Below are positions 1 through 64,000 of a stretch of 64,000 nucleotides of DNA, one piece after another; within the stretch, counting starts at the first letter, position 1; every line of letters begins with the position of its first letter. The stretch is from Ereboglobus sp. Its GTDB lineage: Bacteria; Verrucomicrobiota; Verrucomicrobiia; Opitutales; Opitutaceae. Position numbers and translations under genes: made by a program. The stretch is from the NCBI GenBank assembly GCA_029974595.1, contig JARKRC010000007.1, positions 1-64,000 on the forward strand, read 5' to 3'. The notes under the pieces are model-generated. The model saw only the letters and a list, made by a program, of their open reading frames with translations, was not told the DNA's origin and did no database searches.

Positions 1-82
1 GGCGGAGTGTTGAAGGTAACCAATGATGGGTAAACATGGTCACCATTTCTGATTATCAATGGTGACGATTGCTATCGATAAT

Positions 83-1600
83 CTACCCGTTGACCACGAC
101 TTGGCCGGCCGGAGGCTGCCAGTTGGCGGGCAGCAGTGGCGTCAGGTCGTCACGATTGGTCATCGCCGGCAGGCGCGAGAGCACGTCGCGAAGATATGCG
201 AGCGGGTCCCTGCCGTGGCGTTTGCACGAGATGATGATGGAGTAAAGGATCGCCGTGCGCCGGCCCGCTTCGGGGTGGCCTATGAACAGCCAGTTTTTCT
301 TTCCCAGCGCACTGGGCCTGATCGCGTTCTCTATGAGATTATTATCCAGCCGCGTCCAGCCGAGCCGGGTGTGCGCTTCAAGGCTTTCCCATTGGTTCAA
401 CAGATACGTGATGGCTTTGCCGCAAAGCGATTGGGGCAGCACTTTGTCGCGGCCTTGCAATGCGAGGGTTTTGAGCCATCGAAGCGTGCGCTCAAAGTGG
501 CGCGTGCGCAGATACGCTCGCACGTGGTCACGGCCAATGTCTTGTCCGTCCCATTCGCGTTCGAGCCGGTAGAGTCGCGCGATGAGTTTGAGCGCCACGC
601 GCGTGGCTTTCGGTTGCTCGGCCTGCGCCTCGAAGATGTAGCGGCGCGCGTGCGCCCAGCAGCCCGCCGCGTTCACGCCCGAGTGCTTTGCCGCGTAGTG
701 TTGCCAGGCTTTATACGCGTCGGACTGGAGCGTTCCTCGGTAACTTTCGCCCAAAACTTCCCCGGCGTGCTCGTGCGCGCGGTTTTCCTTCCATTCGAAC
801 ACGACGTCGCCGCCGGGCGTTCCCATCACCCAGAGATAGCCTGTGGTTGTGCCGCCGCGCGGCTGGCCCGGATCGTTGCAACGCACCGGCGTCTCGTCAC
901 ATTGTATGTACCCGCAATTCAGAAGGCCTTTTCGCATGGCTTTGTGGATGGGTTCGAGCCATTCAGAGGCGATGCGCACCCATTCGACCATGCTTTGCGC
1001 GGGCAGCATCATGCCATAGCGCGCCGACATGTTTTCGATGCGGCGCAGCGGCAGGTGGTCATGGTACTTCGCGACGATGACATACGCGATGAGTCCGGCG
1101 GAGGCGTAGCCGCCGGGAACCGGGCGCGCCGGGGCTGGCGCGAGCACCGGGGGGTGCGCGCGGTTGTCCTTGCGGCGGTACTTCGGGCGGATGATTTGCC
1201 TCTTGAAGATGCGCGGCGGGATGATGTCGAGTTCGACCGTCTTTTCCTCGCCGATTCTTTCATAGGCTTGCGGCTGGGCTTTCACTTCGTCGGGTTCAAT
1301 GACGATCGTTTCGGCCACGGGGAGTTTTTCAAAGGCCTCCCGGCCTTGCTCGCGCCTGGCCTGCGCATCGGCTTTCTGGCGCTCGTAGGTGATGGTCTCG
1401 ATCTTGCCCGCACGCTCGATTGCCTTTTCCAGTTCCCCCAGGTCGAGGAGGAGTTGCGCGCGGTCGAGCCTTTCGGATTGTCCGCCGCCGAAGAGTTTCT
1501 TCTTCAGCCAGGCTATCTGCGAGCGCAGTTGCGCCAGTTCCATCTTCAACTCGATGTTCTCGGCGTAAAGCTGTTCGGCGGGCGGCATCACGCCTGGCAT
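83..1600 (-). CDS. tnpC: IS66 family transposase (TnpC, DDE)
   Basis: DDE transposase that carries out cutting and joining of the IS66 element. The N-terminus has a leucine-rich coiled coil followed by the IS66 zinc-finger/linker region. The catalytic core shows CDETPV (first Asp), LQSDAYKAW (second Asp) and NNLIENAIRP (Glu), and the C-terminal IS66 domain includes KNWLFIGHPEAG. At about 505 residues it has normal family length. I start it at the ATG at 1600; a TTG nine codons upstream (1627) is an alternative. Translation is uninterrupted. It lies downstream of tnpB with an unusual AT-rich linker between them. Confidence 0.93.
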   Translation of the reverse strand: MPGVMPPAEQLYAENIELKMELAQLRSQIAWLKKKLFGGGQSERLDRAQLLLDLGELEKAIERAGKIETITYERQKADAQARREQGREAFEKLPVAETIVIEPDEVKAQPQAYERIGEEKTVELDIIPPRIFKRQIIRPKYRRKDNRAHPPVLAPAPARPVPGGYASAGLIAYVIVAKYHDHLPLRRIENMSARYGMMLPAQSMVEWVRIASEWLEPIHKAMRKGLLNCGYIQCDETPVRCNDPGQPRGGTTTGYLWVMGTPGGDVVFEWKENRAHEHAGEVLGESYRGTLQSDAYKAWQHYAAKHSGVNAAGCWAHARRYIFEAQAEQPKATRVALKLIARLYRLEREWDGQDIGRDHVRAYLRTRHFERTLRWLKTLALQGRDKVLPQSLCGKAITYLLNQWESLEAHTRLGWTRLDNNLIENAIRPSALGKKNWLFIGHPEAGRRTAILYSIIISCKRHGRDPLAYLRDVLSRLPAMTNRDDLTPLLPANWQPPAGQVVVNG

Positions 1601-1630
1601 CCATTGCAAGGGCACGCCCGGACGCAATGC

Positions 1631-1694
1631 TTTTTGATATTATCGTCATATATATAACGGGGCGTCGCCGCCTTTATTATATATTATTATAAAG
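1631..1694. other. AT-rich linker inside the IS66 element
   Basis: A roughly 64-base stretch between tnpB and tnpC is dominated by TATATA/TATTAT runs around a short GC-rich core (ggggcgtcgccgcc). Its composition is sharply different from the GC-rich genes on both sides. It could carry a promoter-like -10 for tnpC or be inserted low-complexity DNA. No reading frame is supported. Confidence 0.5.
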
Positions 1695-1700
1695 GCCCGC

Positions 1701-2048
1701 TCAACGGTTCTCATACCATGCCTTGCGCATGCCCTCGCGCAGGTCGATCCCGGCCAGGAGCATCGTGAGCGCCTCGGGACTGAGCGAGAGGCGCGCGGGG
1801 TCGCTGCCGGCCGGCCATGAAAAGCGCCCGCGCTCCAATCGCTTCGCCAGCACCCACACCCCCGTGCCGTCCCAATATAATAGTTTCACGCGGTCGCGCT
1901 TTTTGTTCGCGAAGACAAACACCGCGCCCTCGCGCGGATCGCTCCCAAGCGCGTTTTGCGCATGCGCCCACAGGGCGTTGAACTGGCCGCGCATGTCCAC
2001 CGGCGCCACCGCAAGGTAGATTTTGAGCGCCGAGGGAAAGGCCAGCAT
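1701..2048 (-). CDS. tnpB: IS66 family accessory protein TnpB (Orf2)
   Basis: Small conserved IS66 accessory protein of 115 residues, the usual size. Recognisable family signatures are the N-terminal VAPVDMRGQFNAL segment, FVFANKKRDRVKLLYWDGTG in the middle and the LERGRFSWP segment. It is required for transposition in studied IS66 elements, but its biochemical role is not established. The start is six bases from the tnpA stop, consistent with coupled translation. Confidence 0.93.
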   Translation of the reverse strand: MLAFPSALKIYLAVAPVDMRGQFNALWAHAQNALGSDPREGAVFVFANKKRDRVKLLYWDGTGVWVLAKRLERGRFSWPAGSDPARLSLSPEALTMLLAGIDLREGMRKAWYENR

Positions 2049-2054
2049 GATGTT

Positions 2055-2432
2055 TCAGCGCTCCAGTTGACGGACCAGTTCGGCCAGCGCGCCCGCGTCG
2101 GCTCCGCGTGCAACGCGCCCGTCGCGCAGCGCCACTTCCAAAAACGACGCGCGCGGGGCGATGCCGGCGGGCGCGTCCAACTCGACAAAGCGCACCGGCG
2201 CTACGCCCCCGGCCCGCTCGCCGCCAGGCCTTGCGCCCCGGCGCTCATCCGCAAGCCACGAGACAAAGGTGTGAAAGTTCACACCCGCTCGTTTCGCATA
2301 AGCCTTCTGTGTCATGCCGCTGGTCTTATACTCTGCGAGCACCTCCGCCCGCCGTTCTTCGCTTATAATGCGCCGGCCTCTGGCATCACGCACGCTTTCG
2401 TCGTTCACCACTTCCGTAATGGTTGTTTCCAT
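2055..2432 (-). CDS. tnpA: IS66 family protein TnpA (Orf1), helix-turn-helix
   Basis: First gene of the IS66 set, 125 residues. The N-terminal half resembles the IS3/IS66 OrfA helix-turn-helix: RRAEVLAEYKTSGMTQKAYAK followed by AGVNFHTFVSWLAD. The C-terminal half is an Ala/Gly/Arg-rich region typical of IS66 TnpA. Probably a DNA-binding factor that recognises the element ends. The start lies about 60 bases inside the inferred right terminus. Confidence 0.88.
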   Translation of the reverse strand: METTITEVVNDESVRDARGRRIISEERRAEVLAEYKTSGMTQKAYAKRAGVNFHTFVSWLADERRGARPGGERAGGVAPVRFVELDAPAGIAPRASFLEVALRDGRVARGADAGALAELVRQLER

Positions 2433-2465
2433 GCTCCCCAGCTTACCTCCTTTGGCTTCACTTGC

Positions 2466-2990
2466 CTATGAGGTGCCGCAGCGGTCATTTACCGAGAGCT
2501 GAAAAATCGCTGCTCCCGACAATCCGGCTTCGCGCAGGAGCTTCATCGCCCGCGCTTCGGCCGCGCGCATTTTGCGTTTTTTGGCGGGCTGCAAATCGTC
2601 GTAGCCCGCGAGGTGCAGCCAGCCGTGGACGACGTAGAGCATAAGTTCTTCCGCGAATTCCCGCCCGTGCTCTTTTGCGTAGCGTTCGGCTGTGTCCACC
2701 GACACGCATACTTCGCCCGCGACGCCGACCGAGGATTCGCCTTCAAATGTGATCACGTCGGTCGTTGACGGGTCACCGAGAAAATCACCGTGCAATTTTG
2801 CCAGCGCCGCGTCGTCCAAAAACACGAGCGAGAGTTCGCCTGCGGGGCATCCTTTGAGAAATCTCGACGCGTTCGCATCGAGCACGCCAATCGCGCGGGC
2901 AAGCGCGGCGCGATTCGTTTTCAGACGGCGGCAGGCGTTGTGGATGAGTACCTCGCGCATGGCCGTGTTGCTGGATGAGGCAGTTGTCAC
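2466..2990 (-). CDS. ybeY: Endoribonuclease YbeY (rRNA maturation factor), 3' end altered by IS66
   Basis: YbeY-family metal-dependent RNase acting in 16S rRNA 3'-end maturation and ribosome quality control. The signature segment is VVHGWLHLAGYDDL, which fits HGxLHLxGYDH except that the third canonical metal ligand is Asp instead of His. The upstream TDVITFEGE segment is also typical. The start at 2990 overlaps the phosphatase stop by four bases (ATGA); an internal ATG at 2960 is an alternative. The last eight residues and the stop codon fall within the inferred IS66 right end, so the native C-terminus was probably replaced. The conserved domain is upstream of that point, so the protein is probably still functional. 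Confidence 0.88.
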   Translation of the reverse strand: MTTASSSNTAMREVLIHNACRRLKTNRAALARAIGVLDANASRFLKGCPAGELSLVFLDDAALAKLHGDFLGDPSTTDVITFEGESSVGVAGEVCVSVDTAERYAKEHGREFAEELMLYVVHGWLHLAGYDDLQPAKKRKMRAAEARAMKLLREAGLSGAAIFQLSVNDRCGTS

Positions 2991-3727
2991 GGTGCGGGCG
3001 CGGCCGGCGTCGCGAGGGCGGCGATCTCTTCGCGAATCGCCTCGAAATCGGCGAGAAATTCGGGATTGCGCGCCAGCGATTGGGCGAGAGCGCGTCCGAA
3101 AACGCGGCCTGCATACACGTCGAGCGGCGTCTCGACTCCCCCGGTGACACGCAGCCAGCCGATTTCACGGCTTTGGGCCATGATGGCGGCGCGCTGATTC
3201 GGGAAAAGTTCGGCGAGCATCATTCCGTAAAGGGTGGCGCGCGTGGCATGCCCGCCCGGATAGGAGCCGGTTTCGTCCTTCGCTATGGCATCCTTGAAAT
3301 GATCCGAAGCGACCTGGGCGGGACGGGGACGCTGATAATATTTTTTTGCGCTTTCGATGAGCGGAACAACCTCGCGGTCGATCTTGGCGAAGAGCGCGTC
3401 GGTTTTGGGCAGTTTTGCCTTTTGAAACCACTCGCCGATGGCTGGCGAAAAATGAAAGACGGTGAGCTTGTTTTGCGATTTGCCGAGGGCGATCTGAGCA
3501 GGTGTGCGGGCGGCGTGGACGGAGAGGCTGCTCTCGCGGTCGGCGGCTTCCTCGGGCGTGCCGACTTCCGGGGGCATGGGAAGCAGGGCGATGACGTTCG
3601 GCGTCGTATTTGCGCCGAAATAGGCGTTTTTGGACGGCGCGGCGAATGCAAGCGGGACGGGCAATGCAAGCAGGATCAGCAGCGCGATCCGGCGCAGGTG
3701 GCCGTGATGTGTAGGCGTGGCATTCAT
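2987..3727 (-). CDS. PAP2/class A acid phosphatase-like exported protein, active site degenerate
   Basis: Exported protein of 246 residues with an N-terminal signal peptide (LALPVPLAFA, cut at about residue 29). It has the vanadium-haloperoxidase/PAP2 fold signatures: KX6RP at about residues 127-135 (KKYYQRPRP) and a second motif PGGH at about 156. The third motif, normally SRX5HX3D, reads LRVTGGVETPLD near 189-200, so the nucleophilic His is Glu and the preceding Ser is Leu. The PSGH serine is also Gly. The family is clear, but ordinary phosphomonoesterase activity is doubtful. Translationally coupled to ybeY through an ATGA overlap. Confidence 0.8.
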   Translation of the reverse strand: MNATPTHHGHLRRIALLILLALPVPLAFAAPSKNAYFGANTTPNVIALLPMPPEVGTPEEAADRESSLSVHAARTPAQIALGKSQNKLTVFHFSPAIGEWFQKAKLPKTDALFAKIDREVVPLIESAKKYYQRPRPAQVASDHFKDAIAKDETGSYPGGHATRATLYGMMLAELFPNQRAAIMAQSREIGWLRVTGGVETPLDVYAGRVFGRALAQSLARNPEFLADFEAIREEIAALATPAAPAP

Positions 3728-3793
3728 CGTAAGAATAGTGGGCCGAAAACCGTATGGGTTCCGGACGGCGTTTGCGAGGCAAAAGCCGCGCGT

Positions 3794-4900
3794 TCAGCGC
3801 ACTTGCAGGGTGTCGCCGCTGTATTCGAGGCCGAGGCTGGGGATGATGACGGCTTTGCGTTTGCCATCCTTGCGGACGTAGCCGGCGTGCCAGGCGTCGT
3901 AACCGGTGGCTTTGGCGGCGGCGAGGACGGCGTCGGTTTTGCCGCGGGAAACGTAGGCGGTGAAACCGATGCCCTGATTAAAGGTGGCATACATTTCGCG
4001 TTGGGAAATGGGACCGGATTCCTGAAGGAATTGGAAGAGCGCGGGCGCGGAGCGCGGGTCCGTGATTTCGTAAACGAAGGGCTCGTCGAGGCGCATGAGT
4101 TTGCGCCAGCCGTGCCCGGTGACATGGGCGACGTAGTTGAGCTTGAGGTTGCGGCGCTGGCATTCGCGGACGAAGGCGACGTAAATGACGGAGGGCGCGA
4201 GGAGGGCTTCGCCGTAGGTGCGCGGGTCGCCATGGCCGATGGGGGTGAGATAGCCTTGGGGAAGGCTGTCCGCGATTTTGCGGCAGAGGGTGAGGCCGTT
4301 GGTCTGCACGCCGGAGGAGGCGAGGAAGATGATGCTGTCGCCGTCGTGGATGTCGCCCGTGATACGGAGGTTTTTCGGGGAGATTTTTCCGATGGCGGAG
4401 CCGGCCAGGACGATTGTATCCGGATTTACGATACTGCGGAGCGTGGGCGTTTCACCGCCGCCCCAGACGGCGCCGGACTGGCGGCAGCCTTCGGCCCAGC
4501 CTTCGACGAGCGCGGTCATGCGTTTTTCGTCGGTGAACCACGCGGAGTCGCCCACGGCGGCGTGCATGGCGACGGAGATCGGGAGCGCGCCGCAGGTGAC
4601 GAGGTCGTTGACGATGGTGGCGACGGTGTCGATGGCGATTTCGCGATAGAAGGTTTTGCCGGTGGCGGCGTAATACGCGTCCGCCACAAGGTTCTTCGTG
4701 CCGAGGCCTTCCTCGACGTGGGCGAGGTAGTGATCGGAGGCTTCGATGAGATACGCGCTTTCGCCGCGGGTGGAGGCGGGTTCGGCGTAGCCGTGCGGGG
4801 CGAGGAGTCCGGCGGTAGCGCGCGCGGCTTTCTGGCAGGCGCGCTTGAAGGCGTCGAGCTGGTCGTAGTTCACACCGGAGGATTCGTAGCTGAGGGACAT
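3794..4900 (-). CDS. purM: Phosphoribosylformylglycinamidine cyclo-ligase (AIR synthase)-like
   Basis: PurM-family enzyme of 368 residues, which would convert FGAM to AIR with ATP in purine biosynthesis. Family features are GLGTKNLVAD and AIDTVATIVNDLVTCGALP near the N-terminus, GGGETPT, the ATP/metal region SSGVQTNGLTLCRKI, and the C-terminal domain with HVTGHGWRKLMR and FNQGIGF. It follows purF on the same strand with an 87-base gap that contains a hairpin. Its length is near the usual 340-350 residues. Confidence 0.9.
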   Translation of the reverse strand: MSLSYESSGVNYDQLDAFKRACQKAARATAGLLAPHGYAEPASTRGESAYLIEASDHYLAHVEEGLGTKNLVADAYYAATGKTFYREIAIDTVATIVNDLVTCGALPISVAMHAAVGDSAWFTDEKRMTALVEGWAEGCRQSGAVWGGGETPTLRSIVNPDTIVLAGSAIGKISPKNLRITGDIHDGDSIIFLASSGVQTNGLTLCRKIADSLPQGYLTPIGHGDPRTYGEALLAPSVIYVAFVRECQRRNLKLNYVAHVTGHGWRKLMRLDEPFVYEITDPRSAPALFQFLQESGPISQREMYATFNQGIGFTAYVSRGKTDAVLAAAKATGYDAWHAGYVRKDGKRKAVIIPSLGLEYSGDTLQVR

Positions 4901-4944
4901 GTCGGAAATAGGGAGCGCGGAATGGTTGCTTCGAGGACGGAGTT

Positions 4945-4980
4945 GCCGGCTTGAGCCGAACCGGGCCGGTTCAAGCCGGC
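4945..4980. repeat. 13-bp inverted repeat between purF and purM
   Basis: Arms 4945-4957 and 4968-4980 pair over 13 positions, with one G-U wobble in RNA, around a 10-base loop. No T-run follows on the purF-coding strand, so it is not a typical intrinsic terminator. It may attenuate or process the purF-purM transcript, or be one of the mobile palindromes seen elsewhere in the window. Confidence 0.7.
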
Positions 4981-4987
4981 GGATGAT

Positions 4988-6898
4988 TCAGTAGCTGCGG
5001 CCTTCGGATTTTTCGTAATAGTTGATGTAGGCTTGATTCACGACGCGGTAGCCGCCGGGCGTGGGATAATTGCCGGAGAAATACCAGTCGCCGGTGTGGT
5101 TGGGCACGGCTTTGTGGAGGTTTTCGATGGTTTGGAATATGATCTGCAGCTCGCCTTTCCATGCGAGGCCGCGGGGGCGTACGAGTTCGGCGATGCGCGC
5201 GGCGATTTCCTCGGGGGTGAAGGCATTGTAGATTTTTGCGACGTGATTGACCGTGCCGTTGCGGGCGACTTCCTCGCGGCAGAATTGGTAGACTTCCTGG
5301 AGGAGCGCGACTTTGCCGCGTTCCTTGATCAGGGAAATGGCGGCTTCGAAGGCGATGAGTTTGCCGAGTTCGGACATGTCGATGCCGTAGCAATCGGGAT
5401 AACGGATCTGGGGGGCGGTCGAGGCGATCACGATGCGCTTGGGCTGGAGGCGCGTGAGCATGCGGAGGATCGACTGCCGGAGGGTGGTGCCGCGGACGAT
5501 CGAATCGTCAACGCACACGAGGTTGTCCACGTTCGGGCGAATGGTGCCGTAGGTGACGTCGTAAACGTGGGAGGCAAGCTGGTTGCGGGCGGATTCCTGC
5601 CCGATGAAGGTGCGCAGCTTGATGTCTTTGCCGACGATTTTTTCGTCGCGGGGCCAGTTGCGGAGGATGACTTCGTCGAGGAGGGCTTCGGTGAGGCGGT
5701 TTTCCTGCTGGGCTTCGAGGAGAATTTTTTTCACCTCGTCGCGGCGTCGCTGGCGCAGAGAGTGCATGAGGCCGAAGTAGGCGATCTCGGAGGTGTTGGG
5801 GATGAAGCTGAACATGCTGTTGCCCCATTCGTGATTGATGGCGTCGAGGATCTGGTCGACGAGGAGTCCGCCGAGGCGTTTGCGCTCTTTGTAGATGTCC
5901 TGGTCGTTGCCGCGGGAGAAATAGATGCGTTCAAAGGAGCAGGCGGCGCGCGGAAGGGGCGGCGTGAATTGGATGTCGCTGAGGACGCCCCGGCGTTTGA
6001 TGACGATGACGTGGCCGGGGGAGACTTCCTGCACTTGGTCGATGGCGGCGTCGAAGACGGTCATGAGCGGCGCGCGTTCGGAGGCGAAGGCGACGACTTC
6101 GTCGTCCTGATACCAGAAGCAGGGGCGGATGCCGGCGGGATCGCGCGCGACAAAGGCGTCGCCGTTGCCGATCAGACCGCAGAGGGTGTAGGCGCCGTCC
6201 CACTGTTGGGCGGCTTTGGTGATGACGCGGGCGGGGTCGAGGTCCTCGCTGATGCGGCGGGACATTTCCTCGCCGGAGAGGCCGCGCGTGCGGAGGTATC
6301 GGTAGATGTCCTCGTGTTCCTCATCGAGAAAGAAGCCGATGCGTTCGAGGAGCGCTTGGGTGTCGGTGGCGAAGATCGGATGCTGGCCCATGGCGATGAG
6401 GCTTTGGTTCAGCTCCGTGGTGTTGGTCATGTTGAAGTTCCCGCAAAGGGAGAGATTGCGGGTCTGCCAGGGACTGCGCCGGTAGAAGGGGTGGCAGGAA
6501 CTGAGCGAGTAGCCGCCGCTGGTGCCGTAGCGGAGGTGCCCCATGTAGAGCTCGGCGCCGAAATCGAAATTTTTCTTCACGGTGTCGGCAAACTCGGGGT
6601 GGATGACACCCGAGGCGACCTTCTGGTTGTAATCGGCGAAAATGCGGTTGAAGACGCGGTCGAGGGGATTGGAGTCCACGCAGCGTTCGCGGAACATGTA
6701 TTGCTCGCCGGGAGGCATGTCGAGTTTCACAGCGGCGACGCCCGCGCCGTCCTGGCCGCGGTTGTGCTGCTTTTCCATGAGGAGGAACAGTTTTGTGAAA
6801 CCCCAGAGCGGAGTGCCGTATTTTTCTTGATAATACGAAAGCGGTTTTTTCAAGCGAACGAGCGCGATGCCGCATTCGTGTGTGAGTTTATCGGACAT
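4988..6898 (-). CDS. purF: Amidophosphoribosyltransferase (long Bacteroidetes-type PurF)
   Basis: Class II glutamine amidotransferase fused to a phosphoribosyltransferase, the first committed step of purine synthesis (PRPP + Gln to phosphoribosylamine). I start it at the ATG at 6898 (MSDKLTHECGIAL), which puts the catalytic Cys at residue 9 behind a short leader that must be removed. The upstream in-frame extension lacks conservation. Gln-domain motifs are QHNRGQDGAG and GHLRYGTSGG. The PRPP-binding loop is VCVDDSIVRGTTLRQS. At 636 residues it is much longer than E. coli PurF (505) and resembles the second PurF-like form of Bacteroidetes. It leads a likely purF-purM-phosphatase-ybeY unit. Confidence 0.9.
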   Translation of the reverse strand: MSDKLTHECGIALVRLKKPLSYYQEKYGTPLWGFTKLFLLMEKQHNRGQDGAGVAAVKLDMPPGEQYMFRERCVDSNPLDRVFNRIFADYNQKVASGVIHPEFADTVKKNFDFGAELYMGHLRYGTSGGYSLSSCHPFYRRSPWQTRNLSLCGNFNMTNTTELNQSLIAMGQHPIFATDTQALLERIGFFLDEEHEDIYRYLRTRGLSGEEMSRRISEDLDPARVITKAAQQWDGAYTLCGLIGNGDAFVARDPAGIRPCFWYQDDEVVAFASERAPLMTVFDAAIDQVQEVSPGHVIVIKRRGVLSDIQFTPPLPRAACSFERIYFSRGNDQDIYKERKRLGGLLVDQILDAINHEWGNSMFSFIPNTSEIAYFGLMHSLRQRRRDEVKKILLEAQQENRLTEALLDEVILRNWPRDEKIVGKDIKLRTFIGQESARNQLASHVYDVTYGTIRPNVDNLVCVDDSIVRGTTLRQSILRMLTRLQPKRIVIASTAPQIRYPDCYGIDMSELGKLIAFEAAISLIKERGKVALLQEVYQFCREEVARNGTVNHVAKIYNAFTPEEIAARIAELVRPRGLAWKGELQIIFQTIENLHKAVPNHTGDWYFSGNYPTPGGYRVVNQAYINYYEKSEGRSY

Positions 6899-7299
6899 GG
6901 TGAATGATGGTTGAGCGTGAAAGTGCGGAAAATGCGGCGGCGGTCGCGCTGCGTGTTTGTGCAGGGCGATTTTTGCGGACACTGCGGGCGTTTGCTGGAG
7001 GGAGGTTCGTGGCTGTGGCTCGCTGCGCGCTCATCAGCACCCTGCCCCGCGCATCATATGACAGGATCGCGCGCAGGCGAATCCCGTATTTTCGCAGACC
7101 GGCCCGCCGTCACTTTGCGTGACGTCCGGAGATCGATGATATCGAGTTGTCTGGTCGTTGATCTTCACGGGCCGTTAAAAACAAATGATGACGCCGGGAA
7201 TCCCAAAACGGTCAAGGGTATTTGCGCTTTTTGCGCAATCATCGGGGGATATTTTGCGGTATTGCCGCGCCATTAACGGCTGCGGCTGGGCGTGATCCG
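6899..7299. other. Intergenic region upstream of purF
   Basis: About 400 bases between the purF start and the end of the small minus-strand gene. It must hold the purF promoter, but I see no convincing -35/-10 pair or riboswitch. A small 6-bp inverted repeat (ttgcgc/gcgcaa) lies near 7223-7240. Short frames here lack codon bias or family similarity. Confidence 0.5.
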
Positions 7300-7542
7300 C
7301 TACGGGCGCAATTTTTTTATGGCATCAAACTGCTTTGGCGAAATCAGCCGCCTCGGCACGCGCTTCCCGGCTTCGTAAATCAATCTGTCCCAATCCTCAT
7401 CGGTCGGCGGGCCGTAGGTTTCCCATTGGGTGTGGTGTCCCTGCTTGCGCGTCCACTCGATGTTCCCGCCGTGGACGCTCGCGTTGATTTGGAATTTGCC
7501 GTCCTCGGGTGTTGTTTTCCACCAGCCGAAATCGATAGCCAT
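7300..7542 (-). CDS. Small hypothetical protein, 80 residues
   Basis: I do not recognise a family. It encodes a hydrophilic 80-residue protein with no signal peptide or membrane segment, rich in Trp and charged residues (FGWWKTTPEDGKFQINAS near the start, then PPTDEDWDRLIYEAGKRVP). The sequence looks like a real compact protein rather than a chance frame. A good ribosome-binding site (AAAGGAAG) lies eight bases before the ATG, unusual in this window and supporting expression. It lies just downstream of tRNA-Lys on the same strand. Confidence 0.65.
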   Translation of the reverse strand: MAIDFGWWKTTPEDGKFQINASVHGGNIEWTRKQGHHTQWETYGPPTDEDWDRLIYEAGKRVPRRLISPKQFDAIKKLRP

Positions 7543-7571
7543 GATGTGCTTCCTTTGGAAATGTGGGTTTT

Positions 7572-7605
7572 GGCTTTCAGCCTTCGGGCCTTCAGGTTTT
7601 CAGCC
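7572..7605. repeat. Degenerate CTGAAAGCC-type intergenic repeat
   Basis: Low-complexity stretch built from permutations of ggctttcagcc and ccttcagg. A closely related stretch on the opposite strand lies at 25560-25594 between ruvB and the DUF1275 gene. Probably a dispersed intergenic repeat. Confidence 0.5.
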
Positions 7606-7619
7606 TTTTATGTTCACGC

Positions 7620-7694
7620 TGGTGGGTTGACGGGGATTCGAACCCCGAACCAACGACTTAAAAGGACGCTGCTCTACCGTTGAGCTATCAACCC
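7620..7694 (-). tRNA. tRNA-Lys (anticodon TTT)
   Basis: Full cloverleaf on the minus strand. The acceptor stem is GGGTTGA/TCAACCC (7688-7694 with 7624-7630), the D arm is GCTC-AACGGTA-GAGC, the anticodon loop is CTTTTAA, and the T arm is CGGGG-TTCGAAT-CCCCG. The discriminator is A, as expected for tRNA-Lys, and CCA is encoded. The anticodon stem has one U-U mismatch and one G-U pair. Confidence 0.95.
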
Positions 7695-8119
7695 CAAGCC
7701 AGTGTGATCTAACAATTTAGGACTTTGCTGTCGTCCAGCTTTCACTCTCTGTTTCACACTTCCGGTTGTCAACACCAGAAATCATGCACAGCGGAGGAAG
7801 ATCAGAAACGACGTGGCAAAGAACTAAATCCCCGGCCGGTTTTGGCATAAGGGAGGGGCGGTATTACGCGCGGCCAAGTTTCGCTGGCAAGACGAAATTG
7901 TGCCCGCCCGAAACAAATTTATTCCAGATCGTCCGCCAGCCGCCATGCCGAGCAAGTCCACCAGCCATGTTGGCTTTAGTCCCATTCCATGTCCACCTGC
8001 CAGGATCAGTCAAAATTTTTGAAATAACATGCCGCATCAAATGCAAATGTTATATAACTTAAAAATATCTCGACGTCACAATGAATTATATAGTATAAAT
8101 TTTGACTAAATATCGTCAC
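7695..8119. other. AT-rich intergenic region before the rhamnosidase gene
   Basis: About 425 bases without a supportable gene. The last 90 bases (8030-8119) are markedly AT-rich with several TATA-like motifs, the expected place for the rhamnosidase promoter. A 60-codon minus frame at 7864-8046 has an unusual Gly/Trp-rich composition but no family I recognise, and I did not call it. Confidence 0.5.
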
Positions 8120-10861
8120 ATGAGAAAAATGCTTTTCCCCCTGCTCTCCCTTGCTTTCGGCCTTTTTGTCTTTGGAAAGATCGAGGCAAAACCGGCGTGT
8201 GGTATCAAGCCGGTCAATTTGAGGGTCGAATATCGTGTCGAACCCGAGGGACTCGACGAAAGGAGACCGCGATTCAGCTGGGCATTTGAAGCCACCAATC
8301 CTGACAGCTTCGGACAAAGGCAGGGTGCTTATCATCTGGTTGTCAAAAATGAGGAGCGTGTTGTCTGGAATTCCGGCTGGATTGCTTCGAATCAGATGCA
8401 ACTGATCGAGTATCAAGGAAAACCGCTGGAATCCGATCGGCGTTATACATGGACGCTGACGGTGAGAGATGAAAATGGCATCGAATCGATCCCCGTGCAA
8501 GGCGTCTGGACGACAGGTTTGTTCGAGCAATCGGAATGGAACGCAAAATGGATCGGTTCCGATGAGGTCTTTGACTACAAAATCGGAATAAAAAAAGGCG
8601 ATTGCAACATCGCCGATCCCTGGCTGCGGAAGACCTTTATATTAAAGGCGGCACCGGAGCGCGCAGTGATGTTTCTCGCGTCGGTGGGTTATCATGAATT
8701 GTATGTCAATGGGAGGCAAGTCGACGGACGCCATGTGCTTTCTCCGGCTGCGACCGATCATACAAAGCGGGCAAGATATATTGCCTACGATATCGCCGGA
8801 GCGTTGCAGCCGGGTAAAAATGCAATCGTCATCTGGCTCGGCGCATCGTGGTCGATTTTTCCCGGCTATGTCACGGAAGACCGTCCGCGCACCCCGATTG
8901 TTTGCGCGCAGGCGGATATTTATGAGAAACGGGACGATTCCTCACCCGCCATGCGCCTCCAGACGGATGAGACGTGGAAAACGCATCCAAGCCCGAACAG
9001 GCTTCTCGGCACTTGGGATTTTCGCAACATGGGAGGCGAGATTTATGACGGGACACGAGAGCAGGAAATGGATGCTGTTCTCTCAGAGGTTTCATATGAT
9101 GACACGGGCTGGAAAAATGCCACCGTGTACAAACCAAAGCTTCGGTTGACGGCGCAACGGGTTGAGAAAAACCGCCGCTTTGACGAAATCCGCCCGGTCG
9201 CAATCGAGGATCGTGGAAACGGTGTGTGGCGCGTTGACATGGGGGTCAATTTCGCCGGATGGACTGAAATCAAGGTCTCGGGAGAGCCCGGCGCGCGCAT
9301 TGATTTTCTCCTTTCCGAGCGCGAGAAGGATGAAATGACCTTTCGCAACCGGAGCGCATATATAATCGGCCCGGAGGGGAAAGGAGTTTTCCGCAACCGC
9401 TTTAATTATGGCTCGGGTCGCTGGATCACGATTCGCGGGCTCAAGGAGAAGCCCGCCCTTGATGACATTCGCGGATGGAATCTGCGCACGGATGTTGGAC
9501 GCGCTGCGACATTCGAATGCTCCGATCCGTTGCAAAATTGGATATATGATCGCACTTGCTGGACGTTTGAAAATCTCTCGCTCGGAGGCATGGTCGTGGA
9601 TTGTCCGCAACGCGAGCGGATGGGATATGGTGACACCGGTCACGGACCTGCGGAAGCGGCCATATTTAATTATCGCATGGCCGCGTTTTATACAAAGTGG
9701 CTTGAGGATTGGCGCGACGTGCAAGGAACCGAGCCGATGGTTGGCAATATGAACAATCCGGACGTCGCCCGGAAAGCACAGACCAGCGGACGTTTGCTCG
9801 GCGGCGGTATCCTGCCGCACACGGCTCCGACTTATTGGGGCGGCGGCGGCCCCAGTTGGGGCGGCACCTGCGTTGTTCTCCCGTGGTATCTTTACGAGCA
9901 TGAGGGAGACCGGCGCGTCCTGGAGGATAATTTCGAGATGATAAAAAAATGGCTCGCGTTTCTCGATACCCATGTCGAGGACAACGTGCTCAGGCGATTT
10001 GGCGGCAAATGGGATTTTCTCGGCGACTGGCTTTGGCCAAATGCAACCGCCGAGGGCATGAACAACGACAGCCCGCAGACGTTATGCCTCAATAATTGCT
10101 ATCGTGTGTATAATCTCAAAATAGCGGCGAAGATTGCCCGCGTGCTCGGAAATACATCAGAAGCCGAAACGTGGGAAACCCAAGCCCGTAATTCGAGCCG
10201 CGCCATTCATGAAAGATTCTATAATGCCGCCGACGGCAGCTACGCCGACGGCTCAATGGTGTGCATGGCCGGCGCCTTGCTCGGAGATGTCATGCCGCCG
10301 GAATTGCAGGGCAAGGTGATGCAGCGGTTGGAGCGCGAAATCCTGATCGTGCGCAAAGGCCACATACACGTTGGAATCTCCGGCGGCTCGATGCTTTTCA
10401 AGGTGCTGCGCGAGGCGGAACGGCACGACCTGATCTATTCCATGACCTCAAAAACGGATTATCCGGGCTGGGGCTATATGCGGGAAAACGGCGCGACCAC
10501 ACTTTGGGAAATGTGGGAAAAAGACCTGCCGGGCCATTCGCTCTTGCACAGCTCTTATTTGTATCCCGGTGCCTGGTATATCGACGGTGTCACGGGTATC
10601 AAACGCGACACGGCGCATCCGGGTTTCCAACATTTTATAATCCGTCCGCCCCACCCCGGCGACACGGGGCTGACATGGGCGAAGGCAACCTTCGACTCTC
10701 CCTGTGGAGTGATTCGATCCGCGTGGGAAATCGGCAAAGATGGGAAAATGCAACTGCGCGTGACTGTTCCGCCAAATACCAGCGCGACTGTTTTTGTGCC
10801 TGATAATGCCAAACAATATAAAGTCGTGGAAGCAGGTCCCGGAAATCATATATTCAAATAA
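8120..10861 (+). CDS. Exported alpha-L-rhamnosidase, GH78
   Basis: Releases terminal alpha-L-rhamnose from plant polysaccharides or glycosides, probably in the periplasm. A signal peptide (FPLLSLAFGLFVFGKIEA) follows the ATG at 8120; an in-frame TTG at 8102 is possible. The N-terminal Bac_rhamnosid_N segment reads PVNLRVEYRVEP and RRPRFSW. The (alpha/alpha)6 catalytic domain contains DCPQRERMGYGDTGHG near residue 493 and GATTLWEMWE near 790, both GH78 hallmarks, and a beta-sandwich C domain follows. The 913-residue length is typical. It stands alone, is preceded by AT-rich DNA and ends at a strong hairpin. Confidence 0.92.
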   Translation: MRKMLFPLLSLAFGLFVFGKIEAKPACGIKPVNLRVEYRVEPEGLDERRPRFSWAFEATNPDSFGQRQGAYHLVVKNEERVVWNSGWIASNQMQLIEYQGKPLESDRRYTWTLTVRDENGIESIPVQGVWTTGLFEQSEWNAKWIGSDEVFDYKIGIKKGDCNIADPWLRKTFILKAAPERAVMFLASVGYHELYVNGRQVDGRHVLSPAATDHTKRARYIAYDIAGALQPGKNAIVIWLGASWSIFPGYVTEDRPRTPIVCAQADIYEKRDDSSPAMRLQTDETWKTHPSPNRLLGTWDFRNMGGEIYDGTREQEMDAVLSEVSYDDTGWKNATVYKPKLRLTAQRVEKNRRFDEIRPVAIEDRGNGVWRVDMGVNFAGWTEIKVSGEPGARIDFLLSEREKDEMTFRNRSAYIIGPEGKGVFRNRFNYGSGRWITIRGLKEKPALDDIRGWNLRTDVGRAATFECSDPLQNWIYDRTCWTFENLSLGGMVVDCPQRERMGYGDTGHGPAEAAIFNYRMAAFYTKWLEDWRDVQGTEPMVGNMNNPDVARKAQTSGRLLGGGILPHTAPTYWGGGGPSWGGTCVVLPWYLYEHEGDRRVLEDNFEMIKKWLAFLDTHVEDNVLRRFGGKWDFLGDWLWPNATAEGMNNDSPQTLCLNNCYRVYNLKIAAKIARVLGNTSEAETWETQARNSSRAIHERFYNAADGSYADGSMVCMAGALLGDVMPPELQGKVMQRLEREILIVRKGHIHVGISGGSMLFKVLREAERHDLIYSMTSKTDYPGWGYMRENGATTLWEMWEKDLPGHSLLHSSYLYPGAWYIDGVTGIKRDTAHPGFQHFIIRPPHPGDTGLTWAKATFDSPCGVIRSAWEIGKDGKMQLRVTVPPNTSATVFVPDNAKQYKVVEAGPGNHIFK

Positions 10862-10891
10862 AGAGCGGAGAGCTGAAGCTCTCCGCTCTTT
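10862..10891. terminator. Bidirectional hairpin terminator
   Basis: Directly after the rhamnosidase stop: a perfect 12-bp stem (10862-10873 with 10878-10889), a TGAA loop, and A/T extensions on both sides. It separates convergent genes and could stop transcription from either. Confidence 0.85.
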
Positions 10892-10924
10892 AACCCAATT
10901 TATAGAATCCGGCCTGATTGCAGC

Positions 10925-11779
10925 TTATTTTCCGAGCAATTTGGCAAGCTGTTCTTCAAGGTCGTTGCCGCGCAGATTGGTGGCGACAATTTTTCCATCC
11001 GTGCCCACAAGATAAGTGCTGGGAATCGATTCGATGCCGTATTTTTCCGCGAGCGAAGCCTCAGGCTTGTCGGCATCATAATACTGGGGCCAGGTCATTT
11101 TGTTTTTCTCAATGTATTTGAGAAGCGCATCCTTTTGACGGTCGAGACTGATGCCGATCACCTCGAAGCCCTTGTCATGATATTTTTGATACGCGGCGAT
11201 CACATGCGGGATTTCCGCAACGCACGGCGGGCACCATGTCGCCCAGAAGTCGATGAGCACCACTTTGCCTTTGTATTGTGAGAGGGAAAGCGGTTTGCCG
11301 GTGACATCCGTCACAGAAAAATCGGGAAACGCTTTGCCCGGCTGGAGCGCCGCCCGCGTTTTTTGCATCTCACGGATTTGGGCAAGCTGCTTGAGCATCT
11401 CGTCCACATGCGCGGCGGCCTGTGTCGCCGGGTAATCGGTCTTGATGCGCTGCACCAGCGCCTCGGCCTTTTCGTAGTCGTTCAGCACCTCGGCATAAAA
11501 TCCGGATTTCATCACGAGCACCTGGGCAAGATCTTCCTGCGGCGCTTTTGGATTGTCGGCGATGATTTTGTCGAACCCGGCGAGTTCGGCGGCGTAGTCG
11601 GACTCCGTTGGCCGCGCCGTCGTAGTTTGCAGCTTTTGCTGGATTTTTGTCACGAGCAACCGCACGGATGTTTTCACGTCGCCCGGTGTCGAATCCGGGG
11701 CGGACTGCGCGGCGGCGGATGGAGCGAACGCGATTGCGAGTGCTGTGACAATGAGGGTTATCCAATGCTTTATTTTCAT
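10925..11779 (-). CDS. TlpA-type thiol-disulfide oxidoreductase, exported (copy 1)
   Basis: Exported thioredoxin-fold protein of 284 residues. It has a signal peptide (ALAIAFAPSAAAQ), a helical region of about 110 residues probably involved in partner binding, and an AhpC/TSA-Redoxin domain with the active site DFWATWCPPCVAE. The cis-Pro loop reads GIESIPSTYLVG. Likely a periplasmic disulfide reductase, for example for cytochrome c maturation or envelope proteins; the substrate is unknown. It lies immediately downstream of a paralogue with the same architecture, suggesting tandem duplication. Confidence 0.88.
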   Translation of the reverse strand: MKIKHWITLIVTALAIAFAPSAAAQSAPDSTPGDVKTSVRLLVTKIQQKLQTTTARPTESDYAAELAGFDKIIADNPKAPQEDLAQVLVMKSGFYAEVLNDYEKAEALVQRIKTDYPATQAAAHVDEMLKQLAQIREMQKTRAALQPGKAFPDFSVTDVTGKPLSLSQYKGKVVLIDFWATWCPPCVAEIPHVIAAYQKYHDKGFEVIGISLDRQKDALLKYIEKNKMTWPQYYDADKPEASLAEKYGIESIPSTYLVGTDGKIVATNLRGNDLEEQLAKLLGK

Positions 11780-11883
11780 GATGATTGAAGGGTATTAGTG
11801 TCAGAGTGAGGCAGTTTGTTCAATATGCCTCTCGTAAAATGCATACAAAAACCGCAAGTCCCCTCGCACCGGGACGGTGCCGG

Positions 11884-12768
11884 TCATTTGCGGAGTAATT
11901 TCTCGATTTGTTTGTCGAGTTCGTCTCCTCGGAGATTTTTCGCAACAATCCGCCCTTCTGCATCGAGCAGGAATGTCGTCGGAATCGACAAGACGCCATA
12001 TTTGGCAACCAGCGCGCCATCCCACGATTTTTCGTCGCACACCTGTCGCCACACCATGGCGTTCTTCCTGATGTAGTCGCGCAGCGGCGGCAGCGATTTG
12101 TCGAGGCTGATTCCGATGACCTCAAAGCCTTTGTCCTGATATTTTTGATATGCGGCGATCACGTGCGGCATTTCTTCGCGGCAGGGCGGGCACCATGTCG
12201 CCCAAAAATCGACCAGCACGATTTTGCCGCGATATTGCTCGAGCGAAAGCGGGTTGCCGTCGATGTCCTGCGCTGAAAATGCCGGGAATGTCACGCCCGG
12301 TATCAGGGAATCACGCGCGGCCATGCGCACTTTGCGCGCCTCGGCCCTGGCGATATATTCGTCCGCCTTGGCCGCGTGGATCGTTGTCGGGAAATCGGTC
12401 TTTATCTGACGGAAAATCGCGATCGCGGCGTCCGGATTGTCCAGGTAACTTTGATAAACGCGGGCTTTGCTCACGAGGACTTCGGCGGCGTCATCGGGCT
12501 GCCCGGCCTTGTGCTTCGCGACAATCGCATCGAGCGCCGCGATCTCGTCCTTGAGCAAAGCCTCGGTGGCTTCGTCAACGGGTTCGAGTTTGGCCCGCAT
12601 GCGATCCATCACGGCCTTCAACTCGGTCTGCACCGGAGTCAGTCCGGCGGCTTTCGACTGCGCGGGCGGGTTGCAATCAGAACAGCATAGCGTGCGCGAT
12701 ACGAATATGGCGGCAAGCGGAGCGGCAATTGCGATGATGAGCCAGACAAACGGAGCTTTTGCTTTCAT
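11884..12768 (-). CDS. TlpA-type thiol-disulfide oxidoreductase (copy 2)
   Basis: Paralogue of the neighbouring TlpA protein, 294 residues. The N-terminal hydrophobic segment (LIIAIAAPLAAIFVS) is followed by CCSDC, so it may be an anchored rather than cleaved protein; the extra cysteines could be redox-active. The same helical spacer precedes a thioredoxin domain with DFWATWCPPCREE and the cis-Pro loop GVLSIPTTFLLD. Long identical stretches with copy 1 (for example HVIAAYQKY and DKGFEVIGISLD) point to recent duplication. The 104-base gap to copy 1 holds a weak GCACCG hairpin. Confidence 0.88.
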   Translation of the reverse strand: MKAKAPFVWLIIAIAAPLAAIFVSRTLCCSDCNPPAQSKAAGLTPVQTELKAVMDRMRAKLEPVDEATEALLKDEIAALDAIVAKHKAGQPDDAAEVLVSKARVYQSYLDNPDAAIAIFRQIKTDFPTTIHAAKADEYIARAEARKVRMAARDSLIPGVTFPAFSAQDIDGNPLSLEQYRGKIVLVDFWATWCPPCREEMPHVIAAYQKYQDKGFEVIGISLDKSLPPLRDYIRKNAMVWRQVCDEKSWDGALVAKYGVLSIPTTFLLDAEGRIVAKNLRGDELDKQIEKLLRK

Positions 12769-12847
12769 GGAAAAGGCGGATTACGACGAGGACGAATTTG
12801 TTGACGTGAATGTGATTGTCCGAATGCAACAGAAACGTGCCGGCATG

Positions 12848-13819
12848 TCAGTCGCGCATTAGCGCCTCGATTTTGTTTTTCGATTTTATGACATCGTCCG
12901 CCGAGGCGCGCGGGCTGAGTTCAAGCACGAGCAAGTGCCGGGGCCGCCAAAAGCGTTTCACCATTTCGAAATCGATCTCGCCCGAGTCGATGGGCTGGTG
13001 ATCGCGGCCTCCGGCAGTCGTGTCGTGCAAATGAAAACCGATGAGCCGCTCCGCGTTTTTTTCCAGATGCTCGTGATGCGAGATCAAGCCGAGTTGCTCC
13101 TTCAGGTGGGCGTGCCCCGTGTCGTGCCAATAGCCTGCGGTGTTGGGTTTAGCGATTCCGAAAAACAGCTCTGCGAACTGGTCGTCGAGCGGCAACTCGT
13201 CGGGCCGCTCGCGATTTTCGAAGCCGAGCGCGATGTCGCGATCAAGCGCGTATGCGCGGATTTCCTCAATGCTCGCCCGCGTTTGTTCCCAATACAGTGC
13301 CATGCGCGCGCGGATTTTTTCGAGTGTTTTTTCGCGAAGCGCGGCAAACCTCGGCTCGTCTGCAAAACGCCCTCGCGCGTCCCTGGCGTTGTAATGCGCG
13401 CCTGCGCGGTCGAGCAGTGTTTCCGCCGGATTGCGCCAGCGAAACCGCACGCTACCGAGGTGCATGACGAGCGCCCGCGCGCCGGCCTGCGCCGCGAAAT
13501 CCAGCGAGCGCCGCGTTTGTCGCAGCCATTGGTCGTGATGCGTCGGATCGGTTGAGGATGGCTCGTAGGCATTCGGCGCAGGTTCCATGAAGCCGGTCGG
13601 CAGCGGGCAAAAATTGTGCGTCGAGCAGACCTTTATTACACCCTCCTCAATCGCCCGCAAAATCCCCGGCACGAGCGTGACGCGGATGCCGTGGCTCAAT
13701 TCCACATGGGAAAAACCCAAACCCGCGATTTCGCGAAGCATCGCATGGCCATCCGTGTGCCGGTGCGAACACCAGCATGTGGAAAGGGCGAGCGTTGGAA
13801 ATCTGCCGGAGGCATCCAT
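12848..13819 (-). CDS. Sugar phosphate isomerase/epimerase-like TIM-barrel protein
   Basis: AP-endonuclease-2/xylose-isomerase-like TIM barrel, 323 residues, cytosolic. Typical segments are HVELSHGIRV near the first strands, ALVMHLGSVRF, GFENRERPDELPL, the metal-site candidate GYWHDTGHAHLKE and GFHLHDTTAGGRDHQPIDSGEIDF near the C-terminus. Such proteins usually isomerise sugars, inositols or related metabolites using divalent metal, but the substrate cannot be read from the sequence. No neighbour points to a pathway. Confidence 0.8.
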   Translation of the reverse strand: MDASGRFPTLALSTCWCSHRHTDGHAMLREIAGLGFSHVELSHGIRVTLVPGILRAIEEGVIKVCSTHNFCPLPTGFMEPAPNAYEPSSTDPTHHDQWLRQTRRSLDFAAQAGARALVMHLGSVRFRWRNPAETLLDRAGAHYNARDARGRFADEPRFAALREKTLEKIRARMALYWEQTRASIEEIRAYALDRDIALGFENRERPDELPLDDQFAELFFGIAKPNTAGYWHDTGHAHLKEQLGLISHHEHLEKNAERLIGFHLHDTTAGGRDHQPIDSGEIDFEMVKRFWRPRHLLVLELSPRASADDVIKSKNKIEALMRD

Positions 13820-13860
13820 CTGCCGCTAAAAAGCCTGCCCGGCTCCGCTCCCGCAAACAG

Positions 13861-13898
13861 AAAAACCGCCTGCGACTGTCGAAGTCACGAGGCGGTTT
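13861..13898 (-). terminator. Intrinsic terminator of rpsU
   Basis: Arms 13863-13871 and 13890-13898 form a 9-bp stem (AAACCGCCT/AGGCGGTTT). On the minus strand it ends in a TTTTT run, 40-70 bases after the rpsU stop. Confidence 0.8.
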
Positions 13899-13935
13899 GA
13901 AATTGAAGCGCGATTGTGCGCGCGGATGCTGCGGC

Positions 13936-14133
13936 TCAGTCCGCGTAACGGCGGCGGAGCATGGCGGTGAAGGCCATGACCTTTTCCTTGCGACGGCGTT
14001 TATCGCAGGGCTTTTCGTAGTAACGCTTTGCGCGGACACCACGGATGATGTTTTCGCGCTCGAGCTTCTTCTTCATGCGGCGGAGCGCACGATCAACGGG
14101 CTCGTTTTTGCGGATTTTGATTTCGATGGACAT
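13936..14133 (-). CDS. rpsU: 30S ribosomal protein S21
   Basis: Small basic ribosomal protein of the 30S subunit involved in initiation. The 65 residues match S21: IKIRKNEPVDRALRRMKKKLERE followed by the basic KRYYEKP region and a basic C-terminus. Length and lysine/arginine content are typical. It is transcribed divergently from dnaE and followed by its own terminator. Confidence 0.95.
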   Translation of the reverse strand: MSIEIKIRKNEPVDRALRRMKKKLERENIIRGVRAKRYYEKPCDKRRRKEKVMAFTAMLRRRYAD

Positions 14134-14368
14134 GTGTGTTTCTTAACGGATTAGTCGGAAAAAGGTTGGAACTACGCAGGAGAACCTCGACCGCGTCAAA
14201 CGAAAATTTGCCCGGATAATGCTCATTTTATGAAGGAACGAAAAATGGCTCGCGCGAATGCAAACAGCCGCCGCGTTGATTTTGTCTGTTGAAAAAGCCG
14301 GCTCGCTGCGTTGCCCTTTCCTTTCAAAAAAACGTCCATTCAAACACCCATTTTTTCACATTTCCATC

Positions 14369-17300
14369 GTGTCCATTCCCACTGTCACCAACGTCACTCC
14401 CGGTCCGCAAAAGGACTTTGTCCATCTCCATGTCCACACCGACCGCTCGCTCCTCGATGGTTGCTGCCGCGTTGACAAACTCATCGAGCACGCCGCCGCC
14501 CTCGGCATGACGTCCCTCGCCATCACCGACCACGGAAACCTCTTCGGCGCCATCGATTTTTACAACGAAGCCAAAAAGAAAAACATCAAGCCCATCATCG
14601 GTTGCGAAATCTACCTCGCCGCCGGCTCCCGCCTCGACAAGCAGGGCCGCGCCGAGGATGGCAAGAGTTACTACCATCTGGGCCTCATCGCGAAAAATCT
14701 CACCGGCTACCAGAATCTTCTCAAACTCGTTTCCGACTCCCACCTTCAGGGTTTTTATTACAAGCCCCGCGCCGACTGGGAAACGCTCGCGAAATACTCG
14801 GAGGGTCTCATCGCCTTTTCCGGCTGTCTCGCCGCGATCATACCGCAGATGCTCCTCAACGACCGAGAAGACGACGCCCGCGCCGCCTGCGCCCGCTTCA
14901 TCGACATTTTCGGCAAGGAAAACTTCGTCATCGAAATCCAGGATCACGGCATTCCCGAGCAGCGAAAAATCATCCCCGGACTCCTCAGGCTCGGCGAGGA
15001 GTTCGGCCTCCGCGTGATCGCCTCCAACGACGTCCACTACATCAAAAACACCGATGCCGATCCGCACGACGCCATGCTCTGCATCCAGACCGGCTCCAAG
15101 CTCGACGAGTCCGACCGGATGCGTTTCGAGACGAAAGAGTTTTATCTCAAATCTCACGACGAAATGGCGCGCCTTTTCGCCGAGGTTCCAGAGTCCATCA
15201 CCAACACCCGCGCCATCGCCGAGATGTGCGATCTCAAAATCCCCTTCCCCAAGGGCTCCGAGCGCTATCCGAAATATCCGCTCCCGCCCGAGCTGAAATC
15301 GAAATACGACTCCGTCACCTACCTCCACAAACTTTGCTGCGACGGCTTGAAAAAACGCTACGGCATCGATCACGACACCGTGGCCGCCCGCCCCCGCGTC
15401 GCCGCGCTTCTCGAAAAACTCGCCACCGCTCTCGTCGCGGGCCAGAAAGCCGTCGCCGAACGCGGCATCACCATCGACAAACTCTCCCCCGAGGAAAAAC
15501 CCCAGCCGCCTGACTACGCCGGTCTCGCACCCGACGAGCTTCTCGTCGTGCGCGCCCACTACGAACTCGCGATCATCGTCCTCACCACTTACATCGACTA
15601 TTTCCTCGTTGTCTGGGACTTCATCGCCTGGGCCAAGGATCACAACATCCCCGTTGGCCCGGGGCGCGGCTCCGGCGCAGGCTCCCTTGTCGCCTATCTT
15701 CTCGGCATCACCAACATCGATCCCATCCAATTCGGCCTCCTCTTCGAGCGCTTCCTGAATCCCGAGCGTGTTTCCGCTCCCGACTTCGATATCGATTTCT
15801 GCATGCGCCGCCGCGGCGAAGTCATCGACTACGTCCGCAAAAAATACGGTTTCGACTGCGTCGCCAACATCATCACCTACGGCACCCTCGGCGCCAAAAT
15901 GGCCATTCGCGACATCGCCCGCGTCAACAACCTCTCCTTCGCCGACTCCGACCGCATCGCGAAGATGATCCCCGACGAGCTCAACATCACGCTCGATGAC
16001 TCCATCGCCAAGTCCGCCGAGCTCCGTCTCGAAATCGACCGCAACCCTGGCACCAAACGCATCATCGACACCGCCCTCGTCGTCGAAGGCATGGTTCGCA
16101 ACACCGGCAAGCACGCCGCCGGCATCATCATCACGGACAAGCCCCTCGATGAGTTCGTCCCGCTCACCCTCCAGGAAGGCGACGTCACCGTGCAATACGA
16201 CATGAACGCCGTCGGCAAACTCGGCCTCCTCAAGATGGATTTTCTTGGACTGAAAACCCTCACCGTCATCTCCGACGCCGTCGAAAACATTCACCGCAGC
16301 ATCGACCCGCGTTTCGACATCGAGACGATCCCGCTCGACGATCCCGCCACCTACAAACTTCTCAATGCCGGCAAAACCGTCGCCATCTTTCAGCTCGAAT
16401 CCGAGGGCATGCAGAACGCCTCGCGTCAGGTCGGCATCTCCACGATCGACGATATCAACGCCATCTCTGCGCTCTACCGCCCGGGCCCGATGCAGTTCAT
16501 CCCCGATTATGCCCGCGGCAAGAAAGATCCTGCCGCCATCTCCTATCCGCACAAACTCCTCGAACCCGTCCTCAAGGAAACCTTCGGCATCATCGTCTAT
16601 CAGGAACAGGTCATGGAGTGCGCCCGTGTCATCGCCGGCTACTCCCTCGGCGGCGCCGACATGCTCCGCCGCGCCATGGGAAAAAAGGACCAGGCCGAGA
16701 TGGACCGCCAGCGCGACATCTTCGTCAAGGGTGCGAAGGAGACGAACAACATCGACGAAAAGAAAGCCAACGAGATCTTCGACTTGTTGAACAAGTTCGC
16801 ACAATACGGCTTCAACAAATCGCACTCCGCCGCCTACGCGATGGTCGCGTATCAAACCGCGTATCTCAAAGCCAACTACCCCGTGCAATTCATGGCCGCC
16901 GTGCTCACCGCCGAGCTGGGCAACGCGGAAAAAGTCTCGCACTTCATCGCCGAGGCCGAGGCGATGGGCATCACCGTCCTTGGCCCCGACATCAACGAAT
17001 CTGGCCCCAACTTCACTCCCGTGATCTCGAACGGATCGGGTGGCGCGGAGTCGAACTCCACTGGACGCATCCGCTTCGGCCTCGCCGGCATCAAGGGCGT
17101 GGGCGAACAAGCCGCCATCAAATCGCGCGACGAACGCGAAGCCAACGGCCCCTACACCAGTTTCGAAAATTATATTCTCCGCTCCGACCCTCGCGCCATC
17201 AACAAACGCGTGCTGGAAAACCTCGTCGCCACCGGAGCTTTCGACTTCGCCGATGAGGAGCGAGAAACACTCTACGAACGCATCGACCTCGCTCTCGGCG

Positions 17301-18295
17301 CCCTCTCCGAGTTGCAACGCAAATACCCCGCGCTCAAAAAAGACGCCGCCAAACCCAAGGACGAACCTCCCGCCGACACCATGCTTTTCGATCTCGGCGA
17401 CCTCGACGCTACCGCGCCGCTTCCGCCGATGGACGAACTCGAAAAAGAATTCGCGCAAATCCTAAAACACTCGCGCAAATCCTCCGCTCCCGCCGCGCCC
17501 GCCGTCGAGGAAAACAACGACACCCTAGCCCTCGGCTCCGTTGCGCAAGGCAAAAGAAAAACAGCCGCCACCAGTGCCGCCGCCGAACGCAAACTCACAA
17601 AGGAAAACCGCCTCCAGTTTGAAAAGGAACTTTTGGGTTTCTACGTCAGCGGACATCCGTTGAACGAATTCAGCGACTTGACCGAGGCCATCGACACCTG
17701 CGCCATCACCGAGCTCATCACCCTGCCCGACCGCACCGAGTTCCGCCTCTGCGGCATCGTCGGCGGCATCGCCAAGCGCCTCTCGAAAAAAGACAACAGT
17801 CCCTGGGCTTCCTTCACGCTCTCCACCAAAACCGGCGTGATCGGGCTCAACATGTTTTCCAGCACCTATGCCGAATACGGCTCCCTCCTCGCGGAAAACG
17901 CCCTCGTCGCCGTGCAAGGCTTTGTGCAGGTCAACCGCGAGGGCGAGAAACGCATCCAGATCAACGAGTGTTATCCGCTGAGCACTTTCGTCGCGAGACA
18001 ACTTCGCCGCATCACCTGGCTCCTCAAGCCCGACCACCCGGAATTGCCCGCGTTCCTGAAGAGGCTCCGCCAAATCTTCGACGCCAATCCGGGCGAAACC
18101 AGCACCTCTTTCGCGTTTGTTTTCGAAGATCGCATCGCCCCTGTCGCCGATGCCGCCGACTCCCTCGGCTGGAAATTTGCGACCGGCCTCTACAACGAAA
18201 TCCGTCGCCACCCCGCTGTCGCCGGCGCGCAAATCCTCGTCCGCCCGCTCTCCTTGAAACGTCAGGAACGCCGCTGGGGGCCGAAAAAAGACTGA
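14369..18295 (+). CDS. dnaE: DNA polymerase III subunit alpha
   Basis: Replicative polymerase catalytic subunit, about 1308 residues. The N-terminal PHP domain has HLHVHTDRSLLDG near residue 19 and ITDHGNLFGA. The palm domain contains PGRGSGAGSLVAYLLG and the metal-binding PDFDIDF near residue 471. KSHSAAYAMVAYQTAYL marks the polymerase/HhH part, and an OB-fold domain lies in the last quarter. I choose the GTG at 14369, which gives the usual lead-in to the PHP domain; the ATG at 14258 would add 37 unconserved residues. A low-complexity Ala/Pro linker near residues 1010-1090 is longer than in E. coli. Probably monocistronic. Confidence 0.95.
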   Translation: MSIPTVTNVTPGPQKDFVHLHVHTDRSLLDGCCRVDKLIEHAAALGMTSLAITDHGNLFGAIDFYNEAKKKNIKPIIGCEIYLAAGSRLDKQGRAEDGKSYYHLGLIAKNLTGYQNLLKLVSDSHLQGFYYKPRADWETLAKYSEGLIAFSGCLAAIIPQMLLNDREDDARAACARFIDIFGKENFVIEIQDHGIPEQRKIIPGLLRLGEEFGLRVIASNDVHYIKNTDADPHDAMLCIQTGSKLDESDRMRFETKEFYLKSHDEMARLFAEVPESITNTRAIAEMCDLKIPFPKGSERYPKYPLPPELKSKYDSVTYLHKLCCDGLKKRYGIDHDTVAARPRVAALLEKLATALVAGQKAVAERGITIDKLSPEEKPQPPDYAGLAPDELLVVRAHYELAIIVLTTYIDYFLVVWDFIAWAKDHNIPVGPGRGSGAGSLVAYLLGITNIDPIQFGLLFERFLNPERVSAPDFDIDFCMRRRGEVIDYVRKKYGFDCVANIITYGTLGAKMAIRDIARVNNLSFADSDRIAKMIPDELNITLDDSIAKSAELRLEIDRNPGTKRIIDTALVVEGMVRNTGKHAAGIIITDKPLDEFVPLTLQEGDVTVQYDMNAVGKLGLLKMDFLGLKTLTVISDAVENIHRSIDPRFDIETIPLDDPATYKLLNAGKTVAIFQLESEGMQNASRQVGISTIDDINAISALYRPGPMQFIPDYARGKKDPAAISYPHKLLEPVLKETFGIIVYQEQVMECARVIAGYSLGGADMLRRAMGKKDQAEMDRQRDIFVKGAKETNNIDEKKANEIFDLLNKFAQYGFNKSHSAAYAMVAYQTAYLKANYPVQFMAAVLTAELGNAEKVSHFIAEAEAMGITVLGPDINESGPNFTPVISNGSGGAESNSTGRIRFGLAGIKGVGEQAAIKSRDEREANGPYTSFENYILRSDPRAINKRVLENLVATGAFDFADEERETLYERIDLALGALSELQRKYPALKKDAAKPKDEPPADTMLFDLGDLDATAPLPPMDELEKEFAQILKHSRKSSAPAAPAVEENNDTLALGSVAQGKRKTAATSAAAERKLTKENRLQFEKELLGFYVSGHPLNEFSDLTEAIDTCAITELITLPDRTEFRLCGIVGGIAKRLSKKDNSPWASFTLSTKTGVIGLNMFSSTYAEYGSLLAENALVAVQGFVQVNREGEKRIQINECYPLSTFVARQLRRITWLLKPDHPELPAFLKRLRQIFDANPGETSTSFAFVFEDRIAPVADAADSLGWKFATGLYNEIRRHPAVAGAQILVRPLSLKRQERRWGPKKD

Positions 18296-18601
18296 CCGGA
18301 ACCCTCGCGATATCCCGGCGCGCCCAATCGTCTTCTAATTTCCCTAATACCTCTCATTATTTTATTTACTACCTGAGCGATTTGCGAATTCCTGCGCGAA
18401 CAACCCTTCATTTTTCGCGCTCATAAACCTAACGTGACTGCGGCGCCCGTTTGCGCGGGAATGTGACGTTATTTTGTAATAAGTTACGCATATTTTTCCA
18501 CGGGTGCTTGACTGTCACTTGGATCAATTTGTTAATTTTTTAGCAAAACATCCACAGATTCAGGCACACATTCATATAAAGCACATTTTTCAACCACACT
18601 C
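18296..18601. other. AT-rich intergenic region upstream of the CoA-transferase gene
   Basis: 306 bases without a gene. No clear dnaE terminator is seen. The AT-rich right half holds a plausible sigma70-like promoter, listed separately. Confidence 0.6.
18508..18536 (+). promoter_or_regulatory. Candidate promoter of the CoA-transferase gene
   Basis: TTGACT (18508-18513) and GTTAAT (18531-18536), spaced 17 bases, match the -35 and -10 consensus at 5/6 and 4/6. This would leave a leader of about 58 bases. Judged by eye only. Confidence 0.45.
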
Positions 18602-20095
18602 ATGTCATCGAAATTAACAACCCTCACCGCTGCAGAAGCAGCGGCTCTGATCAATCACGGCAGCACCATTGGTGTTAGCGGCTTCACGCCTGCCGGAGCG
18701 GCCAAGATCGTGCCGAAGGCCATCGCCGCCCGCGCCCGCGCCGAGCACGAAGCAGGGCGCCCTTTCAAGGTCGCCATCATCTCTGGCGCCTCCACTGGCG
18801 ACTCGCTCGACGGCGAGCTGGCCCGTGCCGACGCCATCTCCTGGCGCACGCCGTATCAGAGCAACAAATCGCTCCGCGAATGCATCAACGCCGGACGCAC
18901 CCAATTTTTCGACATGCACCTCTCGCATGTCGCCCAGCAAATCCGCCGCGGCTTCCTCGGCAAAATCCACTGGGCCATCGTCGAAGCCTGCGACGTCACC
19001 GAAAACGGCGAGATCACCCTCACCACCTCCGTCGGCGCTTCTCCCACCATCCTCAACCAGGCCGAGCGCGTCATCATCGAGCTCAACCGCTATCACTCGC
19101 CCAAGCTCCGCGGTTTCCACGACATTTACGAGCCTCTCGATCCTCCCTTCCGCAAGGTCATCCCCATCGAAAAATGCACCGACCGCATCGGGACCGAGAC
19201 CGTCAAAATCGATCCGAAAAAAATCGCCTGCATTGTTGAAAACAACGCCAACGACGAAGTCGGCGGCTTCGACGCCCCCGACGTGCTCACCGACAAAATC
19301 GGCGCCAATGTCGCCAGCTTCATCGCCAACGAAATCGCCGTCGGCCGCATCCCGCGCGAATTTCTTCCCCTGCAATCCGGCGTGGGCAACATCGCCAACG
19401 CGGTACTCGGCGCGCTCGGCACCAACCCGGACATTCCAAATTTCCAAATGTTCTCCGAGGTCATCCAGGACTCCGTCATCGGTCTCATCCGCTCCGGCAA
19501 GTGCACTTTTGCCACCGGCACCTCGCTCACCATCGCGCCCGCGCTGCTCAAAGACACGGTCTATGCCGACATGGATTTCTTCCGCCCGCGCCTTCTTCTC
19601 CGCCCGCAGGAAATCACCAACAACCCCGAGATGGTTCGCCGCCTCGGCATCATCTCGGTCAACACTGCCATTGAAGCCGACATCTTTGGCAACATCAACT
19701 CCACGCACATCATGGGCAGCAGCCTCATGAACGGCATCGGCGGCTCGGGGGATTTCACGCGCAACGCCTACATCTCGATCTTCACCTGCCCCTCCTCGGC
19801 GAAAGGCGGCAAGATCAGCGCGATCGTTCCCTTTGTGAGCCACCTCGATCACAGCGAACACTCGGTGCAAGTCCTCATCACCGAGCAAGGCATCGCCGAC
19901 CTTCGCGGCAAATCGCCCAGCGAACGCTCCCTCGAAATCATCAACAAGTGCGCGCACCCCGATTATCGCGACCTGCTCATGCGCTACCGCGAATCGACCA
20001 AAAACGGCCAGACGAAAACCTCGCTTGCAAACGCCTTCGCGTTTCACCAGCAGTTCCTCGCCACCGGAGACATGCACGGCGCGAAAATCCTCTGA
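18602..20095 (+). CDS. Acetyl-CoA hydrolase/succinate CoA-transferase family protein
   Basis: Class I CoA-transferase-like enzyme of 497 residues, similar to succinyl-CoA:acetate CoA-transferase and acetyl-CoA hydrolase. It would transfer CoA between acetate and succinate, useful in fermentative metabolism. Family features are GVSGFTPAGAAK at the N-terminus, QSGVGNIANAVLGAL, the segment FQMFSEVIQDSV containing the likely catalytic Glu, and the C-terminal PFVSHLDHSEHSVQVLITEQGIADLRG. Substrate specificity cannot be decided from the sequence. It appears to be a single-gene unit with promoter and terminator. Confidence 0.9.
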   Translation: MSSKLTTLTAAEAAALINHGSTIGVSGFTPAGAAKIVPKAIAARARAEHEAGRPFKVAIISGASTGDSLDGELARADAISWRTPYQSNKSLRECINAGRTQFFDMHLSHVAQQIRRGFLGKIHWAIVEACDVTENGEITLTTSVGASPTILNQAERVIIELNRYHSPKLRGFHDIYEPLDPPFRKVIPIEKCTDRIGTETVKIDPKKIACIVENNANDEVGGFDAPDVLTDKIGANVASFIANEIAVGRIPREFLPLQSGVGNIANAVLGALGTNPDIPNFQMFSEVIQDSVIGLIRSGKCTFATGTSLTIAPALLKDTVYADMDFFRPRLLLRPQEITNNPEMVRRLGIISVNTAIEADIFGNINSTHIMGSSLMNGIGGSGDFTRNAYISIFTCPSSAKGGKISAIVPFVSHLDHSEHSVQVLITEQGIADLRGKSPSERSLEIINKCAHPDYRDLLMRYRESTKNGQTKTSLANAFAFHQQFLATGDMHGAKIL

Positions 20096-20141
20096 TCAAA
20101 TCAAGGCGCTGATCGCGACGCGCGGTTTTCTCATAACAACA

Positions 20142-20171
20142 AAAAGCCAGCCCTTTCAAAGGCTGGCTTTT
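20142..20171. terminator. Bidirectional intrinsic terminator
   Basis: An 11-bp stem (20142-20152 with 20161-20171, AAAAGCCAGCC/GGCTGGCTTTT), an 8-base loop and a following T-run, between convergent genes. Confidence 0.9.
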
Positions 20172-20194
20172 TTGCGTGCGCAATTCGCTCGTGT

Positions 20195-21142
20195 TTATTT
20201 TTCAACAAGCCCGTCGCTCGCCGGCGATTTTATGTAGGTGACGAGAAAAATCCCAATGCACACGCAAACCAGCGCCACGAGATTTTTCCATTCCAACAAT
20301 TTCTCCCCGAGAAACAGCGCCGAAAGCGCGGTGCCGAAAATCGGCACCGTGAACAGGAAAATCGAAAACAGACTCACCGGATTGTATTTGAGCAGCGTCG
20401 CCATGATCGCGAACGCCGCCGATGACAGCAGCGCCATGTAGGCGAGCAGCGACGTTGAGACCGGCGTGAATCCTGCCAGCGATCCGCCCATCGCATAGCC
20501 CAGCGCGATCAGCAGCGCGCCGCCGATGCTGAGCTGCCATGCGGTCATCACCACGCTGTCCATCCTCTGCGAGACGGCCTTCCCGTAAACGCCCGACACC
20601 GCCATCACAAACGCCGCGATGATCAAAAACCCTTCGCCCGCGAAAGTGAAATGCAGGTTGAACAAATCGCGGCTGAAGTTGACGAAAATCACTCCGAGAA
20701 ACCCGATCGCACACCCGAGCGACACACGCCGCGTCAGCCGTTCCGCCTTGAACATGAAATGCGCGGCGAGCACGGTGAAAAACGTCGTCGTCCCGTTCAT
20801 GATCGCGCCCTTGACTCCGCTCGTGTGGGAAAGGCCGATATAAAAAAAGATGTATTGGAGCGTCGTCATGCCCACCCCGAGCAAGGCGACCCGCGCCATC
20901 AGCCCCGCGCCAAGGCCGAAGGCCTTTCGTCCGGTCGCCAGGGAAAACCCGATCAAGATCAGCCCCGCCGCAAAGAAACGATAGCCCGCGAAAAGAAATT
21001 TTCCCGCGGTGTCATCCGGCCCGATCGCAAACAAGGAATACCCCGTCTTGATCGCCGGATACGCGCTTCCCCAGAGCAGGCACGCCAATAGCGACAAGGC
21101 GCACACGACGCGCGTGTCGGTGATCCACATTTTATTTTTCAT
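20195..21142 (-). CDS. EamA/DMT-family transporter
   Basis: Inner-membrane protein of 315 residues with about ten hydrophobic helices in two EamA repeats, typical of drug/metabolite transporters. Visible features are LLACLLWGSAYPAIKTGY in helix 1 and VPIFGTALSALFLGEKLL in the second repeat. The substrate is unknown; the family includes amino-acid, sugar and metabolite exporters. It follows proS on the same strand after 55 bases and may be co-transcribed. Confidence 0.88.
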   Translation of the reverse strand: MKNKMWITDTRVVCALSLLACLLWGSAYPAIKTGYSLFAIGPDDTAGKFLFAGYRFFAAGLILIGFSLATGRKAFGLGAGLMARVALLGVGMTTLQYIFFYIGLSHTSGVKGAIMNGTTTFFTVLAAHFMFKAERLTRRVSLGCAIGFLGVIFVNFSRDLFNLHFTFAGEGFLIIAAFVMAVSGVYGKAVSQRMDSVVMTAWQLSIGGALLIALGYAMGGSLAGFTPVSTSLLAYMALLSSAAFAIMATLLKYNPVSLFSIFLFTVPIFGTALSALFLGEKLLEWKNLVALVCVCIGIFLVTYIKSPASDGLVEK

Positions 21143-21197
21143 GGTTCTTGCCGCGAATACGCCCCTGATGCCGGCCGCGCATCACACGCGCCCGGCG

Positions 21198-22973
21198 TCA
21201 TTCCTTCGGCGTCGCATCGTTCGCAGCCTTCACCGCCGCGGCAACGCGGACGAGGGCATCGGCCACCGGAATTTTGGCGACGTCTTTTTCATGGCGCCAC
21301 TTCATCTCGATCACGCCCTCCTTGAGGCCTTTTCCGCCGATCGTGATGCGCAATGGAATGCCAATCAGGTCGGCGTCCTTGAACTTCACACCCGGACGCT
21401 CGGTGCGGTCGTCGATGAGCACATCCGCGCCTGCCTGTTCGGCGGCTTCGGCAACGTTTCGCGCCATCGCGGCGGCGTCGGCGGCCTGCGGATCAAGCAG
21501 GCAAACGAGCACTTGGAACGGCGCGATGGGCCACGGCCAGATGATGCCATCGGCGTCATGGCTTTGCTCGATGATCGCTTGCATCGTGCGGCTGACGCCA
21601 ATGCCGTAGCATCCCATCACCATGAGATGCTGTTGCTTCTGGTCGTCAGTGTACACCGCGCCGTATTTTTCGGAATACTTCGTGCCGAGCTTGAAAATGT
21701 GCCCGACCTCGATGCCGCGGCGCACCTTGAGCGGCTTGCCCGAAAGCGGGCACGGCTCGCCCGGATGCACGCGGCGGAAATCGCCGAACTTCGTGATCGC
21801 GAGATCGCGCGTGACATTGACGTTGCGCAGATGGAAACCGTCCTTGTTCGCGCCGGTCGTGCCGTTGCCGATGAGCTTGATCGCCCGATCCGCAAACACG
21901 CCCGCGAGCGCGCCGGGATTTTTGATGGTGCCCTTGACCGCGCCAAGGCTGCCGGGCTTCGCGCCGAGCAACGGCTCGATTTCCTCGGGCGTCGCGGGAC
22001 GGAACAAACTGAAGCCGAGCGAGCCGAGCTTGGCTTCCTCCAGTTCGTCGCAACCTCGCAGAATGACGGCAAACGGTTTCCCATCGCCGATGTAAATGAG
22101 CGTCTTGAATTGCCTGTCGGCGGCGACGCCGTAGGGCGCGGCTTCCAGTTGCGCGATGGTCGTCACTCCGGGCGTGGCAAATTCTTCGATGGCGCCCTCT
22201 GGCGCGGCGTCGGCGATATCCTTCGGCACGAGCGCGCTCGCGGCCTTCTCGCGATTGGCCGCATAGCCGCTTTCCTCGCAATAAATGACATCATCGTCGC
22301 CCACCTCGGCGGGCACCATGAACTCGTGCGAAAAACTGCCGCCCATCACGCCGGTGTCGGCTTCAACGGCGATAGCTTGCACGCCGATGCGGCGGAAAAA
22401 CGCCTCGTAAGCCGCCTTCATTGCCATGTAGCTCTTCGTCGCGCCGGCATCGTCCGCGTCGAACGAATACGCGTCCATCATGATGAACTCGCGGGCGCGC
22501 ATCAGTCCGTAGCGCGGGCGTATCTCGTTGCGGAATTTCGTGGCGATTTGATAAAAATTCTTCGGCAGGTCGCGATAACTCGTAATCTCCGTCTTCACCA
22601 GCGGCGTGATGATTTCCTCGTGCGTGGGGCCGAGCACAAATTCCGGATCGGCGGGCGCCCGTTTGCCGGCGCCGGCGTGGTCGGCGCGGAACATGATTTC
22701 GCGCGCGGCATTCCAGCGCGGTCCCTGCGTCCAGCATTCGGCCGGATGCACATGGGGCATCCACAGTTCGATGCCGCCGCCGCGGTCGATTTCCTCGCGG
22801 CAGACCTGCGTGATCTTGTGAATCGCGCGCAACCCGAACGGCATGTAGGTGTAGAGACCGCCGCCGAGTTTGCGAACGATGCCTGCGCGAACGAGCAGCT
22901 TGTGTGACGCGATTTCGGCGTCGGCGGGACTCTCCTTGAGCGTCGGGATGAAGAACTGGGACCAATATTTCAT
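21198..22973 (-). CDS. proS: Prolyl-tRNA synthetase (bacterial type with editing domain)
   Basis: Class II aminoacyl-tRNA synthetase charging tRNA-Pro, 591 residues. The ATG at 22973 gives MKYWSQFFIPTLKESPADAE, the standard ProS start; the upstream extension in frame is not conserved. Motif 2 region: FRNEIRPRYGLMRAREFIMMDAYSFD. An inserted YbaK-like editing domain lies between about residues 230 and 400 (SYSFSH equivalent GGSFSHEFMV). Motif 3 and the anticodon-binding domain follow (GCYGIGVSRTMQAIIEQ, then IDDRTERPGVKFKDADLIG). Confidence 0.95.
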   Translation of the reverse strand: MKYWSQFFIPTLKESPADAEIASHKLLVRAGIVRKLGGGLYTYMPFGLRAIHKITQVCREEIDRGGGIELWMPHVHPAECWTQGPRWNAAREIMFRADHAGAGKRAPADPEFVLGPTHEEIITPLVKTEITSYRDLPKNFYQIATKFRNEIRPRYGLMRAREFIMMDAYSFDADDAGATKSYMAMKAAYEAFFRRIGVQAIAVEADTGVMGGSFSHEFMVPAEVGDDDVIYCEESGYAANREKAASALVPKDIADAAPEGAIEEFATPGVTTIAQLEAAPYGVAADRQFKTLIYIGDGKPFAVILRGCDELEEAKLGSLGFSLFRPATPEEIEPLLGAKPGSLGAVKGTIKNPGALAGVFADRAIKLIGNGTTGANKDGFHLRNVNVTRDLAITKFGDFRRVHPGEPCPLSGKPLKVRRGIEVGHIFKLGTKYSEKYGAVYTDDQKQQHLMVMGCYGIGVSRTMQAIIEQSHDADGIIWPWPIAPFQVLVCLLDPQAADAAAMARNVAEAAEQAGADVLIDDRTERPGVKFKDADLIGIPLRITIGGKGLKEGVIEMKWRHEKDVAKIPVADALVRVAAAVKAANDATPKE

Positions 22974-23133
22974 AAAATTGAACCGCGCAGAGAAGCAGCG
23001 GCGCGTCATGGAGACAAGTGACAAAGTGAAACCCCAGGCCGCGGCGATCCGCGCTTCCTTTGCAAACGGCGCTTGCAAGACGGCCCGCGCATTTCTGTGA
23101 TGCTGCGCGCTGGTTTTCCAGCAACGCCCCCTT

Positions 23134-23217
23134 GCCCGGGTGGTGGAATGGCAGACACGACGGTCTTAGAAGCCGTTGCCGTAAGGCGTGCAGGTTCAAG
23201 TCCTGTCCCGGGCACCA
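23134..23217 (+). tRNA. tRNA-Leu (anticodon TAG)
   Basis: Class II tRNA with acceptor stem GCCCGGG/CCCGGGC, anticodon loop CTTAGAA, a long variable arm (TGCCGTAAGGCGT) and T loop TTCAAGT. CCA is encoded at 23215-23217. Confidence 0.95.
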
Positions 23218-23310
23218 AATAAAAAGCGTGGCATTCGCTGCGCGGCGCAAAAGAGTCCGCCCGGCTTTTCTGCTTTCTCAATTCCCGAATCTTGATTCTT
23301 AATTTCACGC

Positions 23311-24291
23311 ATGTCCGCAGACTCCGCAGTCATCACAGCAAAAACCCAGTGGCCCGTCGCCCTTGCGAACGCGCCCTCGATCGCCGTCATCGAGCAAGCC
23401 ATCCAAAGCGGACGCCTTTCCCACAGCCTGCTCCTCACCGGGGACGACCTCGACATTCTCACCGAGATCGCCTTTTGCATTGCGGACCGCATTCTCAACA
23501 CGCACACCTCCACGGCCTATTTTCCACCGGCCAGTCATCCGGATTGTTATGCGCTTCGTCCGGCCGGGAAAATGCGCCAGATCAGGGCCGAGCCCATGCG
23601 CGACAGCCTCATCGCAAAAGTACAGGTCTCGTCCACCGTCTCCATGCACAAGGTCGGCATCGTTCACGAGTGCGATCGCATGAATCTCGTCGCGGCGAAT
23701 GTTTTCCTGAAAACCCTCGAGGAGCCGCCTGCAAACACGACCCTCATTCTCACCACAACGCGGCCTTATTCACTGCTGCCCACGATACGCAGCCGCTGTC
23801 TCAATTTCCGTTTTCCCGGTATTCCACCCTCGTATTCTCCCGCCGGCTGGAACGCCTGGCTCGCCGACTACAAGGCGTGGCTCGCGCGCCTCGCCGGGCC
23901 GATGCCCGAAAAGCGCGATGCCACCGACAGCATTTTCACCGTCTATGGCCTCGTCTCCCGCTTCGGCATGATCCTCGAATTCGCAACCGGCGAAATCTGG
24001 CAGAAGGAGAAGCAAAAACTCCCCCCTGACATCGACGAGGAGGAACAGGTCGCCATCGAGACCGGCATCGCCAACGGCTTGCGCACGCGTCTTTTCATCG
24101 AGATCGAACAGGCCACGCGCGCCTTCGCTGTGCCTGCCATCGTCGCCGAGAATCCAAAGGCGGGCCACGCGCTCACCGAGGCGATTGCCAGGCTGGAACA
24201 CGCCGTCGGCCTCATGCGCCTGAACCTCAACGAATCCACCGCGCTCGAAAATTTCCTCCTCTCGTCGCTGCGCATCTGGACGACGCGGTGA
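23311..24291 (+). CDS. holB: DNA polymerase III subunit delta prime-like protein
   Basis: Clamp-loader component of the replicase, 326 residues. The AAA+ N-domain begins with SIAVIEQAIQSGRLSHSLLLTG. The P-loop region reads GDDLDIL and lacks GKT, as expected for delta prime subunits that do not hydrolyse ATP. The segments KVGIVHECDRMNLVAANVFL, KTLEEPPANTTLIL and TIRSRCLNFRF are diagnostic. The zinc-binding cysteines of canonical HolB are not evident. It begins about 90 bases after tRNA-Leu. Confidence 0.85.
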   Translation: MSADSAVITAKTQWPVALANAPSIAVIEQAIQSGRLSHSLLLTGDDLDILTEIAFCIADRILNTHTSTAYFPPASHPDCYALRPAGKMRQIRAEPMRDSLIAKVQVSSTVSMHKVGIVHECDRMNLVAANVFLKTLEEPPANTTLILTTTRPYSLLPTIRSRCLNFRFPGIPPSYSPAGWNAWLADYKAWLARLAGPMPEKRDATDSIFTVYGLVSRFGMILEFATGEIWQKEKQKLPPDIDEEEQVAIETGIANGLRTRLFIEIEQATRAFAVPAIVAENPKAGHALTEAIARLEHAVGLMRLNLNESTALENFLLSSLRIWTTR

Positions 24292-24322
24292 TCCAGCGTG
24301 CAAGCGCGATCACGTTCTCAAA

Positions 24323-24358
24323 AAACGCGTGCGACAAGGAAAACGCGTGCGACAAGGA
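24323..24358. repeat. Tandem 18-bp direct repeat
   Basis: Two perfect adjacent copies (24323-24340 and 24341-24358) of an 18-base unit beginning aaacgcgtgc, in the 208-base gap between the convergent holB and ruvB genes. A 6-bp hairpin (cgaggc-gaa-gcctcg) follows at 24382-24396. No coding content is supported. Confidence 0.8.
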
Positions 24359-24499
24359 GCGGCGCGCCTCTGGCCGCCGGACGAGGCGAAGCCTCGCCAA
24401 AAAAACGAGCGCCAAAAATGAACACCAAACAAGCGGCCGGGACGTCCGCTTCCACCCAAAGTCGCGCCTCCACCCAAGCGCGTTGCACGGGAACACTTG

Positions 24500-25549
24500 C
24501 TAAAGCAGCTCGCTTTGCGTGCCGCCCACCGCAGCCTTCAGCCCGATCGCGTGATAGCCTTTCGGCGTGATCATGCGACCTTGCGGCGTGCGTTGCAGAT
24601 AACCTTCCTGGATCAAAAACGGTTCGTGCACTTCCTCGAGCGTTTCAGATTCCTCGCCCACGGCCACCGCGATTGTGCTCATGCCGACCGGACCGCCGCG
24701 ATAATTCTCCGCGATCACGCGCAACATGCGCTTGTCCATCTCGTCGAGGCCGGTGGAGTCGATTTCAAGCAGCTCCAGGGCCGCCGCCGCGACATCGCGC
24801 GTGATGACGCCTTTCTTGGTGCGCTCCTGCGCATAGTCGCGCACGAAGTTGATCAGGTTGTTCGCCACGCGCGGCGTGCCGCGGCAGCGCATCGCGATTT
24901 CCTTCGCGCCCGTCTCCTCGATCTGCACTTTCAAGAGGCCGCAACTGCGTTTGATGATGCCTGTCAGCGTCCGCACATCGTAATAATCGAGCCGCGTTTG
25001 CAGCGTGAAACGCGAGCGCAGCGGCGCTGTGAGCAGGCCCGCGCGAGTCGTCGCGCCGACGAGCGTGAACTTCGGAATCGAGAGCCGCACGCTGCGCGCG
25101 TTCGGCCCCTGGTCGATCATGATGTCGAGCCGGAAATCCTCCATCGCCGAATACAAGTATTCCTCCACCGCTTTCGGGATGCGGTGAATCTCGTCGATGA
25201 ACAGGATGTCGCCCTCCTCCAGATTCGTAAGCAGGCCCGCCAGGTCGCCCGCCTTTTCGACAACGGGTCCGGACGTGACGCGCACATTTTTGCCCATCTC
25301 GTGCCCGAGGATGAAGCACAGCGTCGTCTTGCCCAAGCCCGGCGGCCCGCTGATCAAAATGTGGTTCAGTGGATCGCCGCGGCGCCGCGCGGCATCGGTC
25401 ATCACGCGCAGCCGCTCCACTGTTTTTGGCTGTCCCGCGAAATCCTCGAACGAGAGCGGGCGCAGCGCGGATTCCGCCGCCGTCACGGGAGAGGCGAGCG
25501 CGTTGCTGATGTAACCGAGTCCTTTGTTGGGTTCTGGAGCGGCAGGCAT
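24500..25549 (-). CDS. ruvB: Holliday junction branch migration helicase RuvB
   Basis: AAA+ motor that drives Holliday-junction branch migration with RuvA, 349 residues. The ATG at 25549 gives [18 protein letters not shown], a sensible N-terminus; longer in-frame extensions are not conserved. Walker A is [11 protein letters not shown] and Walker B FIDEIHR. Sensor 1 lies in [18 protein letters not shown] and the arginine finger near [10 protein letters not shown]. The winged-helix domain includes [17 protein letters not shown]. It ends a minus-strand HIT-DUF1275-ruvB run, separated from the DUF1275 gene by 65 bases containing a repeat. Confidence 0.95.
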
Positions 25550-25559
25550 GAGGAAAGGA

Positions 25560-25594
25560 AGGCTGAAAAGCCGGAAGGCTGAAAGCCTGAAAAA
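25560..25594. repeat. Degenerate CTGAAAGCC-type intergenic repeat
   Basis: A run of ggctgaaa/gccgg/gcctgaaa modules between the DUF1275 gene and ruvB, matching in inverted orientation the stretch at 7572-7605. Confidence 0.5.
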
Positions 25595-25614
25595 AATGCG
25601 GTCGCCCTTCTTTT

Positions 25615-26370
25615 TCAGCGCGTGCTCTCGTCGTCGCGGGGGCCAAAACCCGGATGCAGCCGCAGCAGCGCGTCGTTGAGCGAATAAGTGACCGATTGGA
25701 GCGAAATCTTTTTCTTCGCCGCGTGCGCGTAGCATGTGTATGCGAGCGCAACCGCTCCCGTCAGCACCGCCGGAATGTAGAGCGTATGGTATTCGAGCGT
25801 GCGGAACGCCAGCGCGCCCAGCAACCCGCCCGAGAAAAACGACCCGATCACGACAAAACTCAATTTGATGCGCCGCCTGTCCACCTCGATGCCGCGCAGC
25901 CAGTGTCCGAGCGACGCGCCCAGGTCGTTGAACATGCCCGTCAGATGCGTCGTGCGCAAAATCGTGCCGCTGTAAGTGCTCGCCATCGCGTTCTGCAAAC
26001 CTGCCGCCGCCGAGGCCAGATAGCATCCCGAATGGTGGTGTGTCTGCATCAATGCCGCGGCGATGAACAACAAAATGCTCTCCAGCAACAGCACGCCGCC
26101 ATAGCGGCGTCCCAGTTTCAGCGTGCTTTGCCGGATGATGAAGCCGCTCGCGACCGCCCCCGCCACGAATGACAGGAGCAGGAGCAGGATTCGCAAGGCA
26201 TTCGAGTTGTCGCCGCCCGCGATTGCGATGCCCAGCATCGTCGTCGGCCCGGTCATGTGCGTCACAGCCTGGTGGTCGTAACTCATGAAGCCGACCGCGT
26301 TGACCATGCCTGCAATGCAGGCCAGCAGGGCGCCGGCCGTCCAGGCCCAGCGTTCTAGGCGATCGATCAT
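25615..26370 (-). CDS. DUF1275 (YoaK-like) membrane protein
   Basis: Inner-membrane protein of 251 residues with about six hydrophobic helices. It matches the YoaK/DUF1275 family by [20 protein letters not shown] near the N-terminus, [12 protein letters not shown] and [20 protein letters not shown] in the middle. Function is not established; some members have been proposed as transporters. The start overlaps the stop of the HIT gene by four bases (ATGA), so the two are probably translationally coupled. Confidence 0.85.
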
Positions 26371-26885
26371 GGATGGTTCTTATCCGGGCCCGAGGCGGAC
26401 GCGAGGCGCGCAGCCTCCGCGTGCAATTTTCCCCACGTCGATTCGAGCGCCTGCGGAAGCACTCTGGTCTGTCCGATGACCGGCATGAAATTCGTGTCGC
26501 CGTTCCAGCGCGGCACGATGTGCCCGTGCAAATGCGCTATGCTTCCCCCTGCCGCGGCGCCCAGGTTGAACCCGATGTTGAAGCCGTCCGGCTTGATGGC
26601 CGCGCGCAATAATTTTTTCGCAAAAATGATCGTCTGAAACAAATCCGCGCTCTCCTCCTCCGTCAGCTCCTCGATATCCGCCACTTCGCGATACGGGATG
26701 GCCAGCAAATGACCGGGATTGTAGGGAAAACGGTTCATCATCAAATACGACAGCCTCCCCCGGTGCACGATGAGCGCGGCGCGATCGTCCCCCGACGCAG
26801 GCAGCTCGGTGAACGGCCTTGCGCTTTTCGGGGCGCGCGGAGCCTCGATGTATTCCATGCGCCAGTATGCGTGAAGTTGATCCAT
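26367..26885 (-). CDS. HIT-family nucleotide hydrolase/phosphorylase
   Basis: Histidine-triad protein of 172 residues. The catalytic motif is [10 protein letters not shown] near residue 120, followed by [17 protein letters not shown], which strongly recalls the actinobacterial diadenosine tetraphosphate phosphorylase (Rv2613c type). The N-terminal part has the usual [17 protein letters not shown] strand region. It probably acts on Ap4A or related nucleotides in the cytosol. The ATG at 26885 is chosen because the upstream extension is unconserved. Confidence 0.88.
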
Positions 26886-27135
26886 ATGGTGAATGCGATC
26901 CTTGCAGTCGTTGTTGTTAAGAGGGAACACAAGCAGCCCCGCTGCGAAAGTCAAAGGCGCAGGAGAATCCCCGAAACCGCATGCTAAAAAAACAAGAAAA
27001 TGCCCTTGTTCCCTGAAAAATTACCCATACGCGTCCCGTATTTAAAAAAAATTGCACCAAACCCCGCAACGTGTGTCTCAGCGAAACATCCGCAATGGAT
27101 ACACCTTTGAACCAGTCTCAAGAACACCACAATCT

Positions 27136-27936
27136 ATGAAAACCAAATACACCATCCTCATGGCATTGTTTGCCGCCGCGGCGCTCTCCGCCCATGCGCA
27201 AACCTCCGTGCCCACACCGCAAAGCGTCGCCCCCGACTACACGCCCCCGCAAAACACAGTCCCCATGCAGACCACCTATACCTATCAAAACCCGCACGCC
27301 AACACATGGGATTTTTATCTCATGACCGGCGCGTGGTTTTTTGAGCGTTCCACGATGAATGCCCACCACGTCCTCTACGACCGCGTGCCCCCGCCCGCCC
27401 CGGATATTTATGCCGACGGCAAACTCAAGCTGAACATGAAAGACGCCGCCTTCTTCGGTTTTGGAGCGGGATACAACATCACCGAGCAGCTCTCCGTACA
27501 TATTCAGTTCGCGTATGCGAACCCCGATTATACCGCGACATTTGACGGCGTGACGATCGGCGGTTCCAGCACTCCCGTGCATAGCACGGTCAGATTCGAC
27601 GCCGACATCAGCACGGGAGACCTTGCGATTCGCTATGATCTGCTCACCGGCAAGTTCCGTCCCTTTATTCAGGCCTCCCTCGGCTTCATGTATATTGATA
27701 CTGGCATCCCCAACGGCCCCTATTACTACTGGTGGGATTGGTATTGGGGCGGTTATTATGGAGACGCGCCCACGGTCGATCACACCTACTTCACCCTCGG
27801 GGCCACGGTTGGCGCGAACTACTATTTCACCAAAAACTTCTTCGGCCAGCTCTCCTACACGAGCAACTGGGCCAACATGCCGCATAATTGGATGCACAAC
27901 CAACGCATCAACGTCTCCGTGGGCCTGAATTACTGA
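27136..27936 (+). CDS. Outer-membrane beta-barrel protein (OmpW/opacity-like)
   Basis: Exported 266-residue protein with a clear signal peptide (ILMALFAAAALSAHAQ) and a short Pro/Thr-rich lead, then alternating strands typical of a small barrel. Segments such as FFGFGAGYNITEQLSVHIQF, GDLAIRYDLLTGKFRPFIQA and FTLGATVGANYYFTKNFFGQ resemble the OmpW/Ail-OmpX-like superfamily. A Tyr/Trp-rich loop (YYYWWDWYWGGYYG) is unusual and probably surface-exposed. It ends in an aromatic residue (NVSVGLNY), as expected for BAM-assembled barrels. It is a single gene; ligand unknown. Confidence 0.82.
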   Translation: MKTKYTILMALFAAAALSAHAQTSVPTPQSVAPDYTPPQNTVPMQTTYTYQNPHANTWDFYLMTGAWFFERSTMNAHHVLYDRVPPPAPDIYADGKLKLNMKDAAFFGFGAGYNITEQLSVHIQFAYANPDYTATFDGVTIGGSSTPVHSTVRFDADISTGDLAIRYDLLTGKFRPFIQASLGFMYIDTGIPNGPYYYWWDWYWGGYYGDAPTVDHTYFTLGATVGANYYFTKNFFGQLSYTSNWANMPHNWMHNQRINVSVGLNY

Positions 27937-28253
27937 CGGGTTGAGTGGCACGGACGATTCGTCCGTGTTCCTGCCCAATTTTTAACTGCGAATGGACGCC
28001 AAAACCCGCGAATAAAAACAGCCCTGCCCGAGCATTCGTGATTATTGGCGTCCATTGGCGGTTAAAAACCTCCGTCCTCTCATCTCATCCCTCCTTTTCC
28101 GACCTTTGCGCCCTTCGCGTCTTTGCTGTGAATTCTTCCGTTCTTTCGTGTTTCCGTGATTCCCAAACTATTTTTATAAGACGGCTACAAAATGATTTAA
28201 TACCGCTCTACCCTCCCCAAAAAAACAAATCGTCCGATAGACGATGTGACGAA
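27937..28253. repeat. Intergenic region made of palindromic repeats
   Basis: 317 bases between convergent genes. It holds a hairpin at 27949-27967 (cacggacg/cgtccgtg) and a long imperfect inverted repeat with arms 27979-28013 and 28034-28067. A pyrimidine-rich stretch (about 28080-28165) follows. The arms contain aatggacgcca and its complement, a motif I associate with dispersed intergenic repeats of many environmental bacteria. No gene is supported. Confidence 0.7.
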
Positions 28254-29147
28254 TTACCTCAGCGTCTGCGAAGGCGTTTGACCGTGGCCGATGACTTCAA
28301 TCCTGTCGGCATAAAGCTCTAAAATAGCGTAGGAAACGATGTTTTCCGTTTCGAGGAGCCCGCTGATCGTCAGGTAATGCACGCCTCTTTCCTCCGCGTA
28401 GCCGCCCTTGTGATTGTGGCCGTTTACCCACGCCTTCACACATTTGTATTTTGAAAGAAGCCCGGTGATTTCATCGGAGTTCAGGCAAATATGATTGTTG
28501 ACGGGACGCAGTTGCCCATGCGCGAAGAGGACGACCTTTTTGCCCTCCGCCTCGCTCTTTTTCAGCAGTTCGTCCAGCCACTCCAATTGGGTTTTCTCGA
28601 TGCCGCCGTTCCAGCTGTTTCCCCAGTTCCCGCCGGATTTTTTTATGTCCTTTTGGATGGTTGTGGCCAGCGCATGCAACGCTTCATTTCTCGGTTTGAA
28701 GTATGAACTCAGCCGGTTTGTGTCCGCGCAAATGAACCGCCAATCCTTGACATCGAAATAATAGTAAGCCGGATCTTTCAGGCCCAGTTCGCGGCGGATT
28801 TTTTCGACGTTTTCGGTCGTGTCGGCGAAGTCGTGGTTGCCCATGACGAAATATTGCCTGTAAGGAAACTTCCGCGCCTCGGCCAGCGGCGCCGCGAGAT
28901 TGGCGTATTTGGCATCCACGATGTCCCCCAAGTGGATGAGGAAGTCGATCTTTTCATCCTTAACCGCCTCCCTGATCTTTTGCAGTTTGGGAATGGAATT
29001 GCGGTAGAACCGGGTGCCCTTCGCCTCCTTGTCCGCATATTGGATGTCCGCGATCGCAAGTACGCGAATCTCCGCGCCCTCCTTCGCTCCAAGCGCGCCG
29101 GTGAGCAGCAACAAGGTGAAAGTAACCGCAAGAAATCTTTTCCTCAT
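28254..29147 (-). CDS. Exported metallophosphoesterase, ADPRM-like
   Basis: Calcineurin-like phosphoesterase of 297 residues with a signal peptide (AVTFTLLLLTGALGA). The metal motifs are AIADIQYAD, HLGDIVDAK, MGNHDFAD, LFAHGQ and NGHNHKGG. The ADIQYAD opening and the nearby RFYRNSIPKL closely resemble the Mn-dependent ADP-ribose/CDP-alcohol diphosphatase family (ADPRM) rather than generic phosphoesterases. It therefore probably cleaves pyrophosphate bonds of nucleotide-diphosphate compounds, here outside the cytoplasm. The ATG at 29147 is chosen because it starts the signal peptide; a longer frame runs into a palindrome. Confidence 0.82.
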   Translation of the reverse strand: MRKRFLAVTFTLLLLTGALGAKEGAEIRVLAIADIQYADKEAKGTRFYRNSIPKLQKIREAVKDEKIDFLIHLGDIVDAKYANLAAPLAEARKFPYRQYFVMGNHDFADTTENVEKIRRELGLKDPAYYYFDVKDWRFICADTNRLSSYFKPRNEALHALATTIQKDIKKSGGNWGNSWNGGIEKTQLEWLDELLKKSEAEGKKVVLFAHGQLRPVNNHICLNSDEITGLLSKYKCVKAWVNGHNHKGGYAEERGVHYLTISGLLETENIVSYAILELYADRIEVIGHGQTPSQTLR

Positions 29148-29215
29148 GGCTTTTAACTTATGAAGGTCACGCATTCGGTCAAGGCGGGCATCCTGTGGTT
29201 TCTGCGTTTTATGCC

Positions 29216-29292
29216 TCACGCAACGACGCGGCGACGCAACGGATTCCCCATCGGAGCGGTAGCTCCCGTTGCGTCGCCGCGTCGTTGCGTGA
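29216..29292. repeat. 27-bp perfect inverted repeat
   Basis: Arms 29216-29242 and 29266-29292 are perfectly complementary over 27 bases, with a 23-base loop that contains its own small GGAGC/GCTCC hairpin. It lies between two minus-strand genes, upstream of the phosphoesterase. It could be a strong terminator for the GH3 gene or a dispersed palindromic element. Confidence 0.9.
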
Positions 29293-29350
29293 TGACGCGG
29301 TTTTTATAGTTTTCCCCTTTCAGGGCGAACTGGTTCACAGCTCGGCGATG

Positions 29351-31864
29351 TCAGCGCGGATCGACGTCTTGCTTCACCACGGCGGGTTTTTCCCAGACGG
29401 AGCCGCCATTTACAATATCGAAGCCGCCGGTCAGGCGGGTGTCGGTGGACGATGCACCGATCATCACCGTGAAATGGCCGGGCTCGACGGTCCAGCGGTG
29501 CGACTGATCGTAGAGCGCCAGATGCTCGGGCTTCAGTGTAAAGCGGACGCTCCTTGTTTCGCCGGGCTGAAGATGGATGCGTTCGAATCCGCGGAGGACT
29601 TTTTCAAATGTCACCACGCTGCTATAATCGTCGCGCACGTAAAGTTGCACGACCTCGTCGCCGGCGCGGGGGCCGGTGTTCGTCACTTCACACGACACTT
29701 CGATGCGGCCTTGCGGGCGTTGCTCGGAGGGGGTGATGACGAGGTTGGAATACTTGAATGTCGTGTAGCTGAGGCCGTGTCCAAAGGGCCAGAGCACGCC
29801 GGAAACCTGGCCGGGATCGCTGTCCTGCGAGCCGGGATGCGCCGGGAAATTCATCTGAATTTGGCCGACTGATTTCGGAAATGTGACAGGGAGTCGTCCG
29901 GCGGGGTTGTAGTCGCCGAAAAGCACGTCGGCGATCGCGCCGCCGCCGTCCTCGCCGGGAAGCCACATTTCGACGATGGCGGGAATGTGCTTCGCCGCCC
30001 AGTTGATCGTGAGCGGGCGTCCATTGCTGAGCACGAGCACCACGGGCTTTCCTGTGCCGTGGAGCGCGCGCAAAAGCTCCTCCTGATAACCCGGAAGATT
30101 CAGGCTGATGCGGCTCGCGGATTCGCGGCAGAGATCGTCGGTTTCACCGAGGACGGCGATGATGACATCAACATCCCGCGCCGCGGCGACAGCGGCGGCG
30201 ATGCCGTCGCGCACCTCGGCATCGGGCTCATCCTTGAGGACATCGCTCTCGGGAAAATTCTTGTCCTTCACCTCGACACCGCGCTCGAAACGCACCTCGG
30301 CATGCGCGCCAAGCCGGGCGCGAATGCCGTCGAGCGGCGTGACAAAATCGAGCGACTGCGCGCCGTAGCGCGACCACCAGCCATGTTTGCGATCCGCGTC
30401 GGCAAGCGGGCCGGTGACAAGCACGCGCTTGAGTTTTTTTGCCTCGAGCGGAAGAAGCGCGGTGGTGGATGACGGCGAGGCTTTTTCGTTTTTCAGGAGT
30501 ACGATGCTTTCGCGCTCGGCCTGGTGCGCGACAGCCATGTGCGCGGGCGAGCGCACGATTTTTTCCGCAGCGTCTGGATTCGCGACATAGGGCCGGTCAA
30601 ACAAGCCGAGCCAGTATTTTACGCGGAGGATGTCGCGCACGCGCGCGTCGATGGTTTCGACGGAGAGCCTGCCCTCGCGCACGAGCCAGAGGAGCGGCTC
30701 GCCGTATTCTTCGGGCGGGGTGAAGTTGGTGCGCACGTTCAGCCCCGCCTCGACCGACTGACGGATCGCATCGGCGGGCGTGGGCGCGGTGCGGTGCTTG
30801 GTGTGGATGAACTCGACCGCGCCGCTGTCGGACACGGTGTAGCCGCGAAAGCCGAACTCGCCTCGCAGGATGTCGGTGAGGAAGAGCTTGCTGGCCTCGA
30901 CGGGGATGCCGTCGTAATCGTTGTAGGAGGGCATGACGCCGAGCGCGCCGCCGTCCTTGATGGCGCGTTTGAAGGGCGGCAGAAAAACGGTCTGCACCTC
31001 GCGCCACGAGGCTTGCGGATCGGTGCGCGCGTGCCCGTCGCGCCCGCCCTTCGGGATGCTGTAAACGGCGAAGTGCTTGAGCGTCGAAACGACGTTGTTC
31101 TCCTGAAGTCCGAGGACTTGTTGCAGACCCAGTTCGCCGATGAGAAACGGATCCTCGCCAAAGCTCTCCACGATGCGACCCCAGCGCGGGTCGCGCGACA
31201 CGTCGAGCACAGGCGCGTAGATGTTGGTGTAGCCGAGGGCGCGCGCCTCGCGGGCCACGACGCGCGCCATTTCGCGGGCGAGCGCGGTGTTCCAAGTGGA
31301 GCCGACGGAAATCTCGTGCGGAAACGCGGTAGCCTTGGTGTGGAGGAGGCCGCGAATGCCCTCGTTTGAAAAATCCACAGGGATGCCGAGGCGTGTGTTT
31401 TCGATAAACCAGCGCTGGACTTCGTTGATCGCGCGGGCATGACTGGCCCAAGGGAATGAATATTGGCTGCGCTGGAGATTGTTCGTCCAGCCGGTGTTGC
31501 CGTTCATGTGCTCGTCGATGTTGCCGATGCCGTCCTTCCAAAATGCCTTGTCCCATGCGGGAGTCGGCAGCTCGTCCTTTGCCACGCGCGGGAAACCATA
31601 CCAGGTGACCATCTGCGCGGTTTTCTCTTCGAGCGTCATGCGCGAGAGGAGGTCGTCGATGCGCCTTTCGGTGGACAGCGCCGGATCTTCGTAAGGGTCT
31701 TTGACGCCGTTTTTATTCAGATCAATCCAGCCGTCGCGATAAATATCGGGCGAGGTGTGCGTCGCCGGCTTCGCATTGATAAAGAGGCTGGCGGCAGGAG
31801 CAGCCGGAAGGGTAATGGCTGCCGCGACCAGCAGTGGAGCAAGGACGAGGATTTTTTTGAGCAT
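29351..31864 (-). CDS. Exported beta-glucosidase, GH3
   Basis: Periplasmic or secreted glycoside hydrolase family 3 enzyme of 837 residues. The signal peptide is VLAPLLVAAAITLPAAPAA, starting at the ATG at 31864. The catalytic (beta/alpha)8 domain includes RWGRIVESFGEDPFLIGELG and STLKHFAVYS, with the nucleophile in GYTVSDSGAVEF near residue 341. The alpha/beta sandwich domain follows (WLPGEDGGGAIADVLFGDYN), then a C-terminal fibronectin-like domain (LQPGETRSVRFTLKPEHL). It probably removes beta-linked glucose or xylose from oligosaccharides. It is clustered with a sulfatase and an aldose epimerase on the same strand. Confidence 0.92.
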   Translation of the reverse strand: MLKKILVLAPLLVAAAITLPAAPAASLFINAKPATHTSPDIYRDGWIDLNKNGVKDPYEDPALSTERRIDDLLSRMTLEEKTAQMVTWYGFPRVAKDELPTPAWDKAFWKDGIGNIDEHMNGNTGWTNNLQRSQYSFPWASHARAINEVQRWFIENTRLGIPVDFSNEGIRGLLHTKATAFPHEISVGSTWNTALAREMARVVAREARALGYTNIYAPVLDVSRDPRWGRIVESFGEDPFLIGELGLQQVLGLQENNVVSTLKHFAVYSIPKGGRDGHARTDPQASWREVQTVFLPPFKRAIKDGGALGVMPSYNDYDGIPVEASKLFLTDILRGEFGFRGYTVSDSGAVEFIHTKHRTAPTPADAIRQSVEAGLNVRTNFTPPEEYGEPLLWLVREGRLSVETIDARVRDILRVKYWLGLFDRPYVANPDAAEKIVRSPAHMAVAHQAERESIVLLKNEKASPSSTTALLPLEAKKLKRVLVTGPLADADRKHGWWSRYGAQSLDFVTPLDGIRARLGAHAEVRFERGVEVKDKNFPESDVLKDEPDAEVRDGIAAAVAAARDVDVIIAVLGETDDLCRESASRISLNLPGYQEELLRALHGTGKPVVLVLSNGRPLTINWAAKHIPAIVEMWLPGEDGGGAIADVLFGDYNPAGRLPVTFPKSVGQIQMNFPAHPGSQDSDPGQVSGVLWPFGHGLSYTTFKYSNLVITPSEQRPQGRIEVSCEVTNTGPRAGDEVVQLYVRDDYSSVVTFEKVLRGFERIHLQPGETRSVRFTLKPEHLALYDQSHRWTVEPGHFTVMIGASSTDTRLTGGFDIVNGGSVWEKPAVVKQDVDPR

Positions 31865-32004
31865 GATATCGCAAAAACGTGATGGCCGGAGAATGAGCCA
31901 CGACAATGCGAGCGCCGAATTTCTTAAACAAGCGCCGATGCCCTCCTCGATTGCTTACAGTCAACCTTGCGCGTTTCCAAGCCGAGGCATGGCGGACAGG
32001 GGCC

Positions 32005-33621
<1,617 letters not shown>

Positions 33622-33710
33622 GTGACATTTCTTCTGCTTCCGCCCTTGGTCCCGTGTCCGTCAGTTCGGGGCGGCCTCAACGAACACCTTTCATTTTTTG
33701 TCCGGCAGAG

Positions 33711-34883
33711 TCAGCGCGTGGAGAAGCGATAGACTGTCACGGTCTCGTATTTTTCGCCGGGGCGAAGGATCGTGTCCGGGAACGAGGGCTGGTTTGGCGA
33801 GTCGGGATAATGCTGCGTCTCAAGGCAGAAGCCGGTGCGTTTTTTGTAGGCGACCTTGCTTTTGCCGACGTTTTTGCCGTCGAGGAAATTGCCGCAGTAA
33901 AATTGCACCGCGGGTTCCTCGGTGAGCACTTCGAGCACGCGGCCCGAGGCGGGTTCGTAAACTTCGGCGGCTTTCTGGAGCGAGCCGCGCAGTTTGCCGA
34001 TGATGCCGGTCTTGCGGTCGAGCACCCAGTTGTGATCGTAGCCGCCGCCAAATTCGAGCTGCTCATTTTGCTCTTCGATGCGTTCGCCGATGGCGTGGGG
34101 TTTTGTGAAGTCGAAGGGCGTGCCGGCAACGGGCGCGATCTGCCCGGTGGGGATGAGCCCCTTGTCAACGGGCGTGTAGTTGGATGCGTTGAGCATGAGG
34201 ACGTGGTCGAGAATGTTGCCGATGCCTTCGCCGCGGAGGTTGAAATACGAGTGGTTGGTGAGATTGACAGGCGTGGCTTTGTCTGTCGTGGCCGAGTATT
34301 CGATGCGCAGTTCGTTGCTGTCGCTGAACCAGTAGGTGACAGTCACATCGAGGTTGCCGGGATAACCTTCCTCGCCGTCCTTGCTCACATAACGGAGGCG
34401 CAGTCCCGGAGTGTCCTTGTCGAAGAGCGGCGTGGCATCCCAGAGGACTTTGTCGAAGCCGACATTGCCGCCGTGAAGCGCGCAGGGAATGTCGCCGGGG
34501 GCGTTGTTCGTGGCGAGTTTGTAGGCCTGGCCGTCAAGCGTAAACTGGCCCTTTGCGATGCGGTTGCCGTAGCGGCCGATGAGCGCGCCGAAGTAGGTGC
34601 TGCCGTCCTTCACGTAACCGGAAACGTCGTTGTAGCCGAGCGCGACGTCCGCGAGATCGCCTTCGCGATCGGGGACGATGATGCGCACGACAATGCCGCC
34701 GTAGTTGGTGATGGCCACTTTCGCGCCTTGGGAGTTGGTGAGTGTGTAGAGCTGCGCGGCGCGTCCGTCGCGCAGGGTGCCGAATGATGTCATGTTGATG
34801 TTGGGTTGAGCCGCATTGAGCGCGACTGCGGTGATGATGCCGAGAAATGCGCCGGCGAGGGCGCTGCGGTATTGTTTTTTCAT
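33711..34883 (-). CDS. galM: Secreted aldose 1-epimerase (galactose mutarotase)
   Basis: Mutarotase of 390 residues that interconverts alpha and beta anomers of free hexoses. It has an N-terminal signal peptide ([18 protein letters not shown]), so it acts outside the cytoplasm. Motifs are [33 protein letters not shown] with the catalytic His, [11 protein letters not shown], and the catalytic Glu in [16 protein letters not shown]. It probably prepares sugars released by neighbouring glycosidases for uptake. Confidence 0.93.
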
Positions 34884-34991
34884 GGGTCGAGAAAGTGTTG
34901 TGCCGGGCGCGGGGTATTCGTGCAGGTTGCCGGGACAATTTCAACAGTTGCTTTTCCGCCGGCGCATTTCCGTGACGATTTTTTCCCGCAT

Positions 34992-36161
34992 CTATCCGCG
35001 CTGGGGAGGAGCGAGCGTGTCGCCTCGCTGATAGTCGGGCATGATGTGAATGTTTCTTTTTGAAATCATGGAGCCCTCGATTGTTTGCATGATGAGCTTG
35101 AACAGGTGCCGCGCAAAGGCCGCCGACTCGAACGAATAGCGCGTGGGGTTCGGCCTCGTGTAGTCCAGGAATGAATCGTCATCCCGGCACATGAGCGATA
35201 TGTCTTTCGGGATTTTCAGGCCCAGCCCGTATAGATAGGTGTGCGCAAGTATGTAGAAATACGGGTTGGCGACCAGCATGGCCGTGGGACGGTTCGCTTT
35301 GTCCATAAAGAGGCGGTCGAGCGCCTTCAGGACGTTCCGGGCGGTGTTGTCGTGATGTATCACCTGCCCGGAAACATCGGGACTGGTGGCTGCCGCCATG
35401 CCATCCGAAAAACCGCGTTCGCTGGCGAGGTCGCCCGCCTTGGTTGAATTTTCGGTGAGAAAAACGATCCGTTTGTGGCCAAGGCCGGTCATCTGTCCCG
35501 CGGCATGGCGGCAAAGCGCGTAATAATCCAGATCCACAAACGGCACGCGGATACCCGGGTCGCATGTGCCGGAAACCACGCACGGGATGCCTTCCTCCTC
35601 AAACCATTTTTTCACGCTGTCGGGCACGAGCGTCAGCACCCAGCAATCGTGAGGGTGCCCGGCCACGAGTTGCTTGAGGCGCGTGTTTTTTGTCGAGGAA
35701 AAATAATGTGTCCCGTGGAATGTGTGCAAACGGTATCCCAGTTCCGCCAGCTGTCCGCGCAATTCGTCCACGATCAGGGCGATCTTGGGGCGCAGGGCGG
35801 TGATCGGCTCGGGCGTCAGCAGCGCGACGATCCTGTTTTTTTTCGCGACGCGCCGCGTTTTTTTCAGGGACAGAATGCGCGTGCCGATCGGCCTTTCGGC
35901 GCGCACCACGCCCATTTTTTCTAGTTGCGCCAGCGCCGTCCTCAACGTGCTGCGGCTCACATGCAAAGTCTCCGCCAGAATGCGTTCCGCGGGCAGCCAC
36001 TCCTTCCACAGGTTTTGCCGGATGCCTTTCTGGATCACCTCCACGACCTGCCCGGCAAGCGAATGGCGTTGCAGCATGATTCCCTCGATCTTTTCCGCCA
36101 TGTCCCTGCGGGCGGGAGTGCGCTTTGGCGGTTGCTGGTCGGGCTGTGTGGCTGAAAGCAT
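34992..36161 (-). CDS. GntR-type winged-helix regulator with LacI-like sensor domain
   Basis: Transcription regulator of about 389 residues. The GntR winged helix spans about residues 25-95 and contains WLPAERILAETLHVSRSTLRTALAQLEKMG. The remainder is a periplasmic-binding-protein-like sensor of the LacI/GalR type (GHKRIVFLTENSTKAGDLASERGF, then DISLMCRDDDSFLDYTRPNPTR). AraR-like chimeras of this kind respond to sugars. It begins a minus-strand group with galM, a sulfatase and a GH3 gene and probably controls it. The start is uncertain: ATGs at 36161 and 36221 and others are possible. Confidence 0.85.
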   Translation of the reverse strand: MLSATQPDQQPPKRTPARRDMAEKIEGIMLQRHSLAGQVVEVIQKGIRQNLWKEWLPAERILAETLHVSRSTLRTALAQLEKMGVVRAERPIGTRILSLKKTRRVAKKNRIVALLTPEPITALRPKIALIVDELRGQLAELGYRLHTFHGTHYFSSTKNTRLKQLVAGHPHDCWVLTLVPDSVKKWFEEEGIPCVVSGTCDPGIRVPFVDLDYYALCRHAAGQMTGLGHKRIVFLTENSTKAGDLASERGFSDGMAAATSPDVSGQVIHHDNTARNVLKALDRLFMDKANRPTAMLVANPYFYILAHTYLYGLGLKIPKDISLMCRDDDSFLDYTRPNPTRYSFESAAFARHLFKLIMQTIEGSMISKRNIHIMPDYQRGDTLAPPQRG

Positions 36162-36317
36162 GGCGTGCGAGATTTTTCGTGCGGGTTCAGGTTTTGGGAA
36201 TGCGTATGGTATGCTTTGCATATCTTGCGCGTGTCGTTTGTCCACCACGCAATGGGCCGCCCTGCCCTCTTCCACCCCGTTTTCTGAATGACAGCTCTTT
36301 TATTTGCCAGGCACGCC

Positions 36318-38798
36318 CTATACCGCCGGTTCCGTCGTGGGTTCGGCGTCGGCTGACAGGGTGTTTTTGTCGGGGGCGTGCGGTTCGTTTTTTTCTTCAG
36401 GCGGATAGGCGATGCGGGAGTGGAGCATGTTCAAGAGCGTGAGTGTGAAGCTCGCCTTGATTTTGCCGAGGTCTTCAAGTGTCAGCGGCGCCTTGTCGAG
36501 CTGGCCGTCGTCCATGCGATCCTTGAAAATCTGATCAATCAGTTCGCCGAGGTGCTGGCGGGTGATTTTGCGCATGGAACGCGAAGCCGCCTCGATGCCG
36601 TCGGCCAAAAGGATGATCGCGCTTTCCTTGAATTGAGGTTTCGGGCCGTCGTAACGGTATGTCGTTTCGCTCACCGGCACGGGCTCAAGTCCGGGGGCGT
36701 GTTGCGCCAAAGCCGGCAGGGGCGCGACATTCGGCGGCGGTTTCGGGCCGGAAACCACCGGCATCGGGGCGTTCGATCCGCCGGACTGGTAGCGTTTTTC
36801 CCCGAGCGCGCGGTGATAGAAAAAACGTATCAAGGTCGTGCCGTGGTGCTGCTGGATGACGTCGATCACGGCGCGGGGAAGTTTGTGCTTGATGGCGAGA
36901 TCAACGCCGTCCTTCACGTGCGACTTGATGATGAGCGCGGAGAGCGACGGGTTGTTTTCGTCGTGGGGGTTGGAGCGGTCGCGCTGGTTCTCGGTGAAGT
37001 ATTCGGGTTTGTTGCTCTTGCCGATGTCGTGGAAGAGCGCGCAAACGCGGGCGAGCAGCGGATTGGCCCCGATGGCGTTGGCGGCGTTTTCGGCAAGTTG
37101 CGCGACGACGAGCGAATGGTGGTAGGTGCCCGGCGCCTCCATCTGCATGCGCAGGAGGAGCGGGTGATTGTAGTCGGTGAGTTCGAGGAGCGTGATGTCC
37201 GTCGTGCGCTGGAAGAGCAATTCGATGAGCGGCAGCAGACCGACGACGATGATGCCGGTGATGAGGCCGTTGATCAGGCCCGCCATGATCTGGCGGGGCA
37301 CGGTGAAATCAGGCCCCCAGAATGATTGCTGGTCGATGACGCCGAAGATCAACGCGAAGGCGGAAACGGCGACGCCGCCGAAGAACGCCGCGCGCATGAT
37401 GCTGCCGCGGCGGCGGATGTTCCGGCATTGATACGTGGCGACCATCGCCGCGAAGAAGGTGAGCACGAGCACATCGAGCCGGTTGCCGTAGATGACGCTT
37501 GTGAAGGCCGAGATGAGCAGCGCCATGAAAATCGCTGAGCCCGCGTCGATGAGGATGGCGACGATGATGGGCGCGATCATGGTCGGCGCGAGATACGGGA
37601 GCGTCGAGGCCGCCGCCGAATGATGCACGAAATAGGGCAGTTCGCTGAGCCAGTAGGTGGCGCGCACGAGGCCGAGGTTTATCACGACGACAAGCGCGAG
37701 CAGCGCGAGGCGCCCGTTGCTGCGGAGTGTCTCCGGATCCTCGATGCGTATGTAGATCGCGCAGGCGAGCACCATTGCGAGAACCATGAGGATGCGGCGG
37801 AAGAGCTGCATGTCGGCGGCGCTGCTTTCGGTGTTATGTTCGAGCAGGTAGGCGCGGTAGGCTTCGAGCATTTCGTATTGCTCGGGCGAGACGCGCTTGC
37901 CGTTTTCAATGATCAACTGTCCGCGTTCAACGTGGACGACCGGCTGCGGCATTTTCAGGACGGCCTCCTTTTCCAGTTCCTCGGTCGCGGCTTTGTCGAA
38001 ATGGATGTTGGGCGAAAGACCGTTGTCGAAGAGACGCGCGATGAGGTTGGTGTTTTTGCGGCCCACGCCTTCGCTGGCGAGGTTCACGCGCAATTCCGTG
38101 CGCGCATATTCAAGGGTGCGCGCGGGGCGCTCGATGCTCTCGCCGTCGGGACGCGAAATTTTGAAGACGGTCGCCGTGCCCTCGGGCGGGGACATGGCAA
38201 GCGTCTCGTCCTGAATGCCGTCCTTGTAGATTTCCCGAAGGGTCAGGATCGCGGTCTCGGCAAGCGAGTGGCGGAGCTTGCCGTCGCCGACGGCAAACAA
38301 GGCCTGCACCTCGGGAAGCGTGGCCGCATACGGGCCGCGGGCGTTGAAGGCCTGCACGAGCGAGGCGAAATCGGCGTCGCGTCCGGAGGCGGCGGTTTCG
38401 TCGGGGTATTTCTTTTCAATGGCATCCAGGCCCGACAAAAGACTGCGGATCGCCGTCTCGAATTTTTCCAGCGGCTCGTAGTCGAGGCGGTAAACGCGAG
38501 GCACGCGGCTGCGGATTTGCTCGCGCACGAGATCGGTTTTTTCCTTGCTCACGTAGTCGAAGGGCACGCTGGCGGTGATCTGCACGGCGGCGATCTGGTT
38601 CGGGAAAACCGGAATCGTGCTGCTGTTGATGCCGACAAAGCTGACAAGCACGATGCATGCGACGGTGACGACGAGGATCAGGGTTGTGACGAGCCTGTGC
38701 GTCGTGAGAAATTTCCAGACGCGCGAATTGACGAGTGTCTTGCGCTTGCGCGGCTGCAGGCCGCCCGGGAGAGTGCGTAAAGTGTCGATCAGGGACAT
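36318..38798 (-). CDS. 7TM-HD domain phosphohydrolase (PgpH/YqfF-like)
   Basis: Membrane protein of 826 residues with an N-terminal transmembrane helix, a large extracytoplasmic 7TMR-HDED sensor domain (about residues 60-300), about seven membrane helices (about 320-530) and a cytoplasmic HD domain. The HD motif is CALFHDIGKSNKPEYF near residue 588, with IIKSHVKDGVDLAIKH and VIQQHHGTTLIRFFYH further on. PgpH relatives degrade cyclic di-AMP, so this may link an external signal to second-messenger levels. A Pro-rich insertion (about residues 680-710) sits inside the HD domain. ATG at 38798 chosen. Confidence 0.9.
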   Translation of the reverse strand: MSLIDTLRTLPGGLQPRKRKTLVNSRVWKFLTTHRLVTTLILVVTVACIVLVSFVGINSSTIPVFPNQIAAVQITASVPFDYVSKEKTDLVREQIRSRVPRVYRLDYEPLEKFETAIRSLLSGLDAIEKKYPDETAASGRDADFASLVQAFNARGPYAATLPEVQALFAVGDGKLRHSLAETAILTLREIYKDGIQDETLAMSPPEGTATVFKISRPDGESIERPARTLEYARTELRVNLASEGVGRKNTNLIARLFDNGLSPNIHFDKAATEELEKEAVLKMPQPVVHVERGQLIIENGKRVSPEQYEMLEAYRAYLLEHNTESSAADMQLFRRILMVLAMVLACAIYIRIEDPETLRSNGRLALLALVVVINLGLVRATYWLSELPYFVHHSAAASTLPYLAPTMIAPIIVAILIDAGSAIFMALLISAFTSVIYGNRLDVLVLTFFAAMVATYQCRNIRRRGSIMRAAFFGGVAVSAFALIFGVIDQQSFWGPDFTVPRQIMAGLINGLITGIIVVGLLPLIELLFQRTTDITLLELTDYNHPLLLRMQMEAPGTYHHSLVVAQLAENAANAIGANPLLARVCALFHDIGKSNKPEYFTENQRDRSNPHDENNPSLSALIIKSHVKDGVDLAIKHKLPRAVIDVIQQHHGTTLIRFFYHRALGEKRYQSGGSNAPMPVVSGPKPPPNVAPLPALAQHAPGLEPVPVSETTYRYDGPKPQFKESAIILLADGIEAASRSMRKITRQHLGELIDQIFKDRMDDGQLDKAPLTLEDLGKIKASFTLTLLNMLHSRIAYPPEEKNEPHAPDKNTLSADAEPTTEPAV

Positions 38799-39036
38799 GT
38801 CGTCGGCGTGTGTGCTGAAACAGGCATACAAAAAACGAGCGCCACTTTGAATCAACCTTCGCCATTTAGCTAGGGTTAATTCGATAAAAAACTCCGGCTC
38901 TTTTTGACTCCGGGACGCCTGGTTTGCGCGGCATGGGCCGCCATCCCGCGTTTCGATTTGATATTTCATTTTCGACACGCCAGTTTTCGCCGCTGCTTTC
39001 GCCAGCAGCCGGAGACATTCAACCCAAAATCCACAC

Positions 39037-41268
39037 ATGAAAAATACGCTCCTTCCCGCCTTGTGCCTCGGCGCAACGATGACGTTCGCCCCGCCGGTTT
39101 TGGGCGCGCCCCGCGACACCGCGCCCGCGACGCCGATACTTCATCAGGCGATAAGATCCAGTGCGCCTTGGAATGCCGCCGTGATGATTCCGCAATTCGA
39201 GGAACCGGTCGATTTTGGCGTGCTCGCGGTCGAGCATGTCATGGAGCGGGGAGTCACCCTCTTCAGCGACCAGCCATTTGAAAACAAACGCCTCTTTGCC
39301 CCGAAACAGAAAATCCCGGACTACCTCGACGGACGCGAATTCTTCATGCTCTCCTCCGATCGCGAGCACGCCTTCGAGTGCGCAAAAGCCGGCGACATCA
39401 TCGGCATCGCGTTTGCCTCGGACACCGCCGCGCTCGAATCCTTGAAAAGCCAGGGCTTCGAAAAAAAGGATATCGTGCGCATCGCGTCTCAATTCGACGC
39501 ATTTCCCGGGCGCGATCTTGCCGTGCATACGCGCTCCATCGCGCCGGGCGAAAAAATCGTGATGCCGGCGCGCGCCATCCTCGCGGGCATCGCCGTCCCC
39601 TCCGCTACCACCGGCGAAGTGCTCTACAATAACATCGTCCTTCCAAAACAATGGCCGCCCCACCGCGACATTCACTCGGACGAGCCGCAGCGGATTCCCT
39701 ATCTCGAAAACCGCCCGAAAGTGGTGCCCATCGACATTGGCCGGCAGTTGTTTGTCGACGATTTCCTGATAGAGAAAACAACGCTCGCCCGCGAATTTCA
39801 CAAACCCGAAAAATACAAGGGCAACCCCGTGCTCAAACCCGAGACGGAGCTTGAGAAAAAATCCCGCTACGGAAACCGCGCCGTCGCCGCGCCGCTCGGC
39901 GGTTCCATCTGGTGGAATCCCGACAAGCAGCTTTTCGAAATCTGGTATGAAGCCGGCCACCTCAGCAATCTTGCGTATGCCACCAGCAAGGACGGACTCA
40001 AATGGGAGCGCCCGTCGACCGACGTGTTTCCGGGCACCAATAAAATCCTCGGGCAGGCCCCCGACTCGTGGAGCGTCGTGTATGATTACTGGGAAACGGA
40101 TCCGCAGGAAAGATACAAGATGCTCATGCGCGGCCCCGACCACGACAGCCGCCGCGTGCGCGCCTACACTTCCCCCGACGGCATTCACTGGAAGGACCAT
40201 GGCTGGGGCGGCTATTGCGGGGACCGGAGCACCTTTTTCTACAATCCGTTTCGCAAGAAATGGGTCTTCTCGCTGCGCTGGGGTTTGAACAACTGGGGCA
40301 TTGACCGCGCGCGCGGCTACGTCGAGGCCGACGACTTTGTGCAAGGCTCCAAGTGGGCTCCATCCGCGCCCGTATTTTGGGCCCGTGCCGACAAACTCGA
40401 CAAACATTACGACGACGGCATTCCCGACAACGACGATTTCCGCATCCAGCTCTACAACATGGACACCTGCGCATACGAGAGCATCCTCATCTCGTTTTTC
40501 CAACTCTTCCACGGCCCCGAAAACGCATACTGGGCCGCGCGCGGCCTGCCCAAGTTTACAGGCCTGAATTTCGCCTACAGCCGCGACGGTTTTCACTGGG
40601 ACCGTCCCGACCGTTCACTCGCGATCAACTCCACGCTGAAATACGGCGATTGGGACTGCGGTTATGTGCAGAGTGTGGGCAATCTCATGGCCGTGCGAGG
40701 CGACAAGCTGCTCATCTACTACACGGGTTTCGCGGGCGACACGGCTGGAAAAAGAAATCCGAATGCGCCTGGCGGTTCGTTAAATTCCGGCATGTATGCC
40801 AACGGCGCCATGGGCATTGCGATTCTGCGTCGCGACGGTTTTGCGTCGATGAACGCGCAAGATTCCGGCGCGCTCACCACGCGCCCGCTCGTGTTCACCG
40901 GCAGGCATCTTTTCGTGAATGTTGACGCGCCCCGTGGCAGGCTGCTCGCGCAGGTCGTTGGCGCCGACGGGAAGCCGGTCGCGCCCTTCACGTTTGAAAA
41001 TTGCGAGGGCGTGCGCGGCGACACGACAATCGGCCGGGTAAAATGGAAAGGCGGCAGCGATCTCTCCGCGCTCGCCGGCAGGGCCGTGCGCTTTGAGTTC
41101 AAGCTCGAACAAGGCAAACTGTATGCCTTCTGGGTGAGCCGCGACGAAAGTGGACGCAGCGACGGCTACGTCGCGGGCGGCGGTCCCGGCTTCACTTCCA
41201 ATATCGACACACGCGGCAAAGACGCCTACGCGCCGGACGCCGAATTCGTGAAACAGCTCGGCCAATGA
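39037..41268 (+). CDS. Large exported protein with GH43/GH32-like beta-propeller, function unknown
   Basis: 743 residues with signal peptide (ALCLGATMTFAPPVLGA). The first 200 residues are an unrecognised domain. From about residue 225 there are repeated segments typical of five-bladed propeller glycosidases: ISLAYATSKDGLKWERP-like blades (LAYATSKDGLKWERPST, RAYTSPDGIHWKDHG, FAYSRDGFHWDRPDR). A C-terminal beta-sandwich (about 620-743) resembles a carbohydrate-binding or GH32 C domain. I cannot assign catalytic residues or substrate. It is divergent from the 7TM-HD gene, with a 238-base shared upstream region. Confidence 0.75.
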   Translation: MKNTLLPALCLGATMTFAPPVLGAPRDTAPATPILHQAIRSSAPWNAAVMIPQFEEPVDFGVLAVEHVMERGVTLFSDQPFENKRLFAPKQKIPDYLDGREFFMLSSDREHAFECAKAGDIIGIAFASDTAALESLKSQGFEKKDIVRIASQFDAFPGRDLAVHTRSIAPGEKIVMPARAILAGIAVPSATTGEVLYNNIVLPKQWPPHRDIHSDEPQRIPYLENRPKVVPIDIGRQLFVDDFLIEKTTLAREFHKPEKYKGNPVLKPETELEKKSRYGNRAVAAPLGGSIWWNPDKQLFEIWYEAGHLSNLAYATSKDGLKWERPSTDVFPGTNKILGQAPDSWSVVYDYWETDPQERYKMLMRGPDHDSRRVRAYTSPDGIHWKDHGWGGYCGDRSTFFYNPFRKKWVFSLRWGLNNWGIDRARGYVEADDFVQGSKWAPSAPVFWARADKLDKHYDDGIPDNDDFRIQLYNMDTCAYESILISFFQLFHGPENAYWAARGLPKFTGLNFAYSRDGFHWDRPDRSLAINSTLKYGDWDCGYVQSVGNLMAVRGDKLLIYYTGFAGDTAGKRNPNAPGGSLNSGMYANGAMGIAILRRDGFASMNAQDSGALTTRPLVFTGRHLFVNVDAPRGRLLAQVVGADGKPVAPFTFENCEGVRGDTTIGRVKWKGGSDLSALAGRAVRFEFKLEQGKLYAFWVSRDESGRSDGYVAGGGPGFTSNIDTRGKDAYAPDAEFVKQLGQ

Positions 41269-41331
41269 ATCGCGAAGACGCGGGGCCGGCTGGCCAAAGT
41301 TGAGGAATTCAGAAAACCGTTTTCGCCGGGC

Positions 41332-43479
41332 TTACCGGTAGAGCGCCGTCACGGGCGTGGTCGTGAGGACGTTGTATTGGCGCACGGCGAGTCGCCACCA
41401 TTCGGCAAGTCCGCCCGCGGGACGCCGCCACAGTTCGCGATGCAGCCAGATCATGGATTCCGCATCGTAGAGCAGGCTCATTTTCTCCTTGGGCGTCAGC
41501 GTTTCCGGCCCTTCCAGCAGGAGCCGGCTGCGGAGTTGCGCGAAATATTCGCGCGCTTCCTCGCTGCTCGTTTCCTTCTGCCGGAGCAGCGAGACATGCA
41601 CCGCGTTCACGTAAGGATCGAGCACGGCTTGCAGCAGTCCGTAATCGGCGCGCAGGGCCTCGATCGGGCGCATGTGCTTGTAGCACTCCTCAAGGTTTTG
41701 ATGCAGCCTGCGCAATTCATGCGGCGGGCGCGTTTCCTCGGGCGTAAGAAAAAGCCCCGCCTCGGCTGCGGCGCGGCCAAAGCGCAGCCTGCCCAGCCCG
41801 ATCGAAATCGGGATCGACAGCACCAAGCCGGCGAGCACGGGCGAAAGCCACCAGAAAAACGCGGGTCGGATGAGGAACGCCAGCGCGCCCCAGGCCAGGC
41901 CGATGACAATGTGCGGGGCATGCGTGATGATCGCCTCGCGCCAGTCGGTGTCGTCATCGCCGCCGCGCTTTTGCGTGACCCATGAAACGCCCTGGCCGAG
42001 CAGCGTATAAACGACGAACTTGCTGTGAAAAAGCATGTTCACCGGCGCCAGCAGCGCGGAAATCACCATCTCAAGCAGCGCGCTTGCGACAAGACTCCTC
42101 CCTCCGCCGAACGTCGCTGCCGCATGACGTTTTTGCAAGGTGCGGAACACGCTCATTATCTTTGGCAAAAACAGCAGCGCCATCGTGAACACAAACAGCG
42201 TGAGCGCCTCCGGCACGTGCAGCACATGGCCAAACACGAATGCCTCGATGCCGGTCGCGGACGATCCTCCGTTCTCTTCTCCGCCGCCGAGCACGCGCGC
42301 GGTGCCGAGGATCATGAACAGCAGCCACAGCGGCGACGACACATACGCCATGATGCCCATGAACAGGTGAAAACGGTTCGGCCCGCGAAAACCCTTGGTG
42401 AGCAAAAGCCAGCTGTGCTGCATGTTGCCCTGGCACCAGCGGCGATCGCGCTTTGCGCTGTCGATCAATGTCGGCGGGCCTTCCTCGTAGGTGCCCTCGA
42501 TGTCGCTCGCGAGCCACACCTGCCAGCCCGCCTTGCGTATGAGCGCGGCCTCGACAAAATCGTGCGACAGGATGCGCCCGCCGAACGGCTCGCTTCCCGG
42601 CAACTCCGGCAGCGAGCAATGATCCATGAACGGCTGCACGCGGATGACGGCGTTGTGCCCCCAGTAATTGCCCGTGTCCTGCTGCCAGTAATTCAACCCC
42701 GCGAGAAACAGCGGGCCGTAGAGACGGTTGGCGAATTGCTGCAGGCGTGCGTAAAGCGTCCCGCCGTTCACGAGGCGCGGCGCGGTCTGGATGATGCCGG
42801 CGGCGGGATTTTTTTCCATCATCGCGACGAGTTTCACGAGCGTATCGCCCGTCATGATGCTGTCCGCGTCAAGCACGACCATGTAGCGGTAGCTCCTGCC
42901 CCAGCGGCGGAGAAAGTCGGCCACATTGCCCGCCTTCTTGTTGATCTGCTGGCGGCGCTTCCGGTAGAAAATTTTGCCGAAGCCGCCGACCTGCTTGCAA
43001 AGCTCGACCCACGCGACCTCCTCCTGTATCCACTGGTTTGGCTGGTTCGAGTCGCTGAGGATGAAAAAATCGAAATGCCCGATCTGGCCCGTCTCCTGCA
43101 GCGAACGATACACGACGCGCAGCCCCTCGAAGACGCGGCTCACGTCCTCGTTGAACACGGGCATGACGATCGCGGTGCCCGCGAGTCGCGGCGCTTCGCC
43201 GGGCGCAAGCGTGTTCCCGATCTGGCAGCGGTCGCCCCGTTTCGAAATGAAGAAGCCGATCAGCGCCGTCACGAATCCCGTGGCGATTTGCGCAAACAAA
43301 ATCACAAAGAGCGCAAGGAGCATCCACTCCAGCGGATCGATCCGCCCGCCGGAGTGCCAGAGAAGGTCGGCCATGAACCAGGTCGCGAGGCTCGTGAGCA
43401 CGAAGATGAGCGTGAAAAACACGCGCCGCCTGCGCGCGGTCTTTCGCGGATCGTTGAGTTCGGTTGAGGTTATTGTCAT
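41332..43479 (-). CDS. opgH: Glucans biosynthesis glucosyltransferase H
   Basis: Inner-membrane GT2 glucosyltransferase that builds the beta-1,2 backbone of osmoregulated periplasmic glucans, 715 residues. Catalytic motifs are AIVMPVFNED, MVVLDADSIMTG, RILSHDFVEAALI and the processive RRWCQGNMQHS. Two N-terminal and several C-terminal membrane helices are present. E. coli OpgH has about 140 extra N-terminal cytosolic residues that are missing here. The gene directly upstream encodes a 193-residue membrane-tailed protein that may supply a comparable role. Confidence 0.93.
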   Translation of the reverse strand: MTITSTELNDPRKTARRRRVFFTLIFVLTSLATWFMADLLWHSGGRIDPLEWMLLALFVILFAQIATGFVTALIGFFISKRGDRCQIGNTLAPGEAPRLAGTAIVMPVFNEDVSRVFEGLRVVYRSLQETGQIGHFDFFILSDSNQPNQWIQEEVAWVELCKQVGGFGKIFYRKRRQQINKKAGNVADFLRRWGRSYRYMVVLDADSIMTGDTLVKLVAMMEKNPAAGIIQTAPRLVNGGTLYARLQQFANRLYGPLFLAGLNYWQQDTGNYWGHNAVIRVQPFMDHCSLPELPGSEPFGGRILSHDFVEAALIRKAGWQVWLASDIEGTYEEGPPTLIDSAKRDRRWCQGNMQHSWLLLTKGFRGPNRFHLFMGIMAYVSSPLWLLFMILGTARVLGGGEENGGSSATGIEAFVFGHVLHVPEALTLFVFTMALLFLPKIMSVFRTLQKRHAAATFGGGRSLVASALLEMVISALLAPVNMLFHSKFVVYTLLGQGVSWVTQKRGGDDDTDWREAIITHAPHIVIGLAWGALAFLIRPAFFWWLSPVLAGLVLSIPISIGLGRLRFGRAAAEAGLFLTPEETRPPHELRRLHQNLEECYKHMRPIEALRADYGLLQAVLDPYVNAVHVSLLRQKETSSEEAREYFAQLRSRLLLEGPETLTPKEKMSLLYDAESMIWLHRELWRRPAGGLAEWWRLAVRQYNVLTTTPVTALYR

Positions 43480-43491
43480 GATGTCCGGCCC

Positions 43492-44073
43492 CTAGCGCGT
43501 GAAAAAGAAGATCGCCGAAAGCGTCGCCAGAAACACGACCCACAGCGCGAGCGTTTTCAAAACCGGCCAGCGCTCGAAACGCTCCAGTGTTTCGCCCGCC
43601 GCCTCCGTGATGATGCCCAGGTCGATCGGGCGCGGCACCATGCTCGACACCGTCATGTCCGGGCCGGCCTCGATGGAGCTTTCCCGCATCGCGCGCGCGA
43701 ATTCCTCCGGGACGGCCTTTGTATCCAAAAATGAATACGGCCATTTCGCCGCGCCGTCGGTGAGGAGCAGCGCCACGCGCCCCGTCGCCGCAAGCCGTTC
43801 CTCCGCCACGCCGCCGCCCGGGAGCACGGCGGCGAACCAGCGATCCATCCATGCCTCGGTTTCCTCGGCGGCGAGCGTCGTCGGATCGAGCAGCGGATTG
43901 TGCGCATGGCGGCTCGCGGCGCGTTCGAGTATCGCCTGGATCAGGCGGCTCTGGTGCAGGCGCGAATGAATGCGGTGCGCGCGCAGGTAGTCCTCGACGC
44001 GCACGTATGCGGCATTCCAATCGTCAATCGTGCCTGTGCGCGGTCGAAAACCGGCGGGCAGCGTGTCGGTCAT
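43492..44073 (-). CDS. Tail-anchored hypothetical protein between opgG and opgH
   Basis: 193 residues, no family recognised. The first 170 residues look cytosolic and helical (VEDYLRAHRIHSRLHQSRLI, then ETEAWMDRWFAAVLPGG). A single transmembrane segment closes the protein (TLALWVVFLATLSAIFFF). The ATG overlaps the opgG stop by four bases (ATGA), and the stop is 12 bases before opgH, so co-translation with the glucan synthesis genes is very likely. The position suggests it assists or replaces the N-terminal cytoplasmic part of OpgH; this is inference. Confidence 0.8.
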   Translation of the reverse strand: MTDTLPAGFRPRTGTIDDWNAAYVRVEDYLRAHRIHSRLHQSRLIQAILERAASRHAHNPLLDPTTLAAEETEAWMDRWFAAVLPGGGVAEERLAATGRVALLLTDGAAKWPYSFLDTKAVPEEFARAMRESSIEAGPDMTVSSMVPRPIDLGIITEAAGETLERFERWPVLKTLALWVVFLATLSAIFFFTR

Positions 44074-45659
44074 TGTGTCGGCGGATTCCACAGGTAGCTC
44101 CAGGTTTCGGTGAGGGCTTCGTGCCGGTCGTTCCGCAGGAAACATCTCAATTCGACGGGCGCGCCCGAACCGTCGGGTTTGATCGCAAAGGCCGCGCGCC
44201 AGCTGTTGTCGAAAGGATTTTTTTGCGCGCTCACATGCGCGATTTCGGCTCCCGCGCCCGCGGTCACCACGGCCTCGACCCTGGCGTCCGCGGGAAGTTT
44301 TGCCAGCGCGTCGCCGGCGTAATCGATCCAGAAGCGGCGCAAATCCGTCTCGTGCGTGAAGGTCCTGCCCTGCCGCGTCGCGACCACGATCCCGCCCCGC
44401 AGCGCGAGCACGGAGTCGCCCGCATCGGCGAACCAGTGCATCCGATACGCCACGCGCAACGGCTCCCCGGCGGGAGGCGGGGCGGCGGGCGTCCAGAAGG
44501 CGACGATGTTGTCGTTTGTCTCGTCGGGAGTGGGCAGCTCCACGAGGCGGACTGCTCCCCTGCCCCAGTCTCCGAGCGGCTCGATCCAGACGCTCGGGCG
44601 CAGATGATACGCGGCCTCGATGTCCTGATAATCCGCAAAGTCGCGCGCGCGCTGCATCAGGCCGAAACCTTTCGGATGCTCGTCCGAAAAACTGGAAACG
44701 CGCACCGAGCGCGGATTGTCGAGCGGGCGCCACAGCCACTCGCCCTTGCCCGTGTGCAACAGCAGCCCGTCCGAGTCGTGCACGGCGGGCCGCAAATCAT
44801 CCGGATGCGCCGCGCTCGATTCGCCAAACCAGAACATGCTCGTGAGCGGCGCGATTCCGAAAACCAGCCGCTTCCCCCCGGCGTCCGCCGTGCTTGCGCG
44901 CCGGTAAATCACGGCGTCCACATCGATCACGGTGACGGCGCCCGGCGCGATGAGAAATTGATATGCGCCAGTGACGCTCGCGCTGTTCATCAGCGCCCAG
45001 ATGCGCAGCGACTTTGCGGCGGGCGCGGGCCGCTCGATCCAAAATTCCTCGAACACGGGAAACTCCTCCCCGCCCGGCTCGGCGGTGTTGAGCGCGAGTC
45101 CGCGCGCGGACAGTCCGTAGTGCGCGCCCTTGGCGAGCGCGCGAAAATAACTCGCGCCCTGAAACACAATCAGGTCGTCCCACTTGCCGGGCGAGTTGAG
45201 CGGATTGTGAACGCGCAATCCGCTGAATCCCATGTCGGCGGGAAAATCCGTGCTCCCGAGCTGTTTTTCGGCGGCGCGGTAATTGAAAAGTCCTGATGAA
45301 AACGGAATCGGCCTCGCCTCGCCTCCGTCCACTTCGTTGATGCGCACCGTGTGCACTTGGATGAAACCCGGATGGAAAAATTGCAGCCTGAACGGCAGGC
45401 CGGCATCGGCCCAGAAGGCGCGCGAAGCCTTGTATTCAATTTCCCGATACTGGTCGTAGCTCAGCCGGCGCAGCGACTCGGGAACGCGGGACGGTGCAGC
45501 CTGATACGGCGATGCTGCCAGCGCGGCGGCGCGCTCCTGCAATTTCGCGAAGCTGAACGCCGGCGCGTCTTGCGCGGAGAGAGTCAGGGCGGCAAGGCTG
45601 GTCAGTATCCCAAGTGTTGCCGTGCGAAAAATGGCGTGAGGTTTCGATAAAGTGCTCAT
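44070..45659 (-). CDS. opgG: Glucan biosynthesis protein G, periplasmic
   Basis: Periplasmic OpgG/MdoG family protein of 529 residues, needed for making or branching osmoregulated periplasmic glucans. Signal peptide at residues 1-32 (LGILTSLAALTLSAQ). Family segments include LSYDQYREIEYKASRAFWAD near residue 70, PADMGFSGLRVHNPLN, GASYFRALAKGAHYGLSARG, FGIAPLTSMFWFGE and SDGLLLHTGKGEWLWRPLDN. The ATG at 45659 (MSTLSKPHA) is preferred; one at 45677 is possible. It is the first opg gene of the set. Confidence 0.93.
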   Translation of the reverse strand: MSTLSKPHAIFRTATLGILTSLAALTLSAQDAPAFSFAKLQERAAALAASPYQAAPSRVPESLRRLSYDQYREIEYKASRAFWADAGLPFRLQFFHPGFIQVHTVRINEVDGGEARPIPFSSGLFNYRAAEKQLGSTDFPADMGFSGLRVHNPLNSPGKWDDLIVFQGASYFRALAKGAHYGLSARGLALNTAEPGGEEFPVFEEFWIERPAPAAKSLRIWALMNSASVTGAYQFLIAPGAVTVIDVDAVIYRRASTADAGGKRLVFGIAPLTSMFWFGESSAAHPDDLRPAVHDSDGLLLHTGKGEWLWRPLDNPRSVRVSSFSDEHPKGFGLMQRARDFADYQDIEAAYHLRPSVWIEPLGDWGRGAVRLVELPTPDETNDNIVAFWTPAAPPPAGEPLRVAYRMHWFADAGDSVLALRGGIVVATRQGRTFTHETDLRRFWIDYAGDALAKLPADARVEAVVTAGAGAEIAHVSAQKNPFDNSWRAAFAIKPDGSGAPVELRCFLRNDRHEALTETWSYLWNPPTQ

Positions 45660-45727
45660 GTCTGCTGGAATTTGCATCCTGCACAGACGCGGATTGGAGA
45701 AAAAAGTTTTTGCCGCGGCGTCTTTAT

Positions 45728-46684
45728 TTATTTCTCCAAAAAATATCCGCGCTGCCTGTCGGAAACGGGCAGGTTTGCCTTCTCCATGACTTTCAGGAAA
45801 TCCTCCCAGATCGCGCGTTTTGTGCGATTGGTCGGCGTGCGCAGGATGTAGGATGGATGATAGGTGACCATGAGCGGCTTGCCCTCGAATTGCTGCCAGC
45901 GCCCGCGAATCGAACCGAGGGTCGTGAAACTGTCGAAGCCGAGCAGGCCTTTCGCCGCCGTCGCGCCGAGTGCCACGATCAGCTCCGGATTCACGATCTC
46001 CAGCTGTGCGCGCAAATACGGCATGCAATAGCGCATCTCCTCCTCGGTCGGCGGGCGGTTGCCCACCTGTTCCATGCCGGACGGGGTCGGCAGCTGCGGA
46101 CGCCAGTTCATGATGTTGCCGATGTAAACGTCCTCGCGTTTCACGCCCATCGCCTGGATCATTTTCGTGAGGAGCTGCCCGGCGGGGCCGACGAACGGTT
46201 CGCCTTGGATTTCTTCCTCGGCTCCCGGCGCTTCACCGCAGAAAAACAATTTTGCGTCGAGATTACCCACGCCGAGCACGATTTTTTTTCCCGGTCGCAC
46301 ATGCTTCAGGCAAACCGGATTCGTCGTCACCACATTGAGCAGCGCATCCCAGCGCGTCTTCTTGTCGCCGTCGGGCAATGTGAATGGGGAAGGCGGCGGC
46401 AGCGTTGCGGCGGGCTGCGGTTTTGGCGCGGCGGCGCGGACGGCGGGCTGGCGCAGTTGCGAATACACAACCGGCGCGGACTCTGAGGCCGGTGTTGATG
46501 TTGAGGGCGAAGCCGAAGCTGAGGCTGCCGCCTGCGCCGACGCGGACGGCGCTGTTTTCGGCGCGCGGGCCTCGACGAGTTTGCGCAACGCCGTGATTGT
46601 CTCGTCGGACACGACAACGCGCTTCACGCCGTCGGCCTTGAGGCGGCGGAGTTCGTCGGCGAGCGCGTTGAGCGAGGCTTGCAT
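45728..46684 (-). CDS. Uracil-DNA glycosylase, family 4-like, missing Fe-S cysteines
   Basis: DNA repair enzyme of 318 residues that would excise uracil. The motif-1 segment FFCGEAPGAEEEIQGEPFVG lies near residue 148, followed by GPAGQLLTKM; motif 2 is YHPSYILR. Family 4 enzymes usually hold a 4Fe-4S cluster with four Cys. Here the first pair is reduced to one Cys (NPVCLKH, about 124), the CRP motif is WRP (about 192), and only YCMPYL (about 218) keeps its Cys. An Ala/Ser/Pro-rich linker (about residues 42-95) precedes the catalytic domain. It lies between ribE and opgG. Confidence 0.85.
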   Translation of the reverse strand: MQASLNALADELRRLKADGVKRVVVSDETITALRKLVEARAPKTAPSASAQAAASASASPSTSTPASESAPVVYSQLRQPAVRAAAPKPQPAATLPPPSPFTLPDGDKKTRWDALLNVVTTNPVCLKHVRPGKKIVLGVGNLDAKLFFCGEAPGAEEEIQGEPFVGPAGQLLTKMIQAMGVKREDVYIGNIMNWRPQLPTPSGMEQVGNRPPTEEEMRYCMPYLRAQLEIVNPELIVALGATAAKGLLGFDSFTTLGSIRGRWQQFEGKPLMVTYHPSYILRTPTNRTKRAIWEDFLKVMEKANLPVSDRQRGYFLEK

Positions 46685-46706
46685 GGCGAGGTTGTTTTGC
46701 GCGCGA

Positions 46707-47318
46707 TCAAGCGGCGCGTCCAGAGCGAAACGCCGTCAGCTTTTCCACGTATTTGCCCAGAAGATCGAACTCCAGGTTCACCGGGTCGCCGGCGTGTTTT
46801 TCGGAGAGATTGGTCACGCTGATCGTCGTGGGGATGAGCCACGCGGCGAGCGCGTCGCCGTCGGTTTCCGCGACGGTGAGCGAGATGCCGTCGATGGCGA
46901 TGCTGCCCTTGTCCACGAGATGACGTCCGCTGTCCTTCGGGCCGCGAACGCGCAGGTGGTAGTCGTTGCCGCGTTTTTCGAGAATCTCGATTGTGCCGAG
47001 TCCGTCGATGTGCCCCGTGACAAAATGCCCGCCCACTTTTCCGTCGAAACGCAGGCTGCGCTCCAGGTTCACCGCGGAGCCGGGCTTGAGCGCCGAGAAG
47101 CTCGTGAGACGGCGCGTTTCCTCCAGCACGTCGAACTCGAGCGTGCCCGCCGCCGCGTCGAAATCGGTGACGGTCAGGCAGCAGCCGTTGACCGCGATGC
47201 TGTCCCCGTGCGCCACGCCCGCGAGCGCCGTTTTCGCGGACAATTTCAAGCGCCACGACGCGCTGCCCTGCACAAACGAAACGACCCGACCTTTTTCTTC
47301 AACGATACCGGTAAACAT
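46707..47318 (-). CDS. ribE: Riboflavin synthase, alpha chain
   Basis: Catalyses the dismutation of two lumazines to riboflavin. The 203 residues form two similar barrels, each with its signature: MFTGIVEEKGRV at the start, VNGCCLTVTDF in the first barrel, VGGHFVTGHIDGLG and then IDGISLTVAET in the second. The ATG at 47318 (MFTGIVEE) is the standard start. No FMN riboswitch is visible upstream. The next gene starts 22 bases after the stop, so the two are probably co-transcribed. Confidence 0.95.
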   Translation of the reverse strand: MFTGIVEEKGRVVSFVQGSASWRLKLSAKTALAGVAHGDSIAVNGCCLTVTDFDAAAGTLEFDVLEETRRLTSFSALKPGSAVNLERSLRFDGKVGGHFVTGHIDGLGTIEILEKRGNDYHLRVRGPKDSGRHLVDKGSIAIDGISLTVAETDGDALAAWLIPTTISVTNLSEKHAGDPVNLEFDLLGKYVEKLTAFRSGRAA

Positions 47319-47452
47319 AGGATGCGAATTGAACACCAAACCGCGCATCCGCAAAGCACCAAATGAGCCGCGCCGCCGCGAATCCCGCCGCGTCAGGCCG
47401 TTGCGCGACCGTCAATTCTTGACGGCGCGTTTTCGCCTGCAAGCATTGGCGC

Positions 47453-48504
47453 ATGGTTTCCCTCGTGTTTTCCATGCTCCGAAAAAAATCCTCGCTTTCC
47501 CCTTCGTCGTCTTCGCCGGCATTCGCGCTGGCGGCGATCTTGCTGACTCTGGTCGTCGTGCCCGCAATGTCGCCGAGGGCAGCCGCCGCGCCGCTCAAAA
47601 CGGAGGATATCCGCGTGCGCGATCCTTATATATATATGCCGATCACGCCAAGGGCATTTATTATCTTTATGCGCAGACGGCGAACCGCAAGGGCAGCACG
47701 TACCAGGGCGTTGAGGTTTACACGAGCGCCGACCTCAAGACGTGGAGCGCGCCGCGGCCCGTGCTCGTGATTCCGGCGGATGCGGGTGTCAGCACCGTGT
47801 GGGCGCCGGAAGTGCATGCCTACGGCGGCGCGTATTATCTTTTTGTCACGCTGACGTTTCACGAAACGCTGCCCATCGTGAAGCCCGTCGACTCGCCAAA
47901 ATGGCCCGCGATGCACCGCCGCGGCACCTGGATTTTCCGCGCCGCCTCGCCCGCGGGACCGTTCGAGCCGCTGCGGATCGTCTCGCACACCGCCCCCGGG
48001 ATCATGGCGCTCGACGGCACGCTTTTTGTCGATCCCGACGGCACGCCGCAGATGGTTTATTGCCACGAGTGGGTGGAGCTCATCGACGGCGCGATGGCGT
48101 CCGTGCGCCTCACTCCGGATTTGCGCGACACCGTCGGCAAGCCCGTGCTGCTTTTCCGCGCCTCCGACGCGCCCGGCGCGCGAACCGGCCCGAAGGACAG
48201 CAAAGTCACCGACGGGCCGTTTCTATATAAAAGCGAAAAAACGGGCGCGCTTTATATGATATGGTCAACCTTTGTTCCGGGGAAAGGCTATTGCGTGATG
48301 CAAACGCGCTCCGAAACCGGACGCGCTGCCGGGCCCTGGGGCAGGCACACACTGCTGTATGAAAAGGACGGCGGCCACGGAATGATATTCAAAACCTTTG
48401 ACGGCCAGCTCATGCTCGCCTTGCACCAGCCAAACTCCGGCCAGGCGGAACGCCTCCACCTGCTCCCCCTCGAAGACACGGGCTCGGAGCTGCGTTTGAA
48501 ATAA
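47453..48504 (+). pseudogene. GH43-like glycoside hydrolase split by a TA-repeat frameshift
   Basis: A signal-peptide-bearing N-terminus (SPAFALAAILLTLVVVPAM) reads in one frame to DIRVRDPYIY, and the rest (ADHAKGIYYLYAQT onward to the stop at 48504) reads in another. The break falls in a (TA)5T run at 47627-47637. Removing one TA gives RDPYIYADHAKGIYYLY, a perfect GH43 strand, so the slip is clear. Joined, it gives about 350 residues with RDPYIY, WAPEVHAYGGAYYLF, LFVDPDGTPQMVY and VTDGPFLYK, all GH43-like. It may be phase-variable, newly inactivated or a sequencing error. Confidence 0.85.
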
Positions 48505-48518
48505 TAATCACCCTGCCC

Positions 48519-49574
48519 TTATTGTTTCGTTTTGTCGGCGGCGGCTCTCAACTGTCCGCACGCCGCGTCAATGTCGCGCCCGCGCGGCCTGCGGAAATGC
48601 GCCACCGCGCCGCTCTTCCGCAGCACGTTCAGGAATGCGTCCGCGGTCTCGTCGTCGGTTCCCTCATAGGCCGCGCCGCTCAGGCTGATGCCGGTGGGAT
48701 TGTAGCGCAGGAGATTCACGTGCATGCGGCGGTTTTTCAGCAGCGCCGCGAGTTGATGCGCCTGCTCCGGCGAATCGTTCACGCCTTTTAACAGGCAATA
48801 CTGGATCGTCACGATCCGCCCCGATTTCGCCTGATAACGATCCGCCGCCGCCAGGATGTCATCGACACGAAACCGCTTCCCCGCCGGAAGCAGCCGCGCG
48901 CGGGTGGCATCGTCGGGCGCGTGAAGCGACACCGCCAGGTGAATGTTCAAATCCGCCTCCGTCATCGCGTCGATGCCCGGCACGATGCCGACCGTCGAGA
49001 CCGTGACCTGCCGCCAGCCGAGATTGCCCATGCCGTTCGAGGCGATGCGCCGCACCGCTTCCAACACCGCGTCGAGATTCAACATCGGCTCGCCCATGCC
49101 CATGAAAACAAGCGTCTGCAGCCTCCTTCCCGCCAGCGCCGCCTCGCGCCGGATCGCAAGAAACTGCTCGACCATCTCGCCCGCGCTCAGGTTGCGCTCG
49201 AATCCGGTCTTCGTCGTCGCGCAAAAATCGCAGCCCATCGCGCACCCGACCTGCGACGATACGCAACCCGCCGCGCTGTCCGGCGAGAAATTGGCCATCA
49301 TCACCGCCTCAACCGTCCGCCCGTCGGCGAGTTTTAGCAGCACTTTCACCGTGCCGTCCGCCGCCGCCTGCCGCGCCGCGATTGCCACATCCGGCGCAAA
49401 ACCGCGCAACTCTTCCGTAAGCGCCATCGGCAGCTTCAAACCGCCAAAATCCATCGCGCCGTTTCCATCATAAAACGCCCGCAGCACGCGGGCCGCGTGC
49501 ACAGGCTTGTAGCCGCGCCCTGAAAGATGGCGCGCAAACTCCTCCTGCGAGAAACCTGACAATGCGGTTGTCAT
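48519..49574 (-). CDS. rlmN: 23S rRNA (adenine2503-C2)-methyltransferase
   Basis: Radical-SAM enzyme that methylates A2503 of 23S rRNA and often A37 of some tRNAs, 351 residues. The radical-SAM cluster motif is CAMGCDFCATTKTGF. Downstream are FMGMGEPMLNLDAVLEA, VSTVGIVPGIDAMTE, LAVSLHAPDD and QYCLLKGVNDSPEQA, and a second essential Cys lies near the C-terminus (DIDAACGQL). The ATG at 49574 is preferred to unconserved upstream frame. It converges on the GH43-like gene with only 14 bases between stops. Confidence 0.95.
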   Translation of the reverse strand: MTTALSGFSQEEFARHLSGRGYKPVHAARVLRAFYDGNGAMDFGGLKLPMALTEELRGFAPDVAIAARQAAADGTVKVLLKLADGRTVEAVMMANFSPDSAAGCVSSQVGCAMGCDFCATTKTGFERNLSAGEMVEQFLAIRREAALAGRRLQTLVFMGMGEPMLNLDAVLEAVRRIASNGMGNLGWRQVTVSTVGIVPGIDAMTEADLNIHLAVSLHAPDDATRARLLPAGKRFRVDDILAAADRYQAKSGRIVTIQYCLLKGVNDSPEQAHQLAALLKNRRMHVNLLRYNPTGISLSGAAYEGTDDETADAFLNVLRKSGAVAHFRRPRGRDIDAACGQLRAAADKTKQ

Positions 49575-49949
49575 GGACGTAACGGCGGGCCGCAAACTCA
49601 CGCATCGCCTCACGCAAACGCAAGCTGTGATTGCGCCAGCCGCGAGCGCCCGGGTTTGATGCGTCGCGCGCATTTCTTAAAAATGCGACATCCTGTCACA
49701 CCGAGCCTGTCGCACTGTGTGCTATCGTCACGGGTTTCTGGCTGCCTCGCTTGAACGCCGAAGGTTTTCCCAATAGAATCAGCACTGGGCCTGCCAAACC
49801 GCCCGTGGCATAAAGATTGCATCCAAAAAACGCTAAAAAACAAAAACTCATCGCCAATGCGCCTTTTCTGTTCGCAACCAACTTAACATTTTCAAACACT
49901 CCCAAAACCTTCGTGTCGATAAAATCGACAAGCATGGTATATTAACAAC
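49575..49949. other. Divergent intergenic region upstream of mcsA
   Basis: 375 bases between the rlmN and mcsA starts. Short frames here have no coding support. The right end carries a promoter-like arrangement for mcsA, listed separately. Confidence 0.6.
49914..49943 (+). promoter_or_regulatory. Putative extended -10 promoter and palindromic operator of mcsA
   Basis: An extended -10 element TGGTATATT ends at 49943, only six bases before the mcsA ATG (49950), which would give a leaderless or nearly leaderless transcript. A perfect 7-bp inverted repeat, TGTCGAT-AAA-ATCGACA (49914-49930), overlaps where a -35 would sit and is well placed for a repressor. It does not resemble a CtsR or CIRCE box. 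Judged by eye only. Confidence 0.5.
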
Positions 49950-50480
49950 ATGGCCAATCAGCTCAAATGTGTCGTCTGCGGAAGCCCCGCAACTGTGCAT
50001 TTTACTCAAATTCTTAACAATAAAGTGCATAAGCTGGATCTCTGCGAAACTTGCGCGCAGGAGAAGGGCATCAGCACGCCCGGAAGTTTCGACCTTCCGC
50101 TCGATCTCCTTCACAAAAAAGCCTCCGGTGACAAAACTGCGGCCTCCGAAATCGAAACCGCCGCCGGCCTTCGTTGCGAAAAATGCGGGTTCACCCAGGC
50201 CGATTTCAAAAAAACCGGACGCCTCGGCTGTCCGCACTGCTACGAAACCTTCAAACACCTGCTCGACCCCATGCTCGACGGCATGCACAAGGGCACGACC
50301 CACACGGGCAAAGTCCCGCGCCACGCCGCCACCCGCAAAGAATATCACGACCGCCTCTCACAACTCGAACTCACACTCGCCAGCGCCATCAAGGACGAAC
50401 GTTACGAAGACGCTGCACGCCACCGCGATGAAATCGCCCAAATCAAACAAACCTACGGAAAACAGGATGCCACGTGCTAA
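49950..50480 (+). CDS. mcsA: McsA-like zinc-finger, UVR-motif protein
   Basis: Activator/adaptor of the McsB protein-arginine kinase, 176 residues. Four CXXC pairs are visible at residues 7-10 (CVVC), 32-35 (CETC), 76-79 (CEKC) and 95-98 (CPHC), forming zinc-binding modules. A C-terminal UVR motif covers about residues 134-170 (LELTLASAIKDERYEDAARH). This is the Firmicutes McsA architecture. The gene overlaps mcsB by 14 bases and begins an mcsA-mcsB-clpC unit. Confidence 0.93.
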   Translation: MANQLKCVVCGSPATVHFTQILNNKVHKLDLCETCAQEKGISTPGSFDLPLDLLHKKASGDKTAASEIETAAGLRCEKCGFTQADFKKTGRLGCPHCYETFKHLLDPMLDGMHKGTTHTGKVPRHAATRKEYHDRLSQLELTLASAIKDERYEDAARHRDEIAQIKQTYGKQDATC

Positions 50481-51618
50481 GACCAGAAAGGCCGTCGCAA
50501 GCACCACCCCCCTGACCTTTGACACGCTGATCGCATCCTCCTCCGAACTGACGGACACCGCCGCCAGCAAATGCGCCATCGTCATGACGACGCGCATCCG
50601 CCTCGCGCGCAACCTTGCCGGGCATCGCTTCCCCGGACGCGCCAGCGGCGAACAGCGCGCCGAAATCCTCGACATTTGCCGCCGTACCATCGGCGCCACC
50701 GCGCTCATGCAGCCCGCCTGCGACCTTTCCATTTCCGATCTCAGCGACCTCCAGAAACAAATCCTCGTCGAACGCCATCTCATATCGCGCGAACTCTCCG
50801 CATCGCCCAACGGCTCCTCCGTCATGATCAGCAATGACCAGACCTGCGCCGTCATGATAAACGAGGAGGACCACCTGCGCATCCAGTTCCTCCGCGCCGG
50901 CTTCCAGCTCAAAAAAGCCTGGGCCGCCGTCGACGCCTTCGACACCGCCATCGAGGACACGCTCGAATACGCCTTCTCCCCCGCCCTCGGCTATCTCACC
51001 GCCTGCCCGACAAACGTCGGCACCGGCATGCGCGCCTCCGCCATGATGCACCTGCCCGCGCTCGTCATCAGCGGCCACATGGAAAAAGTCGTCCGCGCCG
51101 TCAACCAGCTCGGCATCGTCGTCCGCGGCCAGTTTGGCGAAGGCTCCGAGGCCTCCGGCTCCATTTTTCAAATCTCCAACCAGACCACGCTCGGCGAATC
51201 CGAGGGGCAAATCATCAAGCGCCTCTCCTCCGTGCTCAGCGCCATCGTCGAGCACGAACTCAACGCCCGCGCCCTTCTCATCGAAAAAGACGCCGGCAAA
51301 CTCTGCGACAAAATCGGACGCGCCTACGGCATCCTCCAAAATGCCCACCTCCTCTCCTCGGGCGAGGCGATGAACCTCCTCTCGCTCGTGCGCCTCGGCA
51401 TCGACCTCGGCGCGTTTGCCGACACCGGGCGCGCCCTCGTTGACCGCCTCTTCATCGAAACCCAGCCCGGCCACATCCAGTATGGCGCGGACGCCGCCGA
51501 GCTCACGCCCGCCGCCCGCGACCAGCTCCGCGCCGCGCACATCCGCAGGCAATTCGCCACCTTCGCCGCGCCCGATTTCGGCGCCATCGCCAACCGCGGC
51601 GCGCCACAGCAAAACTGA
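50467..51618 (+). CDS. mcsB: Protein-arginine kinase McsB
   Basis: Phosphagen-kinase-type enzyme that phosphorylates arginines of proteins for ClpC-dependent degradation, 383 residues. The ATG at 50467 is used because the reading frame upstream is shared with mcsA and not conserved. Motifs are TTRIRLARNLAGHRFPG, CPTNVGTGMRASAMMHL with the catalytic Cys region, and NQTTLGESEGQIIKR. The allosteric pArg-sensing motif RDXXRA is present as RDQLRA near residue 352, supporting a true protein-arginine kinase. Translation is coupled to mcsA by overlap. Confidence 0.93.
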   Translation: MPRAKTRKAVASTTPLTFDTLIASSSELTDTAASKCAIVMTTRIRLARNLAGHRFPGRASGEQRAEILDICRRTIGATALMQPACDLSISDLSDLQKQILVERHLISRELSASPNGSSVMISNDQTCAVMINEEDHLRIQFLRAGFQLKKAWAAVDAFDTAIEDTLEYAFSPALGYLTACPTNVGTGMRASAMMHLPALVISGHMEKVVRAVNQLGIVVRGQFGEGSEASGSIFQISNQTTLGESEGQIIKRLSSVLSAIVEHELNARALLIEKDAGKLCDKIGRAYGILQNAHLLSSGEAMNLLSLVRLGIDLGAFADTGRALVDRLFIETQPGHIQYGADAAELTPAARDQLRAAHIRRQFATFAAPDFGAIANRGAPQQN

Positions 51619-51667
51619 CCGCGCGCCCGCCGCAACCATCCGCCTTTAACAAACGACTTTCAGCATC

Positions 51668-54208
51668 ATGGAACCAATGAACAACTTCACTCCCCGCGCC
51701 ACACAAGTCCTCGCGCTCGCGCGGAAGGAAGCCGATCGATTTCAACATAACTACGTCGGCACCGAACACCTCCTCCTCGGCCTCATAAAACTCGGCCAGG
51801 GCGTGGCAGTCTCCGTGCTTCAGAAAATGGGCCTCGACCTCGAAACCGTCCGCGGCGCCGTTGAAAAGCAAGTCGGCCTCGGCACCGAAAGCACGAGCGC
51901 CGGCAACATCCCCTACACTCCGCGCGTCAAAAAAGTCCTCGCCCTCGCCGGCAAGGAAGCCAAGACCCTCAACCACTCCTACGTCGGCACTGAACACCTC
52001 CTCCTCGGCCTCCTCCGCGAAGGCGAAGGCGTCGCCGCTCGCGTCCTCAAATCACTCGACATCGACATCGAACGCACCCGCAACGAAATCCTCCGCGAGC
52101 TCGATCCCAATTTTACCGGCAGCCAGGCCAGTTCCGCCGGCGAATCCGGCACACCCGAGGAAGCCGGCGCAGGCTCCCCGCAGCGTCCCGCCGGGGCGCC
52201 CGAGGACAAAAAGGAAGTCAAGACGCCCGCGCTCAAAGCCTTCGGACGAGACCTCACCGAGCTCGCGCGCAAAGGCGAGCTCGACCCCGTCGTCGGCCGC
52301 AAAAACGAAATCCGCCGCGTCATCCAGATCCTCTGCCGCCGCACCAAGAACAATCCCGTGCTCATCGGCGAAGCCGGCGTCGGCAAAACCGCCATCGTCG
52401 AAGGCCTCGCCCTCGAAATCGCCAACGGCATCGTCCCTGAAATCCTCATGGACAAAAAAGTCATCACCCTCGACCTCGCCCTCATGGTCGCCGGCACCAA
52501 ATACCGCGGCCAGTTCGAGGAACGCATCAAGGCCGTGATGGACGAAATCAAACGCGCCAAAAACATCCTCCTCTTCATCGACGAGCTCCACACCATCGTC
52601 GGAGCCGGCGCCGCCGAGGGCGCCATGGACGCCTCGAACATCTTCAAGCCCGCCCTCTCCCGCGGGGAGCTCCAGTGCATCGGCGCGACCACCCTCAACG
52701 AATACCGCAAATACATCGAGAAAGACAGCGCCCTCGACCGCCGCTTCCAATCCGTGAAAGTCGAGCCGCCGTCCATCGACGACACCATCACCATCCTTAA
52801 AGGCATCCGCAGCAAATACGAGGACCACCACAAGGCCACTTTTAGCGACAAGGCCCTCGAAGCCGCCGTCAAACTCTCCGACCGCTACATCACCGGACGC
52901 TTCCTGCCCGACAAAGCCATCGACGTCATGGACGAAGCCGGCTCGCGCGCCCGCATCGCCAACCTCGTCCGCCCGCCCGACATTGAGGCGCTCGCGAAGG
53001 AAATCGAGGCCACCTGCAAGCAGAAGGAATCCGCCATCGCGCAACAACACTTCGAGGAAGCCGCCAAATACCGCGACCAAGAAAAACAACTCCGCGCCAA
53101 ACAGGAGGAAATCACCGGAAACTGGAAAAAAGCCCGCGAGGAAAAACGCGTGCCCATCGACGAAGACCTCATGATGCAGGTCGTCGCCGATTGGACCGGC
53201 ATCCCCCTCACGCGCATGGAGAAAAAAGACAGCGAAAAACTCCTCACCCTCGAAGCCGAAATCCAGAAAACCGTCATCGGTCAGGACACTGCTGCGAGCG
53301 CCATCGCCCGCGCCCTCCGCCGCTCCCGCGCCGACTTGAAAGACCCGCGCCGCCCCATCGGCAGCTTCATGTTTGTCGGCCCGACCGGCGTCGGCAAAAC
53401 CGAGACCGCCAAGCAGCTCGCCGCGCAAATGTTCGGCAATCAGGACGCGCTCATCCAGATCGACATGAGCGAATACATGGAAAAGCACGCCGTCTCGCGA
53501 CTCATCGGCTCGCCTCCCGGCTACGTCGGTTACGAGGAAGGCGGCCAGCTCACCGAAGCCGTGCGCCGCAAACCCTATGCCGTGATCCTCTTCGACGAAG
53601 TGGAAAAAGCCCACCCCGACGTGCTGCAAATCCTCCTCCAAATCCTCGAGGACGGACGCCTCACCGACTCGATGGGCCGCACCGTGGATTTCCGAAACAC
53701 GATCATCATCATGACCTCGAACGTCGGTGCCTCGCTCCTGCAACGCCAGACCTCGATGGGCTTCGCCGCCGCCACCAGCGGCATCAACGACCAGGAAAAG
53801 ATGCGCGAAAAAGTCCTTGAGGAAGCGAAACGCATTTTCCGTCCCGAGTTCCTGAACCGTATCTCCGACATCATCTTCTTCCGTCCGCTCGACAAGGCCG
53901 ACATCACGAAGATCGTGGACATCGAAGTCGCCAAGTTTGCAAAACGCCTCGTCGAACGCAAAATCACGCTCAACTTCGACGACGCTTCGAAAGCGTTCCT
54001 CGTTGAAAAAGGCTACGACGAAAAATACGGCGCGCGCCCCTTGCGCCGCGCCGTGGAGCACTACCTTGAAGACCCGCTCGCCGAAGCCATCCTTCGCGGC
54101 GACATCAAGGACGGCGCGCCTGTGGAAATCACGCGCGACGGCGACAAACTCGCCTTCACGCAACCCGCCGCGCCGAGCACGCCCCCCGCCCCCGCCTCGT
54201 CGGAGTAA
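51668..54208 (+). CDS. clpC: ATP-dependent Clp protease ATP-binding subunit ClpC
   Basis: Hsp100 unfoldase of 846 residues that feeds substrates to ClpP. The N-domain has two repeats with [11 protein letters not shown], the region that binds phospho-arginine in B. subtilis. The first AAA+ domain has [13 protein letters not shown] (about residue 234), the second [13 protein letters not shown] (about 571). A UVR-containing middle domain ([20 protein letters not shown]) mediates adaptor interaction, a ClpC-type feature absent from ClpA. The ClpP-binding loop lies near residue 660. It is 49 bases after mcsB and probably in the same transcript. Confidence 0.95.
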
Positions 54209-54218
54209 TGGCTCGGGT

Positions 54219-54275
54219 GGCACGGGCATCCTGCCCGTGTGTTTGAGCGGCATGGGCTTCCAGCCCATGCCGCTC
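54219..54275. repeat. Pair of short palindromic repeats after clpC
   Basis: Hairpin 1: cacgggca/tgcccgtg (54221-54228 with 54232-54239, loop tcc). Hairpin 2: a 14-bp perfect stem, 54245-54258 with 54262-54275, loop tcc. The first is very similar to the hairpin at 27949-27967. The second is followed by TGTTTTC and may serve as the clpC terminator. Confidence 0.8.
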
Positions 54276-54423
54276 TGTTTTCGACCTTTCCGAAACCACG
54301 GGCTCCCCCTTCCCCTTCCTTTTCCACATGTGGCACGCGCGGAGCTGGATCTCCATGCTCCTGCATTTTTATCGTTTTTTTCAATGTTGCACAAAATGTA
54401 TATTTCACTTCATTTCCTCGTGC

Positions 54424-56124
54424 ATGAACCCCCGCTTTTCTCGTCTCCTCGCCGGCACCCTCATCTTTTCTTTCATTGCCGTCGGTTTTGCAACTCATGC
54501 CACAGCGCAGGACATTATCATCTCCAATCCCGAAATCCTGCCCTCCGACAATACACCCGACACGCCGCCTGCGTTCAAACGCGCATGGGAAATCCCCGTT
54601 CCCGACGCATTAAAACAAACGGATAAATTTTCCTATGTAATCATAACCCAATACATAGACAAAGACGGCCGGCGCATCATCCCGCGCGTCAATGGCGTCA
54701 GCTCCGACCTTGCAAAATCCTTCCGCCAAAGCGAAAAGCCGCCCGAGTTCAAGCCTGCGAGACTCCAAGGCAAACCCGTCGGCACGTATGCGCGCATCAC
54801 GGGCATTTTTAATCCCGCCTCCGCCTCGCCCAAGGCAAAAGACGCCATTCCGCGCGTCCTCGCAATAGCGCCCGTAGTCATTGCAAAACAGCAAATCGAT
54901 GAGATGAAAGCGGCCAAAAAATCCCTCATGCTCATTGCCGATGCGCAAATCGACGAAACCGGAGCCATTGCAGGATACACCTTCGCGCCAGAATCAAAAC
55001 ACGCCGCCGATTTCAAGTCCGAGATCGACGCCGCCCTCGCCTTGTGGAAATTTGCGCCCGCGCGCACAGCCGGCAAAGCCGTCGCCAGCACCCTCAGCAT
55101 CCCCTTGATTCTTGTCTCGAAACAATCCGAGTCAGCATCGGCTTTATTGTCAATACCCCCCATTTCCATCAAGCGAGTGCCTCCCATCTATCCTTATTCA
55201 ATGAAAAGAAGCGGCCTGATCGGGGAAGTGACCGTTTCCTTTGAAGTTAACCAAAAAGGCGACGTGCAGAATCCCTTCGTGGTAAAATCCAACAATCCCG
55301 GCTTTGAGGCCGCGGCCATAGAGGCCGTCCGTAAATGGAAATTCAAACCCGGCATAAAAAACGGCCAGCCGGTCACCACAAAAATGCAGATCCCGATCAC
55401 CTTCAACTTGGACGGCAGTGGCCGCGATGCCTATTCCATAGACAAACCCTCCAAAAGAACCCAGGCCAGGATGCCAGAAAACCTGCGTTACGACACGCCG
55501 CCAAAAATCACCGATGTCATAGAGCCGATTTATCCCTACGAACTCGCGCTCTCCCGGACGGCGGGCAAGGCAACCGTTGCCATGTTTATCGATAAAAAAG
55601 GACGCGTAACGAATGTGCAGGTTATTGAGGCGAGTCACCTCGAGTTCGGGCTGGCGAGTGTGGCCGCGGCCGAACGCTATCAATTCACCCCGGCCACCCT
55701 CGACGGCAAGCCCGTCGACAGCGTCATCAAGAGGGAATTCGAATTCAACGCGGTCTGGCTCAATGGTCTCACCCAGAGCGACCTCGATATGATTTCCTTG
55801 GAAAAGAAGAAATCGGACAAAATCGTCTCTGCCTCCAAACTTGATCAAGTGCTCAAACCCCTCTCGCAACGTCCGCCCGTCTTTCCCCTCGCTGTCGCCC
55901 CGGGCGCAACCGGCGGCGAAGCCACCGTCACATTCCTTATAGACACCGAAGGCAAGGTGCGTCTCCCGCGCTTCAATGCCGCCACCGAGCCCGCCTTTGG
56001 TTATGCCGCCGTGCAAGCCGTCGCCCACTGGCGTTTCGAGCCGGCCACGCAAAACGGCAAAAAAGTAATCACCCGCGTCCAGGTTCCCGTCAATTTCTCA
56101 ACCAATCCCCCCGCGCGAAAATAA
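54424..56124 (+). CDS. Periplasmic protein with multiple TonB C-terminal-like domains
   Basis: Exported protein of 566 residues with a cleavable signal peptide (TLIFSFIAVGFATHATAQ) instead of the usual N-terminal membrane anchor of TonB. At least three TonB-C-like domains follow, beginning PPIYPYSMKRSGLIGEVTVS (about residue 255), EPIYPYELALSRTAGKATVA (about 366) and PPVFPLAVAPGATGGEATVT (about 483). A weaker copy lies near residues 160-220. TonB-C domains normally contact outer-membrane TonB boxes, but without a membrane anchor and energy module this is not a standard energy transducer. The ATG at 54424 starts the signal peptide. Confidence 0.85.
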   Translation: MNPRFSRLLAGTLIFSFIAVGFATHATAQDIIISNPEILPSDNTPDTPPAFKRAWEIPVPDALKQTDKFSYVIITQYIDKDGRRIIPRVNGVSSDLAKSFRQSEKPPEFKPARLQGKPVGTYARITGIFNPASASPKAKDAIPRVLAIAPVVIAKQQIDEMKAAKKSLMLIADAQIDETGAIAGYTFAPESKHAADFKSEIDAALALWKFAPARTAGKAVASTLSIPLILVSKQSESASALLSIPPISIKRVPPIYPYSMKRSGLIGEVTVSFEVNQKGDVQNPFVVKSNNPGFEAAAIEAVRKWKFKPGIKNGQPVTTKMQIPITFNLDGSGRDAYSIDKPSKRTQARMPENLRYDTPPKITDVIEPIYPYELALSRTAGKATVAMFIDKKGRVTNVQVIEASHLEFGLASVAAAERYQFTPATLDGKPVDSVIKREFEFNAVWLNGLTQSDLDMISLEKKKSDKIVSASKLDQVLKPLSQRPPVFPLAVAPGATGGEATVTFLIDTEGKVRLPRFNAATEPAFGYAAVQAVAHWRFEPATQNGKKVITRVQVPVNFSTNPPARK

Positions 56125-56530
56125 ACAACATCGATCTGCCGGTTTGCATCGGCCCGATCGTTTCGCCTTGAAAATTAAAAAATATCCGGAGCGCACGAGT
56201 ACCCTCGTGCGACATGGGTGATATTTATTCAAATTTTGTATGCGGCTCATCGCCGGCAATGTGATTCAATAATATAATCTAATATATAATATGAATATTA
56301 TTTATTTGATCAATTTTCAAAAAATTATGCTTTTCAAAAGCATATTGTATAATACTGATCGCATCCGTTCGTCCGGCCCCTCTGCATTCCCCGTCTGGAA
56401 GCACAGCCGCCGCGGATGAAGCATTTTCCGGCAGAGCCCCTCAAGCCCCGTGCCGTTTTTCAGAATGATGTTTTCCTTCCCTCTTACGTTTAATAAGTAG
56501 CAATCTACGTCTCCCGTCTCCCCTTTCCCT
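56125..56530. promoter_or_regulatory. AT-rich intergenic region with candidate promoter
   Basis: 406 bases, the central part strongly AT-rich. A near-perfect palindrome lies at 56327-56343 (ATGCTTTT/AAAAGCAT, one central base). A TATAAT element follows at 56348-56353, but no good -35 is seen. It would give a leader of about 170 bases for the downstream gene. No coding frame is supported. Confidence 0.45.
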
Positions 56531-57604
56531 ATGCGAACGATTCTATCGTGCCTCGCCTTGCTATGCATCAGCAATTGCGCATTGGCGCAGGCAGACCCCC
56601 CGGCCCAATCATTGAATGAAGCAGCCAATGCCGCTTGGAGCAGCCTCACCGCGCAATTAAAAACAAGGATTCCCGCGAACAAGGCCGCCATCACTCCAGC
56701 AGCCCGCGCCACGGCTCCGGATTATGGGCGGATTATTATCCTCGCGCAGGCGTTCCAGAAGGAGTTTCAGGACGATCCACGCGCGGGCCAGGCGAGGAAA
56801 ATCGAACTCGCATCCATGCTTAGGCGGCAAGGTGCCAGCGGTCAAAAACTGCAACCCGTCGAGGATGCCGCTATCGACAACTATATAAAAAGCCCCGCCA
56901 TATCCGCCGCCGACCGCTACGACATCAGCGCGCTCTCCAAGGAAATCCGCATGGGACATGTCGAAGTCAAAAATATCGACGAGGCGCGCGCTTTGCGCGC
57001 ACGGGACGCCCGCGAGCTTGCGCAGGAGTTTCCCGGCGATCCGCGCGGTTATGGATACCTGCTCGCCACCGCCAGGAGCCTTCCCTCCGCGCAAGCCCGG
57101 GAAATCGCCAGTCTCCTTCTCGACGGCAATGCGCCCGAAAAAATCAAAAATGGCACGCGCTCCCTTCTGGCGCAGAAAAACATGGAGGGAAAACCGCTTC
57201 GGATCACAGGGCTTGATATCGACGCGCACAGAGGTCATCCCGTCATTATATACACATGGTCGATCCGCCGGCCCGACATCGTCGGATTTTTCAAGCGTTA
57301 CAATAACCTTCCCGGAATAAGACTGATTGGCGTCAATGTTGACTCCGACGTCGATGGCGCAAAGCAGTTCGTCAAAAAATATCAACTGCCGGGCGATCAG
57401 TATTACGACGCGGGAGGCATGAGCGGCCCCATCGCCTCCGCATTGCACATCCAGAGCCTCGTCTCCGTCTATATTGTCGATGCCGAGGGCCAACTGGTGG
57501 ACACGCGGGGACGCGAAGATTTTGAGGAGAAAATCAAGGCATTGTCGGACAAAACAAAAAATCCGATTCAAGGGACTTTCGCCGATGAAGGAGGTGTCCA
57601 ATGA
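56531..57604 (+). CDS. Exported thioredoxin-fold protein lacking the CXXC active site
   Basis: 357 residues with a signal peptide (SCLALLCISNCALAQ). The first 200 residues are helical; a TlpA-like thioredoxin domain starts at about residue 225. The usual FWATWCPPC segment is replaced by VIIYTWSIRRPDIVGFF near residues 237-253, so both redox cysteines are absent. The later strands are still visible (GIRLIGVNVDSDVDGAKQF, VSVYIVDAEGQLVDTRG). It shares its helical-plus-thioredoxin layout with the TlpA pair at 10.9-12.8 kb but is presumably structural or chaperone-like. The stop overlaps the next start by four bases. Confidence 0.8.
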   Translation: MRTILSCLALLCISNCALAQADPPAQSLNEAANAAWSSLTAQLKTRIPANKAAITPAARATAPDYGRIIILAQAFQKEFQDDPRAGQARKIELASMLRRQGASGQKLQPVEDAAIDNYIKSPAISAADRYDISALSKEIRMGHVEVKNIDEARALRARDARELAQEFPGDPRGYGYLLATARSLPSAQAREIASLLLDGNAPEKIKNGTRSLLAQKNMEGKPLRITGLDIDAHRGHPVIIYTWSIRRPDIVGFFKRYNNLPGIRLIGVNVDSDVDGAKQFVKKYQLPGDQYYDAGGMSGPIASALHIQSLVSVYIVDAEGQLVDTRGREDFEEKIKALSDKTKNPIQGTFADEGGVQ

Positions 57605-60576
57605 AAGCCAGGTTTTTACTATTTATCGCTGTGTGTTTGATGCTGGCACTCGGATTGAAGGCTTCGCTTGAGTGTTTTTATATTCACGCTCCGAGGATTG
57701 CCCATTACGACGGTGATTATACCGTCGCGGTTGGCGCAGAGATCGACATCCCGTATCTCGGCCACACAGCAACGGTGTCTTTGCTCAGGGTCGGCGGTGG
57801 ACAAGTCACGGAATCGCGACAAGCAGGCATGGATGTTGACGTAGGTGAGCTGTTTACACTGGAAGCCAGCCGGACTTACAGGGAGTTTACTCAGGGAAAC
57901 ATCATCGAATACATCGGAGAGGCATATGACGGCAGCGGAAACTATGAATCCGCACACCATTATGTTGGCGTTGATGTCAGGCCCAGCGGAAGCCCCCCTT
58001 GGTCTTGGGTTGATGAAGCATATATCCAGAATGATGGCCCTCAAAACATTACTGCGCACATACGCTTTGGCGCTTATGATGGCGACGGCGACCTCGCAGG
58101 CATGCGCATGACTGTCCAGGCGCCCGATGGGACTTTGTATAATTACAACGGACCCTTCATGGAAACATTGTCGGACGAGCACTTCCAGGACTTTACATTC
58201 CCCATTGATCAAAACGGCACCTGGCAGTTCTGGGTTGATGTGCGCGATGAGATACAGGTGGAGCTTGGTGAATGCACACAAAGCGCAGTTGCCAGCCTGG
58301 TTGTCACGGAGTGGGGGCAATCGCCGGTCCAGCCTCCCGATTTCCTGAATATCGCGGCCTCGGTGATAAGCGGACAGACCAGTGCGTCAGGCGGTGGAAA
58401 CATGACGGTCCTTCTTGGAGCACGTATTTTGATGACAAGCACTGCCGCTGCTTCCAGCGGCTGGCTCTCCGAGCATAACATAAAATTGTATACACCCGGC
58501 CCCGTGTCTTTCCCGATTCCGGGCGACACGGCAACGCTCGCAGCCGAGGAAGAAACCACCATGTCCGTGCGCAATGTGACATGGACGCCACCCGGCGCCG
58601 GAACATATACAATATACGCAGAGGCGTTTACCGGGGCATATCCCGGCGCGCGGCAATACGGTATTTCCGGATGGCCGGGATATGCGGACGGGCCGTATGG
58701 CGGCCTGGCAAACAAGCGCATCACCATAAATGTGATCGACGCTGCCGATACTACGCCGCCCACCACGCCCGGTAATGTCGTGGCAAGCTGGACGGCAAGC
58801 AATGGAGTGGTCATCACATGGAGTCCATCCACGGACAACGTTGGAGTGACGGGCTACGAGATTCTCTGCGACGGCATTGTTAAGGGCTCGACCAATCAGC
58901 TGTCTTATGCACTTTTTCAACTACAGCCGTCCACGACCCATGCCATCGCAGTATGCGCCGTGGACGCGGCTGGCAACAGGTCTGCCTTTAGCGTCCCGGT
59001 CAATGTCACCACGCTAAATGCCACCACGCCGGTGCTGCTCACTCCGCCGATGACCGGCAACACCGCGCCCTCGCCCTATGCCGTCACATCCAATTCAACA
59101 GGCGATTCAAACGGTCCTCCCTGGCGGGCTTTTGACCAGAACAAAAGCAAAACATTTCATTCGGGATACGGGCAGCAAAATGACTGGTGGATTGCAATCG
59201 ATTTGGGCGTGGAGCAGGCCGTCAGCAACATAAAAATATACAGTCGCGAGCAGATCAATTACCAACAAGACACGCCATCACGGGTGACCGTGAGCTATTC
59301 ATCGGACGGAGTGTCGTGGACGGTGGCCAAAACAATTTCAGGCATACCGCAGCCGACGGCTGTCGGAGCGCTGTTTTTTGACGAGGATGTGAACTTCCAG
59401 GCGCGACATGTGAAGCTCTCCTTCATCAATGACCGGCCAAACCAAAGGAAATATCAAATCATCGGCGAAATTGAGCTCTATGGCCCAGGCGAACCGGCGC
59501 CAGAACCCGTCAACGACGCCGTATTCATCCCTTCAGGCTCAGGCAACGTTCCTGCAACCATGCTGCCGGGGGAAACGGCCGCCGTCTCCGTGACCATGCA
59601 AAATACCGGGAATACCACTTGGGACAACAACCCGTCCCATCCCTACAGCCTCGGCAGCCAGAACCCGCAGGACAATACAACATGGGGCCTCGACCGGATA
59701 AGCGTAGGCGGCACGCCGGTGCAGCCCGGGGAGACGAAGACATTTACATTCAGCATCACCGCACCTTCCACGCCGGGAAACTACAATTTCCAATGGCGCA
59801 TGGTTCAGGACGGTGTGGAATGGTTCGGAGCGCCATCAACCAATGCCATCCTGAGTGTGGTTGCGCCGCCCATGAGCGTGACCGCCGTGTTGGACGAGCC
59901 CTCGATTGAATACGGTCAGAGCGTGACCATCACAAGCGCCATCTCGGCACCGGCGCAGAACCTCCAATGGCATGGCATATGGATCACCGAGCCGGGTGCG
60001 TCCGCAGATTACTCGCAAGCCGCGGCATGGATGAGCCGCGCCGCAAGCGGCAGCACCTCGACCCTCTCCGGCACTTTTGCCCCGTCAGCGGCCGGCGGGT
60101 GGATGATTCATGCCAACGGCCACGAGACGTCAGGCGCGTGGGGACCGGGCGCGGATCGGACGCTCACGGTCGGGAAAACAACCCCCGCGCTTGTCGATTG
60201 CGTGGCGATAACATTGTTGCCTGCCACGCCGCTCACCGCAACCACGCACCTCACCGCTCGCGCGATCAATCCGCACAACCCGGACGCGGCGGCCCCGTCC
60301 GCCACTTACACGATAATCGCCGGAGGGAATGGAAACACGCCGGATGGAACCGTGCTTGCGCCCTCGCTGGTGCTGCCGTCCGGAACTTACACAATAAGGG
60401 TATCCACCCCCGAAACCGGAAACTACAATGCCGTCACCCGCGATGTGATGTTTACCGTGAAGGATAGCGCGAGCGCCGAAGAGCGTTTGCACAATGACCT
60501 GGGATTCAATCCGGATGCCGCGACCAGAGCGGACACCGGGGATATTGAAGCCGATGTTTATACACCGGCGCAATGA
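57601..60576 (+). CDS. Large exported multidomain protein (Fn3, discoidin, NBR1-like domains)
   Basis: 991 residues with signal peptide (FLLFIAVCLMLALGLKA). The N-terminal half has beta-rich repeats without a recognised family. A fibronectin type III domain lies at about residues 385-470 (PPTTPGNVVASWTASNGVVI). A discoidin/F5/8 type C carbohydrate-binding domain spans about 489-630, with NDWWIAIDLGVEQAVSNIKI. An NBR1-like Ig domain follows at about 639-746 (TMQNTGNTTWDNN, then PGNYNFQWRMVQDG). The end is beta-rich. It may be a surface or secreted glycan-binding protein. The start overlaps the preceding stop (ATGA), so the two are coupled. Confidence 0.8.
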   Translation: MKARFLLFIAVCLMLALGLKASLECFYIHAPRIAHYDGDYTVAVGAEIDIPYLGHTATVSLLRVGGGQVTESRQAGMDVDVGELFTLEASRTYREFTQGNIIEYIGEAYDGSGNYESAHHYVGVDVRPSGSPPWSWVDEAYIQNDGPQNITAHIRFGAYDGDGDLAGMRMTVQAPDGTLYNYNGPFMETLSDEHFQDFTFPIDQNGTWQFWVDVRDEIQVELGECTQSAVASLVVTEWGQSPVQPPDFLNIAASVISGQTSASGGGNMTVLLGARILMTSTAAASSGWLSEHNIKLYTPGPVSFPIPGDTATLAAEEETTMSVRNVTWTPPGAGTYTIYAEAFTGAYPGARQYGISGWPGYADGPYGGLANKRITINVIDAADTTPPTTPGNVVASWTASNGVVITWSPSTDNVGVTGYEILCDGIVKGSTNQLSYALFQLQPSTTHAIAVCAVDAAGNRSAFSVPVNVTTLNATTPVLLTPPMTGNTAPSPYAVTSNSTGDSNGPPWRAFDQNKSKTFHSGYGQQNDWWIAIDLGVEQAVSNIKIYSREQINYQQDTPSRVTVSYSSDGVSWTVAKTISGIPQPTAVGALFFDEDVNFQARHVKLSFINDRPNQRKYQIIGEIELYGPGEPAPEPVNDAVFIPSGSGNVPATMLPGETAAVSVTMQNTGNTTWDNNPSHPYSLGSQNPQDNTTWGLDRISVGGTPVQPGETKTFTFSITAPSTPGNYNFQWRMVQDGVEWFGAPSTNAILSVVAPPMSVTAVLDEPSIEYGQSVTITSAISAPAQNLQWHGIWITEPGASADYSQAAAWMSRAASGSTSTLSGTFAPSAAGGWMIHANGHETSGAWGPGADRTLTVGKTTPALVDCVAITLLPATPLTATTHLTARAINPHNPDAAAPSATYTIIAGGNGNTPDGTVLAPSLVLPSGTYTIRVSTPETGNYNAVTRDVMFTVKDSASAEERLHNDLGFNPDAATRADTGDIEADVYTPAQ

Positions 60577-60640
60577 TACAAGCAAACGCGCAGAGCTTAT
60601 GAAAAACGACCAGCAATTTTTATATAAACGAGGAACCCCA

Positions 60641-61735
60641 ATGACCATTAAAATACAGCCAATAATCACATCGTTGTTTCTCGCAGCCGGCATCCTTTAT
60701 GCCGCGGATGCCTCCGGCGGCAACGGGCAGCCGGGCGCAACGGATGACGCCGCATCACCGGCATATCAAACGGCGGCAAAAACAGCGCAGGAACCCTCCG
60801 CCGCGACGTCCGGCAGTGATGACATCATTGTATTCAAACTGGCAGGCGACGGGCAGCAGGCGCCGGCCGGGCAATGGACGCCTGCGTCGCTCGAAGTGGG
60901 CACGTGGAAGGAGAGCGGGCCCGAGCCGCTGATAAACGTGCCGGTGGATTTTTCATTGGTCGCAGGCGGCGGATGGCTTGCGAGGACGCCCGGCATCGAC
61001 GGGGCCGCCAGTGTGCAAATCCTCACGGATGCCGACGGCATCGCGCAGGTGTGGCACCGCCAGCCCGAGCAGCCGAATGTGCAAAGCAGCATCATGGCCT
61101 CGGCATTGGGCAAGTCCGTCACGTTTACGACGTATTCCATTTTGCCTGCCGACGGCGCGCCCGCCTCCGGGGCAAGCCATTCGAGCGCGGAAGCATCAAC
61201 AGGCACACTGCCTTCCTCCGGCTTGGAAACGACGGCCGTGGCAACGCCAGCAAAACCCACCCAGAAGGAATTGCTTGCGTCCTTGGTCTCCGGCGGATCG
61301 CTGAGACGCGCAGGCGCGCCGGCACCTCAATCGAAGCAACACGCGGCCGCTCCCAAAACCAAGACGGAGATCGCGACGGGCAGCGACCTGCCGGATGCCT
61401 ACTTCGCCTATCCGGCAGACCATCCCTTGGGCCAAATACAGCGAGGCATGATCTTGTATGCCGCCGCCGGCAAGGCGCGGGAATTGCGCGACACCGAACA
61501 AGCCCTTATGCTTGCCGCCGAGGCGAAGGCCTGGCTGCTGCTGGCGCTCGAAAGCGAAAGCACGATGAGCACGGCCTCCTCCGCTCGATGCCACTATTAC
61601 CTCGGCAAGATAGCAGAGCGCTATAACGGCAATCAAACCGCAGCGCTGCAACACTACCGCACCGCGAGCGAAAAAGACGCCGCGCGAAAGCAGGCAAAGG
61701 CCGCCGTGAAACACATCGAACACGTTAATAAATAA
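60641..61735 (+). CDS. Exported protein with invasin-like Ig domain and TPR-like C-terminus
   Basis: 364 residues; signal peptide ITSLFLAAGILYAADA. Residues about 92-166 resemble a bacterial Ig-like Big_1 domain of intimin/invasin (PEPLINVPVDFSLVAGGGWL, TDADGIAQVWHRQPEQPN). A Ser/Ala-rich linker follows, then a helical C-terminus (about 249-364) with repeated alanine-rich helices similar to tetratricopeptide repeats (CHYYLGKIAERYNGNQTAAL). The ATG at 60641 has an upstream GAGGAA ribosome-binding site; an alternative in-frame ATG is at 60600. It probably bridges the neighbouring large proteins; function unknown. Confidence 0.7.
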   Translation: MTIKIQPIITSLFLAAGILYAADASGGNGQPGATDDAASPAYQTAAKTAQEPSAATSGSDDIIVFKLAGDGQQAPAGQWTPASLEVGTWKESGPEPLINVPVDFSLVAGGGWLARTPGIDGAASVQILTDADGIAQVWHRQPEQPNVQSSIMASALGKSVTFTTYSILPADGAPASGASHSSAEASTGTLPSSGLETTAVATPAKPTQKELLASLVSGGSLRRAGAPAPQSKQHAAAPKTKTEIATGSDLPDAYFAYPADHPLGQIQRGMILYAAAGKARELRDTEQALMLAAEAKAWLLLALESESTMSTASSARCHYYLGKIAERYNGNQTAALQHYRTASEKDAARKQAKAAVKHIEHVNK

Positions 61736-61747
61736 CCCCGCCCCGCC

Positions 61748-64000
61748 ATGATTTTTCCCCATATCGACACCCGCGGTGATGCGCCCTCCGCCAAGGCCGG
61801 CCCCGCTGCAAACATCCGCGCCCGGATATCCCGGCCCGTCCGGGCGGCCTGCCTGCTCTTGTTTGCGCTCGTGTTCGCCTCCTCCGTGTCCGCCTCGGCC
61901 GTCCGCGTGATGTTGCAGGGCACGTTTAATGGCGCGCCGGCTGGCGCCGGCAGCTGCCAGATCGCATTGGCGGAAGGCTACGTCTCGCCTGGCTCCGGCG
62001 GCAATATCGACGGCATTGTTTTCCTTGAACCCAGTGTCAATTACCAGCTCTTGGTTGACGCGGAGCAAATGCAGTCGCTCGTGCTGAACATCCTGCCGCC
62101 GGCCGGTTATCACGTGTGGCTGGACAACCTGCCGCAGAGCCAAATCCAGCGCTTCAATGGCGACCCATCCGAGCCGTTCACGGAAGTCTATCAACTTGAG
62201 CTTCGCTCGACCAACACCGGAGGCAACCCCGGCACGGGAGGCAGCGTGAAACTCGGCGACAAGCTGTCCTGGGGCGTGAACCTTGGCCGCCTTTACAACG
62301 GAACCCTCGCCGGGGCGCTGGTCATGCGCGCGGAACTTTCGGGCGACTCCATCAACCGCGGCAGCATCGGGTCTCGCGAAGTGGAACGCCAGGTTGTCAT
62401 GATTCACGACGCCCAGCTCTGGCTGCGGCAAGTCATCGCCCCGGAAGTGTTCGTGGACCTCAACGATGTGCTCGATTCCGGCAATCACGTTATTGGGTTC
62501 ACGGCCGACTTTTATCCGCTGCCGGCAATGGGCACGGCCGACGCTTCCGGGATAAGGGCGATCAAGCCCGGCTCGAACTATTACATCCGGCACACCGTAA
62601 AACGAACCGGTCCCTCGCTGGACGAGTTGGAAGTCACCAGCGAGGCTGGCTCCAATGTGCAGACATCGCACATCACCCGGCAGGGCGGCACTTGGATGAA
62701 AACCATCGCCAACGAGCAGATTGTCGAAACCGTCGAGCCGGGCCCCAACGGGCCCAACGGCGAAAGATCGGAGATCACCACAATCAAGGACGCCGCGGGC
62801 AATGTCGCGCGCAAGACCAAGCGCATCTACAAGAAATTTTCCTGGAACGATACGCTCCCAGACCCCGAGCACGGCACCCTGGCCGAGGTGATCGAAGACC
62901 CTGATGGCGCCGCCCTGACGACCCGCTATGCATATTACGACGATCCGGAGAGCCCCGGCAGTTTCACGCAGGTCAAGACCATCATGTATCCCGATGGAAA
63001 CTGGGTTAAATACGATTACCATGAGCAAGGCGCGGGCGGCTACGGACGCCTCAGGAGCGAAACCCGGGCGTGGCTCGACACTCCGCCTCCGGAGTATGAC
63101 GACGATACCATGATCGAGTTGGGCCACAGCATCATGTACAATTACGCCGCCGACTGGAATGGCGTCGAGCAGTTCCTTGCTTCCAGAGTCGAGTCAATCG
63201 CACAGAACACGGTTTCCGGTCAGACAATCACCCATTCGTTCCCGACCGTTTCCGTCATGTCCGGCACATCCGGGCAGGCCAGGCTTTGGAAGCAGGTAAC
63301 CCAAACGTGGACCCGCGAGGACAGCTTCCCGCTGGTCTCGGAAGTCACGCGTTTTCAAACCGGCCACGAAGATGGCCTCGGTGTCTTTGACGGCCTGCCT
63401 TATTCCTCGAAACAGCCGGATGGCTCCAAGACAGTCTATGTTCACCGGCGCGTGACCTACGAGGAAACCGGCGAAATCTTCACCCCGGACAACAATGGCG
63501 CGATGATGCAGGAAATCGCCTACCAAGGCATGGCAAATCCCGGGGAGGGGTTGGTTTTGGTTTCGCCGGCGTCGCTCGACAACATTCAGGGATACGACGC
63601 GGAAAGCATCTATCTCATACCCGGGCGCTCGACAAAAACCATCACCTACAAGAAAAACGGACGCATCGTCCTCAAGGAAAATTATATCTACGCGGGCGGC
63701 AGCCCCGGCAATCCCGGCGCCGCCTTTAAGTTCCTTGGCGGGGAAAAGCACACCCATACCGATTCCGGCCAGCTTTCCCGTATCGATGCGCTTTACGCGC
63801 CCGTGCTCAATGATCCCCCATATAGCACCCCCATTTACGAAGCCACCTGGGCGGCCGGCTTCAAGACCCGTGAGAAAGGCGCCGACGGCATTGAATACAC
63901 CTACGCCCCCGATGCGGCCATGCGCGTGGCGCGCGTCACCAAATCCGGCGCGCCGGCAATCACCAGCGGCTCCATCGCCGCCCAAGGTCACATCGCCACC
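61748..64000 (+). CDS. Large exported RHS/YD-like protein, C-terminus beyond the window
   Basis: An uninterrupted frame of 751 codons from the ATG at 61748 to the window edge; the frame still lacks a stop. A signal-like segment (ACLLLFALVFASSVSASA) ends near residue 51. From about residue 340 there are repeated Tyr/Asp strands as in RHS/YD proteins: TRYAYYDDPESPG, WVKYDYHEQGAGGYGRLRSE, KTITYKKNGRIVL and IEYTYAPDAAMRVARV. RHS proteins form a shell around a C-terminal toxin or effector; that part would be outside the window. It starts 12 bases after the preceding gene, so it belongs to the same unit. Confidence 0.72.
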   Translation, partial: MIFPHIDTRGDAPSAKAGPAANIRARISRPVRAACLLLFALVFASSVSASAVRVMLQGTFNGAPAGAGSCQIALAEGYVSPGSGGNIDGIVFLEPSVNYQLLVDAEQMQSLVLNILPPAGYHVWLDNLPQSQIQRFNGDPSEPFTEVYQLELRSTNTGGNPGTGGSVKLGDKLSWGVNLGRLYNGTLAGALVMRAELSGDSINRGSIGSREVERQVVMIHDAQLWLRQVIAPEVFVDLNDVLDSGNHVIGFTADFYPLPAMGTADASGIRAIKPGSNYYIRHTVKRTGPSLDELEVTSEAGSNVQTSHITRQGGTWMKTIANEQIVETVEPGPNGPNGERSEITTIKDAAGNVARKTKRIYKKFSWNDTLPDPEHGTLAEVIEDPDGAALTTRYAYYDDPESPGSFTQVKTIMYPDGNWVKYDYHEQGAGGYGRLRSETRAWLDTPPPEYDDDTMIELGHSIMYNYAADWNGVEQFLASRVESIAQNTVSGQTITHSFPTVSVMSGTSGQARLWKQVTQTWTREDSFPLVSEVTRFQTGHEDGLGVFDGLPYSSKQPDGSKTVYVHRRVTYEETGEIFTPDNNGAMMQEIAYQGMANPGEGLVLVSPASLDNIQGYDAESIYLIPGRSTKTITYKKNGRIVLKENYIYAGGSPGNPGAAFKFLGGEKHTHTDSGQLSRIDALYAPVLNDPPYSTPIYEATWAAGFKTREKGADGIEYTYAPDAAMRVARVTKSGAPAITSGSIAAQGHIAT

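Follow-up and report, generated by a model that had tools for sequence, protein, structure and literature searches.

A predicted tandem sigma54 and leaderless sigma70-type promoter before mcsA-mcsB-clpC in Ereboglobus and other Opitutaceae

Introduction

In the Firmicutes, the operon order is ctsR-mcsA-mcsB-clpC, and the operon is controlled by CtsR. The mcsA gene of Ereboglobus sp. (Opitutaceae, Verrucomicrobiota) is preceded by a palindrome and by a candidate promoter that almost abuts the start codon. This raises the question of which promoter elements drive the operon and whether the palindrome marks a regulator that stands in for CtsR. The window analyzed here is the whole 64,000-nucleotide stretch at positions 1 to 64,000 of contig JARKRC010000007.1 (assembly GCA_029974595.1). 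A preliminary description of this DNA proposed that transcription starts at or next to the ATG of mcsA, which would make a leaderless mRNA, and that the palindrome could be the operator of an unknown stress repressor acting in place of CtsR.

Results

The mcsA operon and the upstream survey

The features of the locus are listed in Table 1. The product of mcsA matches the McsA model with an E-value of 6e-37 and 127 of 210 bits, which is below the cut-off. The Clp ATPase is not over the cut-off of any NCBIfam model. For the divergent rlmN, a start at 49574 was chosen; the open frame extends as far as an ATG at 49673, and the intergenic stretch is up to 376 bp long. The upstream neighbor of mcsA is rlmN in the window and, by eye, an aminotransferase-like gene in several other genera.

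An mcsA match is present in 237 of 250 family genomes. The upstream counts rest on 138 family sequences, for which 252 to 440 nt before mcsA were read in 138 Opitutaceae genomes (four of the genus and 134 others). Two more family rows (L225 and L226, with sigma54 boxes scoring 9 and 11) lie outside the 138. Some Opitutaceae contain a second, divergent mcsA-like gene (G010, G014, G021, and others with two or three matches).

Table 1. Coordinates of genes and predicted elements around the mcsA start codon in the window.
Feature	Position	Strand	Basis or remark
rlmN, divergent	48519..49574	-	TIGR00048 over cut-off
CTGCCA, corresponding to the family's TTGCCA block ahead of the -24 box	49791..49796	+	Spacing N9; mostly N13 in the family
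Predicted sigma54-type -24/-12 box TGGCATAAAGATTGCA	49806..49821	+	GG 49807-49808, GC 49819-49820; family pattern match
Perfect palindrome TGTCGAT-AAA-ATCGACA	49914..49930	.	Most of the -35 in the left arm; right arm in the spacer
Predicted -35 element TCGATA, 4/6 to TTGACA	49916..49921	+	Consensus scan; TCGA at the exact offset in 23/138 family members
Predicted extended -10 TGGTATATT	49935..49943	+	Consensus scan; TGnTAnnnT at the same offset in 26/138
Six-base gap AACAAC, -10 to ATG	49944..49949	+	Would place the transcription start at or beside the ATG
mcsA, 176 aa	49950..50480	+	Homologues align at the start codon
mcsB, 383 aa, protein arginine kinase	50467..51618	+	PF00217 E 1.3e-64; NF002194 over cut-off
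clpC-type Clp ATPase, 846 aa	51668..54208	+	Named from UVR linker and synteny

The predicted proximal promoter

The consensus scan finds two sigma70-like sites, against 0.3 expected. The proximal site has its -35 at 49916, a spacer of 16, and a -10 preceded by TG (TCGATA / 16 / TGG-TATATT). Its extended -10, TGGTATATT, ends six bases before the ATG, exactly as first described. The other site (49751-49779; TTGAAC, 17, TAGAAT) lies upstream of the sigma54 box described below.

The spacing of the proximal site recurs in the family. TGnTAnnnT ends exactly 6 nt before the ATG in 26 of the 138 Opitutaceae sequences, which belong to six genera, and this strict -10 is absent from the other 112. TCGA is found exactly 30 nt before the ATG in 23 family sequences, the genus included, and 19 of the 138 combine TCGA at the -35 position with TGnTAnnnT 6 nt before the ATG. 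When offsets of 0 to 59 are compared, a gap of 6 is the only one that at least three sequences in a class reach for TGnTAnnnT. The -10 occurs in 22 of 53 sequences with a distal sigma54 box, in none of the 64 with a box close to the ATG, and in four of the 21 with no box. TCGA at 30 nt has a similar distribution, with 22, zero, and one sequence in these classes. The strict pattern that joins -35, -10, and ATG has eight matches in 12 genomes, seven of which are mcsA, against one in the control; five of the 12 genomes do not contain it. Genus g66 has neither TCGA at the -35 position nor a sigma54 box, though the -10 and a TCGAC block are kept. These positions, their conservation, and the exact spacing are read directly from the DNA.

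The fixed 6-nt geometry points to a start at the A of the ATG, since a leadered promoter could tolerate insertions. A Shine-Dalgarno-like core precedes mcsA in five of the 138 family sequences, a scarcity that is weak evidence for leaderless use, as clpC in the window also has no such core. The leaderless start in the preliminary description thus gains comparative support, from the extended -10 at 6 nt in six genera and from the few Shine-Dalgarno-like cores, and stays a prediction. The proximal core is probably a sigma70-type promoter whose position suits leaderless transcription, and the comparative support for this is good.

Within three genomes of the genus, an extended -10 lies six bases before an ATG 12 times; three of these matches are mcsA, and the reversed control gives three. 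Leaderless use does not emerge as a habit of the genus because extended -10s at this distance are otherwise rare there. Besides mcsA, the leaderless candidates in the genus amount to one long frame. It encodes a protein of 298 aa whose start is signal-like, and TGrTATATT lies six bases before its ATG in two species (L280 and L287).

Two further ideas about the proximal site were rejected. A search for other genes with the same promoter, with at most one mismatch and no ATG required, gave 30 matches in 12 genomes; four are exact, all at mcsA, and the remaining 26 stand against 23 from the reversed control. TGTCGA could also be the -35 of an ECF sigma factor. An ECF reading was dropped because the spacing fits sigma70 and TCGATA has four of the six bases of TTGACA.

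The palindrome and candidate regulators

The palindrome at 49914-49930 is TGTCGATAAAATCGACA. Its arms are perfect and it overlaps the -35 position, as had been reported, with TCGATA mostly in the left arm. TGTCGATNNNATCGACA has a single exact match in the whole window. All four genomes of the genus, including G002, which is 65% complete, contain a single exact copy, which in each case spans positions 36 to 20 nt upstream of the mcsA ATG. None of the 134 Opitutaceae mcsA upstream regions outside the genus contains the full palindrome; the best match there has three mismatches. Conservation in relatives, which the preliminary description had made a test of the palindrome, therefore holds in the four species of the genus but not in the 134 family sequences beyond it.

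As a bare motif, the palindrome is not unusual. Of 1000 dinucleotide-shuffled versions of the 376-bp intergenic region, 2.9% contain a perfect palindrome with 7-bp arms and a 3-bp loop, and 25% contain one with a loop of 0 to 10 bp. The window contains 12 palindromes of the 7-3-7 form. At up to three mismatches, the motif is commoner in the window (12 matches) than in shuffles (2.85). Without conservation, the palindrome is hardly above chance. It is lifted above chance because its arms are conserved within the genus, not because a bare palindrome is rare. In the last 60 nt before the ATG, the four species agree at all 14 arm positions, compared with 21 of the 46 remaining positions (Fisher p = 1.3e-4); L003 and L004 are identical over these 60 nt, so the four species give three distinct sequences. 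The other 25 of the 46 vary, with changes in the loop and the flanks.

The two arms differ in their distribution. The left arm, TGTCGAT, occurs at the same distance and with no right arm in seven of the 134 sequences outside the genus (L011, L019, L027, L140, L176, L179, and L185). In L012, it is one base further from the ATG, also with no right arm. Genus g66, which has the two best McsA scores outside the genus, keeps CTCGAC-GAACGTG and the -10 and has no left arm at the -35, so part of the right half of the palindrome may predate the genus. Since the -35/-10 geometry recurs beyond the genus and the full palindrome does not, the left arm is best described as the putative -35 region of a promoter that predates the genus, with the right arm as the genus-specific part. 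The palindrome is, on these alignments, a genus-level elaboration of the predicted proximal promoter's -35 and spacer.

One explanation for such an elaboration is that the palindrome serves as operator for a dimeric repressor of this operon, a substitute for CtsR that would cover the -35 and spacer at rest and release them under stress. The perfect dyad lies over the -35 and spacer, and its 14 arm bases are invariant in the genus where the loop and flanks vary. CtsR and HrcA were also not found in the genomes searched. CtsR (PF05848) is detected in none of 57 genomes, with a weak control that is positive in one of 14 (Lactococcus). The control missed Bacillus subtilis, which has ctsR, so the result is less firm than 0 of 57 suggests, and genes may be missed elsewhere. 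The earlier phrase "in place of CtsR" agrees with the count, but a search with so weak a control may overlook ctsR. HrcA, a widespread heat-shock repressor, is detected (PF01628) in none of ten genomes (G000-G003, G006, G009, G036, G063, G068, and G120), with a control positive in seven of 14. The CtsR heptad motif is RGTCAAA; no CtsR-like tandem heptads lie between 49574 and 49950, and the window has eight loose matches. The CIRCE inverted repeat has no match in the window at up to three mismatches.

Other evidence counts against a repressor operator. The exact site occurs once per genome, at mcsA alone, and the nine one-mismatch sites in the four genus genomes all lie inside long open frames. 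A palindrome regulon was dropped on these grounds; they leave no regulon and no autoregulated repressor gene in sight. The full palindrome does not extend to the 134 sequences outside the genus. No regulator gene recurs beside mcsA, by eye, in the window and ten other neighborhoods, and the check for a conserved regulator gene, suggested in the preliminary description, thus found none in these 11 neighborhoods. With no regulator neighbor and no other promoter site, a dedicated repressor on this palindrome has neither a candidate nor a second site. The proposal of an unknown stress repressor is not established by these results, and we regard it as possible but rather unlikely.

The right arm may instead be incidental, with a -35 and a spacer that happen to complete a dyad in one genus. 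The frequency of 7-bp-arm palindromes with loops of 0 to 10 bp in shuffles (25%) is in line with this, as are the near matches to the motif that are common in the window and the TCGAC before GAACGTG in g66, where the left arm is missing from the -35. The right arm alone is, however, invariant at seven of seven positions against 21 of 46 (p = 0.008), though among three distinct sequences only. An incidental origin is a tentative option, and we would not expect it to prove correct.

The predicted distal promoter

A second promoter, which the preliminary description missed, is predicted further upstream in the form of the sigma54-type box TGGCATAAAGATTGCA. The start predicted from this box is near 49832, with a leader of about 118 nt. 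A start site well upstream had been named as what would refute the earlier reading, and the box at 49806-49821 is a predicted promoter in such a position. The sequence has TGGCAY...TGC with GG-N10-GC, and the genome encodes sigma54 and activators. TGGCAYNNNNNYTGCA has a single exact match in the window, at 49806-49821, and five matches with one mismatch, which is no more than chance. The window scores 10 on the textbook 12-position sigma54 consensus and the three sister species score 9; all four score 11/11 on the family-derived pattern.

The box is widespread in the family. It scores at least 10/11 in 111 of the 138 upstream regions, compared with 1.05 in shuffles, and 9 or more in 116, compared with 7.45; the scoring pattern was drawn up after some sequences had been seen, and it was also applied to the shuffles. 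The sequences have two layouts, with the -12 GC at most 31 nt from the ATG in 64 and the box further away in 53. The scan covers 200 nt, and the box of L002, at -251, was added by hand to these class counts. No box scoring 9 is found in 21 of the 138. Two sequences with no box in the stretch read (L030 and L052) come from genomes that contain a sigma54 gene (G034 and G031, respectively).

Outside the family, the box scores at least 10/11 in five of 14 sequences from other Opitutales families (14 of 20 such genomes were read) and in three of three further Opitutales members. It does not reach 9 in any of 15 loci outside the order, from a listing of 30 loci for 113 matching genomes, where start codons are less certain and some genes may be inside operons. 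Of 57 genomes, 55 encode sigma54 (PF04552 in G000, E 1.3e-57). The activator domain PF00158 has ten matches in the Ereboglobus genome itself, four of them strong (E below 1e-40).

In much of the family, TTGCCA lies 13 bp before the -24 box (for example L012, L010, and L022), which forms a TGCCA/TGGCA dyad. It is exact at N13 in 64 of the 116 family sequences with a box. The composite of TTGCCA, N13, and the sigma54 box occurs without mismatch only at mcsA (five of 12 genomes searched). As a search for other genes with this composite, the 12 genomes gave 25 matches, seven at mcsA and 18 elsewhere; the 18, with two mismatches each, stand against 12 matches in the control and were rejected.

The TGGCAT...TGCA block could be the site of another regulator, within a TTGCCA-N13-TGGCAT dyad, and not a sigma54 promoter. 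TTGCCA does not belong to the sigma54 promoter motif, and both its frequency at N13 (64/116) and the restriction of the mismatch-free composite to mcsA fit this idea. Against it, the GG-N10-GC box persists in sequences without TTGCCA at N13, such as the window; the box recurs in other Opitutales families, and nearly all genomes encode sigma54 (55/57). A published PSSM survey (PMC12316311) and a Chlamydia knockdown study (PMC10597470) also agree with sigma54. We therefore consider the site of another regulator improbable.

It is also quite unlikely that the palindrome acts as an RNA hairpin near the start codon that shapes translation or stability. In favor of this, a 7-bp stem with a 3-nt loop is predicted inside the predicted sigma54 leader, with constant arms and a varying loop. 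Against it, the fold of the leader as a whole is not more stable than those of shuffled sequences (z -1.04; 29 of the 200 shuffles do equally well), there are no compensatory changes and no Rfam match, and the left arm is kept alone in some other genera, which suits DNA recognition better. The reading as an RNA element was dropped with the Rfam result and the unremarkable fold.

Discussion

We think it fairly likely, from the sequence comparisons, that a tandem pair of promoters drives mcsA-mcsB-clpC, one of the sigma54 type and one of the sigma70 type placed for leaderless transcription, with the right arm of the palindrome as an addition of the genus. The distal promoter would be read by RNA polymerase with sigma54 and would require an ATP-driven activator, and its transcript would carry the leader of about 118 nt. 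The proximal promoter, TCGATA and TGGTATATT, would be read by a housekeeping sigma70-type factor. Its transcripts would begin with the A of the ATG, or one base to either side, and form a leaderless mRNA. The left palindrome arm would serve as the -35 region. The right arm, kept in the genus, would most simply be a binding site for some dimeric protein that tunes the proximal promoter. We infer the acting sigma factors, the start sites, leaderless translation, and any palindrome-bound protein from the arrangement of these elements.

A bolder version is that promoter choice toggles the Opitutaceae operon between two messages, a sigma54 mRNA with a leader and a sigma70 mRNA without one. Stress could then favor leaderless translation, and in Ereboglobus a dimeric protein bound to the palindrome would decide which promoter fires. 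This is speculative, and we give it little credence.

Like the CtsR operon of the Firmicutes, the window has mcsA-mcsB-clpC in one run with promoter-proximal control. Unlike that operon, the run has no ctsR, and none was found in the 57 genomes with the weak control. There is also no CtsR-like heptad pair near the promoter, and a palindrome replaces the direct repeat. The predicted tandem promoter suggests how bacteria other than Firmicutes may drive McsA-McsB-ClpC quality control without CtsR or HrcA.

We take COG3880 to be McsA. In a 2025 survey of the Opitutia sigma54 regulon, COG3880, "proteins with CXXC pairs," is among the sigma54-enriched, poorly characterised families (PMC12316311). 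On that assignment, a sigma54 link to the mcsA family in Opitutia was already predicted in print, and the box described here may explain the enrichment. The main text of the survey does not name mcsA, clpC, or leaderless transcripts (PMC12316311).

Chlamydia trachomatis, another PVC bacterium, offers a parallel. There, sigma54 knockdown lowers mcsA 2.27-fold (PMC10597470), and the stress genes hrcA and omcA have tandem sigma66-sigma54 promoters (PMC8762339). Both features resemble the arrangement predicted here. Heat shock lowers sigma54 in Chlamydia (PMC8762339), and a later C. trachomatis sigma54 study does not name mcsA in its main text (PMC12282069). In contrast to the Opitutaceae prediction, no leaderless start is described in the accessible parts of the two Chlamydia studies (PMC10597470, PMC8762339). 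Chlamydia also has HrcA, whereas none was found in ten Opitutaceae genomes.

Leaderless mRNAs are a general class in which the -10 lies about 6 nt before the ATG and no Shine-Dalgarno-like sequence is present. A survey of translation starts describes some Verrucomicrobia, including Akkermansia, as Shine-Dalgarno-scarce (PMC10783764). In the open-licence literature, the matches listed include no report of leaderless transcripts in Verrucomicrobia, and none of their titles concerns a leaderless or a tandem promoter of mcsA. The fixed 6-nt spacing in six genera may provide a comparative signature for a leaderless promoter in the Verrucomicrobiota. The mcsA locus resembles general leaderless mRNAs in this spacing and in having no Shine-Dalgarno-like sequence, and differs from them in that a second promoter is predicted for this stress operon besides the leaderless one.
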